Shown in pieces: positions 1 to 64,000 of a stretch of 64,000 bases of DNA. Source of the stretch: Polynucleobacter sp. AP-Kolm-20A-A1. Lineage in GTDB: Bacteria; Pseudomonadota; Gammaproteobacteria; Burkholderiales; Burkholderiaceae. Numbering within the stretch: position 1 is the stretch's first letter; each line of letters opens with the position of its first letter. Location of the stretch: positions 682,001 to 746,000 of the forward strand of contig NZ_CP061315.1 of the NCBI RefSeq assembly GCF_018688315.1, in the 5' to 3' direction. Both the position numbers and the translations under genes were made by a program. The notes beneath the pieces are model-generated. The model was not told where the DNA came from, did not search any database, and saw only the letters and a list, made by a program, of their open reading frames with translations.

Positions 1-1
1 G

Positions 2-514
2 CCTGATCTATATCGCGGCAAATTAGCGCTTGAGGCTAATGAAGCTGAGCATCTGATGAATGATTTGAACTTTGGAGATGCTGCCGGACAAGATATTCGT
101 GGGGCGGTTCAGTACCTGAAGGCGACTGGCAGTAAGAAGGTAGCCGTAACAGGTTTTTGTATGGGTGGCGCATTAACAGTGCTATCGGCATGCAATGTTC
201 CCGAGTTAGATGGCACGATAGTTTGGTACGGATACCCTCCGCTTGAATACGTGGATGCCAATGCAGTAAGCAAGCCTATGTTGGCACATTGGGCTTTGCA
301 TGACGAGTTCTTTGCGCCGGCTGGAGTTGATCAATTAGAAGAAAAGCTAAAGGCGGCAGGGGCAAATATTGAGTTTTATCGTTATGACACTAAGCATGCC
401 TTTGCGAATCCTAAGTCTGATGCTCGTGGTTTGCCGCCGCTCAAATACAATGCTGAGGCTGCTCAGCTAGCCTGGGATCGCACCTTTGAATTTTTGAAAA
501 AGAATTTAGCTTAA
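2..514 (+). CDS. Dienelactone hydrolase family protein (5' end outside the window)
   Basis: C-terminal 171 residues of an alpha/beta hydrolase of the dienelactone hydrolase (carboxymethylenebutenolidase) family. The frame is open from base 2, so the real start lies upstream of the window and the ATG at 56 is internal. The nucleophile elbow GFCMGG (Cys codon at 158), the Asp in ALHDEFF and the His in TKHAFAN give the Cys-Asp-His triad of the family. Classical members open the lactone ring of dienelactone in chlorocatechol breakdown, but bacteria often carry several paralogues of unknown substrate. No chlorocatechol genes are visible here, so the substrate is open. It is probably cytoplasmic. 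Confidence 0.85.
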   Translation, partial: PDLYRGKLALEANEAEHLMNDLNFGDAAGQDIRGAVQYLKATGSKKVAVTGFCMGGALTVLSACNVPELDGTIVWYGYPPLEYVDANAVSKPMLAHWALHDEFFAPAGVDQLEEKLKAAGANIEFYRYDTKHAFANPKSDARGLPPLKYNAEAAQLAWDRTFEFLKKNLA

Positions 515-540
515 TCACGCTTTATTGATACATTTTTAAT

Positions 541-1038
541 ATGCACCTGTTCTCTGAAAATCTCGCGGTTGAAATCTCTAGTTACTATCGCAACTTGGCG
601 CTAGGCCATGGCGTTATTCCCAAGGTATTTACCTTGGTTAATTCAGAGGGGGATCAGTATCTTTTCTTTATCGATGATCTTCGAATGGAAAAAGAAGAGG
701 AGAATCAATTTCTTGCATATATCGTTGAGCAACATGACGCCGTTTCTTATGCTCGAGGCACCTTGGTGATTGTGGAGAACAATCAGCAGTTCATTGAGTT
801 TGCAGTAGTTGATAAAGATGACGAAGAAGCCATAGTCTGCTCTGCAGAGTTAACCCGGGATATGGACGATAAACCGATTGGTTTGAGCGAATTCGAAAAA
901 ACCTTGGTGAAAAAAGGATCGATCATTTTTGGCGGGTTGTTTGAGCCCGTCAAACTCTCTGAAGCAAAGACCGAAGACTTTCAAAGCCTATGGGATGAGA
1001 TGAGGTCCAAGATTCTTCATCGCAATATGGGGCTTTAA
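541..1038 (+). CDS. Conserved hypothetical protein, 165 aa
   Basis: I do not recognise a family. The protein is acidic, has no signal peptide or membrane segment, and reads as one small globular alpha/beta domain. An acidic stretch lies near residues 35-50 (DDLRMEKEEENQ) and another near 93-100 (DKDDEEA). It starts 26 bp after the hydrolase gene in the same direction and may be co-transcribed with it, although no clear ribosome binding site precedes the ATG. It converges on the permease gene with only 10 bp between stops. Codon use resembles the neighbours, so I take it as a real gene of unknown function. Confidence 0.7.
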   Translation: MHLFSENLAVEISSYYRNLALGHGVIPKVFTLVNSEGDQYLFFIDDLRMEKEEENQFLAYIVEQHDAVSYARGTLVIVENNQQFIEFAVVDKDDEEAIVCSAELTRDMDDKPIGLSEFEKTLVKKGSIIFGGLFEPVKLSEAKTEDFQSLWDEMRSKILHRNMGL

Positions 1039-1048
1039 GTTACAGCGT

Positions 1049-2356
1049 CTAGGCACCAAATTTCTTTTTCAGAAATTTTGTGTAAAAAGCTTCTAGTGCA
1101 AAGGAGCCGATGAGGGCGCCAATCAATGCAATTGCGCTGCCAGGAGCATTTTCAATAACGCTCACCAAAAGCGTAACAAATAAGTAGAGATTGATAATGA
1201 TGGCTGTCCAGAGCGGCCATTGTCTAGCGCCAGTCTTCTTGCGAACCTTCAGATGACCATAGGTAATGGCGGCATAGACCAATAAGAATGCTAGGCTGGC
1301 CATCTGCCCAACGATATCGAGCGGAAATATCAACACCAAGATGGTCACAAAGAGGGCGGATGCGCTGAGTGCGCCTGTCCGTGTTTTGAGAATCGTTTGG
1401 CCCAGCATTTGAGAGATTGAAGTTTTGCTCACCATATCGGCTGCAATATTAGAGGCGGCAAAAATCGTGGCATTGAGTGCTGCTGCGCAGGCGAGCAATG
1501 CTGCTGCGCCAATCACGGCAAACCCCATCTTACCTGCAACGATCTGCGCTGCATTTGCAAGAACATGACCATTAAATTGCTGCATCTGTTCTGGTGGCAA
1601 CAGTAGGACTGTTGTGCTACTTACTAATACATAGGCAATCGTCACCAATATCAAAGCGGAAAACATCGCAAGCGGCAGTTCCTTTTGGGGTTTTTGCATG
1701 GCGTTTGATGAATTCGTCACTACGCCAAAACCTTGATAGTTGATATACAGAATGCCGGTAGCAATCGCTATGCCGTTGATGGATCCGCCAGCGGATTTAA
1801 ACGCGCTGATATCGGCAACGTGGATACCCTCAATTGAATACAGTAAGAGAGCGATAGTGACAAAGCCGATAGCCAGTGTTTCAGCGCGACCGACAAAATT
1901 GGTGCCAAGTACATTGATGCCGGCACACAAAACTACGATACCAGCGCCGACCATTTTCACTTCAGTTGGCGAAAGACTGCCACCAAGCAGTGTATTGGTG
2001 TATTCAGAAAACCCGGCAGCATAAAGAGCGGCAGCAATTAAATACGCAATGTATTGAAAATTATTCAGGCCGCCCGCAATAACGCCGGGCCCAAAACTCA
2101 TGACAGTAAAAGTAGCAGCGCCGCCACTACTTGGAAATGTGGCGCCTAATTTGGCGTATGAGTAAACAGAGAATGAGGCTGCAATGGCGCCAATCAGAAA
2201 AGCCAGGGGAATATGTGTTCCAGCATGCATGCTGGCTGTGCCAAGTAGAGAGAAGAGGCCGGCACCCATCATGCCGCCTATGCCCAAGGCGGTAGCGGAA
2301 AAAAGGCCAATAGCCTTGCCGTGCTTACTTGCTGTCTTTAAGAGCGCTGAATTCAC
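1049..2356 (-). CDS. APC family amino acid permease
   Basis: Inner-membrane transporter of 435 residues with about 12 hydrophobic segments. The N-terminal signature ATALGIGGMMGAGLF (about residues 20-35) is the glycine-rich first helix of the amino acid-polyamine-organocation superfamily, where substrate carboxyl groups bind. A second typical unwound helix is near residues 190-215 (NGIAIATGILYINYQGFG). The substrate cannot be told from sequence; cationic amino acids or polyamines are possible. The start is a GTG at 2356, because the next methionine falls inside helix 1. The gene converges on the preceding unknown gene and is followed upstream by tRNA-Leu on the same strand. Confidence 0.85.
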   Translation of the reverse strand: MNSALLKTASKHGKAIGLFSATALGIGGMMGAGLFSLLGTASMHAGTHIPLAFLIGAIAASFSVYSYAKLGATFPSSGGAATFTVMSFGPGVIAGGLNNFQYIAYLIAAALYAAGFSEYTNTLLGGSLSPTEVKMVGAGIVVLCAGINVLGTNFVGRAETLAIGFVTIALLLYSIEGIHVADISAFKSAGGSINGIAIATGILYINYQGFGVVTNSSNAMQKPQKELPLAMFSALILVTIAYVLVSSTTVLLLPPEQMQQFNGHVLANAAQIVAGKMGFAVIGAAALLACAAALNATIFAASNIAADMVSKTSISQMLGQTILKTRTGALSASALFVTILVLIFPLDIVGQMASLAFLLVYAAITYGHLKVRKKTGARQWPLWTAIIINLYLFVTLLVSVIENAPGSAIALIGALIGSFALEAFYTKFLKKKFGA

Positions 2357-2439
2357 AGAGATTTCTAGAGCCTGACTTGGGTTGGGTGGGGCTTGTATTT
2401 GAGCATAATGCCCCCATATTTAGCCATAACTAGAGTATT

Positions 2440-2526
2440 TGGTGCCCAGGAAGGGACTCGAACCCCCACAACCTTACGATCGCCAGCACCTGAAGCTGGT
2501 GCGTCTACCAATTTCGCCACCTGGGC
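2440..2526 (-). tRNA. tRNA-Leu (anticodon CAG)
   Basis: The minus strand reads a complete class II tRNA of 87 nt including the encoded CCA. The acceptor stem GCCCAGG (from 2526) pairs with CCTGGGC near 2444-2450. The anticodon stem CCAGC/GCTGG encloses the loop TTCAGGT, giving anticodon CAG. A long variable arm and the T-loop GTTCGAGTC follow. A good -10 box TATAAT lies at 2535-2540 on the minus strand, 8 bp upstream of the mature 5' end, but I see no matching -35 at 17 bp. The gene is intact and there is no integrase or repeat beside it. Confidence 0.97.
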
Positions 2527-2669
2527 ATGGCTCTATTATAGAGGGATAGGCATTTTTCGCCCTTTTCAACCCAATTTGGCTTTTTCCCTTCAGACTTGGT
2601 GGTTTGATACAGTAGCCTTAATTCATAACAAAAATAGCTATATAAGGCATGTATTGCCGAAGGAATTAA

Positions 2670-5051
2670 ATGCGTAAAGCAAAAGACTTGGTGCCACGTG
2701 AGGCTGACCGCTTAGGAACAGTCCAAGGGCATCGAGACGGATTTGGATTTGTCATTCCCGATGATGGTGGTGAAGACATATTTCTCTCGGAAAGAGAAAT
2801 GTCCCGCGTCATGCACGGCGATAGAGTAAATGTCAGAGTATTAGGAACAGATCGACGTGGTCGTCCAGAGGGGCAGATCGTTGAAGTGGTTCTGCATGCT
2901 AATAAAGTCGTGATTGGACGACTCTTAAATGAGAATGGTGTTTTGATTGTTGCGCCTGAAGATAAGCGCATTGGTCACGACATTTTAATTCCACCTAAGG
3001 CTCAAGGTAATGCCAAGCTTGGACAAGTAGTTAGCGTTGAGATCATTGATTATCCGGATAGCTATCGCCAGGCGGTAGGTCGTGTAGTCGAGGTCTTAGG
3101 CGAGATTGATGATCCCGGAATGGAGATCGAGATTGCCGTGCGCAAGTATGGCGTTCCTCATGAGTTCTCGGCTGCAGCTATGAAAGAAGCAGCTGCTTTG
3201 CCAGACACGGTTCAGCAGGCGGATTTAGAAGGTCGTGTCGATTTACGTGATGTACCGCTGGTAACAATTGACGGTGCAGATGCTCGCGATTTTGATGATG
3301 CGGTTTATTGTGAGCCGGTCATGTACGGTAAGACTAAAGCGTGGCGTCTGATTGTCGCTATTGCCGACGTCTCTCATTATGTAAAGCCGGGCCAGCCATT
3401 AGACGATGATGGTCTGTTACGGGCGACTTCAGTATATTTCCCAAGGCGCGTGATTCCGATGTTGCCGGAGAAGATTTCAAACGGCCTTTGCTCACTAAAT
3501 CCAGGGGTAGATCGACTGTGTATGGTCTGCGACTCTGTAGTTGATAACAATGGCATTGTGTTGGCATACCAGTTTTATCCAGCGGTAATGCATTCTGCAC
3601 AGCGCTTTACGTATGACACTGTCTGGGAAATCCTCTCTAATAGTAAGGGTCCTGAAGCAGCGCGTTTTGCGCCGTTTCGCCCCTTACTGACCAATCTCTA
3701 TTCTCTTTACAAAATTCTGTTGGCTGCGCGTGAGAAGCGGGGCGCTATCGAATTTGAAACCACTGAGACTCAAATTATTAGTAATGAGCTAGGTAAGATT
3801 CTTCGCATTGAGCCGCGTATCCGTAATGATGCGCATCGCTTAATTGAAGAGTGCATGTTGACTGCTAACGTTTGTGCTGCTGACTTCATCGAGAAGAATA
3901 AACATCTGAGCTTGTATCGTGTTCATGGTGAGCCATCAGAAGAAAAGCTGATGACCTTGCGCCAAGTTCTGCGAACCTCAGGCCTATCTTTGGGCGGTGG
4001 TGAAAAACCAAAGCCGCGCGATTTTGCCAAGTTAATTCGTGAGATTAAAGATCGTCCTGATGCCAATATGCTTCAGTCAGTTGTCTTGCGCTCTATGCAG
4101 CAAGCGATGTATCAACCAGATAACGAAGGCCACTTTGGTCTGGCATATCCTGCTTACTCACACTTCACGAGTCCGATCCGTCGCTATCCGGATTTATTGA
4201 CACACCGAGTCATAAAGTCGATTCTGCAGAAAAAGCCGTATGTTCCAGTCTTGCCGCCGAAGGTTCCACTGAACTTAACCTTGCCGCGTAAGGGCAAAGG
4301 TCGTGAGAACGCAGTGAATGCTAAGAAATCCCAAAGCGATGCAAAAGCAGGGGTTGAAAAAGGGGCTAAGCCACCCAAAGGCGCTAATGCAGCATTGCCA
4401 ATCTGGGGTCAGTTGGGCGTGCATTGCTCATCAAATGAGCGTCGCGCAGATGAAGCGTCGCGCGATGTGGAGGCATGGCTCAAGTGTTATTACATGCGCG
4501 ACCATTTGGGCCAAGAATACGCCGGCACAGTAACGGGTGTTGCCAACTTTGGTTTATTTATTCAGCTGGAAAATCTTTTTGTCGAAGGCATGGTGCACGT
4601 CACCGAGCTGGGTGGGGATTACTTCCAATACGACGAGGCTCGCCAAGAGTTGCGTGGTGAGCGTACAGGTATTCGTTATCGCTTAGGTGATCGTATGCAT
4701 GTATTGGTAAGTCGCGTTGACCTGGATGCTCGCAAGATTGAATTTAGCCTTGTTAAATCGGTTGGCGCAGAACCAGGTGGCTCCTCAAATCGTCGCCAAC
4801 TATTGCTGGCAACGGATACTGGTAGACCTAATAAGAAGGCTGCGTCTAAAAAGAGCCGGCCTGATAACAAGATTCCGCAAAAGCCCAGTGGTATCAATGT
4901 CAATGCCGCTAAGTCGGCGGGTACCTTGGGCGCCAATCAATCCAAGAGTAAGGCGACCCGTAAAAACGGTAAATCCAAGCCTGGGAGAGTTGTTGGTAAG
5001 CCCGCTGGAAGTAAGCCGCCAGTCCGCAGTACAAAAGCGCGTCGTAAATAA
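2670..5051 (+). CDS. rnr: Ribonuclease R
   Basis: 3'-5' exoribonuclease that degrades structured RNA, including rRNA and mRNA fragments. N-terminal cold-shock/OB domains (about residues 15-150) are followed by the RNB catalytic domain. The metal-binding motif DGADARDFDD is at residues 201-210 and the HFTSPIRRYPDL motif near 497-508. An S1 domain lies near residues 615-700, and a lysine-rich basic tail covers the last 80 residues. AAGGA at 2660-2664 places the ATG well. A low-complexity insert rich in Lys, Pro and Ala (about residues 523-570) lies between the RNB domain and the conserved LGVHCSSNERRADEA helix; it is not in the E. coli enzyme as I recall it. The gene is followed 35 bp later by rlmB. 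Confidence 0.96.
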   Translation: MRKAKDLVPREADRLGTVQGHRDGFGFVIPDDGGEDIFLSEREMSRVMHGDRVNVRVLGTDRRGRPEGQIVEVVLHANKVVIGRLLNENGVLIVAPEDKRIGHDILIPPKAQGNAKLGQVVSVEIIDYPDSYRQAVGRVVEVLGEIDDPGMEIEIAVRKYGVPHEFSAAAMKEAAALPDTVQQADLEGRVDLRDVPLVTIDGADARDFDDAVYCEPVMYGKTKAWRLIVAIADVSHYVKPGQPLDDDGLLRATSVYFPRRVIPMLPEKISNGLCSLNPGVDRLCMVCDSVVDNNGIVLAYQFYPAVMHSAQRFTYDTVWEILSNSKGPEAARFAPFRPLLTNLYSLYKILLAAREKRGAIEFETTETQIISNELGKILRIEPRIRNDAHRLIEECMLTANVCAADFIEKNKHLSLYRVHGEPSEEKLMTLRQVLRTSGLSLGGGEKPKPRDFAKLIREIKDRPDANMLQSVVLRSMQQAMYQPDNEGHFGLAYPAYSHFTSPIRRYPDLLTHRVIKSILQKKPYVPVLPPKVPLNLTLPRKGKGRENAVNAKKSQSDAKAGVEKGAKPPKGANAALPIWGQLGVHCSSNERRADEASRDVEAWLKCYYMRDHLGQEYAGTVTGVANFGLFIQLENLFVEGMVHVTELGGDYFQYDEARQELRGERTGIRYRLGDRMHVLVSRVDLDARKIEFSLVKSVGAEPGGSSNRRQLLLATDTGRPNKKAASKKSRPDNKIPQKPSGINVNAAKSAGTLGANQSKSKATRKNGKSKPGRVVGKPAGSKPPVRSTKARRK

Positions 5052-5086
5052 TTACGTCGTCAATAGAGATTGAGTTAGAAAAGATA

Positions 5087-5854
5087 ATGAAACAAATATT
5101 GGTAGGTTTTCATGCGGTTCAAGCGCGTTTACGTGTTGATCCAGATAGCTTGAAGTCGGTGTACTTTGATCCTAGCCGTCGTGATAGACGTATGGGGGAT
5201 TTCTTAAAACAGGCTGAAGAGATTTTAGGTGAGCGTTTGCATGCTGCTGATGCCGAACGTCTACATAAGCTAACAGGACATGATCGCCATCAAGGCGTAG
5301 TCGCCTTAGCAGAAAAAATGACTATCGCTCGCACCATTACGGAAGTGGTTGAGGATGTTGAAGGCGCAAAAGAGAAGCCGCTATTCCTGGTATTAGATGG
5401 CGTAACCGATCCCCATAACTTCGGCGCATGCCTGCGTGTAGCCGACGGTGCCGGAGTAGATGCAGTAGTAATTCCTAAAGACCGCTCAGCTTCGATCAAT
5501 GCGACTGTGAGTAAGGTATCAAGCGGGGCATCCGAAGTGATGCCGGTGATTACCGTGACGAATCTCGTTCGCAGCATGAAAGAGATGCAAGAAGCTGGTG
5601 TTTGGCTGATTGGTACCGATGATGAAGCGACAAAATCAATTTATGACATCGATCTTACAGGCTCCATTGGTATTGTGATGGGGGCCGAAGGTGAGGGCAT
5701 GCGTCGACTGACAAAAGAGAACTGTGATGAGCTCGTTCGCATTCCAATGCAAGGCGTGGTTTCGAGTTTGAATGTCTCCGTTGCAAGTGGCGTATGCTTG
5801 TATGAGGCATTAAGACAGCGCCTAGCCAAATCAACAAATAAAGCTGCCAAGTAA
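5087..5854 (+). CDS. rlmB: 23S rRNA (guanosine-2251-2'-O)-methyltransferase RlmB
   Basis: SpoU/TrmH-class SPOUT methyltransferase that 2'-O-methylates G2251 in the P-loop region of 23S rRNA using S-adenosylmethionine. An N-terminal L30e-like substrate-binding domain (about 1-80) precedes the knotted catalytic domain. The three family motifs are present: DPHNFGACLRVADGAG, IVMGAEGEGMRRL and IPMQGVVSSLNVSVA. The length of 255 residues is normal. The rnr-rlmB pairing is a common proteobacterial operon and the 35 bp gap fits co-transcription. The motif set separates it from the tRNA methylases TrmH and TrmL well enough for a firm call. Confidence 0.95.
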   Translation: MKQILVGFHAVQARLRVDPDSLKSVYFDPSRRDRRMGDFLKQAEEILGERLHAADAERLHKLTGHDRHQGVVALAEKMTIARTITEVVEDVEGAKEKPLFLVLDGVTDPHNFGACLRVADGAGVDAVVIPKDRSASINATVSKVSSGASEVMPVITVTNLVRSMKEMQEAGVWLIGTDDEATKSIYDIDLTGSIGIVMGAEGEGMRRLTKENCDELVRIPMQGVVSSLNVSVASGVCLYEALRQRLAKSTNKAAK

Positions 5855-5872
5855 CTTGAAAAGAGGTTTGCT

Positions 5873-6058
5873 ATGAAATGCAATATTGGTCATACCGATC
5901 GCGTTCTACGCATGACTGTTGGCGTAACCCTCATGGGCTTGGCAGGTTTTGGAATTACGGGCCCCTGGGCTTGGATTGGCATTGTCCCCCTGTTAACGGG
6001 AATGATCGGTAATTGCCCGGCCTATAGCATTCTTGGTATCAATACAGCCAAAAAGTAA
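5873..6058 (+). CDS. DUF2892 (YgaP-type) small membrane protein
   Basis: A 61-residue protein with two hydrophobic helices (about residues 12-30 and 32-50) separated by a GPW turn. It carries the family pattern N-x-G-x-x-D-R-x-x-R at the N-terminus (NIGHTDRVLR) and the C-terminal GNCPAYSILGINT. Relatives occur alone or as the membrane part of rhodanese YgaP. The single Cys in GNCP is typical of the group. AGAGG at 5862-5866 supports the ATG. It lies 18 bp after rlmB and may share its transcript. The biochemical role is not known. Confidence 0.85.
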   Translation: MKCNIGHTDRVLRMTVGVTLMGLAGFGITGPWAWIGIVPLLTGMIGNCPAYSILGINTAKK

Positions 6059-6144
6059 GGCATCCACTCACTCGCAATACCAATTTTTAGGGACGCCATC
6101 CCGGGGTAAATAGGCAGCACAACTAAATTGTTCTACAGGGTTTT

Positions 6145-7011
6145 ATGTTTAAAAAAAATCACGAATTCATTCTCTGGCTGCTTGTTGCTCTCTCTGCCAT
6201 TATTTCCTTCATCGGTGCAATGCCATTTGCCGTCGGTATCGCCGGAAAATTAAGCATTATTGCTATTTCTGCGCGATTACTTTTTGCCTTAATACACGGC
6301 TCACAGCGATTGGGTTGGCGCAGACTCGGAATCATGTTTGGCATTACATGCATTGTTAGCTGGTGTTATGAATCCTTAAGCATTGCAACTGGTTTTCCTT
6401 TTGGCCATTACGTTTATACATCTGAATTGGGGCTAAAACTAGGAACTGTCCCGCTAATGATCATGCCATCCTATTTTGGCGTCTGCTACCTTGCATGGGC
6501 TTTAGCTCACGTTCTTTTGGATAAATTTGATCTCAAAATTGAGAAACGTTTAATGTTTGCAATTCCCATTATTGCCAGTTTTATTATGGTGATGTGGGAC
6601 ATGAGTATTGATCCAGCATCATCTACAGTTAAGCATGAGTGGATTTGGCGTGATGGGGGAGGCTACTTTGGGGTTCCTTTTTCTAACTTCATGGGGTGGT
6701 TTCTCTGCGTCTATACCATCTTCCAGTTTTGGGCGTTCTATTTAATGCGCTCAAATGAAATGCAAAATTGTGCTGAGGACAGCAAGAAATCAAGCTGGTA
6801 TCTTGTGATTATTATTTACGGCAGTATTTTTCTGGGGCCTATTTCAGCTGTATTTACAAACACTGGTGGCAGCGTTACTGATGCCAGCTCTCAGGTCTGG
6901 CCTTTGAAAGCGCTTTATGAAACTTTAGGGCTGGTATCTATTTTTACAATGCTTTTTGTAATCTGCTTAGCTTTTTTCAAAGTGCAGAAGAGCGCAATTG
7001 GCAGTAAGTGA
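6145..7011 (+). CDS. CruF-like carotenoid biosynthesis membrane protein (DUF422)
   Basis: Integral membrane protein of 288 residues with about seven or eight helices. It matches the DUF422/CruF group by the ordered motifs GFPFGHYVYTSELGLKL, PSYFGVCYLAWA, MSIDP (in VMWDMSIDPASS) and GGGYFGVPFSNFMGWF, whose acidic residues are the expected active site. Known members (CruF, haloarchaeal hydratases) add water to the psi end of acyclic or monocyclic carotenoids. No other carotenoid gene is in the window, so a carotenoid substrate is inferred from the family only. The region looks more AT-rich than its neighbours by eye, which fits an acquired gene. The gene ends 15 bp before the convergent transaldolase. 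Confidence 0.75.
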   Translation: MFKKNHEFILWLLVALSAIISFIGAMPFAVGIAGKLSIIAISARLLFALIHGSQRLGWRRLGIMFGITCIVSWCYESLSIATGFPFGHYVYTSELGLKLGTVPLMIMPSYFGVCYLAWALAHVLLDKFDLKIEKRLMFAIPIIASFIMVMWDMSIDPASSTVKHEWIWRDGGGYFGVPFSNFMGWFLCVYTIFQFWAFYLMRSNEMQNCAEDSKKSSWYLVIIIYGSIFLGPISAVFTNTGGSVTDASSQVWPLKALYETLGLVSIFTMLFVICLAFFKVQKSAIGSK

Positions 7012-7026
7012 TTAGATAAATCACAA

Positions 7027-8004
7027 TTATTTTGCAAGCAGTATTTCGAGTTTTTCAGTATCCGCGCAGAAGTTCCGAATACCTTCGGCTAATTTCTCGG
7101 TTGCCATAGCATCGTTATTGAGTTGCAGGCGGAAACTGGACTCATCCAATTTCAAATGCGTAATACCCTCAGTCTGTAACGCAGAGCTAGCGTTAGCGGC
7201 ATCCAGCTTTTTGCCTACTACCGCATTGCTACCTTGTAATTCAGCTAGTAGCTCTGGACTAATCGTTAACAGGTCTACTCCAGCTAGCTCCAATATTTGA
7301 CTGGTGTTCCGAAAGCTCGCCCCCATGATTTCTGTAGGGATGCCAAAGTGCTTGTAATAGTGAAAAATTCTCTTCACTGAAGTCACGCCCGGATCATTCG
7401 CTCCGCCATTATTTGCATCATTCCAATTTGCACCGAGTTTTGCTTTATACCAATCGGTAATGCGGCCTACAAATGGTGAGATCAGTTTAGCGTTAGCAGC
7501 CCCACATGCGGCAGCTTGTACTAGAGAGAAGAGCAGGGTCATATTGCAATGAATACCACTAGCTTCTAACTCTTTAGCGGCTGCAATACCTTCCCATGTG
7601 CCTGCTAATTTAATCAGAATACGTTTGCGATCGATCCCGTGGGATTCATAAAGAGCAATTAAATGCTTTGCTTTGGCCACGGTTGCTTTGGTGTCAAAAG
7701 ATAATCTTGCATCTACTTCTGTAGATACTCTTCCCGGGACAATTTTGAGAATCTCTAAGCCAAAAGCAACCAAGATGTAGTCAACCAAGTCTGTAGGGCT
7801 CATGCCGGGATGAGCGTCTTTAACGGATTGCACAAGACTTTGATAATTGCTTTGCTGGGCAGCCTTCAGAATCAATGAAGGATTGGTAGTCGCGTCTTGC
7901 GGCTGAAATGCCTGCATTCGCTCAAAATCGCCTGTATCGGCCACTACCGTAGTGAGTTTCTTGAGTTGCTCAAGTTGGCTGGATGCTAAAGGGGTGCTAT
8001 TCAT
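7027..8004 (-). CDS. tal: Transaldolase
   Basis: Non-oxidative pentose phosphate enzyme that moves a dihydroxyacetone unit from sedoheptulose-7-phosphate to glyceraldehyde-3-phosphate. The 325-residue length fits the TalB subfamily. The N-terminal [14 protein letters not shown] motif and the Schiff-base lysine in [13 protein letters not shown] (Lys132, same number as E. coli TalB) are present, as is the later phosphate-binding MGASFRN. It is cytoplasmic. The gene is divergent from rpiA, another pentose phosphate gene, with 101 bp between the starts. That makes shared control plausible. Confidence 0.96.
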
Positions 8005-8041
8005 AAGGGTGCAAGGCGATCACAAAAGGAATTTTCTTGAA

Positions 8042-8053
8042 TATCATATGATA
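8042..8053. promoter_or_regulatory. 12-bp palindrome between tal and rpiA
   Basis: TATCATATGATA is a perfect palindrome in the 101-bp divergent gap, 38 bp from the tal start and 53 bp from the rpiA start. It may be an operator shared by the two pentose phosphate genes. AT-rich palindromes of this size also occur by chance, so the assignment is weak. Confidence 0.25.
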
Positions 8054-8105
8054 GATGTATTAATTACTCTGTTCCAGTTAAGGCATAAGGACATTTGGCG
8101 GACCT

Positions 8106-8816
8106 ATGAATCAGGATCAACTTAAGCAAATGGTGGGTGAGGCGGCTCGCGACGAGGTTCTCAAACTCTCGGCCGGCCAAATATTAGGGGTGGGCACTGG
8201 TTCTACCGCCAATTGCTTTATCGATGCTCTAGCGCCCCATAAGGACCATTTCGCGGGCACGGTTTCCAGTTCAAATGCCACCACTGAACGCTTGCTAAAG
8301 CATGGCTTCAAAGTGCTTAACCCGAATGATGTGGTGAGCTTGCCTGCATATGTCGATGGCGCTGATGAAATTGATCCAGCTGGTCACATGATTAAGGGTG
8401 GGGGTGGAGCCCTTACTAGAGAAAAAATTATCGCCTCTATGGCCAAGCAATTTATTTGTATTTGCGATTCCTCAAAGCAAGTGCCTGTATTGGGGAACTT
8501 CGCGCTGCCCGTAGAAATTATTCCGTTGGCCCAGGGTGTTGTCACTAGAGAGCTAGAAAAATTTGGTGGCAAGGTCAGCTTGCGCCTAGCAAAAAATACT
8601 CGCCCCGATTTAGATCAAGCCCCAAGTGAACCTTTTGTAACGGATAACGGTGGCTGGATATTAGATGTAGCGGGATTAAAAATTTCAGACCCACTGAATA
8701 TGGAGTCGCAGATTAATCAAATCGCTGGCGTCATCACTGTCGGACTATTTGCAAAAGAGAAGGCCAACATTCTGCTGGTTAGTAATGCAGCTGGCGTTGA
8801 AAGAATTGCGCTTTAG
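8106..8816 (+). CDS. rpiA: Ribose-5-phosphate isomerase A
   Basis: Interconverts ribose-5-phosphate and ribulose-5-phosphate. The family motifs are in order: GVGTGSTANCFIDAL (phosphate loop, about residues 28-42), VDGADEIDP (catalytic Asp/Glu region, about 83-91), KGGGGALTREKI (about 97-108) and TDNGGWILD near residue 180. At 236 residues it is slightly longer than the E. coli enzyme. It is divergently paired with tal. A strong hairpin terminator starts 10 bp after the stop codon. Confidence 0.97.
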   Translation: MNQDQLKQMVGEAARDEVLKLSAGQILGVGTGSTANCFIDALAPHKDHFAGTVSSSNATTERLLKHGFKVLNPNDVVSLPAYVDGADEIDPAGHMIKGGGGALTREKIIASMAKQFICICDSSKQVPVLGNFALPVEIIPLAQGVVTRELEKFGGKVSLRLAKNTRPDLDQAPSEPFVTDNGGWILDVAGLKISDPLNMESQINQIAGVITVGLFAKEKANILLVSNAAGVERIAL

Positions 8817-8821
8817 GCATT

Positions 8822-8852
8822 AAAAAACCCGACGGGGTATCCCCATCGGGTT
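8822..8852. terminator. Bidirectional intrinsic terminator after rpiA
   Basis: A 12-bp stem with one mismatch (AACCCGACGGGG, loop TAT, CCCCATCGGGTT; 8826-8852). On the plus strand the tail GTTTTG is short. On the minus strand the hairpin is followed by six T residues (8827-8822), so it is the better terminator for minus-strand transcription arriving from 8979. Confidence 0.9.
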
Positions 8853-8979
8853 GTTTTGCCATGGTTTGCATGGCGCAGGCGCTCGGAAGGTATTTAGTTC
8901 CTTAGCCTATAAGCACATAGATGCGCTTATTTGTAATGGCTTTCGCCAATGTGGCAGCGCACTCTAACTGCATCGCCAC
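8822..8979 (-). ncRNA. Candidate structured small RNA, about 158 nt, family not recognised
   Basis: The region between yggX and rpiA has no plausible protein, yet the minus strand has a complete transcription unit: a sigma-70 promoter, closely packed hairpins and a T-tailed terminator. The hairpins in order are GTGGC/GCCAC with inner GCA/TGC (8979-8951); TGGC-GAAA-GCCA (8948-8937); a 9-bp stem ATAAGCGCA/TGTGCTTAT with a 4-nt loop and one G-U pair (8930-8909); a weaker AAGG/CCTT hairpin (8903-8887); GCCATG/CATGGC (8874-8858); and the terminator. I could not match it to 6S RNA, tmRNA, RNase P RNA, SRP RNA or a riboswitch. It could also be a structured 3' region of the yggX transcript, but the internal promoter argues for an independent RNA. 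Confidence 0.6.
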
Positions 8980-8985
8980 GACTTC

Positions 8986-9014
8986 ATCCTATGCCTCAAT
9001 ATTTTTAGTGTCAA
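8986..9014 (-). promoter_or_regulatory. Near-consensus sigma-70 promoter of the candidate small RNA
   Basis: On the minus strand TTGACA (9014-9009) is followed by a 17-bp spacer and TAGGAT (8991-8986), i.e. 6/6 and 5/6 consensus matches at ideal spacing. The predicted start at about 8979 falls on the first base of the first hairpin. It lies 50 bp downstream of the yggX stop. Confidence 0.7.
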
Positions 9015-9063
9015 CAATAAGATGATATGTTTTTAGGGATTTGATGCTGTGCCGCAATAACAA

Positions 9064-9336
9064 TTACTCTGCTGGCGGTACATAGCCTTGCGCCATGTCT
9101 GCACCACCTTCAAAGAAGTACTTTTCCACTTGCTTTAAAAGGTATTGGCGTGCACGTGGGTCTGCCATGTTGAGACGATTTTCATTGATCAACATGGTTT
9201 GTTGTTTTAACCAGGCAGCCCAAGCTTCTTTAGATACCTGATTCCAAATCTTTTTGCCAAGCTCACCAGGAAGTGGGGCGAAATCCATGCCCTCAGCTTC
9301 TTTATTTAGTTTGATGCATTGAACCATGCGTGCCAT
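9064..9336 (-). CDS. yggX: YggX family Fe(II)-trafficking / oxidative damage protection protein
   Basis: A 90-residue cytoplasmic protein linked in enterobacteria to iron handling and protection of Fe-S clusters from oxidants. The conserved N-terminal [15 protein letters not shown] (with the family's single Cys), the central [15 protein letters not shown] and DPRARQYL segments and the overall length all match. AAGAAAGGC lies 7-15 bases upstream of the ATG. It follows argA on the same strand with a 32-bp gap, so the two are probably one transcript. Confidence 0.95.
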
Positions 9337-9368
9337 CTGTAATGCCTTTCTTATATCTCTTAAATATC

Positions 9369-10733
9369 TTATAAATCTTTAGTTAAAACCATAGACTTAC
9401 GGTCCCAGTTGTAAATTTGCTTTCTTTCTTCTGGCAAGTCATCAACGGTGGCCCGCTTAAAGCCGCGCTTTAGGAACCAGTGCTCCGTTCTTGTAGTGAG
9501 AACAAATAATTTTTTAATGCCTTCTTGCTTCGCACGCATTTCAATACGCTTGAGGAGGCGTTCGCCGTCGCCTGATCCCTGAACATCTGGATCAACTGCC
9601 AAACAAGCGAGCTCACCAACACCATTGGGAAACGGAAAGAGGGCTGCGCAGCCGAAGAGAACGCGGTCATGCTCGATTACTGAGAAGCGCTGAATATCGC
9701 GCTCAATTACATCTTGGCCGCGGGCAGCCAAGATGCCTTCATCTTCAAGTGGCATTGTTAATTGCAAAATACCGCCAACGTCATCTTGATTAGCCTCGCG
9801 CAAGTTCTCAATGTCAGAAGAGGCCAGCATCATCCCGATGCCATCATGGGTAAAGAGTTCTTCCAAAAGCGCGCCATCTTGATTGCATGGCAAGAAGTGA
9901 ACGCGGCTAACGCCTGCGCGGATGGCCCTGCCTGAGGTATTAAGTAGGCTCTTCATACCGAGGTCCATATCTTTGTGCTGACCAATATATTCCTGGAGTT
10001 GCGGCATGGATAGCTCGGTAATGAAGTCGCCTTCCACATCTTTTAAGCCAGCAAAAGGGCTTAAGAAAATCAGTTTGTCTGCTTTTAATGCGGCAGCAGT
10101 AGATGCGGCAACATCCTCGTAAGCTAAATTAAATGCCTGACCTGTTGGAGAAAATCCTAAAGGTGAAAGTAGAACAATCTTGTTGCTATCAAGAGACTCT
10201 CTAATGGATCCAGAGTCAACCTTGCGAACTAGTCCAGTGTGGATATAGTCAGTGCCTTCCACAACACCAACAGGCATTGCAGTAATAAAGTTCCCAGAGA
10301 TAACAGAAATACGTGAACCAGCCATTGGCGTGTTTGGTAATCCACGGCTAAAGGCTGCCTCAATATCAAGACGTAGTTCACCGGCAGCTTCTTTGACGCA
10401 CTCTAGTGCTGCTGCATCTGTAATGCGATAGCTATGCATGGCGCTCTTGCCAAACTTGCTTTTAATTTTACGGAGCATTAACTGCTCTTCAATCTGCGGG
10501 CGGATGCCATGAACTAGGACGATACGCATACCCATGGCATGCAACATCGCAATATCTTCAATCAGATTCTCAAGCCCAGCCTCCTGGACGAGTTCACCGG
10601 CAAAAGCGATGACAAAGGTCTTTTCGCGGAAGCTATGAATGTAGGGCGCAACATCGCGCAACCACCCTACAAAAGGGAAGTTGGGGGTCGTTTCTTCGGC
10701 ACTTAAGGCCTGGTTCGGTGCATTTGTTGGCAT
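9369..10733 (-). CDS. argA: N-acetylglutamate synthase (amino-acid N-acetyltransferase)
   Basis: First step of arginine synthesis: acetyl-CoA plus glutamate gives N-acetylglutamate. The N-terminal amino acid kinase-like domain (about residues 20-300) contains [14 protein letters not shown] and the feedback-binding fold. A C-terminal GNAT acetyltransferase domain (about 305-454) has the acetyl-CoA loop [13 protein letters not shown]. The length of 454 matches classical ArgA of gamma- and betaproteobacteria. The ATG at 10733 is only 17 bp from the divergent hrpA start at 10751, and no clear Shine-Dalgarno sequence precedes it. Confidence 0.95.
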
Positions 10734-10750
10734 AGTGAGAAAATTATAGG

Positions 10751-13700
10751 GTGCAAGAGCCTATAAACCAACAAAAACCCAAAGCAATGCCAAAGCCTGT
10801 GCCTGCTTCCAACACCTCGCGCAGCTTGGATATTCGCTTTCCGGAGGAATTGCCGGTCTCAGGTCAGCGTCAGCTGATCAAAGATGCCCTGCAAAGCAAC
10901 CAGGTGGTCATTGTTTGTGGTGAGACTGGCTCAGGTAAGACTACTCAGCTACCGAAGATCTGCCTAGATCTGGGTAGGGGCACCATTAACGGCGGTAAGC
11001 TCATTGGCCACACTCAGCCTCGCCGAATAGCCGCAACTGCAACCGCAAAGAGAATTGCCCAAGAGCTAGGTTCGCCCATAAGTCAGGATGTTGGTTACCA
11101 GGTTCGCTTCGCAGACAAAACCAGCAATACGGCTTCTATTAAGTTAATGACAGACGGCATTTTGCTGGCGGAGACTCAGCGCGATCCACAACTGCGCGCC
11201 TACGACACTCTCATCATTGACGAAGCGCATGAGCGCAGCCTCAATATTGATTTCTTATTGGGATATCTGCGCCAGCTTCTTCCTAAGCGACCAGATCTCA
11301 AGCTCATCATCACTTCGGCAACGATCGATGCCCAGCGTTTTGCAGAGCACTTTGCAATGAATGGCAAGGTGGCTCCGGTGATCGAGGTCAGTGGTCGGCT
11401 ATTCCCAGTAGAGCAGCGCTATGCACCTCTAGAGCCTGATGCCAAACCAGATGGCAAAAAAGAATCCAAAGTTGCTAAAGAAATTCCGGATGCAGTAACC
11501 GAAGAAATTGCTAGCTTATGGCGTGAGGGTGCGGCGGGCGCTGGAGATGTATTGGTCTTCCTGCCGGGCGAGCGTGAGATACGCGATTGCGCAGAAGCAT
11601 TACGCAAGGATCATGTCTTGCAACAACGTTTTCACCCAGAGATTCTGAGTCTCTTTGCCCGTCAATCGGTTGCCGAGCAGGAGAGGGTCTTTAGCCCGGG
11701 CAATGGCCGCCGAATTATTTTGACAACCAACGTTGCAGAGACCTCGTTAACTGTTCCTAATATTCGATATGTGATTGATAGTGGCCTGGCTAGAGTCAAG
11801 CGTTATTCCTATCGCAACAAGGTAGAGCAGCTTCAGATTGAGCCCATCTCACAGGCTGCTGCCAATCAAAGGGCTGGACGCTGCGGTCGTGTATCGGATG
11901 GCATATGCGTTCGCTTATATAGCGAGCAAGATTATCAAGGTCGCCCTAAATTTACAGACCCAGAAATACTGCGTAGTTCATTGGCCGCAGTGTTGCTGCG
12001 TATGAGCTCTTTGCGCTTACCGAAGATTCAACATTTCCCCTTTATTGATAAACCTCTGGGTAGGGCGATTGCAGATGGTGTACAGCTCCTAGATGAATTG
12101 GGCGCAATCGAATTTGATGAGTCAGAACCAGTAGATGAAAAAAATATTAGTAAGGACATCAATAACAGCTTTAAGCTGACTTCAATAGGTAAGCAGCTAG
12201 CAGACCTGCCGCTCGATCCGCGTATCGGCAGAATGTTGTTGGCTGCCAAAGAACAGAATGCATTAAAAGAAGTCACCATCATTGCTTCAGCGCTGGCAAC
12301 ACAAGATCCCCGCGACAGACCAATGGATCAGGCTGCCGCAGCTGATCAAGCGCACTTACAGTTTGCTGATGAACGTTCCGAATTTCTGAGTTTTGTAAAA
12401 CTCTGGAACTGGTACCAGGATGCTTTGCAGCATAAGCATAGCAATCGTCAGTTAGAGAATCTTTGCAAGAGTAAATTTCTTTCTCCGCGTCGCTTGCGCG
12501 AGTGGCGCGATGTACATGGTCAACTGCATACCATGCTCGGTGAAAAGGGTTGGAAGGAAAATGGTTTAGCTGCAACCTACGAGCAAGTCCACCTATCGTT
12601 ATTGACTGGTCTTTTGGGTTATGTGGCCAAAAAAGAAGAAGATGAAAAATCTCAAGATCGCAATAGCAAGACGGGTGGTTATGTTGGAGCGCGCGGTATT
12701 CGTCCATTCATTTGGCCTGGTTCAACCATTGGTAAAAAGGCGGGTGCCTGGATATTGGCTGGTGAGCTACAAGAAACCAATCGCATGTATGCCAGAACCA
12801 TTGCCAAGATTGAGCCCCAATGGGTAGAGCGAGTTGCTGCCCACCGCCTGATTAAATCTCTTAGCGATCCTTTCTGGGATAACCGTCAGGGTGAGGTGAT
12901 GGCGTTTGAGCGCGGTACCTTGTATGGCTTGCCGATTTACCATGGCCGTCGGGTTCGGTACGAACCACATAATCCTGATGAGACGAGGGAGTTATTTATT
13001 CGTCAAGCCTTGGTTCAAGAGGAAATGTTTGGTCGTATGGATACGCCAGCACTCCAGCGCGAAACAGAAGCTGATGCTAAGAAAAAATATCCCAACCTTT
13101 TTGGATTCTTTTGGCATAACCGACGCCTCATAAAAGAAATTGAAGCGTTGGAGCATCGTTCACGCCGACCAGATGTATTGGTAGATGACGATTTGCTATT
13201 TGCTTTTTACGAATCCCGCACCCCCAAGGAAGTGCGCAGTCGTGAAGGCCTTAAGGCGTGGTTAAGTAAGCAGCCTGACTTAGACGCGCAATTGCGCTTA
13301 GAAAAAGCCGACTTAATGCGTCATGAGGCAGCCGGCATTACAGTGGATCGCTACCCAAAAAATATGTTAGTGGGCGGTGCGCAACTGAGTCTGACTTATC
13401 ACTTTGAGCCAGGCAGCCCAAAAGATGGTGTCACGCTAGTAGTTCCTTTGACTCAGTTAAATCAAGTTGATGGACGTCGTTGTGAGTGGTTAGTGCCTGG
13501 TATGTGCGAAGAGAAGGTGCTGCTACTACTCAAATCACTGCCGCAGAAATTGCGACGACATTGCGTGCCACTGCCTGATTACGCAAAATCCTATCTTGAG
13601 CGTAAGCTGGATGAAAAGCAATTTGGCGTTGGTGATTTTTTGGATAGCCTCATTAGCGATATTCGCAAAGAGCGGGGTCTAGAAATTAAGCGTACAGACT

Positions 13701-14803
13701 TTAGGCCGGAATCGTTGCCACTCCACTCCTCAATGAACTTCCGCTTGATTGATGAGCATGGTCGTCAACTAGAGGTAGAGCGTAATTTAGCGCGCTTACG
13801 TTCTGAATACGGTGAAACAGCTCGCAATGCCTTCCAAGCTATTGCCCAAGAAACTGCTCAGGTTGAACTTGGCGTAGAGCCTCCTGTGGGTAAGTCATCC
13901 CAGGCTAATACGCTCGACTCCACACGAAAGGTTGAGCAAGGTGGCTATCGCACCTGGGAGTTTGGCGAATTACCAGAAACCCTGGAGATTCAAAAGGGAA
14001 ATAAAACCCTGTTCGGTTATCCAGCCTTGGTTGATCGCGGAGACTTCTGTGATCTTGAAGTCTTTGATGACTTAGAAGTAGCTAGAAGACAGCACGCCCT
14101 TGGCTTGCGTCGATTATTTGCGTTGAGTAATAAAGACACGCTCAAGGCCTTACAAAAACAGCTGCCCGGAATTCGTGAATTGGGTTTGCTGTTTATTAAT
14201 GTCGGCTCAGTGGATGGTCTGATTGAACAGATTCTAAATATTGCCCTTGAGCGCGCCTTTATGTCGGACCCCCTTCCAGTGAGTGCCGAACAATTTTCTG
14301 AGCGCTTGCAAGCGGGTAAGCCTAGGCTGGCGCTCATTGCCCAAGAAATTTCTCGACACGCTTTAAATGCCTTGCAGGCCCATGCAGATTTGCAGAAGAA
14401 GATGGCTAGCGCTAAAGCTGCATCTCCAGCAGCGCATGTGGATATGCAAACCCAAATGCAGGGCCTCATCTTTCCGAAGTTCGTGGCGGAGATTCCGTAT
14501 GCGCAATTAGTGCATCTGCCGAGATATCTCAAAGCAATTGCCATGCGGATTGATAAGTTGCGCTCCAATCCGAGTCGCGATGCCCAATGTCAAAAAGACT
14601 GGGAGTCAGTTGCAAGACCTTGGCAGAAGTTGATGCAGGGTAAGAAGGGTGCTGCTTCGTATGCAATGGCCGAGGATCAGGCCTTGACAGATTTTCGTTG
14701 GCAGCTTGAAGAGCTAAGGGTGGCTTTGTACGCCCAGGAGCTCAAAACCCCAACCCCGATGTCCTTAAAGCGACTTGAAAAGGTCTTAGCGAGCTTGCGC
14801 TAA
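10751..14803 (+). CDS. hrpA: ATP-dependent RNA helicase HrpA
   Basis: Large DEAH-box RNA helicase of 1350 residues (E. coli HrpA about 1300); in E. coli it acts on stalled ribosomes and fimbrial mRNA processing. Visible motifs are GETGSGKTTQ (57-66), DEAH (157-160), SAT (189-191), TNVAETSLTVPN and QRAGRCGR. After the helicase core come the winged-helix, ratchet and OB-fold regions and the long C-terminal domain typical of HrpA, which separates it from the shorter HrpB. The start shown is a GTG at 10751. An ATG at 10787 would also keep the conserved core and would leave more room for promoters between argA and hrpA. Confidence 0.95.
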   Translation: MQEPINQQKPKAMPKPVPASNTSRSLDIRFPEELPVSGQRQLIKDALQSNQVVIVCGETGSGKTTQLPKICLDLGRGTINGGKLIGHTQPRRIAATATAKRIAQELGSPISQDVGYQVRFADKTSNTASIKLMTDGILLAETQRDPQLRAYDTLIIDEAHERSLNIDFLLGYLRQLLPKRPDLKLIITSATIDAQRFAEHFAMNGKVAPVIEVSGRLFPVEQRYAPLEPDAKPDGKKESKVAKEIPDAVTEEIASLWREGAAGAGDVLVFLPGEREIRDCAEALRKDHVLQQRFHPEILSLFARQSVAEQERVFSPGNGRRIILTTNVAETSLTVPNIRYVIDSGLARVKRYSYRNKVEQLQIEPISQAAANQRAGRCGRVSDGICVRLYSEQDYQGRPKFTDPEILRSSLAAVLLRMSSLRLPKIQHFPFIDKPLGRAIADGVQLLDELGAIEFDESEPVDEKNISKDINNSFKLTSIGKQLADLPLDPRIGRMLLAAKEQNALKEVTIIASALATQDPRDRPMDQAAAADQAHLQFADERSEFLSFVKLWNWYQDALQHKHSNRQLENLCKSKFLSPRRLREWRDVHGQLHTMLGEKGWKENGLAATYEQVHLSLLTGLLGYVAKKEEDEKSQDRNSKTGGYVGARGIRPFIWPGSTIGKKAGAWILAGELQETNRMYARTIAKIEPQWVERVAAHRLIKSLSDPFWDNRQGEVMAFERGTLYGLPIYHGRRVRYEPHNPDETRELFIRQALVQEEMFGRMDTPALQRETEADAKKKYPNLFGFFWHNRRLIKEIEALEHRSRRPDVLVDDDLLFAFYESRTPKEVRSREGLKAWLSKQPDLDAQLRLEKADLMRHEAAGITVDRYPKNMLVGGAQLSLTYHFEPGSPKDGVTLVVPLTQLNQVDGRRCEWLVPGMCEEKVLLLLKSLPQKLRRHCVPLPDYAKSYLERKLDEKQFGVGDFLDSLISDIRKERGLEIKRTDFRPESLPLHSSMNFRLIDEHGRQLEVERNLARLRSEYGETARNAFQAIAQETAQVELGVEPPVGKSSQANTLDSTRKVEQGGYRTWEFGELPETLEIQKGNKTLFGYPALVDRGDFCDLEVFDDLEVARRQHALGLRRLFALSNKDTLKALQKQLPGIRELGLLFINVGSVDGLIEQILNIALERAFMSDPLPVSAEQFSERLQAGKPRLALIAQEISRHALNALQAHADLQKKMASAKAASPAAHVDMQTQMQGLIFPKFVAEIPYAQLVHLPRYLKAIAMRIDKLRSNPSRDAQCQKDWESVARPWQKLMQGKKGAASYAMAEDQALTDFRWQLEELRVALYAQELKTPTPMSLKRLEKVLASLR

Positions 14804-14873
14804 GTCAAAAACACACGCATATCCATAGTATTTGGAGGTCTTTTCAAGCTCCTTGATTGCTTACAATAGAGAA

Positions 14874-15911
14874 ATGTACACATTTACCAAGATTAGAGGT
14901 TTTCGCACAATTGCAAGCTCCGCCGTATTGGCATTTTTCTTAGCTAATCAAAGCGCCTTTGCGCAAGTTAACAACTCAGCTGCGCAGTCGAACCCAGCAA
15001 ATCAACCAAAGTTGGCAGTGATTCTCAATTCTGGCTCAGCCTCAGTAAGTTTGATCGATATGGCTACCCGTCAAGTGGTGAAAACCATTCCGGTTGGCAA
15101 AGAGCCACATCACTTAATGATCACTCCCGATCAAAAAACGCTTTTGATTGCTAATGCTGCTGGCAATGATGTTGTTTTAATGAATCCAACTACTGGCGAA
15201 TTAACTGGCAGGATTCCAGACATTATTGATCCTTACCAAATTGGATACTCACCAAATCACAAATGGTTTGTTGCCAATGGAAATCGTTTAGACCGTGTCG
15301 ATATTTATGCGGCTAACGGCGCTGATCTGAAATTGGCTAAGACTGTGAAGTTGGCGAAGACGCCTAGCCACATTGCTTTTACCTCTGACAGCAAAATTGC
15401 ATTCATAACATTGCAAGACTCGAGTGAGCTTGCGGCAATCGATCTTGAGACGCAAAACATACTTTGGGTAATGCCTACAGGAAAAGTGCCTGCTGGCTTG
15501 TGGATGACCCCTGGCGATCAATACTTATTAGTCGGCATTACCGGCGAAGACAATGTGCAAGTGATTGATTGGAAGAATCGCAAAGAAGTAAAACGTATAC
15601 CTACAGGTAAGGGTGCCCATAACTTCCGCCCTCTAGGGGATAAGAAGCATGTCTTTGTGAGCAATCGTATCGCCCCTACGATCAGCTTGATTAATATGCA
15701 AACCCTCGAGAAGGTAGGCGACATTACTGGATTGCCATCCGGTCCTGACGATATGGAAATTACGCCAGACGGTAAAACACTTTGGGTTACTTTTCGTTTC
15801 TCCAAAAAAGTAGGTGTCATCGATATTCCGACAATGAAGTTGGTGACCGTTATACCGGTGGGCAAATCTCCACATGGCGTGTTCTTTACCCCAAGGGCTG
15901 GGTGGGAATAA
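14874..15911 (+). CDS. Secreted YVTN-family beta-propeller repeat protein
   Basis: Start chosen at ATG 14874 because it gives a clean signal peptide (basic MYTFTKIRG, hydrophobic SSAVLAFFLANQ, cleavage after SAFA). A TTG extension to 14832 would spoil it. The mature part is a seven-bladed-type propeller with repeats of about 42 residues, each containing a piece like TRQVVKTIPVGKEPHHL, LKLAKTVKLAKTPSHI, NRKEVKRIPTGKGAHNF or MKLVTVIPVGKSPHGV. Such proteins are usually periplasmic or surface binding modules, sometimes with quinoprotein systems. No catalytic residues can be named. It is followed 9 bp later by a secreted polysaccharide deacetylase, so the pair may act on the same envelope substrate. 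Confidence 0.85.
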   Translation: MYTFTKIRGFRTIASSAVLAFFLANQSAFAQVNNSAAQSNPANQPKLAVILNSGSASVSLIDMATRQVVKTIPVGKEPHHLMITPDQKTLLIANAAGNDVVLMNPTTGELTGRIPDIIDPYQIGYSPNHKWFVANGNRLDRVDIYAANGADLKLAKTVKLAKTPSHIAFTSDSKIAFITLQDSSELAAIDLETQNILWVMPTGKVPAGLWMTPGDQYLLVGITGEDNVQVIDWKNRKEVKRIPTGKGAHNFRPLGDKKHVFVSNRIAPTISLINMQTLEKVGDITGLPSGPDDMEITPDGKTLWVTFRFSKKVGVIDIPTMKLVTVIPVGKSPHGVFFTPRAGWE

Positions 15912-15920
15912 ATACTCATC

Positions 15921-16700
15921 ATGTGCCGTAATTTAATTACTCGTTACGCAGCCGCGCTTTTGCTCGGCTGTTTTTCATTGGGCTCTGTAGCTCAAGCGGC
16001 AGAATGCAGCAAGAAGGTGTACCTTACTTTTGATACCGGCAATATGTCTGTTGCAGAAAATGTGGCAGAGATTCTTAAGCGTCAAAATGTCAAAGCAACT
16101 TTTTTCTTAGCCAATGAGAAAACCTTTCGCGGTGACTTTTCGCTGGATGACTCTTGGAAACTATTCTGGCAAGAGCGGGCTAAAGAAGGTCACCACTTTG
16201 GCAGTCATACATACGACCATACTTATTTTGTAAAAGACGGTCCAAAAGGTGAAGTCTTTGAAAAGCCGCAATTTGGGCCTAAGGCGGGAATGACGGTGCT
16301 CTATAGCGAAGCCGCCATGTGTAAAGAGATTCGCAGGGTAGACCAACGTTTCCAAGAGTTAACAGGTCAGCCATTAGAAAAGATTTGGCGCGCCCCAGGT
16401 GGAAAAACCTCTCCAACCTTAATTCGGATGGGCGATATGTGCGGATATCAGCATATTGCTTGGGCAGCAGCTGGTTTCTTGGGTGACGAGCTGAACTCTG
16501 ACAAGTACCCGAACCACGTTCTCTTAGATAAGGCGAGCCGCACTATTGCGGATGGTGATATCACCATGGCCCACTTAGGTATTTGGTCCAGAAAAGACCC
16601 TTGGGCGCCTGCGGTATTAGAGCAACTGATTACGAATCTGAAGGGCCGCGGCTTTTGTTTTGGCTTGCTACCCAAAAATACCGCAAATCAGTCAAAATAA
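15921..16700 (+). CDS. Secreted polysaccharide deacetylase (NodB homology domain)
   Basis: Carbohydrate esterase 4-type deacetylase with a signal peptide (about residues 1-26, ending VAQAA). Motif 1 reads TFDTG instead of TFDDG: the catalytic-base Asp is kept but the second, metal-binding Asp is Thr. A comparable change (TFDNG) is known in PdaA-type muramic acid deacetylases. Motif 2 is SHTYDHTY, with the two metal-binding His, and motif 3 is WRAPGGK. Likely substrates are peptidoglycan or an exopolysaccharide, which cannot be decided here. It lies 9 bp after the YVTN gene and 3 bp before the hydroxylase gene, an evident operon. Confidence 0.85.
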   Translation: MCRNLITRYAAALLLGCFSLGSVAQAAECSKKVYLTFDTGNMSVAENVAEILKRQNVKATFFLANEKTFRGDFSLDDSWKLFWQERAKEGHHFGSHTYDHTYFVKDGPKGEVFEKPQFGPKAGMTVLYSEAAMCKEIRRVDQRFQELTGQPLEKIWRAPGGKTSPTLIRMGDMCGYQHIAWAAAGFLGDELNSDKYPNHVLLDKASRTIADGDITMAHLGIWSRKDPWAPAVLEQLITNLKGRGFCFGLLPKNTANQSK

Positions 16701-16703
16701 AGC

Positions 16704-17675
16704 ATGGATCTGAACACGATTACCTCTTGGATTGCAGCTACCTACGCTAGCGTTCAAGAATTTGTTTTTTCAAATATTGCAGCACCAATTCTTTATCAAT
16801 TCAATTTGATGTCTTGGGCAGAAGACGTTTTTGATGGCATTGACTGGTTTTTATTTGGCTGCATTCAGATTTTCCTGATCCTTGTTGTGCTGAGAACTTG
16901 GGAACGCTTTGCTCCTGCAGAAAAGCAAGAGCGTTTCGCTAAGGCCAGTAGGGCGGATGTGTTTTATACCTTGTTTCATCGCCTAGGCATTTTTCACGGC
17001 ATCATCTTTATCGCTTTGTCCGGTTTCTTTTTTGAAATTGATTCCGTCTTGCATGACTTCCGCTTCGAGCGTTTTAATGTTGAGTCTTGGTGGCCTGGCG
17101 TCACCTCAATTCCTGTGGTGAGTTTTCTCATTTACTTAATCCTTTTGGATTTCGTTGACTATCTCTATCACCGCGCCTCACATGCATTTAACTGGTGGTG
17201 GCAGCTTCATGCCTTGCATCACAGTCAAACGGTCATGACGGCATGGTCCGATAATCGCAACCACATTCTTGACGACATCATGCGTGCAACCTTCATGGCA
17301 TTCTTCGCGCTATTGTTTGGTGTATCTCCTGGGCAATTCATCATGTTAATTGCGCTCAGTCAATTTATTCAAAGCTGGCAGCACGCTAATCTCAAAGTTC
17401 ACCTAGGGCCTGCAAAGTATTTACTTATTTCTCCGATGTACCATCGCATGCATCATGCCGTAGGCTATGGTCATGAGGCACAGGGCAAACCTGGTGTCTT
17501 AGGCGGCTGTAACTTTGGAATATTATTTCCGTGGTGGGATATGGCATTTCGAACCGCCATCTTCCCTAAAGAGGTCTATCCTACTGGGGTAAGAAACTTA
17601 ACGGTTTCTGAAAATATTTTCACTCAACAGTGGCAAGGAATTGTTCGCTCTGTTCGAGAATTAATGCCAAAGTAA
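16704..17675 (+). CDS. Sterol desaturase / fatty acid hydroxylase family membrane protein
   Basis: Di-iron membrane oxidoreductase of 323 residues with about five hydrophobic segments. The histidine clusters are all present: YHRASH (about residues 155-160), HALHHS (about 169-174), and the later MYHRMHHAVGYGHE plus an upstream NHILDD. These ligate the two iron atoms in the fatty acid hydroxylase superfamily. It is expected in the inner membrane, acting on a lipid acyl chain or isoprenoid. The substrate is not predictable from sequence. The gene follows the polysaccharide deacetylase by 3 bp, suggesting a common envelope role. Confidence 0.88.
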   Translation: MDLNTITSWIAATYASVQEFVFSNIAAPILYQFNLMSWAEDVFDGIDWFLFGCIQIFLILVVLRTWERFAPAEKQERFAKASRADVFYTLFHRLGIFHGIIFIALSGFFFEIDSVLHDFRFERFNVESWWPGVTSIPVVSFLIYLILLDFVDYLYHRASHAFNWWWQLHALHHSQTVMTAWSDNRNHILDDIMRATFMAFFALLFGVSPGQFIMLIALSQFIQSWQHANLKVHLGPAKYLLISPMYHRMHHAVGYGHEAQGKPGVLGGCNFGILFPWWDMAFRTAIFPKEVYPTGVRNLTVSENIFTQQWQGIVRSVRELMPK

Positions 17676-17715
17676 ACCCGCATGGGCAATGCCCATTGTG
17701 TGAAAGAGGAGTTTT

Positions 17716-18585
17716 ATGGTTGGCTTGCAGCAAGTAATGAGATCGTTTGGTTTGGCATTGATAGGAGCCATGCATCCGCGGATGCTATGGCTGAGTCTTC
17801 GCCCATTTCTAATCATCTCTGTTTTATGGGGTTGTCTCATCTGGCTCACTTGGACTCCTGCGCTAGAGGCGCTCAGTATTTTTTTGACGACTTCGATATT
17901 TACCAGTTGGATACAGGAAGGTTTGGTTTGGGCTGGCCTTGAGAATGCTAGAGCCTTTATTGCACCATTATTTTTCGTGATGCTGATCATCCCACTGATT
18001 ACGATTAGCTTATTAGTCTTAATTGCTTTCTCAACTGTTCCTGCGATCGTAAAAAATGTGATTAGACAAGCCCACTACCAGGATTTGGAATGTAAGCGTG
18101 GCGGCGGTTTATTTGGTAGCTTGGTTTATACCTTGTGGTCAGCGCTTATCTGCCTAGTATTGGTGATGCTGACATTGCCGGTATGGTGGATACCACCGCT
18201 GTTTGCCGTTCTTCCTCCTTTGCTGTGGGGTTGGTTAACTATGCGACTGATGTCTTATGACGTTTTGGCAAAGCATGCCAGCACAGAAGAGCGGGATCTA
18301 CTTTTAGAAAAGTACCGCTGGTCTTTGCTTACCATGGGAATTATCTCGGGAATGCTGGGCGCCGTGCCTACATTTTTTTGGGCGACTTCGGCATTAGCAT
18401 TAGTCTTATTTCCAATTGTGAGTTTTATAGCCCTTTGGATTTACTCGCTCATTTTTGTTTTTGCTGCACTTTGGTTTAGCCATTTTTTATTAGATGCCTT
18501 AAAAGAATTGCGGCAAGAAGAGTTGGATAAAGCGCTAACAGTGCAATCGCGTGTAGTTGATATGGAACTTCCGCATCATAGTTAA
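17716..18585 (+). CDS. EI24 domain (CysZ-like) membrane protein
   Basis: Membrane protein of 289 residues with about six hydrophobic segments, including paired segments near residues 75-105 and 135-175. The overall pattern fits the EI24/CysZ family, whose best studied member CysZ is a sulfate transporter. No cysteine synthesis gene is near, so sulfate transport is not claimed. A strong AGGAG at 17707-17711 supports the ATG. The next gene begins within or just after its stop codon, suggesting translational coupling. Confidence 0.75.
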   Translation: MVGLQQVMRSFGLALIGAMHPRMLWLSLRPFLIISVLWGCLIWLTWTPALEALSIFLTTSIFTSWIQEGLVWAGLENARAFIAPLFFVMLIIPLITISLLVLIAFSTVPAIVKNVIRQAHYQDLECKRGGGLFGSLVYTLWSALICLVLVMLTLPVWWIPPLFAVLPPLLWGWLTMRLMSYDVLAKHASTEERDLLLEKYRWSLLTMGIISGMLGAVPTFFWATSALALVLFPIVSFIALWIYSLIFVFAALWFSHFLLDALKELRQEELDKALTVQSRVVDMELPHHS

Positions 18586-18601
18586 TGAGATGGTTGATGA
18601 A

Positions 18602-19456
18602 ATGAAAAAAGTTGAAGTGAATGATCAAAAAGAGCAGGTGGCTCAGGCGCAACGTCGCTTTGGTTTGATTGTGATTGGCGATGAAATCCTATCTGGACGA
18701 CGTCAAGATAAACACATGAGCAAGCTCATTGAATTACTCAATGAGCGCGGCTTGAGTCTGTCATGGGCCAAGTATGTTGCCGATGATCCCGCGCAAATTA
18801 CTGCAACCTTAAAAGAAAGTTTTGCTAGCGGTGATGTGGTGTTTAGTACTGGCGGCATTGGCGCCACTCCTGATGACCACACACGTCAATGTGCTGCACT
18901 TGCCTTGGGTACAAAAACAGAATTGCATCCAACTGCTAAAGAGTTAATTGCTGGACGTATTCAGTCAATGGCCGAAGGTGATCCGATCAAAGCGGATTTA
19001 AATACCCCCGAAAACCAACATCGCTTCAAGATGGGTGAGTTTCCGATTGGTAGCGACATCATTCCCAATCCCTATAACCAAATTCCGGGCTTTCGGATTA
19101 AAGAGCATCACTTTGTCCCTGGCTTTCCGGTAATGGCTGCTCCTATGATGGCTTGGTGCTTGGATACTCACTACAGGGATCTTTTCCACCAAGAGAACTG
19201 GGCAGAGCAAAGCTTCATTGTTCCCAAGGGCATCGAATCCACGTTGACACCTCTTATGGAGCGCATAGAGGCCAACTTCCCCGGAGTAAAGGTCTTTAGT
19301 CTTCCGTCAGTTGGAGACGCCTCTAGGGGCGGTGTTTATGCTCAGCGCCATATCGAGCTGGGCATTAAAGGCAATGCCAATCTCTTAGAAAGCGCATGGA
19401 TTGCTTTGCGGGCGGGGACCCAAGAGCTCGGTTACGAAATCCACGATATCAGTTAA
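18602..19456 (+). CDS. CinA-like protein with a molybdopterin-binding (MoCF_biosynth) domain only
   Basis: Contains the N-terminal domain of CinA: LIVIGDEILSGRRQDKHMSKL and the STGGIGATPDDHTRQC loop. The C-terminal nicotinamide-nucleotide amidase domain of full CinA is missing and the protein stops at about 285 residues. In full CinA this domain hydrolyses ADP-ribose; similar short proteins are often annotated as competence/damage-inducible protein A. I chose ATG 18602 (MKKVEVND) as start; ATG 18590 and an overlapping start at 18557 are alternatives. The gene is tightly linked to the EI24 gene, for which I know no functional reason. Confidence 0.85.
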   Translation: MKKVEVNDQKEQVAQAQRRFGLIVIGDEILSGRRQDKHMSKLIELLNERGLSLSWAKYVADDPAQITATLKESFASGDVVFSTGGIGATPDDHTRQCAALALGTKTELHPTAKELIAGRIQSMAEGDPIKADLNTPENQHRFKMGEFPIGSDIIPNPYNQIPGFRIKEHHFVPGFPVMAAPMMAWCLDTHYRDLFHQENWAEQSFIVPKGIESTLTPLMERIEANFPGVKVFSLPSVGDASRGGVYAQRHIELGIKGNANLLESAWIALRAGTQELGYEIHDIS

Positions 19457-19463
19457 GCAAAAA

Positions 19464-19480
19464 CGCACTAAAAAGGTGCA
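19464..19480. promoter_or_regulatory. NtrC-type binding site 1 upstream of glnA
   Basis: CGCACTAAAAAGGTGCA closely matches the NtrC (NRI) dyad GCACY-N5-GGTGC. It lies just after the stop of the preceding gene and 198 bp before the glnA ATG. Its centre is 52 bp, about five helical turns, from a second site, as expected for cooperative binding of two dimers. Confidence 0.7.
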
Positions 19481-19515
19481 AATAGGGGTTTTTGAGCCTG
19501 AATACGGGGTAAATC

Positions 19516-19532
19516 AGCACTTAAATAGTGCA
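19516..19532. promoter_or_regulatory. NtrC-type binding site 2 upstream of glnA
   Basis: AGCACTTAAATAGTGCA has perfectly symmetric arms (GCACT and AGTGC, 5-bp centre) of the NtrC dyad type. It is centred about 84 bp upstream of the start predicted from the sigma-54-like element. Position and pairing resemble the enhancer sites of the E. coli glnA promoter. Confidence 0.7.
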
Positions 19533-19582
19533 ATAATGAGAGTTCCCATTTGTTTGCTTCAGTAAATTACATACATCCATAA

Positions 19583-19596
19583 GGCATGTTTGGTGC
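19583..19596 (+). promoter_or_regulatory. Sigma-54-like -24/-12 element of glnA
   Basis: GGCATGTTTGGTGC has the invariant GG and GC doublets with exactly 10 bp between them, plus part of the flanking consensus (GGCA and TGC). The predicted start would be near 19607, giving a leader of about 55 nt. I found no convincing sigma-70 pair in the same gap. Because NtrC in this window lacks the GAFTGA residues needed to work with sigma-54, the element may be a relic. Confidence 0.4.
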
Positions 19597-19661
19597 CTGG
19601 AATAAACAAGGGTGTATGCCTTAAGTTTTGATTCCGAATTTAGTTAATAGAGGAGATTTGC

Positions 19662-21077
19662 ATGACGAAGACCGTCGCTGATGTGATGAAGTTAGTTAAA
19701 GAGAAAGAATGTACTTTCGTTGATTTCCGCTTTGTAGATACAAAGGGTAAAGAACAACACACGACAGTTCCTATCTCTGCTTTTGACGAAGACAAATTTG
19801 AGAGCGGTCATGCATTTGACGGTTCTTCTATTGCCGGCTGGAAGGGTATTGAAGCTTCTGACATGTTGCTCAAACCAGATCCAACAGCTGCTTATATCGA
19901 CCCATTCTATGAAGAGCCAACTTTGGTATTGACATGTGATGTGATCGAGCCAGCTGATGGCAAAGGTTACGACCGTGACCCACGTTCTATCGCTAAACGC
20001 GCTGAAGCATATTTGAAGAGCACTGGCTTGGGCGATACAGCGTACTTTGGTCCAGAACCAGAATTCTTTATTTTTGATGGCGTTCGTTGGGGTGCCGACA
20101 TGCAGGGTTGCTTCGTGAAGATTGATTCCGAAGAAGCTCCATGGTCATCCGCAAAAGAAATCGAAGGCGGTAACACTGGTCACCGTCCAGGTAAAAAAGG
20201 CGGCTACTTCCCAGTTGCTCCTGTAGATACATTCCAAGACATGCGTTCTGAAATGTGTTTGATTCTTGAATCATTGGGCATTCCTGTTGAAGTTCATCAC
20301 CATGAAGTTGCTGGTCAAGGCCAAAATGAATTGGGTACAAAGTTCAGCACATTGGTACAGCGCGCTGACTGGACTATCTGGCAGAAGTATGTAGTTCAAA
20401 ACGTTGCGCATGCATACGGCAAGACTGCAACATTTATGCCTAAGCCAGTAGTTGGCGATAACGGTTCTGGTATGCACGTTCACCAATCTATTTGGAAAAA
20501 CGGCGAGAACTTGTTTGCTGGTAATGGCTATGCTGGTTTGTCAGAGTTTGCTCTGTTCTACATCGGCGGCATCATCAAGCATGCTAAGGCATTGAATGCG
20601 ATTACTAATCCAGGTACAAACTCATACAAGCGTTTGGTACCAGGCTTTGAAGCTCCGGTTAAGTTGGCTTACTCAGCACGTAACCGTTCCGCTTCAATTC
20701 GTATTCCACACGTTCCAAATCCTAAGGGTCGTCGTATTGAGACTCGCTTCCCAGATCCATTGGCTAACCCATACCTCTGTTTCTCTGCATTGATGATGGC
20801 TGGTTTGGACGGCGTTCAAAACAAGATTCATCCAGGCGAAGCTGCTGACAAGAACTTGTATGACTTGCCACCAGAAGAAGATGCAAAGATCCCAACCGTT
20901 TGCGCAAGCTTGGAAGAGGCATTGGATGCATTGAAGAAAGATCACGAGTTCTTGACTCGCGGTGGTGTATTCACTGAGTCCATGATTGATGCATATATCA
21001 ATTTGAAGATGGAAGATGTCACACGTTTCCGTATGACTACACATCCAATCGAATTTGATATGTACTACTCCCTGTAA
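19662..21077 (+). CDS. glnA: Glutamine synthetase type I
   Basis: Assimilates ammonium: glutamate + NH3 + ATP to glutamine. The 471 residues match the dodecameric GSI-beta class. The beta-grasp N-terminal domain carries [16 protein letters not shown]. The active-site block [11 protein letters not shown], the ATP-binding [10 protein letters not shown] and the glutamate-binding segment [13 protein letters not shown] are present. The adenylylation tyrosine sits in [10 protein letters not shown] (about residue 400), so activity is probably controlled by GlnE. A very good AGAGGAGAT precedes the ATG. Upstream lie two NtrC-type sites; downstream follow ntrB and ntrC. Confidence 0.98.
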
Positions 21078-21091
21078 GCGAAGGAGAGAAC

Positions 21092-22225
21092 TTGAGCGCA
21101 GGTATGTTGCGCAATTCGTTCAAGGGAGCAGCTTCGGCTGCTCCTTTTTTTCCGACATTGCTCGATCAGATGCCCAATGCCATCGTGGTATTTAGGGCGG
21201 AGACCCAACAATTGGTGTACGTGAACCCGGCTGCCGAGTCAGCTTTGGATCTTTCGCGTAAGTCACTTGAGGGGCAATCTGTGCATGGTTTGTTTGGCGA
21301 GAATGAGGCCCTTGCTTACATGATTAGCGAAGTAAAGCTGGGTCATGTGCAGGCTCAACGCCAAGAAATGGTTTTACATTCATTGCCAGGAAGCATTCAT
21401 CAGGATTCAATCCCAGCGCATGTAGTGATTGCTTTGCTTGATGATCCTGAGTTGCTGATGATGGAATGGTTTCCAATTGATCAGCAGCTACGAAGCGAGC
21501 GTGATGAACGCGTAACACAGCAGGTGGAAGCCAATAAACAATTGATGCGCAATTTGGCGCATGAGATTAAGAACCCTTTGGGCGGTATTCGTGGAGCTGC
21601 ACAGTTATTAGAGTTTGAGCTCCCTGAAAAGGGTCTGCGCGAGTACACGCAAGTAATCATTAAAGAATCAGATCGTCTGCAGACATTGGTTGACCGTCTT
21701 TTGGCGCCGCATCGCAAGGCCCATGTGATGGAGTCCTTCAATGTGCATGAGGCATTAGAACGTGTGCGTAGCTTGGTATTGGCTGAGTTTCCAAAAGGTT
21801 TGCGGATCATACGAAACTATGACACTAGCTTGCCTGATGTACTGGGTGATAGAGAGCAACTCATTCAGGCGGTTCTCAATATTGTTCATAACGCAGCCCA
21901 AGCACTCTCTGAAGAGATTCATGCGGGCATAGCTCAAATTGAATTAAAGACACGAGTGGCGCGTTCAGTCACGATTGCAAAGCACCGCTACAAGCTAGCG
22001 ATGGATCTTCATGTGATTGATAACGGGCCAGGTATCCCGAAAGAAATTATTGAGCGCATCTTCTTCCCATTGGTCTCGGGAAGAGAGGGGGGTAGTGGCT
22101 TAGGCCTTACTCTGGCGCAAAACTTTGTTCAGCAGCACCAGGGCTTTATCGCATGTGATAGTCGCCCTGGTTGTACAGATTTTCATATTCAAATTCCATA
22201 CCGTAGGCAGGAGAAAGCATCATGA
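21092..22225 (+). CDS. glnL: Nitrogen regulation sensor kinase NtrB (GlnL)
   Basis: Cytoplasmic histidine kinase that phosphorylates NtrC under nitrogen limitation and responds to PII protein. A PAS domain (about residues 20-130) is followed by the phosphoacceptor box LAHEIKNPLGGIRGAAQ (His157), the N-box NIVHNAAQAL and the G boxes DNGPGIP and GGSGLGL. No membrane segment is present. The start is a TTG at 21092, chosen because AAGGAG lies 5 bases upstream. The first codons overlap a perfect intrinsic terminator hairpin at 21125-21151, so expression is probably limited or coupled to translation. The stop overlaps the ntrC ATG by 4 bp. Confidence 0.93.
   Translation: MSAGMLRNSFKGAASAAPFFPTLLDQMPNAIVVFRAETQQLVYVNPAAESALDLSRKSLEGQSVHGLFGENEALAYMISEVKLGHVQAQRQEMVLHSLPGSIHQDSIPAHVVIALLDDPELLMMEWFPIDQQLRSERDERVTQQVEANKQLMRNLAHEIKNPLGGIRGAAQLLEFELPEKGLREYTQVIIKESDRLQTLVDRLLAPHRKAHVMESFNVHEALERVRSLVLAEFPKGLRIIRNYDTSLPDVLGDREQLIQAVLNIVHNAAQALSEEIHAGIAQIELKTRVARSVTIAKHRYKLAMDLHVIDNGPGIPKEIIERIFFPLVSGREGGSGLGLTLAQNFVQQHQGFIACDSRPGCTDFHIQIPYRRQEKAS
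21125..21151 (+). terminator. Intrinsic terminator inside the start of ntrB
   Basis: A perfect 8-bp stem GGAGCAGC / GCTGCTCC closed by a TTCG tetraloop and followed by seven T residues. It lies 48 bp after the glnA stop, inside codons 12-20 of ntrB as started at 21092. It should end much of the glnA transcription. A ribosome moving over the first ntrB codons would melt it. Confidence 0.85.
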
Positions 22226-23673
22226 AACCAATTTGGATCGTCGACGATGATCAATCCATTCGCTGGGTTTTAGAAAAGGCCTTATCTCGCGAGAATATTC
22301 CGCATAAGAGCTTCTCTAATCCAAATGATGTTCTCAATGCTTTGGAAAAAGAGTCTCCACAGGTTTTGATATCTGACATTCGTATGCCACGCGGTAATGG
22401 CTTGGATTTATTGCAGCAGGTCAAGGTAACCCATCCAAATTTACCCGTCATCATCATGACTGCGTATTCGGATTTGGACTCAGCTGTTTCATCCTTCCAA
22501 GGTGGCGCATTTGAGTACCTTACTAAACCATTTGATGTGGAAAAGGCAGTTGAACTCATTCATCGCGCAGTTGAACAGGGCATTCGTAATGACTCTGGCG
22601 CTAAAGAGTTAACCGCATGGCGCCAAGACGCTTCCGAAATCATTGGTCAGGCACCAGCCATGCAGGAAATCTTCCGCGCTATTGGCCGTCTAGCGCAATC
22701 ATCAGCAACGGTATTAATTACCGGTGAGTCCGGAACTGGCAAGGAATTGGTTGCTCATGCTTTACATAAGCACAGCCCATCAGCCAAGGGCCCATTTGTA
22801 TCCTTAAGCACCTCGGCTGTACCTAAGGACTTATTAGAGTCAGAGTTATTTGGTCATGAGCGTGGAGCCTTCCCTGGCGCACAAACTTTACGTCGCGGTC
22901 GTTTTGAATTGGCCGATGGCGGTACCTTGTTCTTGGGTGAGATCGGTGACCTCCCATTTGAATTGCAAACCAGACTGCTGCGCGTGCTGTCTGATGGTCA
23001 TTTCTATCGCATTGGTGGTCAAGATCCCATCAAGGTTAACGTTCGCATTATTGCCTCTACACATCAGAATTTAGATGCGAGGGTGGCGGCAGGGTTCTTC
23101 CGTGAAGATTTACTGCACCGTTTAAATGTCATTCGCCTACGTATGCCTTCATTGCGCGAACGTAGCGAGGATATCCCAATGCTGGCAAGACACTTTATGC
23201 TCAGTTGCGCTAAATCCCTTGGGGTTGATCCTAAAAAGCTTTCAGACGAAGTGTTAAAAGAAATGAGCACAATGCCATTTCCGGGTAATGTGCGCCAGTT
23301 GGAGAACTTATGCCACTGGCTAACGGTCATGACTCCAGCCAATATTATTGGCGTCAGTGATCTGCCTGCCGACATTGTTGCTGAAGCAAGCATTCAACCG
23401 GTGATCTTGCACGGCGAGTCATCACCTAGCACTGCAACTAGCGGTAAACCTGCAGCCGGTGATTGGGAAAGCGGTTTGGGTCGCTTAGCGGTCAAGATGC
23501 TCCAAGATGGCGATAAAGAAGTCTACGATGCACTTTGCTCGCGCTTTGAAAAGGCGGTACTGCAAGCTGCACTGGAAGTGACTCGTGGTCGTCGTGTTGA
23601 GGCGGCACAGCGTCTTGGCATTGGCCGGAATACGATCACTCGCAAATTGCAGGAACTTGGGATCGATGACTGA
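22222..23673 (+). CDS. glnG: Nitrogen response regulator NtrC (GlnG) with altered sigma-54 activation motifs
   Basis: Receiver domain (phosphoacceptor Asp52 in ISDIRMPRG), AAA+ domain and C-terminal Fis-type helix-turn-helix ([20 protein letters not shown]) in the normal order, 483 residues. Walker A GESGTGK (168-174) is intact. The sigma-54 contact motif GAFTGA reads GAFPGA (Pro218), and the Walker B FLDEI reads FLGEI (Gly239 for Asp). The usual N-x-A-A-I-P segment is S-T-S-A-V-P. These sites are needed for ATP hydrolysis and for remodelling sigma-54 polymerase. The protein may therefore still bind DNA but act differently, for example with sigma-70 as Rhodobacter capsulatus NtrC does. The frame is otherwise intact and the gene is coupled to ntrB. 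Confidence 0.93.
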
Positions 23674-24514
23674 TTCAGTTCGGATTGCAGCGTGGAATGT
23701 GAACTCCTTAAAAGTTCGCCTTCCGCACGTCCTGCGCTGGTTGCAAGACCAAGAAAAGGCAAAAAAACCGATTGATGCACTTTGCTTGCAAGAATTAAAG
23801 CTTACAGATGATAAGTATCCCCATCAAGAGTTGGAGGCGGCTGGTTATTTGAGTTTGGCAGCAGGGCAAAAGACTTATAACGGCGTCGCCATTATTGTGC
23901 GTAAAGCTGCTTTAGCGCCTATCGCATCCGATTTGGCAACAACCTTTCTAAAGCCCGTTAGAAATATCCCAAACCACGAAGATGAGCAGCAGCGCATCTT
24001 GGCGGCAACCATCCCATTTGCAGGTATGCAGCCTATTAGATTGGTCTCAGCTTACTTTCCGAATGGACAATCACCTGATAGCGATAAGTTTGTTTATAAA
24101 TTGAGCTGGCTTAACGCCTTGCAAACTTGGTTGGCACAAGAGCTCGAACAAAGTCCTCGTTTAGCACTTCTAGGCGACTTTAATATTGCACCTGCCGATG
24201 CGGATGTGCATGACCCCAAAGTCTGGGAAGGGCAGAACCTAGTTTCTCCACCAGAGCGCGATGCATTTCAAGCGCTGATTGGACTTGGATTGCATGATTC
24301 TTTCAGAATGTTTGAGCAAGCCCCAAAAACATTTAGCTGGTGGGACTATCGCATGATGGGCTTCAGAAGAAATGCCGGCATGCGAATCGACCATATTTTG
24401 CTAAGTGATGCATTAAAGGAAAGATGCAGTGCTAGCTTAGTAGATAAGGAGCCTAGAACCTGGGAGCAGCCTTCAGATCATGCCCCAGTGATAGCGCAAA
24501 TTAAAAAAGGCTAA
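23666..24514 (+). CDS. xth: Exodeoxyribonuclease III
   Basis: AP endonuclease / 3'-5' exonuclease of base excision repair in the Xth/ExoA group. It begins IAAWNVNSLKVRLPHV, with the metal-binding CLQELKLTDDKYP (Glu), ALLGDFNIAPADADVHDP, WWDYR, RIDHILLS and the terminal SDHAPV (catalytic His). The start chosen is ATG 23666, which overlaps the ntrC stop by 8 bp; a longer frame from 23585 runs inside ntrC and has no family match. This position suggests read-through from the ntr genes. It converges on prlC with 6 bp between the stops. Confidence 0.93.
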   Translation: MTDSVRIAAWNVNSLKVRLPHVLRWLQDQEKAKKPIDALCLQELKLTDDKYPHQELEAAGYLSLAAGQKTYNGVAIIVRKAALAPIASDLATTFLKPVRNIPNHEDEQQRILAATIPFAGMQPIRLVSAYFPNGQSPDSDKFVYKLSWLNALQTWLAQELEQSPRLALLGDFNIAPADADVHDPKVWEGQNLVSPPERDAFQALIGLGLHDSFRMFEQAPKTFSWWDYRMMGFRRNAGMRIDHILLSDALKERCSASLVDKEPRTWEQPSDHAPVIAQIKKG

Positions 24515-24520
24515 GGCACA

Positions 24521-26644
24521 TTACGCCAAGCCACCATGTCTTAGTAAGGCGTCTACGCTTGGCTCTCGACCTCTAAAGGCTTTGAAGGACTCAGCAGCAG
24601 GTCGACTACCGCCAACTTCAAGGATTTCTTGGCGGTAACGAATGCCCGTTTTCTCATCCAGTACGCTACCAGTCAATTTTGCCGCCTCTTCAAACGCAGA
24701 ATAGACGTCTGCAGATAGTACCTCTGCCCATTTATAACTGTAATAGCCAGCCGCATAACCGCCTGCAAAGATATGGCTAAAGGTATAAATCCAGCGCGAG
24801 ATCTCTGGCTGAGGAATAACGTTAAATGCATCCGCAATGGATCTGGATAGATCTAGAACTGCCTGACCTTTAGCGTTCTTCGCATCGAAGCTAGCGTGTA
24901 AGCGCCAATCTGTTAGTGACATCACAACTTGACGTAGGGTCATATAGCCATTCTGGAAGTTTTTGGCAGCTAAGATTTTTTCAAATAACTCTCGTGGCAA
25001 TGGTTTGCCAGTTTCTGCATGGGCAGTCATCTTTTCAAGCACTTCCCACTCCCAGCAGAAGTTTTCCATAAATTGACTTGGTAGTTCAACAGCATCCCAT
25101 TCAACACCATTGATTCCTGAGACACCTAAAGCGCTAACTTGCGTTAAGAGATGGTGTAAGCCATGGCCACTTTCATGAAAGAGCGTAATCACATCATCAT
25201 GGGTGATAGTGGGTTGACGCAGAACGCCATCCACCTTAACCGGAGGCGCAAAGTTACAAACTAGGTAGGCAACTGGTACCTGAATATCACCATTAGGGAG
25301 TACTCTGCGACCACGCGCATCATCCATCCAGGCGCCACCACGCTTGCCTGGGCGAGCATAAGGATCTAGGTAGAAATAGGCTGTGATATTTCCTTTTGCA
25401 TCTTTTACCGAGAAGGACTGCACATCAGCATGCCAGGTTGGTAGGTCTGCCGATTCAATCTTGACGCCGAAGAGGGTTTGGATGACTTCAAAGAGACCAT
25501 CTAATACTTTTGGTAATGGAAAGTATTGCTTAAGTTCATTTTCTGAAAAAGAATAGCGCTCCTGTTTTAATCTCTCAGAAGCAAATGCGATATCCCAAGG
25601 CTCAAGACCATCGGTAAGTCCTAAAGTATTTGCAAACTCAGAGAGCTCTTGCCAATCTTTTTTCGCAAATGGTTTGGCCTTTTGTGCAAAATTAGTCAAG
25701 AAAGAATCAACCTCCTCAACGGTGCCAGCCATTTTTGGCGCCAAACTCAGAGCGGCATAGTTTGCAAACCCAAGCATCTGCGCTTCTTCATCACGTAGGC
25801 GCAATTGATCGAGCATATTTTGAGTGTTGTCCCAATCCAATTTTCCATTGGCATACTTTGGTGCTAGCTCTGAAGCGCGAGTGACATAGGCCTCATACAT
25901 TAAGCGTCGCAATGCGCGGTTTTCAGAGTACTGCATCACTGGGTAATAGGAAGGGAAGTGGAGAGTGAAAGCCCAGCCTTGCAAATTCTTTTGTTGTGCA
26001 GTGTCAGCAGCGGCTGCAATCACATCATCTGGCAGGCCAATTAATTCTGCTTTATCTGTAATTAGATGCACAAAGCCATCGGTGGCATCTAAGACGTGAT
26101 CAGAAAAGGCCTTTCCTAAAACTGCTTGCTCATCTTGTATCTGGGAAAAGCGGGGCTTATCAGCATCACTTAATTCAGCGCCACCCAAACGAAAATCTCG
26201 CAATGAGTTTTCAATCACTTTTCTCTGAGCCCGGCTTAATTTAGAAAACTCAGGATTCGCACTCAGCTCTTTAAACTTTTTATATAGCTCTAAATTTTGC
26301 CCAAGACTGGAAAAGAATGCGGTTACTTCGGGAAGCATCGCGCCATAAGCAGCTCGTAGCTCTGGTGTATCCGCTACGCTATTGAGATGTGAGATGACGC
26401 CCCAAGATCTTCCTAAAAATTCTGTTGCGTCTTCCAGTGGCTCTGCCAGTGCATTCCATGTTGGGGCGGTGTTGGGATTGACCGCAATATCCACAGCTTC
26501 TTGTGCGCGCACAAGCAAATACTCTATTGCCGGCGCAATATGCTCAGGCTTTACTTCAGAGTAGGCTGCAATACCTCTACCAAAGGTCAATAGGGGATTA
26601 TTTTGCAAATCAGCAGGGAGAGTGGCGGCATGGGATGTAGTCAT
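24521..26644 (-). CDS. prlC: M3 family oligopeptidase A
   Basis: Cytoplasmic zinc metallopeptidase that clears short peptides, including cleaved signal peptides. The zinc site is in ITLFHESGHGLHHLL (HExxH) with the downstream Glu in GINGVEWDAVELPSQFMENF. The 707-residue length and the C-terminal YSYKWAEVLSADVYSAFEE fit the OpdA/thimet-type family. It sits alone on the minus strand upstream of folD (53 bp gap) and converges on xth. Confidence 0.95.
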   Translation of the reverse strand: MTTSHAATLPADLQNNPLLTFGRGIAAYSEVKPEHIAPAIEYLLVRAQEAVDIAVNPNTAPTWNALAEPLEDATEFLGRSWGVISHLNSVADTPELRAAYGAMLPEVTAFFSSLGQNLELYKKFKELSANPEFSKLSRAQRKVIENSLRDFRLGGAELSDADKPRFSQIQDEQAVLGKAFSDHVLDATDGFVHLITDKAELIGLPDDVIAAAADTAQQKNLQGWAFTLHFPSYYPVMQYSENRALRRLMYEAYVTRASELAPKYANGKLDWDNTQNMLDQLRLRDEEAQMLGFANYAALSLAPKMAGTVEEVDSFLTNFAQKAKPFAKKDWQELSEFANTLGLTDGLEPWDIAFASERLKQERYSFSENELKQYFPLPKVLDGLFEVIQTLFGVKIESADLPTWHADVQSFSVKDAKGNITAYFYLDPYARPGKRGGAWMDDARGRRVLPNGDIQVPVAYLVCNFAPPVKVDGVLRQPTITHDDVITLFHESGHGLHHLLTQVSALGVSGINGVEWDAVELPSQFMENFCWEWEVLEKMTAHAETGKPLPRELFEKILAAKNFQNGYMTLRQVVMSLTDWRLHASFDAKNAKGQAVLDLSRSIADAFNVIPQPEISRWIYTFSHIFAGGYAAGYYSYKWAEVLSADVYSAFEEAAKLTGSVLDEKTGIRYRQEILEVGGSRPAAESFKAFRGREPSVDALLRHGGLA

Positions 26645-26697
26645 CCCTCTAGCTTAATGGACTGGGATCATATTTGCCAAAAGTCCCAGTAAATTCC

Positions 26698-27552
26698 TTA
26701 AGGTTTAGCGGCCTTTTCAGCGGCTTCTAATGTATTCATTAAAAGCATGGTGATAGTCATAGGGCCTACGCCACCAGGAACCGGGGTGATCCAGCCAGCA
26801 ACATATTTAGCTGTATCAAAGTCTACGTCGCCGCAAAGCTTGCCATCTGGCAGGCGATTAATGCCAACGTCAATAACAACGGCACCATTTTTAACCATAT
26901 CACCCGAGATCATTTTGGGCTTACCAGTTGCTACCACCAAAATATCAGCATCTTTTGTATGGTGCGCCAGATCACGGGTTTTACTATTGCAGATGGTTAC
27001 AGTGGCGCCAGCTTGTAATAGCAACATAGCCATTGGCTTACCAACAATATTTGACGCGCCAACAATGACGGCACGTGCTCCGCGAATGGGGTATTCAATA
27101 CTTTCCAGAATCTTCATGCAGCCATAAGGAGTGCATGGTTTGAATTCTGGTTGACCAACCATCAATGCGCCAGCATTAGCAACATGAAAGCCATCCACAT
27201 CTTTTTCTGGGGCAATCGCCTCAAGCACACGTTCAGAAGCAATGTGTTCTGGCAGTGGAAGTTGAACCAAAATGCCATGAATTGCAGGATCAGCATTTAA
27301 GGTTGCGATACGAGCTAGCAACTCTTCTTCGCCAAGCTCAGCAGAGTAGCGCTCTAGAACAGAATGAAAGCCAACGTCTTCGCAAGCCTTCACTTTGTTG
27401 CGAACATAAACGGCACTGGCAGGATTATCACCAACCACAATCACTGCTAATCCAGGCCTAACACCTTTGGCAGTAACAATCGCGCCGCGAGCAGCAATTT
27501 CAGTGCGCAGTTTTTTGGAGAGCGCGTTTCCGTCTAGTAATTGAGCTGGCAT
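26698..27552 (-). CDS. folD: Bifunctional methylenetetrahydrofolate dehydrogenase / cyclohydrolase
   Basis: Converts 5,10-methylene-THF to 10-formyl-THF through the methenyl form, using NADP. Conserved elements are [13 protein letters not shown] with the catalytic Lys near residue 55, the [11 protein letters not shown] motif, [24 protein letters not shown], the nucleotide-binding [12 protein letters not shown] and the C-terminal [12 protein letters not shown]. The length of 284 is typical. The gene lies 17 bp downstream of the FixJ-type regulator on the same strand, so the three minus-strand genes may share a transcript. Confidence 0.97.
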
Positions 27553-27569
27553 CTAGCTTGAGCCTACTA

Positions 27570-28217
27570 TTAATTAGGTTGCGGGTCAGACAAAGCGAGG
27601 CGGAGGAGGTCCGCAACAGTATTGACGTTGAGCTTTTCCATGATGTTGGCGCGATGTGCTTCAACCGTTTTAATGGAGATACCCAGATCATCAGCGATTT
27701 GCTTGTTTAAGCGGCCAGCAACAATACGCTCAAGCACTTGACGCTCACGACCTGTTAATTTGCTGAGTAAGCTTTGAGTAATCTTGCGCTGGCTAGCTTG
27801 TGAGTAGTCAATACGTGCTTTAGCAAGCATGCGGTCAACCAAGCCACAGAGATCATTCTCTTTGAATGGCTTTTCAATGAAATCTACCGCACCACGCTTC
27901 ATTGTGGATACCGCCATAGAGACGTCGCCGTGACCAGTGATAAAAGCGACTGGCATAGGTAGGTTTTCACTGGTAAGGCGCTCTTGAAGTTCAAGGCCAG
28001 ACATGCCAGGCATGCGAACATCCAAAATGGCGCAAGAAATAGTCGACTTATCTGTGCTTTGTAGTGATTGCAAGAATCGTTCGGCGCTTGCATGGCAGCG
28101 AACTACATAACCATTGCTTTCTAAAAGCCACGTGAGTGAATCACGAACCGCTTCATCGTCATCCACAACATATACAACTTCAGCTTGGTTTGGTTTTGCA
28201 GTAGCACTTAAGTTCAT
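27570..28217 (-). CDS. FixJ/LuxR-type response regulator
   Basis: Two-domain transcription factor of 215 residues. The receiver (about 12-130) has the acidic triad VDDDEAV and the phosphoacceptor Asp66 in LDVRMPGMSG. The LuxR-type helix-turn-helix (about 148-210) reads LTGRERQVLERIVAG and ADDLGISIKTVEAHRANIMEKL. It is encoded directly downstream of a PAS histidine kinase of the FixL type, its obvious partner. The pair faces away from aceE. An inverted repeat at 30863-30893 upstream of aceE is a candidate target, but this is inference. Confidence 0.92.
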   Translation of the reverse strand: MNLSATAKPNQAEVVYVVDDDEAVRDSLTWLLESNGYVVRCHASAERFLQSLQSTDKSTISCAILDVRMPGMSGLELQERLTSENLPMPVAFITGHGDVSMAVSTMKRGAVDFIEKPFKENDLCGLVDRMLAKARIDYSQASQRKITQSLLSKLTGRERQVLERIVAGRLNKQIADDLGISIKTVEAHRANIMEKLNVNTVADLLRLALSDPQPN

Positions 28218-28253
28218 ATCGGTTCTCGCGTGGTAAATCTAATAATTCGATGA

Positions 28254-30776
28254 TTAAACATTAACCCCAGAATCTGATGATTCCAGCGGTAGAAGTATTG
28301 TAAAGGTGCAGCCAGCCAGCCTAGTCTGTTCTGAGTCTTTGACGTTGGTGGCCCAAAGCCTGCCGTGATGGGATTCAATGATGGAGCGGCAAATATTGAG
28401 CCCCATGCCCATTCCATCGGATTTGGTGCTGAAAAACGGCTCAAATATGCGTTCTATGACGTTTTCAGGTATTCCGCCGCCAGCGTCAGTCACTTGAATG
28501 CGCAGCATGGCTGGAAATATGCTGGTATCTAAATCGGCGCTAATTTTGACGGGGGGTGCTGACCAGCGAGAAGAGAGGGGATAGGCTTCGCGCATGCTAT
28601 CCAGCGCATTTTTAAGAAGGTTAACCACCACCTGCAAAATCAAGACGGGATCCAGATCAACTACTGGAAGATTTTCAGCAATTTGAGAGCTGATGCTGAG
28701 GCGATGGCGATGGGCCTCAATTTCGACTAGACCAACTGCATCACTAATAATTTCATTAATGTAGGATGCTTTGCTTTGGGGTTCACTACGCTTTACGAAA
28801 CCTCTAATGCGTTGAATGATGGTGCCAGCTCGGTGCGCTTGATCGGATGCTTTTTCAAGGGCCGGCAAGATCTCTTTACTAATGGTTGGATCTAAATTTC
28901 CATCCAAGCGTTTAGCAACGCCCATGCAATAGTTGGAGATCGCCGCTAAGGGTTGATTTAATTCATGTGCAAGTGATGAGGCCATTTCACCCATGGTAGT
29001 CAAGCGACTGGTAAATTGCATGCGCTCTTGTTGTTGGCGGGCCAAGTCTTCCGCCTCTTTACGGCTTGTGATGTCTGTGGCGATCAGCAGTTGCGCTAGA
29101 TGTCCATCAACCCATGGAATAAAGCGATGACGAACTTCAAACCATTTATTGCTGCCGTCAGTCAATTGAATATCTTCTGACTCTGACTCTTGATATAGGA
29201 ATGAGGTAGGAATGCCATCACGTACATAGTCATGAAGATCTTGTGCAATATTGTGTAAAGCTGGAAGTCTGCTGTCTTGATGGGCTAATTGGAAATGCCC
29301 TTTAGAATCATCGCCAAAGTTTTCACGATAGAAGCGGTTGGCGAACAGAAGCTCGTCAGTCTCCAGGGATACAACAGATACAGCTGCATCTAAACTTTCT
29401 AGAACGGTAGTAAAGCGCTCTTGGGATGCGGCCAATTCTTCCCGAATCTTTTTTGGTTCAGAAATATCAATCAAGGAAGTAACCCAGCCAGTTTGCTTAC
29501 CCTTTTCATTGATAAGCGGCGCGATAAATGTGCGGGTTTGGATCAATGAGCCATCGCGACGCAAAATGGCTCCTTCGATACCCACCTTGCCGGTTCCAAC
29601 ATCTGCCTTTAATGCGCGATTCATTTTCTCAACAAGCTCATCTCTTCTGCTATCAGGCCAGAAGGGGAAGGGAGGCATGAGGCCGATTAATTCTTTTTGG
29701 GTCCAGCCTGTCATTTCACAAAATGCCCTATTTACATAGGTAATGCGTTTTTGCATGTCATGTGCTCGTATCCCCACTGGGGTCGAGTTTTCCATTGCAC
29801 TTCGAAAGCTGGTTTCACTACGTAGACTAGCTTCAGCTTCTTGGCGAACCTGCATTTGTTTGAGTACTGACCATAGACTCCAGACCACGAAAACCGATAG
29901 TCCGAGCACAACACCAATCAGCATCCTAAATGTGAGATTGGTTGGGGGCGGATAGGTATCAATGCGTAGCGTCAGATTTGGACTAAGAACGCCAATATCA
30001 AGGGATGTTTGATTGCTAAAAGCCCTTTTAGGGGCATCGCGATCTGAAGAGATGGCTAAAACTTGTTCATTATCTGTGAGTAGAGTAAAGCGGTAATGTG
30101 CTTTAAGTTCATTGGGTATGACATCCAAGACGCCTTGCGTTGTGTAGAGTGCAGCTAGAAAGCCAACCACTTCACCGCTCACTATATTGGGCACTATTTG
30201 CCAAAAAAGATTTTTTCTTTCCCTGGCAAGCGGTTCGCTGCTGGCAATGTTGGGTGAGAAGAAAGGGCTAAAGGCTGCTCTACTGGTTACCTTGCTAAGT
30301 TCTATGGTGGAACTCAATGCATCGATGGTGGCTTGATCGGATTGGGTTTTAACTAGCCAATCATTTTTATTGGCATTTGGCGGTACCACCCATTGACGCT
30401 CATTTTTATCGTTGAGCCAAATGATTTTGATAATTTCATGATTGTTGATAACAAGCTCATCGGCTTGTTCATAGGCAATTTGTTTTAGCTTCCCTTGGTT
30501 ATCGCTCGCGGCGATTTCGCGATTAATAGTGGAGAGTAAATCGACATTGCTAACAAAGCGCGTTTGAATCCGTTGTTTTGCGAAAGATAACTCTCGGAAA
30601 AGGGCGGCTTCTTGCTGGCTCTTTTCCTGTAGGTGCAAAGTTCCCAAAATAATGCCCATTACCGAAGTAAAGAGCACGATCGCCAATAAGGGGGTGTAAA
30701 CAAGCCTAAATCCCCGAATTTTGCGCAGCCATCTGAATGGCCGGAGGAATAGGTTAGAAGAGGCTGACACTTTCAT
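28254..30776 (-). CDS. PAS-domain membrane sensor histidine kinase (FixL/DctB-like)
   Basis: Sensor kinase of 840 residues. A transmembrane helix near residues 25-47 and a second near 277-300 enclose a periplasmic sensing domain of about 230 residues. Two PAS domains follow (about 320-445 and 450-575). The phosphoacceptor box is SSLAHELNQPLAAISNY (His604); the HELNQPL form is typical of kinases that pair with FixJ-type regulators. The ATPase domain has NLLKNALDSM, DAGGGIPENV and DGMGMGLNICRSI. The signal is unknown. It is divergent from the pyruvate dehydrogenase genes, which makes control of central carbon flow plausible. Confidence 0.92.
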   Translation of the reverse strand: MKVSASSNLFLRPFRWLRKIRGFRLVYTPLLAIVLFTSVMGIILGTLHLQEKSQQEAALFRELSFAKQRIQTRFVSNVDLLSTINREIAASDNQGKLKQIAYEQADELVINNHEIIKIIWLNDKNERQWVVPPNANKNDWLVKTQSDQATIDALSSTIELSKVTSRAAFSPFFSPNIASSEPLARERKNLFWQIVPNIVSGEVVGFLAALYTTQGVLDVIPNELKAHYRFTLLTDNEQVLAISSDRDAPKRAFSNQTSLDIGVLSPNLTLRIDTYPPPTNLTFRMLIGVVLGLSVFVVWSLWSVLKQMQVRQEAEASLRSETSFRSAMENSTPVGIRAHDMQKRITYVNRAFCEMTGWTQKELIGLMPPFPFWPDSRRDELVEKMNRALKADVGTGKVGIEGAILRRDGSLIQTRTFIAPLINEKGKQTGWVTSLIDISEPKKIREELAASQERFTTVLESLDAAVSVVSLETDELLFANRFYRENFGDDSKGHFQLAHQDSRLPALHNIAQDLHDYVRDGIPTSFLYQESESEDIQLTDGSNKWFEVRHRFIPWVDGHLAQLLIATDITSRKEAEDLARQQQERMQFTSRLTTMGEMASSLAHELNQPLAAISNYCMGVAKRLDGNLDPTISKEILPALEKASDQAHRAGTIIQRIRGFVKRSEPQSKASYINEIISDAVGLVEIEAHRHRLSISSQIAENLPVVDLDPVLILQVVVNLLKNALDSMREAYPLSSRWSAPPVKISADLDTSIFPAMLRIQVTDAGGGIPENVIERIFEPFFSTKSDGMGMGLNICRSIIESHHGRLWATNVKDSEQTRLAGCTFTILLPLESSDSGVNV

Positions 30777-30862
30777 GAATATTAAGCATTTTGCCCTAAT
30801 GCCGGCTTCAAATGAGCATTTTTAGCCTATATATAGCTTCTTATTTGCACCGCAATAAAATA

Positions 30863-30893
30863 CCACATTATGAGAAATACTATCATTATGTGG
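30863..30893. promoter_or_regulatory. Inverted repeat upstream of aceE (candidate operator)
   Basis: CCACATTATG-N11-CATTATGTGG: 10-bp arms with one mismatch pair, centres 21 bp apart. It ends 9 bp before the predicted -35 box of the aceE promoter, so its centre is near -59, a position typical for an activator. The divergent FixJ-type regulator is the nearest candidate protein. Confidence 0.5.
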
Positions 30894-30901
30894 AAAATTG
30901 C

Positions 30902-30930
30902 TTGTTTACACCCATATACCTTCCTAGAAT
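30902..30930 (+). promoter_or_regulatory. Candidate sigma-70 promoter of aceE-aceF-lpdA
   Basis: TTGTTT (30902-30907), a 17-bp spacer and TAGAAT (30925-30930). The -10 box is good (5/6) but the -35 box is weak (3/6), which fits a promoter needing an activator. The start would be near 30937, giving a leader of about 44 nt. Confidence 0.45.
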
Positions 30931-30980
30931 GTTGCCTATAGAGTTAATGGCTAATAAAGAAGTAATAAATGGAGACAAAT

Positions 30981-33677
30981 ATGGCAGCGGTTCCAGAGCA
31001 GATTTTAGGTAAGCAAAATGCCCAAGACGTTGATCCGGGCGAGACTCAAGAATGGTTGCAGGCGCTTGATGGCGTGATTCGCAACGAAGGTCCAGAGCGG
31101 GCTGCCTATTTAATAGACCAACAAATTTCTCATGCAAGGGTGAATGGTGTAGTCCAACCTTTCCATGCGGAGACTCCTTACATTAATACCATTCCAGTTG
31201 AAAATCAGGCGCGTTTGCCAGGCGATCAAAATGTGGAACATCGGATTCGTTCATACACTCGCTGGAATGCCATGGCGATGGTGCTGCGTGCCAACAAAGA
31301 CACTAACGTTGGTGGGCACATCTCTTCATTTCAGTCTGCGGCAACTTTATATGACGTAGGCTTCAATCACTTCTGGCATGCTCCATCTCCAGAGCATGGC
31401 GGCGATCTCATATTTGTTCAAGGCCACTCAGCACCAGGTGTGTATGCACGTGCATATATGTTGGGCCGTCTTGAAGACAGTCAACTCGATAACTTCCGTC
31501 AAGAAGTGGGCGGCAAAGGTATCTCTAGTTACCCACACCCATGGTTGATGCCAGACTTCTGGCAGTTCCCAACGGTATCAATGGGCTTGGGCCCGATCAT
31601 GGCGATCTACCAAGCGCGCTTCATGAAGTATCTGACAGACCGTGGATTTATTCAGGAGCAAAGCCGCAAGGTTTGGGCTTTCCTCGGTGACGGTGAAACC
31701 GACGAGCCAGAGTCTTTGGGCGCGATTGGAATGGCTGGCCGTGAAAAACTGGACAACCTCATTTTTGTTATTAACTGCAACTTGCAGCGCTTAGATGGAC
31801 CAGTGCGCGGTAACGGAAAAATTATTCAAGAGCTTGAAGGTGAGTTCCGAGGTGCAGGTTGGAATGTCATCAAAGTGGTGTGGGGCGGTCAATGGGATGC
31901 CTTATTTGCTCGTGATAAAAAAGGCATCTTGATGCAGCGTCTTGGCGAAATCGTTGATGGTCAGTACCAGACGATGAAGTCTAAGAATGGCGCCTATGTT
32001 CGTGAGATCGTATTTAATACGCCAGAGCTAAAGGCCTTGGTAAGCGACTGGAGTGATGACGAGATCTGGCAACTGAATCGTGGCGGCCATGATCCTCATA
32101 AAGTCTTTGCAGCTTTCCATGCTGCCGTAAATCACAAAGAGCAACCAACGGTTATCTTGGCTCACACCATTAAAGGTTACGGTATGGGTGGATCTGGTGA
32201 GGCAATGAATATCGCCCACCAAGCCAAGAAGATGAATGCGGATGACGTACGTCGTTTCCGTGATCGTTTTGAGATTCCAGTTAAGGATGAGCAGTTAGAT
32301 GAAATGCCTTTGGTGAAGTTCGCTGAAGGCAGCCCTGAGCTCGAGTACATGAAGGCGCGCCGTCAAGAATTGGGCGGTTACTTGCCGCAACGTCGCACCA
32401 AAGCAGAGAGCTTGCCAGTTCCAGCATTGGATGTTTTTGCTCCTTTGCTTGAGGCGACAACAGAAGGTCGTGAAATTTCCACAACGATGGCATTTGTACG
32501 CATGCTCAACACTGTCGTGCGCGACAAGGTATTAGGTAAGCGCGTGGTGCCAATTGTTCCGGATGAGTCTCGCACCTTTGGTATGGAAGGCATGTTCCGC
32601 CAGTTAGGTATCTGGAATCAGTTGGGTCAGCTCTATACCCCAGAAGATCATGATCAATTGATGTTCTACAAAGAGGATAAGACTGGTCAGATCTTGCAAG
32701 AGGGTATTAATGAAGCTGGTGGTATGTGCGACTGGATTGCAGCCGCTACTTCTTACTCCACTCACGGCGTGCCAATGTTGCCTTTCTACATCTTCTACTC
32801 GATGTTTGGTTTCCAGCGTATTGGTGACCTAGCGTGGGCAGCCGGTGATATGCGTAGCCGTGGCTTCTTACTAGGCGGTACAGCCGGTAGAACTACTTTA
32901 AATGGCGAAGGCTTGCAACACGAAGATGGTCATAGCCATCTGTGGAGTGGTGCAGTTCCGAACTGCATTAGCTACGATCCAACATTCTCCTTTGAATTGG
33001 CGGTAGTGATTCAGGACGGTATGCGTCGCATGCTAGAAGTTCAAGAAGACGTGTATTACTACGTGACCCTGATGAATGAGAACTATGCTCATCCAGCAAT
33101 GCCTAAGGGCGCTGAAAAAGACATCATCAAAGGGATGTACAAGTTGAAGTCTGTTGGTGATGCCAACGCAAAACTGCGCGTACAACTCCTAGGTTCCGGA
33201 ACCATCTTCCGTGAAGTGATTGAAGCCGCTGAGATTCTTCATAAAGACTGGGGTATCGCTTCAGACTTGTGGGGTTGCCCAAGCTTTACTGAACTTGGTC
33301 GCGATTGGACTGCGGTACACCGCAATAACCTTTTAAATCCTACGGCTGCTCCAGCTTTATCTCATGTTGAGAAGTGTCTCAAAGACACCTCTGGCCCTGT
33401 GATCGCCGCAACTGACTACGTTCGTTTGTTCGCTGAGCAAATTCGTCCAGCAATTCAACATATGGGTCGTCGCTATGAGGTCTTGGGTACGGATGGATTT
33501 GGTCGTTCCGATACTCGCGAAAAACTCCGTGATTTCTTTGAAGTAGATCGTCGTTGGGTTGTGGTAACCGCTTTGAGATCTTTGGTTGACTCAGGTCAGC
33601 TTGATCGCTCTAAGTTAGCTGAAGCGATTAAGAAATACAACATCGACACTACTAAACCAAACCCAATGACGGTTTGA
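30981..33677 (+). CDS. aceE: Pyruvate dehydrogenase E1 component (homodimeric type)
   Basis: Thiamine diphosphate enzyme that decarboxylates pyruvate and acetylates the lipoyl arm of E2. Start chosen at ATG 30981 because GGAG at 30971-30974 is correctly spaced; the ATG at 30969 overlaps that site. About 898 residues, the usual length. The ThDP/Mg motif is in FLGDGETDEPESLGA followed by FVINCNLQRLDGPVRGN; GHSHLWSGAVPN and the C-terminal FGRSDTREKLRDFFEVD are conserved in the family. First gene of the operon with aceF (15 bp gap) and lpdA. Confidence 0.97.
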   Translation: MAAVPEQILGKQNAQDVDPGETQEWLQALDGVIRNEGPERAAYLIDQQISHARVNGVVQPFHAETPYINTIPVENQARLPGDQNVEHRIRSYTRWNAMAMVLRANKDTNVGGHISSFQSAATLYDVGFNHFWHAPSPEHGGDLIFVQGHSAPGVYARAYMLGRLEDSQLDNFRQEVGGKGISSYPHPWLMPDFWQFPTVSMGLGPIMAIYQARFMKYLTDRGFIQEQSRKVWAFLGDGETDEPESLGAIGMAGREKLDNLIFVINCNLQRLDGPVRGNGKIIQELEGEFRGAGWNVIKVVWGGQWDALFARDKKGILMQRLGEIVDGQYQTMKSKNGAYVREIVFNTPELKALVSDWSDDEIWQLNRGGHDPHKVFAAFHAAVNHKEQPTVILAHTIKGYGMGGSGEAMNIAHQAKKMNADDVRRFRDRFEIPVKDEQLDEMPLVKFAEGSPELEYMKARRQELGGYLPQRRTKAESLPVPALDVFAPLLEATTEGREISTTMAFVRMLNTVVRDKVLGKRVVPIVPDESRTFGMEGMFRQLGIWNQLGQLYTPEDHDQLMFYKEDKTGQILQEGINEAGGMCDWIAAATSYSTHGVPMLPFYIFYSMFGFQRIGDLAWAAGDMRSRGFLLGGTAGRTTLNGEGLQHEDGHSHLWSGAVPNCISYDPTFSFELAVVIQDGMRRMLEVQEDVYYYVTLMNENYAHPAMPKGAEKDIIKGMYKLKSVGDANAKLRVQLLGSGTIFREVIEAAEILHKDWGIASDLWGCPSFTELGRDWTAVHRNNLLNPTAAPALSHVEKCLKDTSGPVIAATDYVRLFAEQIRPAIQHMGRRYEVLGTDGFGRSDTREKLRDFFEVDRRWVVVTALRSLVDSGQLDRSKLAEAIKKYNIDTTKPNPMTV

Positions 33678-33692
33678 TAAGAGATAAATACT

Positions 33693-35315
33693 ATGAGTCA
33701 AATAATTGAAATCAAAGTCCCAGATATCGGCGACTACAAAGATGTGCCGGTAATCGAAGTATTGGTTAAAGCTGGTGACAAGGTTGAGAAAGAACAATCC
33801 ATCGTTGTTCTCGAATCTGACAAAGCAACCATGGATGTTCCTTCATCACACTCTGGCATCGTCAAAGAGGTCAAGGTGAAGGTTGGTGACAACCTCTCTG
33901 AAGGCTCATTGGTTATCACTCTGGAAGAGGGCGCAGCAGCTTCTGCTGCAGCACCGGTGGCAAGTGCTCCTGTGCAAACTCAGGCGCCTGCAAGCGCAAG
34001 CACAGGTGGCGCACCAATTGAAATCAAAGTCCCGGATATCGGCGACTACAAAGATGTGCCGGTAATCGAAGTATTGGTTAAAGCTGGTGACAAGGTTGAG
34101 AAAGAGCAATCCATCGTTGTTCTCGAATCTGACAAAGCAACCATGGATGTTCCTTCATCACACGCTGGCATCGTCAAAGAAGTCAAAGTGAAAGTTGGTG
34201 ACAACCTCTCCGAGGGATCGGTGGTTGTTATTTTAGAAGGCGGATCTTCGTCTGCTGCTCCAGCGTCAGCATCCACTAATGCAATAGCGGCAACAGCGGC
34301 ACCAGCGGCAAGCAAAGCGCCTGCTGTTGAGCCTCCGATTGCTCGTGCCCCAGCGCCACCTCCTGTGAGCAGTACACCTGCACCAGTAGATGCAGCTGTT
34401 AGCCACGCAAGTCCATCAGTGCGTAAATTTGCACGTGAACTCGGTGTCACCATTACGCAGGTAAAAGGTTCCGGTCCTAAAGGCCGCATTACACAAGAAG
34501 ATGTCCAAGCATTTGTGAAGGCTGCCATGAGTGGTGGGGCCGGTAGTCCTGCCGCTGCTTCTAGTGGCGGCAGCTTAGGCGGATTAAATCTGATTCCTTG
34601 GCCTAAGGTTGATTTCACGAAGTTTGGTGAGATTGAGCGTCAGCCATTAAATCGTATTAAGAAACTCACAGCTGCCAATTTAGGTCGTAACTGGGTCATG
34701 ATCCCGGCAGTGACCTATCACGAAGATGCTGACATTACTGATTTAGAAGCCTTCCGTGTACTCACTAATAAAGAGAATGAGAAGAAGGGCGTCAAGATCA
34801 CGATGCTCGCTTTCTTAATGAAGGCTGCCGTTGCTGCATTGAAAAAATATCCAGAGTTCAACAGCTCCTTGGATGGCGATGATCTGATTCTGAAGAAGTA
34901 CTTCAATATTGGTTTTGCTGCCGATACGCCAACTGGTTTGGTTGTGCCGGTAATTAAAGATGCAGATAAGAAGGGCATCTTTGAGTTAGCTAAAGAAACT
35001 TCAGAGCTAGCAGCGCTTGCTCGTGATGGCAAATTAAAGCCAGATCAAATGCAAGGCGCAAGTTTCACAATCTCCTCTTTGGGCGGCATTGGTGGAACCT
35101 ACTTCTCGCCGATTGTGAACGCCCCCGAAGTTGCAATCCTCGGTGTAAGCAAAGCCTCTATGAAGCCTGTATGGGATGGCAAGCAATTTGTACCTCGTCT
35201 CATTTGCCCCTTGTCTCTATCCGCTGATCATCGCGTGATTGATGGCGCATTGGCCACACGTTTCAATGTGTACATTGCACAGCTATTGGCCGACTTCCGT
35301 CGTGCCAGTCTGTAA
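33693..35315 (+). CDS. aceF: Pyruvate dehydrogenase E2 (dihydrolipoamide acetyltransferase)
   Basis: Core of the pyruvate dehydrogenase complex, 540 residues. Two lipoyl domains (about 4-78 and 108-182) each carry the lipoylation Lys in [10 protein letters not shown]. They are almost identical in protein and DNA. Ala/Pro-rich linkers separate them. A peripheral subunit-binding domain (about 235-270, ASPSVRKFARELGV) and the catalytic domain with SADHRVIDGALATRF near the C-terminus follow. The His and Asp of DHRVIDG are the acetyltransferase residues. The gene sits between aceE and lpdA. Confidence 0.97.
   Translation: MSQIIEIKVPDIGDYKDVPVIEVLVKAGDKVEKEQSIVVLESDKATMDVPSSHSGIVKEVKVKVGDNLSEGSLVITLEEGAAASAAAPVASAPVQTQAPASASTGGAPIEIKVPDIGDYKDVPVIEVLVKAGDKVEKEQSIVVLESDKATMDVPSSHAGIVKEVKVKVGDNLSEGSVVVILEGGSSSAAPASASTNAIAATAAPAASKAPAVEPPIARAPAPPPVSSTPAPVDAAVSHASPSVRKFARELGVTITQVKGSGPKGRITQEDVQAFVKAAMSGGAGSPAAASSGGSLGGLNLIPWPKVDFTKFGEIERQPLNRIKKLTAANLGRNWVMIPAVTYHEDADITDLEAFRVLTNKENEKKGVKITMLAFLMKAAVAALKKYPEFNSSLDGDDLILKKYFNIGFAADTPTGLVVPVIKDADKKGIFELAKETSELAALARDGKLKPDQMQGASFTISSLGGIGGTYFSPIVNAPEVAILGVSKASMKPVWDGKQFVPRLICPLSLSADHRVIDGALATRFNVYIAQLLADFRRASL
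33704..34218 (+). repeat. Near-identical tandem lipoyl-domain repeat in aceF
   Basis: Two direct copies of about 203 bp (33704-33906 and 34016-34218), offset by 312 bp (104 codons). By eye they differ at about nine positions, almost all silent; one changes Ser to Ala. Mismatches gather at the 3' end and the first 160 bp have about three. This indicates recent duplication or ongoing gene conversion. The lipoyl domain of lpdA is far more diverged. Confidence 0.9.
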
Positions 35316-35324
35316 GGAGGATCT

Positions 35325-37112
35325 ATGGCTAAGCAAATGATCCTTGTTCCGGATATTGGTGATTATTCAGATGTACCGGTGATTGAGGTATTAGTAAAAG
35401 TTGGCGATGTTATTGAAAAAGAGCAGCCGCTATTAGTGCTTGAATCTGATAAAGCGACTATGGAAGTGCCGGCTGATGCTGCAGGTACTGTCACCAGCAT
35501 TGCAGTCAAGTTAGGCGATAAGGTTAGCAAGGGTTCTGTGATTGCGGAGATAGAGGCGAGTGGTGCTGCAGCTGCACCTGCGGCTAAGCCTACCTCAGCA
35601 CCAGCTTCACCAATAGCCACGCCAACAATTACAGCAGCTCCTGCGCCGATAGCTGGTCAATACAGCGGCAAAGTAGATCATGAGTGCGAGGTGTTGGTAC
35701 TTGGCGCTGGCCCTGGCGGCTATAGCGCAGCATTTCGCAGTGCTGACTTGGGTATGAATACAGTTTTAGTTGAGCGTTATCCAACTTTGGGTGGCGTTTG
35801 CTTAAACGTAGGTTGCATTCCATCCAAAGCGTTGCTGCACACGACTTCGGTCATGGATGAAGTGAAGACTATGGCCAAACACGGCATTACTTTTGGTGCG
35901 CCAAAGATTGAGATTGATCAATTGCGTGGCTACAAAGAGTCCGTGATTGCAAAATTAACTGGCGGTCTCGCTGGTATGGCTAAGGCCCGTAAAGTAAAAG
36001 TTGTTCGTGGCTTAGGTAAATTCTTGGACGCGAACCACGTTGAGGTTGAGTTAACCGATGGCTCTGGCCAAGATCTCACAGGTAAAAAAGAAGTGGTGCG
36101 CTTTCAGAAGGCGATCATTGCGGCTGGTAGTCAGCCCGTGAAGCTGCCTTTCTTGCCAGAAGATCCCCGTATTGTTGATAGCACGGGCGCTTTACTACTG
36201 AAGAGCATTCCAAAGCGTATGTTGGTTATTGGCGGCGGCATTATTGGTTTAGAGATGGCAACCGTCTACAGCACGCTAGGGTCACGCATTGATATTGCCG
36301 AGATGATGGATGGTCTCATGGCGGGAGCTGATCGTGATTTAGAAAAGGTCTGGGAGAAATTCAATGCCGGACGTTTTGAAAAGATTATGCTCAAAACCCG
36401 TGCTGCAAAGGCAGAGGTAAAGCCAGATGGCATTCAAGTGGCGTTTGAGGGTGAGAATGCACCAGCTGAACCACAAACCTACGACTTGGTATTGGTTGCA
36501 GTAGGACGCACCCCGAATGGTAAGAAGATTGATGCCGGCAAAGCGGGTGTTCAAGTTGATGAGCGCGGCTTTATTCCTGTTGATAAACAAATGCGCACTA
36601 ACGTTTCTAATATCTTTGCGATTGGTGATCTGGTTGGTCAGCCTATGTTGGCCCACAAAGCGGTTCACGAGGGTCATGTAGCGGCCGAAGCTGCTGCAGG
36701 TGAAAAATCCTATTTCGATGCGAAGCAAATTCCATCTGTTGCCTATACCGATCCAGAAGTGGCTTGGGCTGGATTAACAGAGGAGCAGTGCAAAGCTCAA
36801 GGCATTGCTTACGAAAAAGGTTTATTCCCTTGGGCTGCCAGTGGACGTGCAATTGCCAATGGGCGTGATGAAGGTTTCACAAAACTCATTTTTGATGCCA
36901 CGACCCATCGCATTATTGGTGGCGGTATTGTTGGTACACACGCCGGTGATTTGATTGGCGAAGTTTGCCTGGCAATCGAGATGGGTGCAGACGCCGTAGA
37001 TATTGGCAAAACCATCCATCCTCATCCAACCCTGGGTGAGTCTGTAGGTTTGGCTGCTGAAGCTGCGCATGGTCATTGCACTGACTTGCCTCCCGTTAAA
37101 AAGAAGTCATAG
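35325..37112 (+). CDS. lpdA: Dihydrolipoyl dehydrogenase (E3) with N-terminal lipoyl domain
   Basis: Flavoprotein that reoxidises dihydrolipoamide with NAD. The N-terminal lipoyl domain (about residues 2-80, [10 protein letters not shown]) and an Ala/Pro linker precede the E3 part, an arrangement known in betaproteobacterial PDH operons. FAD-binding [13 protein letters not shown], redox disulfide [20 protein letters not shown]-binding [12 protein letters not shown], the second FAD motif [18 protein letters not shown] and the C-terminal HPHPTLGES (catalytic His) are all present. AAGGAGG precedes the ATG. A strong hairpin terminator lies 42 bp after the stop. Confidence 0.97.
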
Positions 37113-37153
37113 GTCAGTTCACGAGAGTTGCCTAGAGCCTCAAGCATCAAAGA

Positions 37154-37179
37154 AAAAGCCCCGAGAGATCGGGGCTTTT
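37154..37179. terminator. Bidirectional intrinsic terminator after lpdA
   Basis: AAAAGCCCCGA-GAGA-TCGGGGCTTTT, an 11-bp perfect stem with A and T flanks, works in both directions. It separates lpdA from the convergent gene at 37207. It is identical in stem and almost in loop to the terminator at 44035-44060. Confidence 0.93.
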
Positions 37180-37206
37180 GATTTAGGGCAGCCTTAAATG
37201 GAGTCT

Positions 37207-37581
37207 TTAAGAAATCAGTTCCGCACTGAGTTCGCGAATACGTTCATCCACATAATATCCACCGCATTCTGTGTAACGCAGATACTTGCTTCCACAGTGT
37301 TTGCATTCATAAACATCGGACTTGTTATATGGATGGTAGGGGATGGAAATGGGGGCATCCTTTGACCACATATCGGTTCCATTAGGATGATCCTCATCCC
37401 AACATTCTGGAGCGTCCTCCACCCTGAGGGTCCCTAGGCATTCCAATGACTTTGTTGTAAAGCCTCCCGGGATGCTTTCCCAGCCACTGCAGTTGAGGGA
37501 TTGGCAGTCGGGGCACTTCTCTTTGGAGCTAGCGGACTTAGCTAGCGATAGTAATTCCTCTTTGTTGAGGCTTTTGGGCAT
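37207..37581 (-). CDS. Hypothetical protein with cysteine pairs (possible zinc ribbon), 124 aa
   Basis: I do not recognise a named family. The N-terminal part has CPDCQSLNC (about residues 19-27) and the C-terminal part has ECKHCGSKYLRYTECGGYYVDE (split here by eye at residues 92-113). The two CxxC knuckles could bind one zinc ion. The middle is rich in acidic residues, Trp and Pro. There is no signal peptide. It lies alone on the minus strand at the left edge of the lig/Bug block, between the lpdA terminator and the divergent binding-protein gene, and could be part of that block. Confidence 0.65.
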   Translation of the reverse strand: MPKSLNKEELLSLAKSASSKEKCPDCQSLNCSGWESIPGGFTTKSLECLGTLRVEDAPECWDEDHPNGTDMWSKDAPISIPYHPYNKSDVYECKHCGSKYLRYTECGGYYVDERIRELSAELIS

Positions 37582-37644
37582 TTTGAGATTTTTATATAAA
37601 AGGGCGCTGAGTAAGGTATATTTTTACCAAAGAATAGATCTTAG

Positions 37645-37665
37645 CCTATGCCTTATTCGGATAGG
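37645..37665. promoter_or_regulatory. Inverted repeat just before the lig/Bug operon
   Basis: CCTAT-N11-ATAGG contains the T-N11-A arrangement typical of LysR-type regulator boxes. It ends 18 bp before the first ATG of the operon, so a bound protein would sit downstream of or over the promoter. No LysR gene is in the window. The short arms make chance occurrence possible. Confidence 0.25.
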
Positions 37666-37683
37666 TAATGAAAGAGAGAAAAA

Positions 37684-38652
37684 ATGAAGAGACAGCTATT
37701 TCTAGGAATGGGACTTTGCTTATTGCTTTCCATGCACAATGCAAATTCTCAGGGTGCTTATCCTTGCCCAACAGTTAAATTCGTTTCACCTTATCCTCCA
37801 GGCGGAACAACGGATATTTTGGCGCGGATGCTCTCGCCGGGATTAGCCAAACAGCTCGGTACAAACGTGATTGTTGAAAACAAAGGTGGGGCTAGCAGCA
37901 ATATTGGAACAGAGTATGTGGCTAACTCTGCTTCGGATGGTTGTACTCTCTTGCTCGGAAACAATACTGGCGTAGTGATCAATCAAAATTTATACAAATT
38001 AAAGATCAACCCATCAAAAGACTTAGCAGCGGTTGCGGAAGTTGCCTCTGTTCCGCTGGTGCTGTATGTCAATTCTTCTGTGCCGGCAAACACTGTGGGA
38101 GAGCTAGTTGAGTTAATTAAAAATAATCCTGGCAAATATAGCTATGCCTCAGGCGGCAGCGGCAGCCCTCAGCACTTGATGGGAGAGATGCTCAAGATGG
38201 AGAAGCAGCTAGATCTCACGCATATTCCATATAGGGGGCAGGGTCCAGCCATGGCTGATGTGCTTGCTGGTCAGGTTCCCATTGCCTTTGAGACAACAAC
38301 TGCAATAGCGGCACAGATGTCTTCTGGTCGCATCCGTGTATTAGCAACTACTGGCGCCGTAAGACCAAAAAACTTTCCTAATATCCCCGCCATGAAAGAG
38401 CTTGGCTACAGCAGCTTTGTTATTGAAAACTGGTACGGTGTTTTTGTTGCAGCTAAAACACCATCTGTTTTGATTGCTAGATTAAATAAAGCAATTAATA
38501 CAGTTCTGAAGGAGCCAGAGGTTGCTGCAAGTCTAAATAAGATGGGCTCGAGTGATGTGGTCGGCACTTCAGAGCAATTTACCCAATTTATAAATAAAGA
38601 AATCCCTTATTGGGAATCTTTGGTTAAGCGCACCGGCGCTACAGTTGATTAA
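37684..38652 (+). CDS. Tripartite tricarboxylate transporter (Bug/TctC) binding protein 1
   Basis: Periplasmic solute-binding protein with a signal peptide (about residues 1-23). Family signatures are SPYPPGGTTDILARML, VIVENKGGASSNIGTE and HIPYRGQGPAMADVLAGQVP. Bug proteins bind carboxylates such as citrate, protocatechuate or amino acids and normally deliver them to TctA/TctB permeases, which are absent here. It is clearly the closest relative of the fourth binding protein at 43039; both share a CPT/CSV Cys after the signal peptide and a second Cys in DGCTLLLGN. First gene of the block. Confidence 0.9.
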   Translation: MKRQLFLGMGLCLLLSMHNANSQGAYPCPTVKFVSPYPPGGTTDILARMLSPGLAKQLGTNVIVENKGGASSNIGTEYVANSASDGCTLLLGNNTGVVINQNLYKLKINPSKDLAAVAEVASVPLVLYVNSSVPANTVGELVELIKNNPGKYSYASGGSGSPQHLMGEMLKMEKQLDLTHIPYRGQGPAMADVLAGQVPIAFETTTAIAAQMSSGRIRVLATTGAVRPKNFPNIPAMKELGYSSFVIENWYGVFVAAKTPSVLIARLNKAINTVLKEPEVAASLNKMGSSDVVGTSEQFTQFINKEIPYWESLVKRTGATVD

Positions 38653-38673
38653 ATAATTTAAGAGGAATGCAAG

Positions 38674-39339
38674 ATGAATAATGGCTATGAAATCCAACCC
38701 AGAAAAGACGCCTTCAAAGAGGGTATCGCCGCCTTAACTGGTTTAGCAACCTCCGTTGTCAGTGACGTATTGGGTAGAACCATTGGTGCAGTTGATATTT
38801 TGCCGGTTAATAAGTCACCAGTTTCTGTTTGTGGAAACGCAGTTACTGTTAACGCCCGCTCTGGCGATAACTTAATGATCCATAAAGCATTGCAATTTCT
38901 GCAGCCGGGCGATGTTCTGGTGGTGGACGGTGGCGGTGATATTTCGCGTGCTTTGTTTGGTGAAATCATGATGACTGTTGCTAAATCAAGAGGGGCAATT
39001 GGTGCAGTATTTGATGCCGCCATTCGAGATGTTGAAGCGTTTGAGAAACATCAATTCCCTTGCTGGGCTCGTGGGATCAATATGCGTGGCCCATTTAAAG
39101 ATGGTCCAGGCAGCATTAATGTGCCCATTTCTATTGGCGGGATGATTGTCAATCCTGGTGATGTCATTCTTGGCGACTGCGATGGAATTATTGCCTTGCC
39201 TCCTGAGTTGGTGATGGAGGGTGCGCGATTGGGCAAAGAAAAAGAACTGGTAGAGCGCAAAACAATCCAATCGATATTGGATGGTAAGTATGACGATGCT
39301 TGGATTGACGCGACATTAAAGCAAAAAGGCGTTTTATGA
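38674..39339 (+). CDS. RraA-like aldolase (4-hydroxy-4-methyl-2-oxoglutarate / CHA aldolase type), copy 1
   Basis: RraA-fold protein of 221 residues. It carries LATSVVSDVLG near the N-terminus, GEIMMTVAKSRGAIGAVFDA in the middle and the catalytic IRDVEAFEKHQFPCWARG, whose Arg-Asp pair binds metal-bound pyruvate in HMG/CHA aldolases. The family splits 4-carboxy-4-hydroxy-2-oxoadipate into pyruvate and oxaloacetate, or related 4-hydroxy-2-oxo acids. AGAGGAA precedes the ATG. It is clearly different from the second RraA-like protein at 42331, so the two may have different substrates. Its stop overlaps the next gene by 4 bp. Confidence 0.82.
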   Translation: MNNGYEIQPRKDAFKEGIAALTGLATSVVSDVLGRTIGAVDILPVNKSPVSVCGNAVTVNARSGDNLMIHKALQFLQPGDVLVVDGGGDISRALFGEIMMTVAKSRGAIGAVFDAAIRDVEAFEKHQFPCWARGINMRGPFKDGPGSINVPISIGGMIVNPGDVILGDCDGIIALPPELVMEGARLGKEKELVERKTIQSILDGKYDDAWIDATLKQKGVL

Positions 39340-40286
39340 AATTTAAAACAACGTTGTCAATCTTGCTGAGTGCAATTGCGCTGAACTCATTTGCTGCCTA
39401 TCCCGATAAATCCATTAAATTCTTAGTGCCTTGGCCGCCTGGTGGGGCAACGGATCAGGTGGCGCGTATTTTGGCAATGCCGCTCACCAAAGAATTGGGT
39501 GTTTCTGTGTTTGTGGAAAATAAGGGCGGTGCTGGCGGCAATATTGGAACCCAGGCCTTCCTACAAGATAAGCCGGACGGTTATTCCATCTTAATGGCGA
39601 CCAGCTCCACTAACGCAGCAGGACCACATTTATTTTCAAACCAAGGATTTGATGCGGCGAAAGACTTCACGCCAGTGGTGTTGGTTTGTACGATTCCAAA
39701 CATCATGGTTGTCCCGGCCGCTTCACCGTGGAACAGCTTAAAAGATTTAATGACTGATGCAAAGCAAAACCCAGGTAAGTTCACTTATGGATCTGCCGGT
39801 ATTGGCGCCTCACAGCATTTGGCTGGCGCGCAATTTAAAACAGTAACTGGTTTAGATATTCGCCATGTACCTTACAAGGGTAGTGGGCCAGCAGCCGTAG
39901 ATCTCATGGCAGGTCATATTGACATGATGTTAGATACGGGCTCTATGGCCAATATTAAAGGTGGCAAGCTAAAGGCTTTGGGTGTTGCATCAGAAAAGCG
40001 TATTCCTGAGTTACCTAATGTGCCAACTATGAAAGAAGCCGGCGTAGCAATGGTGGCCAATGCTTGGTATGGCGTGATGCTGCCAGCTGGCGCTCCAAAG
40101 GATGTTACTGAGAAACTAAATGCAGCGGTTAATAAGGTGCTCAAAGACCCAGAGGTGAGAAAACACCTCCAATCTATTGGCGCTCAAGTAGACGGTGGTT
40201 CCGTAGCTGAATTTACAAAGTTCTCTCAGTCTGAAATTAAGCGCTATGAGGGTATTGTCAAAATGTCAGGGGCTCCCAAAGAGTAA
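39336..40286 (+). CDS. Tripartite tricarboxylate transporter (Bug/TctC) binding protein 2
   Basis: Periplasmic binding protein with a signal peptide (MKFKTTLSILLSAIALNSFAA). Signatures are LVPWPPGGATDQVARIL, ENKGGAGGNIGTQ and HVPYKGSGPAAVDLMAGH. The ATG overlaps the stop of the RraA-like gene, so the two are translationally coupled; this links the transported compound to the aldolase. It belongs to a different subgroup from binding proteins 1 and 4. No permease subunits are encoded nearby. Confidence 0.9.
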   Translation: MKFKTTLSILLSAIALNSFAAYPDKSIKFLVPWPPGGATDQVARILAMPLTKELGVSVFVENKGGAGGNIGTQAFLQDKPDGYSILMATSSTNAAGPHLFSNQGFDAAKDFTPVVLVCTIPNIMVVPAASPWNSLKDLMTDAKQNPGKFTYGSAGIGASQHLAGAQFKTVTGLDIRHVPYKGSGPAAVDLMAGHIDMMLDTGSMANIKGGKLKALGVASEKRIPELPNVPTMKEAGVAMVANAWYGVMLPAGAPKDVTEKLNAAVNKVLKDPEVRKHLQSIGAQVDGGSVAEFTKFSQSEIKRYEGIVKMSGAPKE

Positions 40287-40291
40287 ATGCA

Positions 40292-41257
40292 ATGAAAAAA
40301 ATCATCTTCAGCCTCTTGCTTGTAACAAGCGCTTTATTTGGGGCTAATCTCTTCGCGCAAGAGTACCCAAACAAGCCCATCAAGGTACTGGTGGGGTATG
40401 CGCCAGGCGGTGCAGTTGATTTAGTCGCTAGAACGCTAGGAAAAAGCCTGTCCGATTCAATGGGGCAAGCAGTCGTGATTGAAAACAAACCAGGCGGCGG
40501 CACAAATATTGCAGTAAGGCAATTAATTGATAGTCCGCCGGATGGTTACACCTTGATGGTTGCGGCAAATGCATTGGCAGCCAACATGTCGTTGTACAAG
40601 CCACAGCCTTTTGATATCGATAAAGACATCACTCCAATTGCCATGATTGGGCGGGTGCCAGTGGTTATTGCAACTTCTGCCGATGGTAAGTACCAAAAAT
40701 TATCTGATTTGATTAAGGCTGCAAAATCAAATCCTGACTTCATTACCTATGGGACGCCCGGTAATGGTGCTACGCCTCATATGGCTATGAAATTTTTTGA
40801 GCAGGCCGCAGGAATTTCTTTAAAACATATTCCCTATAAAGGCGGCTCTCCAGCGATTACTGATCTCATTGGTGGTCAGCTGGACTTGGTAGCAGTCAAT
40901 ATGCTGGAAGTAGCCCCGCATGTCAAAAGCGGAAAACTGAAGATCGTTGCTGTGATGAGCGCTAAGCGCTCGCCATTATTTCCGGATATTCCTACAGTTG
41001 CTGAATCGGGCTTCCAGGGTTTTGAGGCTTCTGTTTGGTACAGCCTTATCGCTCCTGCCAAGACTCCGCCAGCGATCGTTAAAGCACTTCATGCTCAAGT
41101 AGAGAAGGCGCTGCAGTCCAAAGAAATGATGGAGAGGCTTGGTTCTGTGGGCGGGGAGGTAAGCCCGGGCACTACCGCCCAACTAACTAGCTATTTGAAT
41201 TCAGAGCGGAAACGTTACGAAAAATTGGTGCGTGAAGCTAATATTCAGCCAGACTAA
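40292..41257 (+). CDS. Tripartite tricarboxylate transporter (Bug/TctC) binding protein 3
   Basis: Periplasmic binding protein with a signal peptide (about residues 1-22, ending NLFA). Signatures are VGYAPGGAVDLVARTL, VIENKPGGGTNIAVRQ and HIPYKGGSPAITDLIGGQ. It follows binding protein 2 by 5 bp and precedes the ligJ-like gene by 57 bp. It differs from the other three in the ligand loops, which suggests a different or additional ligand. The ligand cannot be told from sequence. Confidence 0.9.
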   Translation: MKKIIFSLLLVTSALFGANLFAQEYPNKPIKVLVGYAPGGAVDLVARTLGKSLSDSMGQAVVIENKPGGGTNIAVRQLIDSPPDGYTLMVAANALAANMSLYKPQPFDIDKDITPIAMIGRVPVVIATSADGKYQKLSDLIKAAKSNPDFITYGTPGNGATPHMAMKFFEQAAGISLKHIPYKGGSPAITDLIGGQLDLVAVNMLEVAPHVKSGKLKIVAVMSAKRSPLFPDIPTVAESGFQGFEASVWYSLIAPAKTPPAIVKALHAQVEKALQSKEMMERLGSVGGEVSPGTTAQLTSYLNSERKRYEKLVREANIQPD

Positions 41258-41314
41258 TTTGCACCGAGGCCTTCGTCTAAAAAATATCCGTCATCACCCC
41301 AAAGGAAAGAGTCA

Positions 41315-42334
41315 ATGATTATTGATTGTCATGGTCACTACACAACCGCGCCAAAAGCTCTGAAGGCATGGCGCGATGCTCAGGTTGCCAATTTAAATAC
41401 TCCAGAGTTAGGGCCAAAAGTATCTGATTTAAAAATTAGTGATGATGAAATTCGTGAGTCCATCGAAGAGAATCAGCTAGCCAGAATGCGCGAGCGTGGC
41501 ATCGATGTGACGATCTTCTCCCCTCAAGCAAGTTTTATGACTCACCATATTGGCGACTTCAATACGTCGGCAACATGGGCTGCGATGTGTAATGAGCTTT
41601 GCTATCGCGTAACCCAGCTATTTCCAAAAAACTTTGTTGGTGCTGCAATGTTGCCTCAGTCTCCGGGTGTGGATACTAAAACCTGTTTACCGGAGATGCG
41701 AAAGTGTATTAATGAATACGGATTTGTCGGCATTAACCTCAATCCAGACCCATCTGGTGGACACTGGCGCGATCCTCCATTGAGCGATCCCTATTGGCAC
41801 CCAATCTACGAGGAGATGATCTCCCTTGATGTGCCAGCAATGATTCATGTGAGTACTAGCTGCAATGATTGTTTTCACACAACCGGGGCCCATTACCTGA
41901 ATGCGGATACCACGGCATTTATGCAATGCTTAACTTCTGATTTATTTGCACAATTCCCGCAATTGCGTTTCCTTATTCCGCATGGCGGTGGCGCAGTTCC
42001 ATATCACTGGGGTCGGTTTAGGGGGCTTGCTAAGGATATGGATATTCCGGATATCAATCAGAAATTATTAAACAACATTTATTTTGATACATGCGTCTAT
42101 CACCAGCCAGGCATCAATCTCTTAGCTGAGGTGATTCCAGCAAAAAACATCTTGTTTGCATCAGAAACTTTTGGTGCAGTAAAGGATGTTGATCCAGATA
42201 CCGGCTTTTATTTCGATGATACGCGTCGCTATCTGAATGCAGTAAATGGTTTAAGTGCCCCAGAAAAAGCCATGATTTTTGAGGGTAATGCACGCAAAGT
42301 ATTTTCCAGAATTAATAATCGGATTCCTAAATGA
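41315..42334 (+). CDS. ligJ: 4-oxalomesaconate hydratase (amidohydrolase type, LigJ)
   Basis: Metal-dependent hydratase of the amidohydrolase superfamily, 339 residues. It adds water to 4-oxalomesaconate to give 4-carboxy-4-hydroxy-2-oxoadipate in the protocatechuate 4,5-cleavage and gallate routes. Metal ligands are in DCHGHY (HxH at the N-terminus), MIHVSTSCN and PHGGGAVPYHWGR. The segments PQASFMTHHIGDF and AMLPQSPGVDTKTC agree closely with LigJ as I remember it. AAAGGAAAGAG supports the ATG. It overlaps the downstream RraA-like aldolase gene by 4 bp; the product of LigJ is the substrate of such an aldolase. Confidence 0.88.
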   Translation: MIIDCHGHYTTAPKALKAWRDAQVANLNTPELGPKVSDLKISDDEIRESIEENQLARMRERGIDVTIFSPQASFMTHHIGDFNTSATWAAMCNELCYRVTQLFPKNFVGAAMLPQSPGVDTKTCLPEMRKCINEYGFVGINLNPDPSGGHWRDPPLSDPYWHPIYEEMISLDVPAMIHVSTSCNDCFHTTGAHYLNADTTAFMQCLTSDLFAQFPQLRFLIPHGGGAVPYHWGRFRGLAKDMDIPDINQKLLNNIYFDTCVYHQPGINLLAEVIPAKNILFASETFGAVKDVDPDTGFYFDDTRRYLNAVNGLSAPEKAMIFEGNARKVFSRINNRIPK

Positions 42335-43017
42335 GCGAGGGCATGATGACGTCCGAAGAATTTGATCGCTTATATAGGGGGCGTTTGGAGTGCTTAGCCA
42401 CTTCTAATTTAAGTGACGCTCTAGATAAGCTGGGCATTTCTGCAGCGGTGATTGGCATTGTTCCCCAGTGGGGCAGGACTAAGGTGATTGGCAGGGCGAT
42501 CACTATCCGAATGATTGCTGCAGGGGCGGCGCAAAGCAAAGTTCATCTGGGTGTAGATGCAATATTTTCAGCATCGCCTGGTGATGTCATCGTGATTGAT
42601 AATCGCGGCGACCTCAACAACAACTGTTGGGGGGAAATTCTTTCCATGGGCGCATTGCAGAAAAAGATATCTGGTGTCGTGGTGGACGGCGCAGTGCGTG
42701 ATGTCGATACCTGTGAAGAATTTGGTTTTCCGGTACACGCAAGAGGTACCGTTCCTATTACTGCACGGGGTCGAATAGTCCAAGAAGCATGGAATATTCC
42801 GATTCGAGTTGGAAACATTCCAGTCTTGCCGGGCGATGTGATTGTTGCCGATGTAAATGGTTTGGTGGCCATTCCAGCTAATCGACTGGAAGAAGTATTA
42901 GCTGCAGCAGAAGTGATTGCTGCGAAAGAGTTGGCAATGGTTCAGGCCCTAAGAGAAGGGCAATCCATTATCGATGTGGATAAGCAATTTAACTACGAGC
43001 AGATGCTAAAAAATTAG
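42331..43017 (+). CDS. RraA-like aldolase, probable 4-carboxy-4-hydroxy-2-oxoadipate aldolase (LigK type), copy 2
   Basis: RraA-fold protein of 228 residues with ATSNLSDALDKLG, GEILSMGALQKKISGVVVDGAV and the catalytic VRDVDTCEEFGFPVHARG. It is translationally coupled to ligJ (ATGA overlap), so the likely reaction is cleavage of 4-carboxy-4-hydroxy-2-oxoadipate to pyruvate and oxaloacetate. Both products enter central metabolism directly. Homology to the RNase E inhibitor RraA exists, but the R-D motif and context favour the aldolase role. Confidence 0.85.
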   Translation: MSEGMMTSEEFDRLYRGRLECLATSNLSDALDKLGISAAVIGIVPQWGRTKVIGRAITIRMIAAGAAQSKVHLGVDAIFSASPGDVIVIDNRGDLNNNCWGEILSMGALQKKISGVVVDGAVRDVDTCEEFGFPVHARGTVPITARGRIVQEAWNIPIRVGNIPVLPGDVIVADVNGLVAIPANRLEEVLAAAEVIAAKELAMVQALREGQSIIDVDKQFNYEQMLKN

Positions 43018-43038
43018 TCTCAATAGATGAGGATCATG

Positions 43039-44022
43039 ATGAATGCACGCAATATCACCAAAATTACCCTGTTGAAATTCATTGGCTTTTTATGCATTGG
43101 ACTATTTGCCCAATTTTCTTATGCAAACTATCCATGTTCGGTAATCAAAATCATCTCTCCATATCCACCGGGCGGTGCAAGCGATGTTTTGGCCAGAATG
43201 TTGGTTCCTGGCTTATCCAAACAGCTTAATGCCAATGTCATCGTTGAGAATAAAACAGGGGCCAGCGGCAATATTGGTACTGAGTTTGTTTCCAGTGCCG
43301 CCGGAGATGGCTGCACTCTCTTACTTGGTAACAGTACGGGGATTGTGATTAACCGCAATTTATATAAACTGAGAAATGATCCCATTGTGAGTCTAAAGCC
43401 TGTTGCCGAGGTTGCTGCAGTGCCGATGGTTTTGTATGTCAACTCTTCGGTGCCCGCTAATTCAGTTGCAGAACTGATTGCACTCATTAAAAAGGAGCCT
43501 GGCAAATACAGCTTTGCCTCACCTGGTAGCGGAAGTACCCACCATCTTTTGGGTGAACTGCTTAAGCTAGAGCAAAAGCTGGATATGACGCACATTCCAT
43601 ACAGGGGGTCTGGACCTGCTATTGCTGATGTGTTGGCTGGTCAGGTGCCTATGGCATTTGAATCCACAGGTGCAATGGTGCCTCATTTAAATAGTGGAAA
43701 GGTGCGGGCACTTGCCACTACTGGAGCTGTACGCGCAAAAAATTTACCAGACGTACCCACAATGAAAGAGCTTGGCTATCCAAAATTCGTAGTTGAAAAT
43801 TGGTACGGAATTTTTGTACCAGCGAAGACACCCAATGCATTGGTAAATATTCTTAATAAAGAAATTAATAAAGTCTTGGCCTCTGCTGAGGTTTCTGAAA
43901 CGCTTTCTAAGATGGGCTCTTTAAATGGTGAGCAAACCCCTGAGCAGTTTGCGGCATTTGTTAAAAAGGAGATTCCGTATTGGGAGCTCCTGGTTAAACA
44001 GTCCGGCGCTACCGCCGAATAG
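43039..44022 (+). CDS. Tripartite tricarboxylate transporter (Bug/TctC) binding protein 4
   Basis: Periplasmic binding protein with a signal peptide ending near SYA. Start chosen at ATG 43039 because GAGG at 43029-43032 is well spaced for it; ATG 43027 and 43036 are alternatives. Signatures are SPYPPGGASDVLARML, VIVENKTGASGNIGTE and HIPYRGSGPAIADVLAGQVP. It is the near paralogue of binding protein 1, sharing YVNSSVPAN, ATTGAVR and VENWYG blocks, so one arose by duplication. Last gene of the block, with a hairpin terminator 12 bp after the stop. Confidence 0.9.
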   Translation: MNARNITKITLLKFIGFLCIGLFAQFSYANYPCSVIKIISPYPPGGASDVLARMLVPGLSKQLNANVIVENKTGASGNIGTEFVSSAAGDGCTLLLGNSTGIVINRNLYKLRNDPIVSLKPVAEVAAVPMVLYVNSSVPANSVAELIALIKKEPGKYSFASPGSGSTHHLLGELLKLEQKLDMTHIPYRGSGPAIADVLAGQVPMAFESTGAMVPHLNSGKVRALATTGAVRAKNLPDVPTMKELGYPKFVVENWYGIFVPAKTPNALVNILNKEINKVLASAEVSETLSKMGSLNGEQTPEQFAAFVKKEIPYWELLVKQSGATAE

Positions 44023-44034
44023 TTGTAGCCATAA

Positions 44035-44060
44035 AAAAGCCCCGAGACATCGGGGCTTTT
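44035..44060. terminator. Bidirectional intrinsic terminator between the lig/Bug block and the phasin gene
   Basis: AAAAGCCCCGA-GACA-TCGGGGCTTTT: 11-bp perfect stem, A tract on the left and T tract on the right. It differs from the terminator at 37154-37179 at only one loop base over about 28 bp. Confidence 0.93.
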
Positions 44061-44098
44061 GCATTGCAGGTCAAAGCCTGCGATTGATTTAATAGCAA

Positions 44099-44653
44099 TT
44101 ATTTCTTTTTGGCGGCCTTGGTGGCATTGCCTGCAGCCTTGAATACTGTGTCAGCAGTGCTGTGAAGATTGGTTTGAGCAACTTCAACTGCATGCTTGAC
44201 TGCTTTTTGGCTGGTTTCAAATACGTTATTTGCTGAGGCGATGGCTTGCTTCATTGCTTGTACGGCGGCATCAGAACCGGCGGGTGCATTTTTAGTCCAC
44301 TCTTCAACCAAAGAATTCATTTTCTTTTGACCCGCTTGAAATTCTTTTTCAGCTGACTGGGTAAAACTATTTTGAGTCTCATGAGCCAATTCATATAAGT
44401 GACGGCTATACGCCATGATCTTCTCTGCCATTGGCTGAACGGCTTCGGCTTGATGGGCGAGCAGCTGTTGTATGTCTTTTACTTCCAAAGCTTTCTTGGC
44501 GCTATTCATGCTATCGCCCAAGGTTTGTTTGGCAATGTGCATATTGAGTTCAACTAATTTCTCAATACTCTGGAGTGCCTGGTTTGTTAAGCCGCTGAGC
44601 GTTTCTAAATTGGCTTTTTGTGCTGCGGCGATTTGTTCAGGTGTTAAGTTCAT
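44099..44653 (-). CDS. Phasin family protein
   Basis: Amphipathic, alanine- and glutamine-rich helical protein of 184 residues, with TPEQIAAAQKANLETLSGL at the N-terminus, LVELNMHIAKQTLGDS in the middle and a Lys/Ala tail (KAAGNATKAAKKK). This is the phasin pattern of polyhydroxyalkanoate granule-coating proteins in Burkholderiales. ATG 44653 is chosen because AAGGGAA precedes it; the upstream ATG at 44668 lies before that site. No PHA synthase is in the window. In several Burkholderiales I recall a phasin gene beside the PDH operon; here the lig/Bug block separates them. Confidence 0.87.
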   Translation of the reverse strand: MNLTPEQIAAAQKANLETLSGLTNQALQSIEKLVELNMHIAKQTLGDSMNSAKKALEVKDIQQLLAHQAEAVQPMAEKIMAYSRHLYELAHETQNSFTQSAEKEFQAGQKKMNSLVEEWTKNAPAGSDAAVQAMKQAIASANNVFETSQKAVKHAVEVAQTNLHSTADTVFKAAGNATKAAKKK

Positions 44654-44850
44654 TTCGTTCCCTTTCAAATGGGTCTTTTTTGACTGAATGATGTATGTGC
44701 TCTATTTTAATTTCTTCTGCACCACGATAAGCGTTTAATATTGCGTTGCAGCGTAAAAAGAGGCTGCCAGGCTACTTGGGTCGGGGAATTCCAAAAGAGC
44801 CTAAAATCAGTGTTTAGATAAAAATTCTTAATATTTTCAGCAAGTTACCC

Positions 44851-45738
44851 ATGAAGCTAAGCCTCGATAACGCCATTGCACCTATATTTGTACTCATTTG
44901 GAGTACTGGGTTTGTGATTGCGCGTTTGGCAATGCCGTATGTAGAGCCAGCCACATTCTTATTTTGGCGTTTTGCAGGTGTTTTGGCGGCCATGGCTGCG
45001 CTTAGTTTGGTCTGGAGAATTACTTGGCCAAGCTGGTCTCAAATCAAGCATATTGCAGTCGCAGGTATGTTGCTGCAATTTGGCTATCTCTTAGGTGTTT
45101 GGTTTGCCGTACGTCTTGGTATGACCGCTGGTCTGGTTGCCATCATCGTTGGTCTTCAACCTATTTTGACGGCTTGGTTTGCTGCTTGGGTATCAGAGAA
45201 GGTAACGCCAAGACAGTGGATTGGTTTGGCTTTTGGTTTTGCTGGGGTTGCTTTAGTTGTGGCTGAGAAGATTGGATTTGCTCATATTCCTTTTGTTAGC
45301 TACGTGTTGGCATTTATTGCACTTCTATCGATTACGTTTGGAACGCTGTATCAGAAAAAATTCTGCCCCGTATTTGATTTGCGTGCCGGATCCTCAATTC
45401 AGTTTGGCGTCTCTGCAGTTCTCTGTTTTGTCTGTATGTATTTCTTTGAAACTGGCGTCATGGTTTGGAATGCATCAGTCATCGGTGCGCTGTTGTGGGC
45501 GATCTTTCCCCTATCTATCGGGTCGATCAGTCTGTTATTTATGATGATTCGTAAAGGGGCTGCAACCAAGGTAACCAGTCTTTTGTACCTCACACCGCCG
45601 ACAACGGCAGCAATGGCATGGCTCCTATTTGACGAGCCATTTACCCTAATGATGGCTGCCGGTCTATGTTTGACGATGACAGGGGTGGTTCTGGTAAATG
45701 CACGTCAAACCAACACAGTAGCGACGATTGCAGAGTAG
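44851..45738 (+). CDS. EamA/DMT family transporter
   Basis: Inner-membrane protein of 295 residues with ten predicted helices in two EamA repeats of five (about residues 6-138 and 150-285). The first repeat begins with IAPIFVLIWSTGFVIARLAMPY and the second ends with LCLTMTGVVLVNAR. Members export or import small metabolites such as amino acids and purines; the substrate is unknown here. The gene stands alone, divergent from the phasin gene by about 200 bp, in which I see no convincing promoter. Confidence 0.88.
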   Translation: MKLSLDNAIAPIFVLIWSTGFVIARLAMPYVEPATFLFWRFAGVLAAMAALSLVWRITWPSWSQIKHIAVAGMLLQFGYLLGVWFAVRLGMTAGLVAIIVGLQPILTAWFAAWVSEKVTPRQWIGLAFGFAGVALVVAEKIGFAHIPFVSYVLAFIALLSITFGTLYQKKFCPVFDLRAGSSIQFGVSAVLCFVCMYFFETGVMVWNASVIGALLWAIFPLSIGSISLLFMMIRKGAATKVTSLLYLTPPTTAAMAWLLFDEPFTLMMAAGLCLTMTGVVLVNARQTNTVATIAE

Positions 45739-45859
45739 GGTGGGCGAAATAAAGCCAATTTAGTGGAATGAATTAACCAAGATGGGGCGAATAAATCACT
45801 TTGCCCTCAAGAAATTAATTATCATTCCGTATGTTGAAAGTTTTGGAAGGTATTTTGGG

Positions 45860-46876
45860 ATGCGTTTGAATCGATTTTGGCTCTTGGTCTGCACATTGCT
45901 GTTTGCTGTTGGCGCTACTCTAAATAGTCCTGTCATTGCTTCCACTAAGGATAAGGAAAAGCAGACAAAGACTACTAAAGTAGTTACGAAGACCGCTTCA
46001 AAGTCCCCCAAAAAGCCAAAAGCCGTTCGAGTCACGGTTACTCGATCAAATGAACCGGTGATACCTGCAAGACCATCACTTGCTACTGCCTTAGGTTTAC
46101 GTGGTCAGCATGATGACCTTAGCCTCAAATCAAGCGTTGCAATGGTAGTTAATCAAGACACTAAAGAAGTGTATTTTGAAAAAAATCCATCTGTAAGTTT
46201 GCCAATTGCTTCAATCACAAAGCTGATGACTGCAATGGTGGTATTGGATTCCAAATTGCCATTAGATGAAACACTCGTGATTAATGCGGATGATGTGCAT
46301 ATCTATCGCACCTCACGCTTAGCGGGCGGCACAGTGCTGACTCGTGAAGAGGCATTGCTGCTAGCGCTCATGTCTTCTGAGAACCGTGCGGCATATACCT
46401 TGGGTCGCAATTATCCAGGCGGCATTCCAGCATTTGTGGATGCAATGAATCGTAAGGCAAAAGAATTGGGAATGGATCATTCGCATTTCGCTGATCCTAC
46501 GGGTCTTCTCAGTGAGAATGTGGCAACTGCCGAAGATTTAACGCGCATGCTAAATGCGGCTTATCAATACAAGATGATCCGCGAGTTCTCTACTTGGCCA
46601 GATTTGACTATGGTGATTGCAAAGCGTCCCCAGAAGTTCTTAAATACCAATCGACTAGTGCGCTCCGGTGATATGAATATCGGCCTTCAGAAAACTGGCT
46701 TCATTAACGCTGCCGGTAAGTGCTTAGTGATGCAAGCTAGAGTCAACAACACGCCATTGTTATTAGTGTTCTTGGATTCTGTCGGCACACAGTCTCGTTT
46801 TGCCGATGCCGTGCGCGTTCGTGACTGGTATGAGCGCATGCCATCTGGTGCACAACCAATTCGCCGCTTGATGTAA
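45860..46876 (+). CDS. pbpG: D-alanyl-D-alanine endopeptidase (PBP7, S11 family)
   Basis: Periplasmic peptidoglycan-trimming enzyme. ATG 45860 gives a signal peptide (MRLNRFWLLVCTLLFAVGA) and follows GGAAGG by 9 bp, so the longer frame from 45782 is rejected. A basic Lys/Thr-rich linker (about residues 30-65) precedes the catalytic domain. The penicillin-binding motifs are SITK (in IASITKLMTAM), SEN (in LMSSENRAAY) and KTG (in GLQKTGFINAAG). At about 339 residues it lacks the C-terminal anchor domain of PBP5, as expected for PbpG. Confidence 0.92.
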   Translation: MRLNRFWLLVCTLLFAVGATLNSPVIASTKDKEKQTKTTKVVTKTASKSPKKPKAVRVTVTRSNEPVIPARPSLATALGLRGQHDDLSLKSSVAMVVNQDTKEVYFEKNPSVSLPIASITKLMTAMVVLDSKLPLDETLVINADDVHIYRTSRLAGGTVLTREEALLLALMSSENRAAYTLGRNYPGGIPAFVDAMNRKAKELGMDHSHFADPTGLLSENVATAEDLTRMLNAAYQYKMIREFSTWPDLTMVIAKRPQKFLNTNRLVRSGDMNIGLQKTGFINAAGKCLVMQARVNNTPLLLVFLDSVGTQSRFADAVRVRDWYERMPSGAQPIRRLM

Positions 46877-46892
46877 TTCGGTGGGTAGAGAG

Positions 46893-47717
46893 TTAGGCCG
46901 TAGCGCCTGGCTCTGCAGACTTGGGTTTGAAGCCCATTCCTTTAGAGATTTGCAGGGCAGTGTCTTGTAGCGCTCTGAGCCAATCTGCCTGAATTCTGTC
47001 AGTTGGGGCGCTTAGAGATAAACCGGCAACCAATTTGCCCGTGTCATCCAAAATAGCGGCAGCAAGACAGCTCACACCTAGCTCGAGCTCTTCATCATCG
47101 CGAGCGTTACCCACTTTTCGAACTTGATTCAATTCAGTTTCGAGTTTGGCTAAATCGGTAATGCTGTTTCTAGTGTGCCCAGACAAACCGGTGCGCGTGA
47201 CATAGGCGCGAACCTGATTGGGATCATCACTAGCCAAGAATAGTTTTCCTACCGAGGTGAGATGCAAAGGTGCGCGACCACCAATGGCACGAACTACTTG
47301 CATGCCAGAACGTTCGCTGTAAGCGCGATCGATATAAACAATCTCATCGCCTTGGCGCACGGAAAGATTGACAGTCTCGCCCGTCAGTTTGTGCAGGGTG
47401 CGCATATGTACTTGGGCAGCATCACGTACAGAGAGTCTGCCTTTTACAAGATTGCCTAGCTCTAATAGTTTGAGACCCAGTCGATAAGTACCACCGTCAC
47501 CGCGCTCGACTAATCTGCAAGCGACCATATCGTTCAGGATGCGGTGAGCGGTAGATGGGTGTAGGCCAGTCTGCTCAGCGAGGCTTTTAAGGCTACAGGA
47601 CTCTTCTTGATCGGCTAGGGCGTCCAGCAAATTCATCATGCGCTCCACCACCTGGATAGCTGTCTTGCCAACTTCACCAGTAGTTTTAGAGGTTTTGACG
47701 ACTTTGCTTGTGTTCAT
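46893..47717 (-). CDS. IclR family transcriptional regulator
   Basis: Winged helix-turn-helix N-terminus (about residues 22-85, LAEQTGLHPSTAHRILNDMV) and a C-terminal IclR effector domain (about 100-265) with GRAPLHLTSVGKLFLA, LGVSCLAAAI and GLSLSAP. IclR proteins often control aromatic acid or glyoxylate genes. The neighbours (pbpG and pyrD) give no target. The lig/Bug block 3 kb away has no regulator of its own, so it is a possible but unproven target. Confidence 0.9.
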   Translation of the reverse strand: MNTSKVVKTSKTTGEVGKTAIQVVERMMNLLDALADQEESCSLKSLAEQTGLHPSTAHRILNDMVACRLVERGDGGTYRLGLKLLELGNLVKGRLSVRDAAQVHMRTLHKLTGETVNLSVRQGDEIVYIDRAYSERSGMQVVRAIGGRAPLHLTSVGKLFLASDDPNQVRAYVTRTGLSGHTRNSITDLAKLETELNQVRKVGNARDDEELELGVSCLAAAILDDTGKLVAGLSLSAPTDRIQADWLRALQDTALQISKGMGFKPKSAEPGATA

Positions 47718-47848
47718 AGGGCTAATTGTAGCGATTTTTGGGCTGCAATTGCATATTATGAAATGGGATTTTATAGATCCCAGTGCTAAAAAGCCTAGTT
47801 TTGGTGCGTCTAAATGGGGTTTTGTTGCCTAAGAGTGACTAAGAATGA

Positions 47849-48883
47849 CTAAGGATGCCTAATAGCCCTGGCGCACTCATTCACAAGGTCTGGGCCTCTG
47901 TAGATTAAGCCGCTATAGAGTTGAACCAGACTTGCGCCAGCCATGATCTTTTCACGGGCATCTGCGCCACTCATGATTCCGCCGACACCGATGATGGGTA
48001 GATCATTACCAAGTCTTGCCTTGAGCGTTTTGATAACCAAATTCGAGGCTGTCCGAACTGGGGCGCCAGATAGCCCGCCAAGTTCTTGACCATGCTCCAT
48101 GCCTTGAACTGCCTCTCGAGAAATAGTTGTGTTGGTGGCGATGATCGCATCGATACCAAATTCCATTAAGAGATCAGCAATGAGATTGATATCGGCGTGA
48201 TCTAAGTCTGGAGCAATCTTTAAAAAGAGTGGTTTACGAACACCATGGCGATCGCTTAAACGCTTTCTAGATTCGTCCAGATCGCTTAGTAATGCACGCA
48301 GCATCTCTTCGCCCTGGAGAGAGCGTAAGTTCTGCGTATTAGGGGAGGAGATGTTCACGGTAATGTAGGTGGCTATCTCATAGACTGCTTCCATGGCGAG
48401 AACATAGTCACTGGCTGCATCTTCAATTGCAGTACTAGCGTTCTTGCCAATATTTAAACCAAGAACACCGCCGTTTTGCCAAAACTTGGAGCGACGTACT
48501 CGTGCTACGCAGGCGTCAACACCATCGTTGTTAAATCCCATGCGATTAATAATTGCTTCAGCTTGTGGCAGGCGAAACATGCGAGGCTTTGGGTTGCCGG
48601 GCTGAGGGCGTGGCGTTACGGTGCCAATTTCTAAAAAGCCAAATCCCAATGCTGCAAGGGAATCAATGTGTTTGCCATCTTTATCTAAACCTGCAGCCAG
48701 ACCAACAGGATTAGGAAATTCAATGCCGCACAGTGTTTGTGGATCGGCGAGAGGCTTAGTGATGAAGCGCTTTAGTAAACCCCAGTGCTCAGCACGATCT
48801 AAGTTACGTAATGTGACGTTATGGGCTTGCTCAGGGTCTAAACAAAATAGCCAAGGGCGTAAAAAGGAATAGCGATCGATCAT
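47849..48883 (-). CDS. pyrD: Dihydroorotate dehydrogenase (quinone), class 2
   Basis: Fourth step of pyrimidine synthesis, coupled to the membrane quinone pool. Length of 344 and an N-terminal extension ([18 protein letters not shown]) mark the membrane-associated class 2. FMN and substrate motifs are [43 protein letters not shown] (catalytic Ser in the class 2 type), LFLKIAPDL and IIGVGGI. It follows bpt on the same strand with a 9-bp gap, and may be the last gene of an aat-bpt-pyrD transcript. Confidence 0.97.
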
Positions 48884-48892
48884 GGGTAGATA

Positions 48893-49639
48893 TTATGACC
48901 CAGACAGTGGCTGCCAGTGATCATCAATCAAGCCCTCCATGGGCTGATATTTGACCTTATAGGACATCTTTTCACTCTCTTTAATGAAGTAGCCAAGATA
49001 GAGATAGGGTAGTCCCAGACCGCGTGCTTGCTCTATCTGCCAAAGAATACTGTAGCTGCCATAACTTGCAGATGGTTCTGAGGTGTCATAGAAGGTATAG
49101 ACCGATGAAATTCCTTGCTCAAGGATGTCAATCATACTGATCATGCGTAAACGTCCAGGATGCGGATCATGGGGGCCATCACGAAACTCCACAATGCGCG
49201 AGTTCACACGACTTTGTAATAAAAACTGCATGTACTGATCCTGATCATCGCTATCCATATCGCCGCCGGCATGACGTTGGTTCTGATAGCGCTGATAGAG
49301 TTGGTAATGCTCTTCTTGATAACTGAGATTAAGTACAGTCGCCTCTAGTCCGGCGTGCTTCTTCCAGGCACGACGCTGGCTTCTAGAAGGGGTAAATTGA
49401 TCAACCAAAATACGCGTAGCAATGCAGGCTCTGCATTCATCACAGTAGGGGCGGTAGGTATAAAGGCCACTTCGACGAAAGCCTGCATGAATAAGTTCGT
49501 TATACACATCAGCATGAATGAGATGTGATGGTGTCGCAACCTGTGAGCGCGCAGTCTTATTGGGAAGATAGCTGCAGGCGTAGGGCGCTGTTGCATAAAA
49601 CTGCAAGGCTGTTAATGGGAGCTCTTTAATCCGGGTCAT
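48893..49639 (-). CDS. bpt: Aspartate/glutamate leucyltransferase (Bpt)
   Basis: Transfers Leu from Leu-tRNA to N-terminal Asp or Glu of proteins, making them ClpS/ClpAP substrates. The family resembles eukaryotic arginyltransferase Ate1. Visible signatures are [16 protein letters not shown], the [12 protein letters not shown] cysteine cluster, HKHAGLE-like basic segment [11 protein letters not shown], and the [25 protein letters not shown] block. Length 248 is typical. It overlaps aat by 4 bp, the common bacterial pairing of the two N-degron enzymes. Confidence 0.95.
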
Positions 49640-50373
49640 AGCCAGTGATGCAAGATGGTTTTGTCAAAAGTCCAAGAATGCTTCATATTAGATTGATTAA
49701 AGCATATTTGCAGTTGCTCTAGAAATGCCTGACGTGGGATCGGTGCAGCCCCCAAGGAGTGGAGGTGGGCCGTCTCTTGTTGGCAATCAATCATCCCAAC
49801 CCCGATCTCCAAGCACCATGCTGTGAGCGCTGCTAATGCAATTTTGGAGGCATTGGATTTGCGACTAAACATTGACTCTCCGAATACCATGCCACCAAAT
49901 GAAACACAGTAGAGGCCGCCGATAATTTGACCATTCTCAGTAACGGCAATGCTATGAGCATTGCCTTGTTCGTATAGAGAGGTGTATGCATCCATGATTT
50001 CATGGGTAATCCAAGTTCCATCTTGATCTTTGCGGGAGCTCGTTGCGCAAGAGCGAATCACGGCACCAAAATCGGCATCTACCAAAATTTGGGAGCGCGT
50101 ATCTTGGCAAAAGTGGCGAATGATTTTTTGCAGAGAGTCACTGCATTTAAATTCAGAGGGTTTTAATACCATCCTAGGGTCAGGGGACCACCATAAAACT
50201 GGTTGGTTATCCGAATACCAGGGAAATATTCCTAGTTGATACGCTTTAGAAAGCTGCCCTGGATAAATCCGTTCGCTAACAGCGATTAGCCCTGGAACAC
50301 TGGGGTCAGGATCAACCTCAAACCGAGGGTTGGGAAAGGAGTCATGCGGCCCTAGCCAGGAAATCTGACTCAT
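49636..50373 (-). CDS. aat: Leucyl/phenylalanyl-tRNA-protein transferase
   Basis: Adds Leu or Phe to proteins with N-terminal Lys or Arg, marking them for ClpAP. Family motifs are [23 protein letters not shown], split over residues about 46-68, [40 protein letters not shown] and the terminal [14 protein letters not shown]. The 245-residue length is normal. Its stop overlaps the bpt start, and the Nudix gene ends 9 bp upstream of its ATG on the same strand. Confidence 0.96.
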
Positions 50374-50382
50374 CTTTAACGA

Positions 50383-50943
50383 TTAAATTCTTTCGGATGG
50401 CAAAACATCGCGACTGCGGACATGAAATTCCTTGCCCGCCTCTAAAGCGCCAGATGCGCGGTCGGCAAAAAACCATTCGAGTGTTTGTTTGACGGTAGGA
50501 AAGGCAATATCACCCCAGGGAATTTCATGTTCCTCAAAGAGTGCTACTTCTAGACTTTCTTCACCCGCGCAGAACTCGGGGGATGTCATTTTTGCTAGAT
50601 AAAACAAATGAACTTGTTCTGCGTGAGGCACATTTAACAAGGAGTAGAGCAGTCCGATTTCTACTGCAGCACCAGACTCTTCCAGGGTTTCTCTGGCAGC
50701 GCCATGACTAGTACTTTCTCCAAGCTCCATAAACCCTGCTGGAAGCGTCCAATAACCTAATCGTGGTTCGATTGCGCGGCGGCAAAGTAAAACCTGTGTG
50801 CCATATACCGGAATGCTGCCAACCACATTACGAGGGTTTTGATAATGAATACTGCCGCAAGCCTCACAGACGTGACGCTCGCGTGAGTCGTCTGCAGGTA
50901 TCTTGATCGTCAATGTAGCAGCGCAGTTGGGGCAGTACTTCAT
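50383..50943 (-). CDS. Nudix hydrolase with N-terminal zinc ribbon
   Basis: The N-terminal zinc ribbon has CPNC (residues 4-7) and CEAC (about 26-29). The Nudix box fits GX5EX7REUXEEXGU (GFMELGESTSHGAARETLEE then SGA). With 186 residues it is shorter than NAD pyrophosphatase NudC and lacks the NudC SQPWPFP segment, so it is a small ribbon-Nudix enzyme of unknown nucleotide substrate. It is placed between the pab fusion and aat on the same strand with gaps of 9 bp, suggesting one long minus-strand operon from pabBC to pyrD. Confidence 0.9.
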   Translation of the reverse strand: MKYCPNCAATLTIKIPADDSRERHVCEACGSIHYQNPRNVVGSIPVYGTQVLLCRRAIEPRLGYWTLPAGFMELGESTSHGAARETLEESGAAVEIGLLYSLLNVPHAEQVHLFYLAKMTSPEFCAGEESLEVALFEEHEIPWGDIAFPTVKQTLEWFFADRASGALEAGKEFHVRSRDVLPSERI

Positions 50944-50952
50944 GTCGACTTT

Positions 50953-52779
50953 CTAAAAGTGGGCTTTGATGGCGCCTCGCAAGGCATTGCAAAGAATAAT
51001 CTCATCTGCCATTGAAACATCTTCAATAGTCAGGTTGGCTTCACGGGCATTCATAGACGGATCGGCCAGCAGGGTGGCGCGCATTACCCCAGGCAACAAG
51101 CCTGCGGAAATTGGCGGGGTTAACCATTCTTGGCTATTTTTGGATTTAATGAAGATGCTCGTTCTGCCGCCTTCGGTGACAAAGCCTTGTTCGTTGGTGA
51201 AGAGGGCATCAAATCCGCCTAGCTTAGAAGCTTCTTGCCAAGCTAGGTCATAAATATTTCGAGTACTTACTTTATGGCGCAGTAGCGGGTCTCCAGAGAA
51301 CATTTCAGTGTTTGCCGACAAAATATCTTTGGCCCAGAAGATCTTCGCTGGTTCGGAGATAGGATCAAGTATGCCGGTTGATATTGAATAATCGCCATTC
51401 ACCAAAAGGTCCAAGCGCAAACGATGGAGATGTTTTTTTTCTAGTTGGGCACAGGTATCTAACACTAGATTCTGTGCGGCAGCCCAATCAAATGGAATTC
51501 CTAAGGCATTAGCAGAGGCACGCATGCGAGCGAGGTGCGCATGCAGTCGCTGTGGTTCGCCATTGACAATAGCAATCGTCTCAAATAAGCCTGTTGCGCT
51601 AGGTAGATCCATTAAGAATGCGGACTTAATATGGCACTCTTGCCATTCACTAGCTGCATCAGAATCATTGGTAATGCCGGCGCCTATGCCCAGCGTAAAG
51701 TTGGACTGATGAGAGCTCTTATTTTCATTGATCTCTACGGTGCGAATCGGAACGCTAAAAGCAAAGTCGCCATTGGGGTCAAGCCAGCCTAAAGCGCCAC
51801 AGTAATACCCACGATCTTCACCCTCAAGCTCTTGAATAATTTCCATACTGCGTTTTTTTGGTGCGCCTGTGACAGACCCACAAGGAAACACGGCGCTCAA
51901 AATATCAAACAAACTGTTATCCGGCTTTGCTTGGCCCTGCACGGTTGAGGTCATTTGCAATACATCACCATGTCTTGCCACTTCAAATAAATGCGGAACA
52001 GTGACTGTGCCTGGAAGCGAGATACGACTTAAATCGTTGCGTAATAGATCAACAATCATGACGTTCTCAGCTTGATTTTTTGGATCATCAGATAGTGCAC
52101 TAGCTAAATCGGATAAGGCGCTGGCGGTACCCTTCATCGGCATGGCTTTTAGGGTATTGCCTTCGCGCGCAATGAAAAGTTCGGGAGATTGCGATAAAAG
52201 TTGGCGATGCCCATGGTCAATGTAGGCGCCAAATCTTCCTGGCTGACGTTCACGCAGACGTTGATATAGCGCCAAGGGCGAACCATATATCTCACCATGG
52301 ATTCGGTAAGTATGATTAATCTGATAAGTATCACCATTGCGAATATATTCTTGAATGGTCTCGATATCAGAGGAAAATTGCCGCTCGTTTAATGATTCCT
52401 TAACGTCTAGAACCCCGGCAACTCTTTCTGTGGCGGGCAATTTTGCCAGCTGCTGATCGATATATTGGTCTACTTCTGGCTTGGATAGTTTATCGAAGCC
52501 AGTAAAAGACCATGCCTCAATTAATGGATGAGGTTGCTCTCCATCTTTTGATCTTTGCTTTAGCTTATGAATTTGTCTGCCAAGCTCGTAAGCGAAAGCG
52601 GCCACCACAAATTGCCCCTTAGCCAGTGCTGCAGATATTTCTGCTAAGCAAGCTTGCGTTGCAATGTAATCTCGATCGTTATCGCCGCTAGGAAGAATGC
52701 ACCAGTAATGCAAAGCATCTCCATAGAGGCGGCTAGAGGGTTGGGCCGCAGTGCTTTGTGCATCATCGAGCAAAATCAT
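50953..52779 (-). CDS. Aminodeoxychorismate synthase component I fused to aminodeoxychorismate lyase
   Basis: PabB-PabC fusion for p-aminobenzoate in folate synthesis. The N-terminal chorismate-binding domain (about 1-360) has QINHTYRIHGEIYG, the catalytic Lys in MPMKGTAS, FPCGSVTGAPKKRSME and GALGWLDPNGD. The C-terminal PLP fold-type IV lyase (about 370-608) has LFETIAIVNGEPQRLHAHL, and FVTEGGRTSIFIK. It needs a PabA glutaminase encoded elsewhere. The start at 52779 gives an N-terminus LLDDAQSTAAQPSSRLY typical of these fusions. It follows ppiA on the same strand. Confidence 0.94.
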   Translation of the reverse strand: MILLDDAQSTAAQPSSRLYGDALHYWCILPSGDNDRDYIATQACLAEISAALAKGQFVVAAFAYELGRQIHKLKQRSKDGEQPHPLIEAWSFTGFDKLSKPEVDQYIDQQLAKLPATERVAGVLDVKESLNERQFSSDIETIQEYIRNGDTYQINHTYRIHGEIYGSPLALYQRLRERQPGRFGAYIDHGHRQLLSQSPELFIAREGNTLKAMPMKGTASALSDLASALSDDPKNQAENVMIVDLLRNDLSRISLPGTVTVPHLFEVARHGDVLQMTSTVQGQAKPDNSLFDILSAVFPCGSVTGAPKKRSMEIIQELEGEDRGYYCGALGWLDPNGDFAFSVPIRTVEINENKSSHQSNFTLGIGAGITNDSDAASEWQECHIKSAFLMDLPSATGLFETIAIVNGEPQRLHAHLARMRASANALGIPFDWAAAQNLVLDTCAQLEKKHLHRLRLDLLVNGDYSISTGILDPISEPAKIFWAKDILSANTEMFSGDPLLRHKVSTRNIYDLAWQEASKLGGFDALFTNEQGFVTEGGRTSIFIKSKNSQEWLTPPISAGLLPGVMRATLLADPSMNAREANLTIEDVSMADEIILCNALRGAIKAHF

Positions 52780-52803
52780 TGCAGCTGACCCAGTACTCTC
52801 GAA

Positions 52804-53379
52804 TTACTTCAGAATGGTTGCGGATTCAATGGTGACAGTCTTGGTAGGAACATCAGCCATTCTGCCCATGCGTGGAGCCGGGGCAACCATGGTTGGAATC
52901 TTGCGAATGGCATCAATGGTTTGAGTTCCAGAAATGACTTTGCCAAATACGGTGTAGCCATTGCCCATTGCATTTGGGTAATCCAAAGCGGCATTGTCAT
53001 TTACGTTGATAAAGAACTGTGAGGTTGCTGAGTCTGGATCTGACGTGCGAGCCATTGCAATCGTGTAGCGATTATTTTTTAAGCCATTCTGCGCCTCAGA
53101 GACAATCGGACCATTGGTTGGCTTTTGGGAGAGGTCGGGAGTAAAGCCGCCACCTTGAATCATGAAGCCATCAATGACGCGGTGAAAGATCGTGCCGTTG
53201 TAAAAACCGCTTTTGACATAGTTCAAAAAGTTGGCAGTCGATTTTGGAGCCTTAACATCATCTAACTCCACTACGAAATCACCCATGGTTGTTTTAAATT
53301 CCACCTTAGGGCCTGCGAGGGCGGCTTGGCTTAAAAAACAACTTACGATAAGAACGAGGGTGGTAAATAGCTTGCGCAT
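52804..53379 (-). CDS. Periplasmic cyclophilin-type peptidyl-prolyl isomerase
   Basis: Signal peptide (MRKLFTTLVLIVSCFLSQAALA) followed by a cyclophilin domain of about 165 residues. Active-site segments are FHRVIDGFMIQGGGF, MARTSDPDSATSQFFINV and YTVFGKVISG. The Arg and Phe of FHRVI and the Gln of MIQGG are the catalytic residues of the family. The bacterial short cyclophilin type fits PpiA. AAGGAG lies 5 bp upstream of the ATG. It is 24 bp upstream of the pab fusion on the same strand. Confidence 0.94.
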   Translation of the reverse strand: MRKLFTTLVLIVSCFLSQAALAGPKVEFKTTMGDFVVELDDVKAPKSTANFLNYVKSGFYNGTIFHRVIDGFMIQGGGFTPDLSQKPTNGPIVSEAQNGLKNNRYTIAMARTSDPDSATSQFFINVNDNAALDYPNAMGNGYTVFGKVISGTQTIDAIRKIPTMVAPAPRMGRMADVPTKTVTIESATILK

Positions 53380-53463
53380 AAAAACTCCTTAAATGATTGA
53401 AAAGTTCTATATAGAAGATTGTATTGCGCAATCCTCGAATGGATGTAAAGCGCTTGTAGTCTA

Positions 53464-54090
53464 TTAAGCTAGACCATTAGGGACATTGCCGGCATAGGCG
53501 TACGAGGCTTCATTGAACATGCCGGGGCGCGCAAGGTAATCCAAGGTCCAATCGATTGTGTCAACACCCCAAAAGCAGTGTTGATTGACAATCAAAGCGG
53601 GAACACCAAAGGCGCCATCTACTTTTGCTTGATTCGTATTGGCAATCAGTTGGGCCTTCACCTCTGGATTTTCAGGTTTGGCGGTATCGGCCGGTAAGCC
53701 CAAGTAGATGCAAAATTCAGGCCAGGAAAGGTTGGGGTCCTTGCCCTCCATCCACACATAGTCAAAAGCGCGCTCAACCATTTCCCAATTTGCTTGATGC
53801 TCAACCAATAAACGTTGTGGTGCAACTGTCATAAAGGGGTGGTGTTCGGGAAATCGAAAAGGGATACCTAACTTTTCTGCTTGCCACACACAAAATTGAT
53901 AGGTGTGTGGACGTTTGGCAGCGATTTCACCAGGGCCTTTATTTTCTGTCGCTCTAAATAGTCCACCCAAGAGGATTGGTACAGGCTTGATGTCAAGTTT
54001 TTGCTCTAAACGCTTTCTCTGCTTGACATAGAGATAGGCGAATGGCGAAATAATGTCGTAATACAGGGTGGCTGAAATTTTTTCGCTCAC
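53464..54090 (-). CDS. 2-hydroxychromene-2-carboxylate isomerase family protein (DsbA fold)
   Basis: Glutathione-dependent isomerase family of the kappa GST/DsbA type. The N-terminal YYDIISPFAYLYVKQ has Ser in place of a redox Cys, as in HCCA isomerases. GVPALIVNQHCFWGVDTIDW is the cis-proline and C-terminal signature. The family includes enzymes of naphthalene breakdown, but no naphthalene gene is present, and many organisms carry orphan copies. The substrate is therefore unknown. It lies 11 bp downstream of rarA on the same strand. Confidence 0.87.
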   Translation of the reverse strand: MSEKISATLYYDIISPFAYLYVKQRKRLEQKLDIKPVPILLGGLFRATENKGPGEIAAKRPHTYQFCVWQAEKLGIPFRFPEHHPFMTVAPQRLLVEHQANWEMVERAFDYVWMEGKDPNLSWPEFCIYLGLPADTAKPENPEVKAQLIANTNQAKVDGAFGVPALIVNQHCFWGVDTIDWTLDYLARPGMFNEASYAYAGNVPNGLA

Positions 54091-54101
54091 GAGATCATTC
54101 C

Positions 54102-55415
54102 TTATTTCTTTTGATGCTCCGCATCGAGTTTGCGTAAGAAAGCCATCTTCTCTTTGATTTGGGATTCAAGCCCACGTTCAACGGGCTCATACCAATGCGG
54201 CTCTTTCATACCCTCTGGTAAATAAGATTCCCCTGCAGCATAGCCATGGGGTTCATCATGGGCATAGCGATACTCTTTGCCATGGCCAAGCTCTTTCATG
54301 AGTTTAGTGGGGGCATTGCGCAAATGATTCGGTACGGGCTTAGATTGATCGTTTGCTACATAAGCTCGAGCAGCATTAAAAGCGTTGTAGCTGGCATTGC
54401 TTTTAGAGGCTACAGCAAGATAGACCACGGCCTGACCTAAGGCAAGTTCACCTTCTGGGGATCCCAATCGTTCAAATGTTTGTGCAGCATCGTTGGCCAA
54501 TTGCATTGCCCTTGGATCGGCCAAACCAATATCTTCCCAAGCCATGCGAATAATACGTCTAGCAAGATAGCGTGGGTCTGCGCCACCATCAAGCATACGG
54601 CAGAACCAATAGAGCGCTGCATCGGGATTAGAGCCTCTGACCGATTTATGCAGTGCAGAGATCTGATCATAAAAATGATCTCCACCTTTATCAAAGCGAC
54701 GGGCTTGGACGGTCAGCGCATTCTCAATAAAGGTTTGGTCCACAGTCTCAACTTGAGCATTCGGCGTCAACACAGCGTTACGAACTTGCTCAACGAGGTT
54801 TAGTAAGCGCCTGGCATCACCATCCGCGTTAGAAATCAGAGTGTCAATTGCCGCAGGTTCAAACTGAACTTGGGGCATTGCATATTGATGCGCGCGCTCA
54901 AATAGGGTTTTAAGTTCCACCTCGTTCAGCGACTTCAGTACGTATACCTGCGCACGCGATAGCAGTGCGGAGTTCACCTCAAATGAAGGGTTCTCTGTCG
55001 TGGCGCCGATAAAGGTAAATAAGCCTGATTCCACATGGGGTAGTAGGGCATCTTGCTGGCTCTTGTTGAAGCGGTGAATTTCATCGACAAACAAAATCGT
55101 TTGTTTGCCATATTGAGCCATGTTTTGTTGTGCTTGCTCAATTGCTTCACGGATCTCCTTGACGCCTGCGAGGACGGCAGAGATTGCAATGAACTCACGA
55201 TCAAAGGCTTTGGCTGATAGTCTTGCAAGCGTCGTTTTACCAACGCCTGGCGGCCCCCACAAAATCATGGAGTGGGGTTTTCCGGAGGCAAATGCAAGAC
55301 TGAGAGGTTTACCCGCAGCTAGTAAATGCGTTTGACCAATGACTTCTTCGATCGTTTTTGGGCGAAGCGCTTCCGCTAATGGCGGTGGCGGGGTGCTATC
55401 AAAAAGACCGCTCAT
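54102..55415 (-). CDS. rarA: Replication-associated recombination protein A (RarA/MgsA)
   Basis: AAA+ ATPase acting at stalled replication forks, related to clamp loaders. Motifs are [15 protein letters not shown], Walker [14 protein letters not shown], Walker [16 protein letters not shown], sensor 1 [12 protein letters not shown] and the C-terminal tetramerisation part with [13 protein letters not shown] and [13 protein letters not shown]. At 437 residues it has the usual length. It lies 4 bp after the DUF3429 gene on the same strand. Confidence 0.96.
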
Positions 55416-55419
55416 CGAA

Positions 55420-55899
55420 TCATGCTTGAATAAACAAAATGACTAAAGACGCCCAAGTTAGGCAAGCTGCTGCTACATAGGTCAGGCGATTGCGCATTGT
55501 CATAAATGCAGAGCGCGTCACTTCATCGGCAAAATAATATTGATAGGTGTTTTGATCAATATTGCGCTGGATGATTAATGTAGAAGCCAGGATTAAGAGA
55601 CCAACTGGGATGTAGATGTGTAGCGCTACCCAGGCAACTAGGGCAGGGATGACACCCCAAATCCAGGCATTGCGGTCTTCCCAGCGATCGCCCGTAGGTG
55701 CTTTGCCAAGTAAGTGCAGGTTTGCACCCCAATGTAAGGCACCCATAAACGAAGTAATGACAGCGCCGTAGCCTGCTAATGATTCAGCGCTTAAATAATT
55801 CAGGGGAGTGGGTGCCAATTGCACCATCAACGCCAATCCAACAAAAGGGATGAGACCGGCATAGCCAAGTTTGCGAACTAAGGGTGGAATGGGGTTCAC
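55420..55899 (-). CDS. DUF3429 membrane protein
   Basis: A 159-residue membrane protein with about five hydrophobic segments (near residues 12-30, 40-60, 75-100, 100-125 and 138-158). The conserved start VRKLGYAGLIPFVGLAL and the FMGALHWGANL motif fit DUF3429. The function is not known; related proteins occur widely in proteobacteria. It sits between the 3-hydroxyacyl-CoA dehydrogenase gene and rarA on the minus strand with small gaps. Confidence 0.8.
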   Translation of the reverse strand: MNPIPPLVRKLGYAGLIPFVGLALMVQLAPTPLNYLSAESLAGYGAVITSFMGALHWGANLHLLGKAPTGDRWEDRNAWIWGVIPALVAWVALHIYIPVGLLILASTLIIQRNIDQNTYQYYFADEVTRSAFMTMRNRLTYVAAACLTWASLVILFIQA

Positions 55900-55935
55900 G
55901 ATGAAATGATTTAAGTTAAGTGATGAATGGATAAA

Positions 55936-56790
55936 TTATTTGGCGTAGGTGTAAACGCCGCGGCCTGTTTTGCGGCCAAGATATCCGGCGGCAACCATTT
56001 CACGAAGCAATGGACATGGACGGTATTTAGAGTCACTAAAGTTTTCAAAATACACTTCCATTACTGCTAAACAGGTATCAAGACCAATCAAGTCGGCCAG
56101 GGCAAGCGGGCCAATTGGTTGGTTGCAGCCCAACTTCATGCCGGCATCAATGTCTTCAGGGCTTGCGAGTCCCTCTGATAGTACGAAGAAGGCTTCATTA
56201 ATCATCGGTAACAAGATGCGATTAACCACAAAACCTGGAGAGTTCTTGACGGTGATCGGTTCTTTGCCAACACGCTTAGCCATTTCAATAATGGCAGCAT
56301 GCGTTTCATCGCTAGTCTGTAGGCCACGGATCACTTCCACCAGTGCCATGAGGGGCGGCGGGTTAAAGAAGTGCATGCCAATGAAGCGTGCAGGATTGGA
56401 ATCTAATGCAGCCAATTTGGTAATGGAGAGAGAAGAAGTGTTTGTTGCAATGATGGTGTCTTTGCTCACAATCTCATCAACCTGCTTCAAAATTTTTTCT
56501 TTAATGGCTTGGTTTTCAGTGGCAGCCTCGATGACTAAGCCCAGTCCTTTTAAATCTGCATAAGAGGTGCTGCCTTTAATGCGCTTGAGGGCAGACTCTT
56601 TTGCTTCGGCGGATAAAGTTTCTTTCTTGACGAGGCGATCTAAGCTTTTACTCACTTGATCTAAGCCGCGCTGTACTGCTGCTTCGTTGATATCAACCAT
56701 CACTACGTCCAGACCGGCAACTGCACATACTTGTGCAATACCATTGCCCATTGTTCCCGCACCGATCACACCGACTGATTGAATCTTCAT
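55936..56790 (-). CDS. 3-hydroxybutyryl-CoA dehydrogenase
   Basis: NAD(P)-dependent oxidation/reduction of 3-hydroxyacyl-CoA in butanoate and fatty acid metabolism. The Rossmann motif VIGAGTMGNGIAQV is at the very N-terminus of the product started at ATG 56790. AGAGGAAATAAG precedes that ATG, so the longer frame from 56847, which lies inside the GST gene, is rejected. Other motifs are MHFFNPPPLMALVEVI (catalytic His), KNSPGFVVNRIL and GRKTGRGVYTY. The 284 residues match the short bacterial type (Hbd/PaaH). The start is 1 bp after the GST stop, so the two genes are coupled. Confidence 0.93.
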   Translation of the reverse strand: MKIQSVGVIGAGTMGNGIAQVCAVAGLDVVMVDINEAAVQRGLDQVSKSLDRLVKKETLSAEAKESALKRIKGSTSYADLKGLGLVIEAATENQAIKEKILKQVDEIVSKDTIIATNTSSLSITKLAALDSNPARFIGMHFFNPPPLMALVEVIRGLQTSDETHAAIIEMAKRVGKEPITVKNSPGFVVNRILLPMINEAFFVLSEGLASPEDIDAGMKLGCNQPIGPLALADLIGLDTCLAVMEVYFENFSDSKYRPCPLLREMVAAGYLGRKTGRGVYTYAK

Positions 56791-56791
56791 C

Positions 56792-57523
56792 TTATTTCCT
56801 CTTTTGATACTGAGTTGAACCAAACAACTGCTCTCTAGCCTTGTCATCGTGCAAGGGTTTACGTAATGCTGTTAATACTTGGCAACCACGCTTTACTGCT
56901 GGTCGCTCACCAATCATTTCAAACCATTTCTTGAAATGCGGATATTCATTTATTTCAATACCTTGGTTTTTCCAGTTCCGCGTCCATGGGTAAATAGCCA
57001 TGTCCGCAATGGAATAGGTTTTTCCTGCGATATAAGGATTATCTTTCAGTTGGCCGTCGAGCACCCCATAAATTCGCTTGGCTTCATTAGTGTATCGATT
57101 GATCGCGTACTCAATTTTCTCTGGGGCATACAGCCGGAAGTGATGGTTTTGACCTAGCATGGGGCCTAGGCCGCCCATTTGAAACATGAGCCATTGCAAA
57201 ACCTCGTATTTGCCGCGCGTGCTTTTAGGCAAAAACTTCCCGCTCTTGCTGGCTAAATACAGAAGAATCGCCCCAGATTCAAAAATACTAATTGGCTTGC
57301 CATCTGGCCCATTTGGGTCGACGATTGCTGGGATCTTATTGTTGGGGCTAATCTTGAGAAACTCCGGAGCGAACTGATCGCCGGCGCCAATATCAATCGG
57401 GTGCGCAATCCAGTCTCGATCGAGTCGATAGCCACATTCTTCTAGCATGATGTGAACCTTGTGACCATTTGGTGTGGGCCAGCTGTAAACGTCAATCACA
57501 TTGCTAGATTTTTGCTTTGCCAT
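56792..57523 (-). CDS. Glutathione S-transferase, YfcG/YghU (Nu) type
   Basis: Start chosen at ATG 57523 after AAAGGC; the longer frame to 57592 runs inside the aminotransferase gene. N-terminal thioredoxin-like domain with SWPTPNGHKVHIMLEECGY (the TPN motif of Nu-class GSTs), NKIPAIVDPNG and SIFESGAILLYLA. The C-terminal helical domain has MGGLGPMLGQNHHFRLYAPE and YIAGKTYSIADMAIYPW. Members have disulfide-bond reductase or organic peroxidase activity with glutathione. About 243 residues. It overlaps neither neighbour but is tightly packed with them. Confidence 0.9.
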   Translation of the reverse strand: MAKQKSSNVIDVYSWPTPNGHKVHIMLEECGYRLDRDWIAHPIDIGAGDQFAPEFLKISPNNKIPAIVDPNGPDGKPISIFESGAILLYLASKSGKFLPKSTRGKYEVLQWLMFQMGGLGPMLGQNHHFRLYAPEKIEYAINRYTNEAKRIYGVLDGQLKDNPYIAGKTYSIADMAIYPWTRNWKNQGIEINEYPHFKKWFEMIGERPAVKRGCQVLTALRKPLHDDKAREQLFGSTQYQKRK

Positions 57524-57531
57524 AGATGCCT

Positions 57532-58728
57532 TTATAGATTTTGGAGACGTTGAAGTGCATTTGTCAGAGTTTGTTCTTGTTTTGCAAAACAAAAACGAAT
57601 TACGCCAGATTCAGTTGCTTGATCATAGAAAGCAGAAACAGGAATTGCAGCAACCCCAATTTTGGAGGTAAGCCATTTACAAAAATCTGCTTCATTTAAC
57701 TTTGCTTCCGGAATATTTAATGCTGTGTAATCTACGCATTGAAAATAGGTGCCCGGAGTGGGTAGTAATTTAAAGTCCGTCTTACTCAAGCCCGCCCTAA
57801 AAAAATCTCTCTTAGCTTGATAGAAGGCTGGCAGATTTAAATAATGCTTGGCATCAGCTAAGTAGGCAGCCAGACCATACTGCATTGGCGTATTAACTGT
57901 AAACACATTGAATTGATGCACTTTACGAAATTCTTTTGTGAGTAGCGGTGGGGCGGCAACATAACCAACCTTCCAGCCCGTGACGTGATAGGTCTTCCCA
58001 AAGCTAGAAATTAAGAAGCTTCTTGCTGCAAGCTCAGGATGCGAGGCTACGCTGTGATGCTGAGCCCCGTCATAGACCATATGTTCATATACTTCATCGC
58101 TCAGAATTAAGGCGGAGGTATTGCGAACCAGATTTGCTAGTTTATCTAGATCTGCAGTGCCCCAAACCATCCCAGTAGGATTGTGTGGCGTATTGATAAT
58201 AATGAGTCGTGTTTTGGAGTGAATTGCCTTTGCTAATGCATCCCAAGGAATTTGATAAGAGGTGACTCGCCCAGTTTCATCGCGAATTACTTCAAGTGAA
58301 ACGGCAATTGTTTTGCCGCCAGCCAACTCTATTGATGGTCGATAGCTATCGTAAGCTGGCTCAATGATGATGACTTCATCTCCTGGGCTCACGCAGGAGA
58401 GAACTGCAGTCATGATTCCTTGGGTGCCGCCAGCAGTTATTGTGATTTCAGATTCGGCATCGTAATGATGACCATATAAGTTTTGAATCTTTTCCGCAAT
58501 CCCGTTGCGCAGATCCGCAACTCCAATCATTGGAGGATATTGATTGTGATCGGCCAGCATGGCTTCATTCACATGCGTGATGAGTTGTCGATCACAGGGA
58601 AAGTCTGGAAAACCTTGCCCTAGATTAATCGCATGATGTTCATTTGCGAGAGCAGACATCACCGTAAACACGGTAGTCCCTACCTTGGGTAGGCGGCTCG
58701 GAAATGTTGGAGTCTCTTGCTTGTTCAT
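57532..58728 (-). CDS. PLP-dependent class I/II aminotransferase (YbdL/MetA-like)
   Basis: Fold-type I aminotransferase of 398 residues. Substrate and PLP motifs are HHAINLGQGFPDFPCDR, TITAGGTQGIMTAVL, NTPHNPTGMVW, LILSDEVYEHMVYDG and the PLP lysine in SSFGKTYHVTGWKVGY. The pattern fits the YbdL methionine aminotransferase / kynurenine aminotransferase group. The natural substrate, perhaps methionine or an aromatic amino acid in salvage, is inferred from the family. The GST gene follows 8 bp after its stop. Confidence 0.9.
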   Translation of the reverse strand: MNKQETPTFPSRLPKVGTTVFTVMSALANEHHAINLGQGFPDFPCDRQLITHVNEAMLADHNQYPPMIGVADLRNGIAEKIQNLYGHHYDAESEITITAGGTQGIMTAVLSCVSPGDEVIIIEPAYDSYRPSIELAGGKTIAVSLEVIRDETGRVTSYQIPWDALAKAIHSKTRLIIINTPHNPTGMVWGTADLDKLANLVRNTSALILSDEVYEHMVYDGAQHHSVASHPELAARSFLISSFGKTYHVTGWKVGYVAAPPLLTKEFRKVHQFNVFTVNTPMQYGLAAYLADAKHYLNLPAFYQAKRDFFRAGLSKTDFKLLPTPGTYFQCVDYTALNIPEAKLNEADFCKWLTSKIGVAAIPVSAFYDQATESGVIRFCFAKQEQTLTNALQRLQNL

Positions 58729-58813
58729 GGGGTTAATAAGAGGGGTTAGGGCTTTTAAGGCAAGTAATCCTGGTAGTCGCTAGAATGGTAAAAATACATA
58801 TACAAATTGTGCC

Positions 58814-59590
58814 ATGCTGATCGTCCTTTCTCCCGCTAAATCCTTGGATTACAAGACTGCCGTCAAGGTTAAGGCCCCCACCTTGCCAGAATTCGTCTCC
58901 GAATCAGCCAAGCTCATTGCTGACCTTAAAAAACTGGCCCCTCAGGACGTTGCCAACTTAATGGGTTTATCGGATCAATTGGCCACCTTGAACGTCGGTC
59001 GGTATCGTGATTGGTCTAAGAAATTTACCGAAGAAAACAGTAAGCCTGCAATCTACGCTTTTGATGGCGACGTTTACGATGGTTTTGATGTCAAAACCCT
59101 CAACGCCAAGGCTGTTGATTTTGCGCAAGATCACATTCGGATCTTGTCAGGGCTATATGGAGCCTTAAGGCCCCTAGATTTGATGCAGGCCTATCGCCTT
59201 GAAATGGGTACTGCATTTAAAAATGCACGAGGTAAGGATCTTTATGCATTTTGGGGTTCACGAGTGACTGATTCCCTGAAAAAAGTCCTGGAAAAACAAA
59301 AGAAGCCCGTATTACTCAATTTGGCTTCAGAGGAGTATTTCAAGGTACTTCAGCCCAAAGAATTGGGTTGTCCTGTAATTGCCCCCGTGTTTCAGGATGC
59401 CAAGGATGGTAAGTACAAGATCATTTCTTTCTATGCCAAGCGTGCACGCGGTTTAATGGCTCGTTATGTAGTTGAGAATCGCATTACAGATCCTGCGGAT
59501 TTGAAGGGTTTTAATTTGGATGGCTATAAGTATTACGCTGCAGATTCCAAGTTGGATAAGCCTGTATTTAGAAGGGCAGAAAGAAAATAA
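58814..59590 (+). CDS. yaaA: Peroxide stress protein YaaA
   Basis: DUF328 family protein of 258 residues. In E. coli YaaA limits free iron during hydrogen peroxide stress and binds DNA. Visible signatures are [47 protein letters not shown] and [14 protein letters not shown]. It is cytoplasmic. The stop overlaps the next gene by 1 bp (TAATG), so they are co-translated. Confidence 0.95.
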
Positions 59591-60801
59591 TGGCTGTACA
59601 TCGCACTAAAGCATCACAACGCAACTCCCCTGAGGTGGAGAAATTAGTAGCGGATGCCATTTCTTTGGCGGCCTCTGGAAGTCAAGTCGAAGATCGATTC
59701 TGGGAAGAGCGTTTGAATGTCCGCCTGATGCGTTTGCTCAAGAGTCAAAATCAAAATGTGATTGATGCCGCGCTAGATCAAACCTTTCGCATTAATACCG
59801 TAGCCTTTGAGGTGCTGGCTGACATTGCAGAAACCCTGGCAGAGTCCTTGAAGCTAGAGCATGAAGGTCAGGAGTGGGATGTCTTGCTCTTGGCCATGCC
59901 TATCGTTGCGCATACGCGTTATCAGATTCCTTCTGGCCCATTGCCGGTCAATATCATTGAAGCTACTGCTCAAGCTTTGCATAGCGCCGTTGCTTCAACT
60001 GATACTCGCCTAGCTATCGTGCCTTGGCTCTACAGCATTGATCAAATGCCGCATTCTCATTGTCAAACTCGTGTATTGACTGAATCTTTAGCGGCTGCAG
60101 CCATCTCTGGAAAAGACGTGAAGTTAGAGCTGCGTGATATGTCAGAAACTATTGCCGTGTTGGCTGACCCGCGTTTCATTATTGCTGCATTAAGTGCGCC
60201 AAGTGGTTCGCCTATCTTCCGCTGGCAAGCAGAGCCGCCGGCTCGACAAGAGCGGGGCGTGAGCTTAATCGGTTGGCAAAATGCGATGCAAGAGCCTATC
60301 GCTTCTTTGCTGCCGGGATGTGAGTTTGAGTTGTTATTGCCAGAGGCGTATTTCACAAATTGCCGCTTGGCCGATAAGCATGTTCGTCCTTTGAGCATTC
60401 GCGCGGCAGTCAATTTTCTTGAAAGTACCTTAGGTATCCTTCCCGCAGGCCTATCTTGCGTGGTCGGCGCCTTCGGTGAAGAGCAGGCAGATGAATACCG
60501 CATCTCTTTTAGTGCAAAGGGATCTTCAGAGGTGATGTATGGGGTAATTTGGCCGCTCTACGATCGCGAGAGCGTTAGTAGTGATGCGTTAAATGACTTG
60601 TCCGATGACGAGAGCCCGATTAAGAAAATTTGTGATGCATTGCATGATGCTGGGGTGGAAGATGTGTTCCGTCACGCAATGTTGTTTGATCCTGAGCTAT
60701 GTGACGATTGCGGAGCACCGTTGTTTCCTGATAGGTCGGGCGAAGCCGTGCATGCGGAGATGCCAGAAGATACGCCAACGCAGCAGCCCTTATTTCATTA
60801 A
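59590..60801 (+). CDS. DUF2863 family protein
   Basis: A 403-residue protein without signal peptide, which I match by overall features to DUF2863, a family seen mainly in Burkholderiales. It starts with a basic segment, contains EWDVLLLAMPIVAHTRYQIP and RRGVSLIGWQNAM-like text (ERGVSLIGWQNAM), and ends with a possible metal site CDDCGAPLFPD near residues 377-387. The function is unknown. It is coupled to yaaA by a 1-bp overlap and ends before a strong bidirectional terminator. Confidence 0.75.
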   Translation: MAVHRTKASQRNSPEVEKLVADAISLAASGSQVEDRFWEERLNVRLMRLLKSQNQNVIDAALDQTFRINTVAFEVLADIAETLAESLKLEHEGQEWDVLLLAMPIVAHTRYQIPSGPLPVNIIEATAQALHSAVASTDTRLAIVPWLYSIDQMPHSHCQTRVLTESLAAAAISGKDVKLELRDMSETIAVLADPRFIIAALSAPSGSPIFRWQAEPPARQERGVSLIGWQNAMQEPIASLLPGCEFELLLPEAYFTNCRLADKHVRPLSIRAAVNFLESTLGILPAGLSCVVGAFGEEQADEYRISFSAKGSSEVMYGVIWPLYDRESVSSDALNDLSDDESPIKKICDALHDAGVEDVFRHAMLFDPELCDDCGAPLFPDRSGEAVHAEMPEDTPTQQPLFH

Positions 60802-60823
60802 AGAAAAAAAGAAAATTCAAGCA

Positions 60824-60856
60824 TTAAAAAAGCCGAGAAATTCTCGGCTTTTTTAA
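60824..60856. terminator. Bidirectional intrinsic terminator between the DUF2863 gene and the secreted protein gene
   Basis: TTAAAAAAGCCGAGAA and TTCTCGGCTTTTTTAA form a perfect stem with flanking A and T tracts and almost no loop (one base at 60840, so the top pairs must open). It serves the plus-strand gene ending at 60801 and the convergent gene at 60875. Confidence 0.92.
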
Positions 60857-60874
60857 TTAAGGCAATGTGAAAAA

Positions 60875-61249
60875 TTAATTCGCTACAAAGGGTTCCGCAC
60901 CAGCAAACAAATGCGGCAACTTACCGGACTTCATTTCTGCTGTTTGGCAGAAATCAGCAAGTCGTACACCTGCTTTAATGTTAAACAACATCGCTTTGTT
61001 GCCCAACACTACGAGGTCAAATCCAGAGTTCGTATTTTTGTAACGCAAGCTACCCGGCAGGGAAGTTTGACGATCTAAATCATACGTTTTGGATTCCCAT
61101 GTGAGACGAACTTTCTCGGTTGTGCCAGCGGTTTTGAACTGCTTACTTTCTTGACACGTCCAAGTAAATACTTCTTCATTGGCGCTGACATTTGCAGCAC
61201 CCAAAAGGCCAGCAATTACAACGCTAATGGTGAGAAGGTTTTTCTTCAT
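60875..61249 (-). CDS. Small secreted protein of unknown function, 124 aa
   Basis: A signal peptide (MKKNLLTISVVIAGLLGAANVSA) is followed by about 100 residues. Two cysteines, one in FTWTCQESK and one in LADFCQTAE, could form a disulfide in the periplasm. The beta-rich middle (GSLRYKNTNSGFDLVVLGNKAMLFN) recalls the small beta-barrel of MliC-type lysozyme inhibitors, but the match is too weak to call. The gene follows mdh on the same strand with an 11-bp gap and ends at a strong terminator. Confidence 0.75.
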   Translation of the reverse strand: MKKNLLTISVVIAGLLGAANVSANEEVFTWTCQESKQFKTAGTTEKVRLTWESKTYDLDRQTSLPGSLRYKNTNSGFDLVVLGNKAMLFNIKAGVRLADFCQTAEMKSGKLPHLFAGAEPFVAN

Positions 61250-61260
61250 TTGGATTTTCC

Positions 61261-62250
61261 TTAAGAGAGCAAGTGCTTAACGCCAGCTTGTTCTTCAAGT
61301 AATTCGTTGAGAGTGTGAGTCATACGCTCGCGGGAGAATTCATCGATCTCTAAACCTTCGATCATTTTGTATTCGCCGTTTTCGCATACCACTGGGAAGC
61401 CATAAATCACTTCAGCAGGAATGCCGTATTCACCTTTAGAAGGAATACCCATTGTTACCCACTTGCCGTTAGTGCCGAGAACCCAGTCATGAATATGGTC
61501 GATTGCCGCATTCGCTGCAGAAGCTGCAGATGAAAGGCCACGAGCTTCAATGATGGCTGCACCACGTTTACCAACAGTAGGAATAAATACATCTTTATTC
61601 CAAGCCGCATCGTTGATGGCGTCTTTTACAGACTTGCCATCAATCGTTGCAAAGCGATAGTCTGGGTACATTGTTGGGCTGTGGTTGCCCCAAACAACCA
61701 ACTTCTCAATATCAGCAACAGGCTTATTCAGTTTGTTAGCTAATTGTGAAAGAGCGCGGTTATGGTCAAGGCGCAACATTGCCGTGAAGTTCTTCGCAGG
61801 AATATCTGGTGCAGATTTCATCGCGATGTAAGCGTTGGTGTTTGCTGGGTTACCAACAACCAATACTCTTACAGTCTTCTTAGCAACGGCATTCAATGCT
61901 TTGCCTTGTGCTGTGAAAATTTGTGCGTTAGCGGAGAGCAAATCTTTACGCTCCATGCCAGGACCGCGAGGACGTGCACCAACCAAAAGGGCTACGTCGA
62001 TATCTTTAAAGGCAGTCATTGGGTCGGAGTGAGCAGTCATGCCAGCTAAAAGTGGGAATGCGCAGTCTTCCAATTCCATCATGACGCCAGTTAACGCTTT
62101 TTGTGCTTTTTCATCAGGAATTTCAAGCAACTGGAGAATGACGGGCTGATCTTTGCCCAAAAGGTCGCCATTGGCGATGCGGAATAGAAGGGAATATCCG
62201 ATTTGACCGGCTGCACCGGTTACGGCGACACGCATTGGGGCTTTTGCCAT
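61261..62250 (-). CDS. mdh: Malate dehydrogenase
   Basis: NAD-dependent oxidation of malate to oxaloacetate in the TCA cycle. The 329 residues fit the cytosolic-type MDH group of betaproteobacteria. Motifs are [19 protein letters not shown] (NAD), [17 protein letters not shown] (mobile loop with substrate Arg), [26 protein letters not shown] and [12 protein letters not shown] (catalytic His). GGAG lies 10 bp before the ATG. The promoter is described separately. It is divergent from a GntR regulator that precedes the sdh genes. Confidence 0.97.
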
Positions 62251-62315
62251 TACTAATAACTCCAGAAAGAAGGTTAAGAGGGTTAATTAATGAAAACTTT
62301 TCTATTATCCATTCA

Positions 62316-62345
62316 AGTGTATGGACTTTCGCTTTACACTGTCAA
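62316..62345 (-). promoter_or_regulatory. Predicted mdh promoter
   Basis: On the minus strand TTGACA (62345-62340), an 18-bp spacer and TACACT (62321-62316), i.e. 6/6 and 4/6 matches. The start would be near 62309, about 59 nt before the mdh ATG. A perfect palindrome ends 4 bp upstream of the -35 box. Confidence 0.55.
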
Positions 62346-62361
62346 TGATGTCTTATATAAG
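62333..62361 (+). promoter_or_regulatory. Predicted gntR promoter, -10 box inside a palindrome
   Basis: On the plus strand TTTACA (62333-62338), a 17-bp spacer and TATAAG (62356-62361), 5/6 and 5/6 matches. The -10 box lies within the palindrome at 62350-62363, as expected for autorepression. Confidence 0.5.
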
Positions 62362-62363
62362 AC
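62350..62363. promoter_or_regulatory. Perfect 14-bp palindrome, probable GntR operator
   Basis: GTCTTATATAAGAC is fully symmetric and lies between mdh and the GntR gene. It covers the -10 box of the gntR promoter and touches the upstream edge of the mdh -35 box. One repressor could therefore block its own gene and affect mdh. I did not find a second copy in the sdhC upstream region. Confidence 0.6.
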
Positions 62364-62412
62364 TTAGAATTGCTGTAGATTTTATCCAATTGATGTCCCC
62401 CGTGGAGTGAAT

Positions 62413-63150
62413 TTGTCAGATCTAACATTGCCTATAGCCTCATTTAGCCCTCTGTACGAGCAGATTAAGGCCATGATTTTGGCCAGCTTACAAGCCTCGG
62501 AATGGCTTCCAGGAGAGGCTATTCCCAGTGAAATGGAGCTTGCAGCCAGATATGCGGTCAGCCAAGGTACGGTTCGCAAGGCGATTGACGAGCTAGCAGC
62601 CCAAAACCTTTTGGTTCGCCGCCAAGGGAAGGGTACTTTTGTTGCCACCCATCAGGAAGATGACTGGCAATACCGGTTTTTGCGCCTGGCCCCGGATTCT
62701 GGCGAGAAATTTCACCTGATTAACCAGTTTTTATCCTGTGAAAACACGAAGGCGAGCGCCTATGTGGCCAATTTGCTTAAATTAAAGGCAGGTGACCCCA
62801 TTATTCACATTGACCGCGTGCAGAGTTTTGCAGGCAAACCCATTGTTTTTGAAGAGATTTTTCTCCCAGGAGCACGCTTTAAAGGTTTGGATCTAGAGGC
62901 TTTGAATAATTGGCATGGCCCGGTTTACGCTTTTTATGAGAGTCAACACGCCACTCACATGGTGCGCGCAGAGGAAAAAATCAAGGCAGTAAGCGCTGAT
63001 GAAGCGCTAGCCAAGCACCTACATTTGGAGCCTGGCGCGCCACTGCTTTCAGTAGAGAGGGTAGCCTTTACCTACGGGAATAAACCAGTAGAAATTCGGC
63101 ACGCTAGGTACGACACTTCAGAGCAGCATTACGAGAACAAATTGAACTAA
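62413..63150 (+). CDS. GntR family regulator (HutC type) next to TCA-cycle genes
   Basis: N-terminal winged helix (about residues 10-75: SPLYEQIKAMILASLQ, SEMELAARYAVSQGTVRKAI, RRQGKGTFVA) and a C-terminal UTRA ligand domain (about 95-240). I chose TTG 62413 because GGAG at 62404-62407 is correctly spaced; a GTG at 62407 would overlap that site. Placed between mdh and sdhCD, it is probably a regulator of TCA-cycle genes, acting through the palindrome at 62350-62363. The effector is unknown. Confidence 0.88.
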   Translation: MSDLTLPIASFSPLYEQIKAMILASLQASEWLPGEAIPSEMELAARYAVSQGTVRKAIDELAAQNLLVRRQGKGTFVATHQEDDWQYRFLRLAPDSGEKFHLINQFLSCENTKASAYVANLLKLKAGDPIIHIDRVQSFAGKPIVFEEIFLPGARFKGLDLEALNNWHGPVYAFYESQHATHMVRAEEKIKAVSADEALAKHLHLEPGAPLLSVERVAFTYGNKPVEIRHARYDTSEQHYENKLN

Positions 63151-63172
63151 GCAATTGAATTAATTTATCCGT

Positions 63173-63212
63173 TAAAACCCCTATTAAACCCCTATAAACC
63201 CGTAAAAATCCC
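63173..63212 (+). repeat. AAACCCCTAT-type tandem motifs upstream of sdhC
   Basis: The sequence AAACCCCTAT occurs twice in a row with an 11-bp period, followed by the partial copies AAACCCGT and AAAATCCCC. The series lies 82-122 bp before the sdhC ATG. An 11-bp period places the copies on the same face of the helix, which would suit a protein binding in phase. Confidence 0.45.
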
Positions 63213-63294
63213 CACTAGCCCTAAGGTTTCCAATAGAATATGTTGCGATACAACAAAACCACAACGAACCTCCACCTAAAGATAGAGATTACCC

Positions 63295-63714
63295 ATGGTT
63301 GATTCACAGCAAAACGTTAAAAAAGACAGACCGGTTTACCGAAATATTGGTCTAGCCCAACTGGTCAAATACCGCCTTCCTTGGGCTGGTAAAGTTTCCA
63401 TTCTTCATCGCATCAGTGGAGCAGCTTTGTTCCTCTTGTTGCCATTTATTTTGTATCTCTTCGATCAGAGCCTTGCTTCTGAGTTGAGTTATCAAAAATT
63501 CCAGGCGTTCACCGGCAATATCTTGGTGAAGATTATTTGCCTAGGCCTGATCTGGTCTTTCTTGCATCATTTCTGTGCTGGTATCCGTTACCTCTTGCTC
63601 GATTTAGAAATCGGCGTAGAGAAGTCTGAAGCGAATCGTTCCGCCATTGTTGTTTTGTTCCTTGGTTTAGCTTTGACTGCGGTAGTGGGTCTCAAATTAT
63701 TCGGCGTGTACTAA
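63295..63714 (+). CDS. sdhC: Succinate dehydrogenase cytochrome b556 subunit
   Basis: Membrane anchor of complex II that binds heme b and quinone with SdhD. Three hydrophobic segments (about residues 38-60, 76-100 and 115-137). The signature HRISGAALFLLLP with Ser and Arg near the quinone site, and FLHHFCAGIRYLLLD with the heme ligand His, are present. The N-terminal RPVYRNIGLAQLVKYRLP is typical of betaproteobacterial SdhC. sdhD follows 24 bp later. Confidence 0.96.
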   Translation: MVDSQQNVKKDRPVYRNIGLAQLVKYRLPWAGKVSILHRISGAALFLLLPFILYLFDQSLASELSYQKFQAFTGNILVKIICLGLIWSFLHHFCAGIRYLLLDLEIGVEKSEANRSAIVVLFLGLALTAVVGLKLFGVY

Positions 63715-63738
63715 GCGCACATCATTTAAGGAAATTTC

Positions 63739-64000
63739 ATGCCTATTTATCAAATTGGACCAAAGCGCTTAGTTGTAGGCGCTCATTACGGCCTTAAAGA
63801 ATGGATCATTCAGCGCGTAACTGCGATTGTGATGGTGGTGTTTACGATTGTTTTGCTCGTTGACTATTGCGTTACTGGCAGTGCGACCTACGAAGGTTGG
63901 TCTGGCTTGTTCAGCGGCCAAGTTATGAAGCTCTTAACGCTCTTGGCATTCATTAGCTTGTTCTATCACGCCTGGATTGGCATACGTGACATCTGGATGG
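63739..64000 (+). CDS. sdhD: Succinate dehydrogenase hydrophobic membrane anchor (3' end outside the window)
   Basis: Frame opens at ATG 63739 after AAGGAAA and runs off the window end. The visible 87 residues begin with MPIYQIGPKRLVVGAHYGLK. One hydrophobic segment lies near residues 27-45 and a second near 64-86. The motif FYHAWIGIRDIWM carries the His and Asp expected at the heme/quinone site. Placement after sdhC settles the identity; sdhA and sdhB probably follow outside the window. Confidence 0.94.
   Translation, partial: MPIYQIGPKRLVVGAHYGLKEWIIQRVTAIVMVVFTIVLLVDYCVTGSATYEGWSGLFSGQVMKLLTLLAFISLFYHAWIGIRDIWM

Follow-up and report, generated by a model that had tools for sequence, protein, structure and literature searches.

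HRC-28-1 of Polynucleobacter as a probable free-standing small RNA gene with a conserved promoter of its own

On the minus strand between yggX and rpiA, the genome of Polynucleobacter sp. AP-Kolm-20A-A1, a member of a genus that is among the common freshwater bacteria, carries a structured RNA that is judged to be the published motif HRC-28-1. Comparison of homologous sequences indicates that HRC-28-1 is very probably an autonomous small RNA (sRNA) gene, with its own promoter and terminator, producing an RNA of ~158 nt with five hairpins. The window referred to throughout is the whole stretch of DNA that was analysed, 64,000 nucleotides in length, and the positions given are those of the window.

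Identity and relation to known RNAs

Brewer et al. (2021, RNA Biol., PMC8632094) reported HRC-28-1 from 33 unique examples, mostly in Polynucleobacter, with a PRK05408 gene upstream, rpiA downstream in the opposite orientation, and six stems, the last of which is apparently an intrinsic terminator; it was suggested to be a structured 3′-UTR element of the upstream gene. The RNA in the window is judged to be the same motif on the basis of this published description, because host, neighbours, orientation, six stems and terminator agree. The Polynucleobacter host, the PRK05408 gene upstream and the opposed rpiA downstream all recur here, as do the six stems if the two stacked helices of H4 are counted as one. 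The initial annotation had regarded the RNA as a candidate new one, which does not stand against this account of an already reported motif; its reading of a structured RNA with its own promoter does. In contrast to the 33 examples and the 3′-UTR proposal in that paper, the present analysis reveals a conserved promoter belonging to the RNA itself, matches in 127 of 186 genomes of the genus, and relocated and divergent copies.

The search of Rfam that had been recommended was performed with release 15, and returned no credible family for the RNA either at gathering score or at E up to 10, the latter giving six weak matches. 6S RNA (RF00013), also a small RNA and of similar size, had been excluded in the initial annotation, and rightly so, as it has no match here and the source genome (G000) has its 6S match, of 58.6 bits, at another locus (G000:C1:1383572-1383790). 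6S RNA is one long bulged hairpin, whereas the RNA in the window is a chain of separate hairpins. The anti-hemB RNA, Burkholderia RNA 7 (RF02837), is similar in having a hairpin followed by a C/G-rich terminator, but its match is weak (19.2 bits, against a gathering score of 49.5 bits) and is confined to the 3′ end (8819-8887). Name and host group are shared with Polynucleobacter-1 (RF01718; Weinberg et al. 2010), which gave no match in the window at gathering score, nor within 8780-9070 at E up to 10. In the open-licence literature, one paper was found to name HRC-28-1, no functional study of any Polynucleobacter sRNA was found, and searches for other sRNA work on this genus brought up none on the HRC-28-1 RNA.

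Promoter, terminator and fold

The features of the locus are collected in Table 1. The two promoter hexamers are separated by 17 bases and match 10 of 12 consensus bases. With its predicted start at 8979, where H1 begins, the RNA would be 158 nt long. Scanning and folding confirmed what had been noted from the letters of the minus strand, namely a sigma-70 promoter (TTGACA, 17, TAGGAT), five hairpins, a T6 terminator, and a start coinciding with the first hairpin. The promoter match alone is weak evidence, with seven promoter-like sites in the scanned region versus 4.2 in shuffles, and it is conservation across homologues that counts. The promoter pattern TTGAC-N12-16-GCATAGGAT occurs once in the whole genome, at the HRC-28-1 locus, and the covariance model likewise finds a single copy of the RNA in the source genome. 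As the scan gave no terminator between yggX and the RNA at the rpiA site, read-through from yggX is possible there. The terminator hairpin (8826-8852) is a palindrome, and transcription of rpiA on the plus strand may end there too.

Table 1. Features of the HRC-28-1 locus, in window positions
Feature	Position	Strand	Basis and remarks
rpiA	8106..8816	+	NCBIfam NF001924; convergent neighbour downstream of the RNA
HRC-28-1 small RNA, ~158 nt	8822..8979	-	fold, homologues, covariation, literature; start predicted
Intrinsic terminator: 12-bp hairpin (8852-8826) and U tract (T6 run)	8822..8852	-	scan, fold
H5: 6-bp stem GCCAUG/CAUGGC	8858..8874	-	fold, covariation
H4: two short stacked stems; loop with adjoining pyrimidine run	8877..8908	-	fold, covariation
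H3: 9-bp stem, loop region AUCUAU	8909..8930	-	MFE fold; double changes in 5/8 modelled pairs (A1)
H2: 4-bp stem, GAAA tetraloop	8937..8948	-	MFE fold
H1: 10 pairs, loop region CAG-N5-GUG	8951..8979	-	MFE fold; double changes in 5/10 pairs (A1)
-10 hexamer TAGGAT	8986..8991	-	sequence scan; preceded by partly conserved AGGCA
-35 hexamer TTGACA	9009..9014	-	sequence scan
yggX (PRK05408 oxidative damage protection protein)	9064..9336	-	NCBIfam NF003817; neighbour upstream of the RNA

The whole RNA has a minimum free energy of -68.1 kcal/mol, compared with a shuffled mean of -44.4 (z -6.7), and none of 200 shuffles folds as low; with the terminator removed, z is -3.4 and none of 300 shuffles folds as low. 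The RNA strand had been thought to hold no plausible protein, and this was borne out by the homologues, in which the longest ORF ranges from 11 to 39 codons across 65 distinct RNAs, which are themselves 149 to 175 nt long and often differ by 1-2 nt.

Conservation extends to the loops. Among the 65 distinct RNAs, the H1 loop pattern YRG-N5-GYG is found in all, a GNRA loop closed by three Watson-Crick pairs at H2 in 59, the H3 loop AUYYNU in 64, and the loose H4 pattern RAC-N3-9-YYYYY in 62. The short copy L084 is the sole miss for H3, its AUCUAU lying outside the searched span, and its miss for H4 is likewise due only to the span. This copy, at the rpiA site of G181 (2500-2648), lacks the GAAA hairpin H2 and keeps the other hairpins. 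The pyrimidine run of H4 resembles an anti-Shine-Dalgarno loop; it is half paired in the fold, hence no open seed, and no long conserved unpaired stretch was seen in the RNA.

Covariation

Compensatory changes were sought in A1, a MAFFT alignment of 23 copies including that of the window, which was not fitted to the structure. The copies of A1 were picked by a script requiring a loosely defined promoter and terminator (the first form of the search expression gave 16 copies, and a looser spacer gave 23), so this alignment was not used for the claim about the promoter. It excludes L023, at a contig end, and L025, the second piece of G016; L001 and L048 both represent the copy in the window.

RNAalifold on A1 gave 47 pairs, 18 of them with double changes, and the removal of one isolated pair left 46 pairs in seven helices. 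The share of pair cells that are paired was 98.7%, versus 93.2% in shuffled and 34-40% in slid alignments, and double changes occurred in 18 of the 46 pairs and 75 cells, versus 9.5 and 24.2 when shuffled; none of 500 shuffles reached the paired share or these counts. A count of further pair types was closer (41 versus 36.9), and was reached by four of the 500 shuffles. Double changes are present in H1, H3, H4 and H5, and are absent in A1 from H2 and from the terminator, 99.6% of whose cells are paired. Both H2 and the terminator acquire them in a wider set, A3 (82 rows, 77 distinct), in which 35 of the 46 pairs have double changes, this set being fitted to the model and so leaning towards it. 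Taken from sequence comparison, these results support an RNA structure backed by evolution, and the covariance model with its compensatory changes in relatives, which the initial annotation had called for, came out in favour of its proposal.

Conservation of the promoter

The promoter was examined in 71 rows (65 distinct), none chosen by promoter pattern: the window itself, 22 BLAST rows for which the query included the promoter, 29 top-scoring and 18 divergent rows from the promoter-free covariance model R1, and L153 from a second model, R2. The rule, set after the data had been seen, called for TA...T in the six bases directly ahead of the model, at least five of six bases of TTGACA, and a spacer of 16-18. 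It held in 64 of the 65 distinct copies, with a spacer of 17 in 47 and of 16 in 17, and at none of 16,510 other upstream positions. The -10 box is exactly TAGGAT in 58 of the distinct homologues and TA...T in 64. Even among the 19 divergent loci (L071-L078, L081-L090 and L153), 18 retain the promoter, the sole copy without it being L153 (G175), the most divergent of all. Together, covariation and promoter conservation strongly support the earlier proposal of a discrete structured small RNA with a promoter of its own. Upstream of the -35 box, AATAAATTTCATGA occurs in five of the seven loci L072-L078 (not L073 or L078), and is perhaps a regulator site or UP element.

Distribution

A DNA search of 61 genomes (the source genome, 36 of the same genus and 24 of the same order) found matches in 24, including the source, all within the genus. 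In the 13 genomes of the genus that had no DNA match, rpiA was found in every case, and in 12 of these yggX is its neighbour, the aligned ends being separated by 1 to 122 bases, which leaves no room for the RNA; in the remaining one, G032, no yggX was found near rpiA. Over all examined genomes without the RNA, yggX is near rpiA in 24 of 25, G032 again being the exception. G011, which had no DNA match and has an empty rpiA site, carries the RNA at another locus. Its yggX (L027, 1204-1474) is split into two aligned parts, in different reading frames, close to a T run, which may be a frameshift or a sequencing error.

With R1, 128 of 186 genomes of the genus were matched at E <= 0.001, of which the matches in G116 and G128 were dropped as consisting of the terminator only. 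In both genomes the RNA is gone and such a terminator hairpin is retained. R2, built with divergent copies, found the RNA in 127 of 186, with best matches of at least 50.7 bits, the match in G022 being cut at a contig end and that in G175 being new. Weak matches on the opposite strand, which reflect the terminator palindrome, were not counted. R2 gave no match in 59 of the 186, two of them inside the clade that uses the rpiA site, so the RNA is not essential to the genus. It is also present in the 1.55-Mb genome G017.

Outside the genus, R1 matched nine genomes of other genera at 25-30 bits among 398 genomes of the family, and R2 ten genomes at 25-35 bits among 399 of the order, samples that overlap and include the genus. 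Five of these 19 weak matches were inspected; they align mainly via the terminator, and each overlaps a listed ORF (short ones only in the case of L156). None of the matches was counted as a homologue, with nothing convincing among the five inspected. An exact-pattern scan with one genome per species gave 62 contigs, all from Polynucleobacter or from betaproteobacterial/Burkholderiaceae MAGs, using a pattern that contains TAGGAT and so favours copies with that box. Viral contigs had no match to the exact pattern, and plasmids and phages had none by blastn.

Relocated copies and history

The RNA was initially placed between yggX and rpiA, which is true of the window and of 67 of the 82 copies in A3, but elsewhere the RNA is found away from rpiA in 12 genomes. 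The 15 off-site rows of A3 come from 11 genomes and reduce to 12 distinct loci, since three are present twice; in the remaining genome, G161, whose copy is not among the A3 rows, ~220 kb separate the RNA from rpiA. The neighbours vary from locus to locus: azlD with a LysR gene at L071, genes for a PIN-domain and a polyketide-cyclase-like protein at L072, a radical-SAM/HemN_C gene with a solute-binding protein at L081, and TctC and HD-domain genes at L082; one of the ORFs flanking L083 had no Pfam match, and at L153 an opposite-strand ORF of 124 codons overlaps the RNA match. At L071, L082 and L083 the nearest upstream ORF, counting those of at least 60 codons, is oriented away from the RNA, so that these copies are not positioned to be transcribed from the upstream gene. 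Only in G166 did scanning the genus give two strong matches, L081 and L082, which are divergent copies at different loci; they are 77% identical over 129 bases within the RNA, and their flanks show no longer match.

A tree of RpiA from 64 genomes, based on one gene and rooted only for drawing, unites all 28 included genomes with the RNA at the rpiA site in a supported group (99/94) of 31 rows, which also holds G116 and G128, without the RNA, and G011, with the RNA elsewhere. The next group, of 16 rows (100/94), has nine relocated copies and seven genomes without the RNA, and the third, of 17 rows, has 16 genomes without it, plus G175. This suggests a single settlement at rpiA followed by losses, a single-gene tree being no proof. 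Only one clade uses the site by yggX and rpiA, and the link to these genes goes no further.

Proposed mechanism and alternative explanations

In the proposed mechanism, transcription from the sigma-70-type promoter of the gene would end at its own terminator to give the ~158-nt RNA, as the comparison of homologues indicates. The RNA would act in trans, because promoter, hairpins and loop patterns are kept as its genomic place varies. Hfq, which is encoded in the source genome (PF17209, 103.5 bits), could hold the U-tailed terminator, and the conserved loops, of the AUCUAU type in H3 and pyrimidine-rich in H4, might pair with mRNAs, perhaps near ribosome-binding sites. Post-transcriptional regulation through this Hfq and base-pairing step is put forward tentatively, at somewhat below an even chance, and the full explanation, an autonomous trans-acting gene with Hfq-type regulation, as an evenly balanced proposition. 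A ProQ client and a CsrA sponge (a CsrA/RsmA-titrating sRNA) were both rejected for the source genome, in which neither ProQ/FinO (PF04352; positive in one of 14 control genomes) nor CsrA (PF02599; positive in three of 14) had a match.

The main competitor to mRNA pairing is that the RNA binds a protein through its loops, as a decoy, scaffold or core of a ribonucleoprotein. This is a serious rival, because half of the H4 pyrimidine run is paired; conservation does lie in stems and short closed loops (65/65, 59/65 and 64/65 for H1 to H3), and the absence of a long conserved unpaired stretch fits protein binding about as well as base-pairing. CsrA, the best-known decoy target, was however not found in the source genome, 6S is a different gene, and L084 has dispensed with H2 yet keeps its remaining hairpins, and on balance protein binding is considered somewhat unlikely. 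The published alternative (Brewer et al. 2021, PMC8632094), a structured 3′-UTR element stabilising or processing the yggX mRNA, agrees with the position of the RNA close downstream on the yggX strand and with the lack of a scanned terminator between them at the rpiA site. It is nonetheless quite improbable, given that 64 of 65 distinct copies have a promoter exactly where expected, that copies in 12 genomes do not adjoin rpiA, three of the loci having a divergent upstream ORF, and that yggX persists near rpiA in nearly all examined genomes without the RNA.

A ribozyme or metabolite-sensing element, the former having been raised in the initial annotation, would suit several hairpins with conserved loops, including the GNRA-type tetraloop in 59 of 65, but in the window the gene that follows the RNA, rpiA, runs in the opposite direction, and no ribozyme or riboswitch is among the six weak Rfam matches at E up to 10; with nothing found to support it, such a role is highly unlikely. 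That the locus is a mere terminator region with chance hairpins could draw on the palindromic terminator hairpin, which alone yields weak matches on both strands and survives without the RNA in G116 and G128. This is almost certainly wrong, being already contradicted by covariation, with double changes in H1, H3, H4 and H5, and by the stable fold of the core without its terminator.

Conclusions

HRC-28-1 thus very probably joins a promoter, a chain of hairpins and a terminator in one gene. A bolder picture, which is unlikely, is of an sRNA gene that is confined to the genus, relocates, and conserves patterns in its loops instead of an open seed; it would constitute a new class of structured bacterial RNA, and possibly the core of an uncharacterised Polynucleobacter RNA-protein particle. 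If HRC-28-1 is indeed a free-standing gene, it would be its targets in trans and its protein partners that matter, and not the control of yggX.
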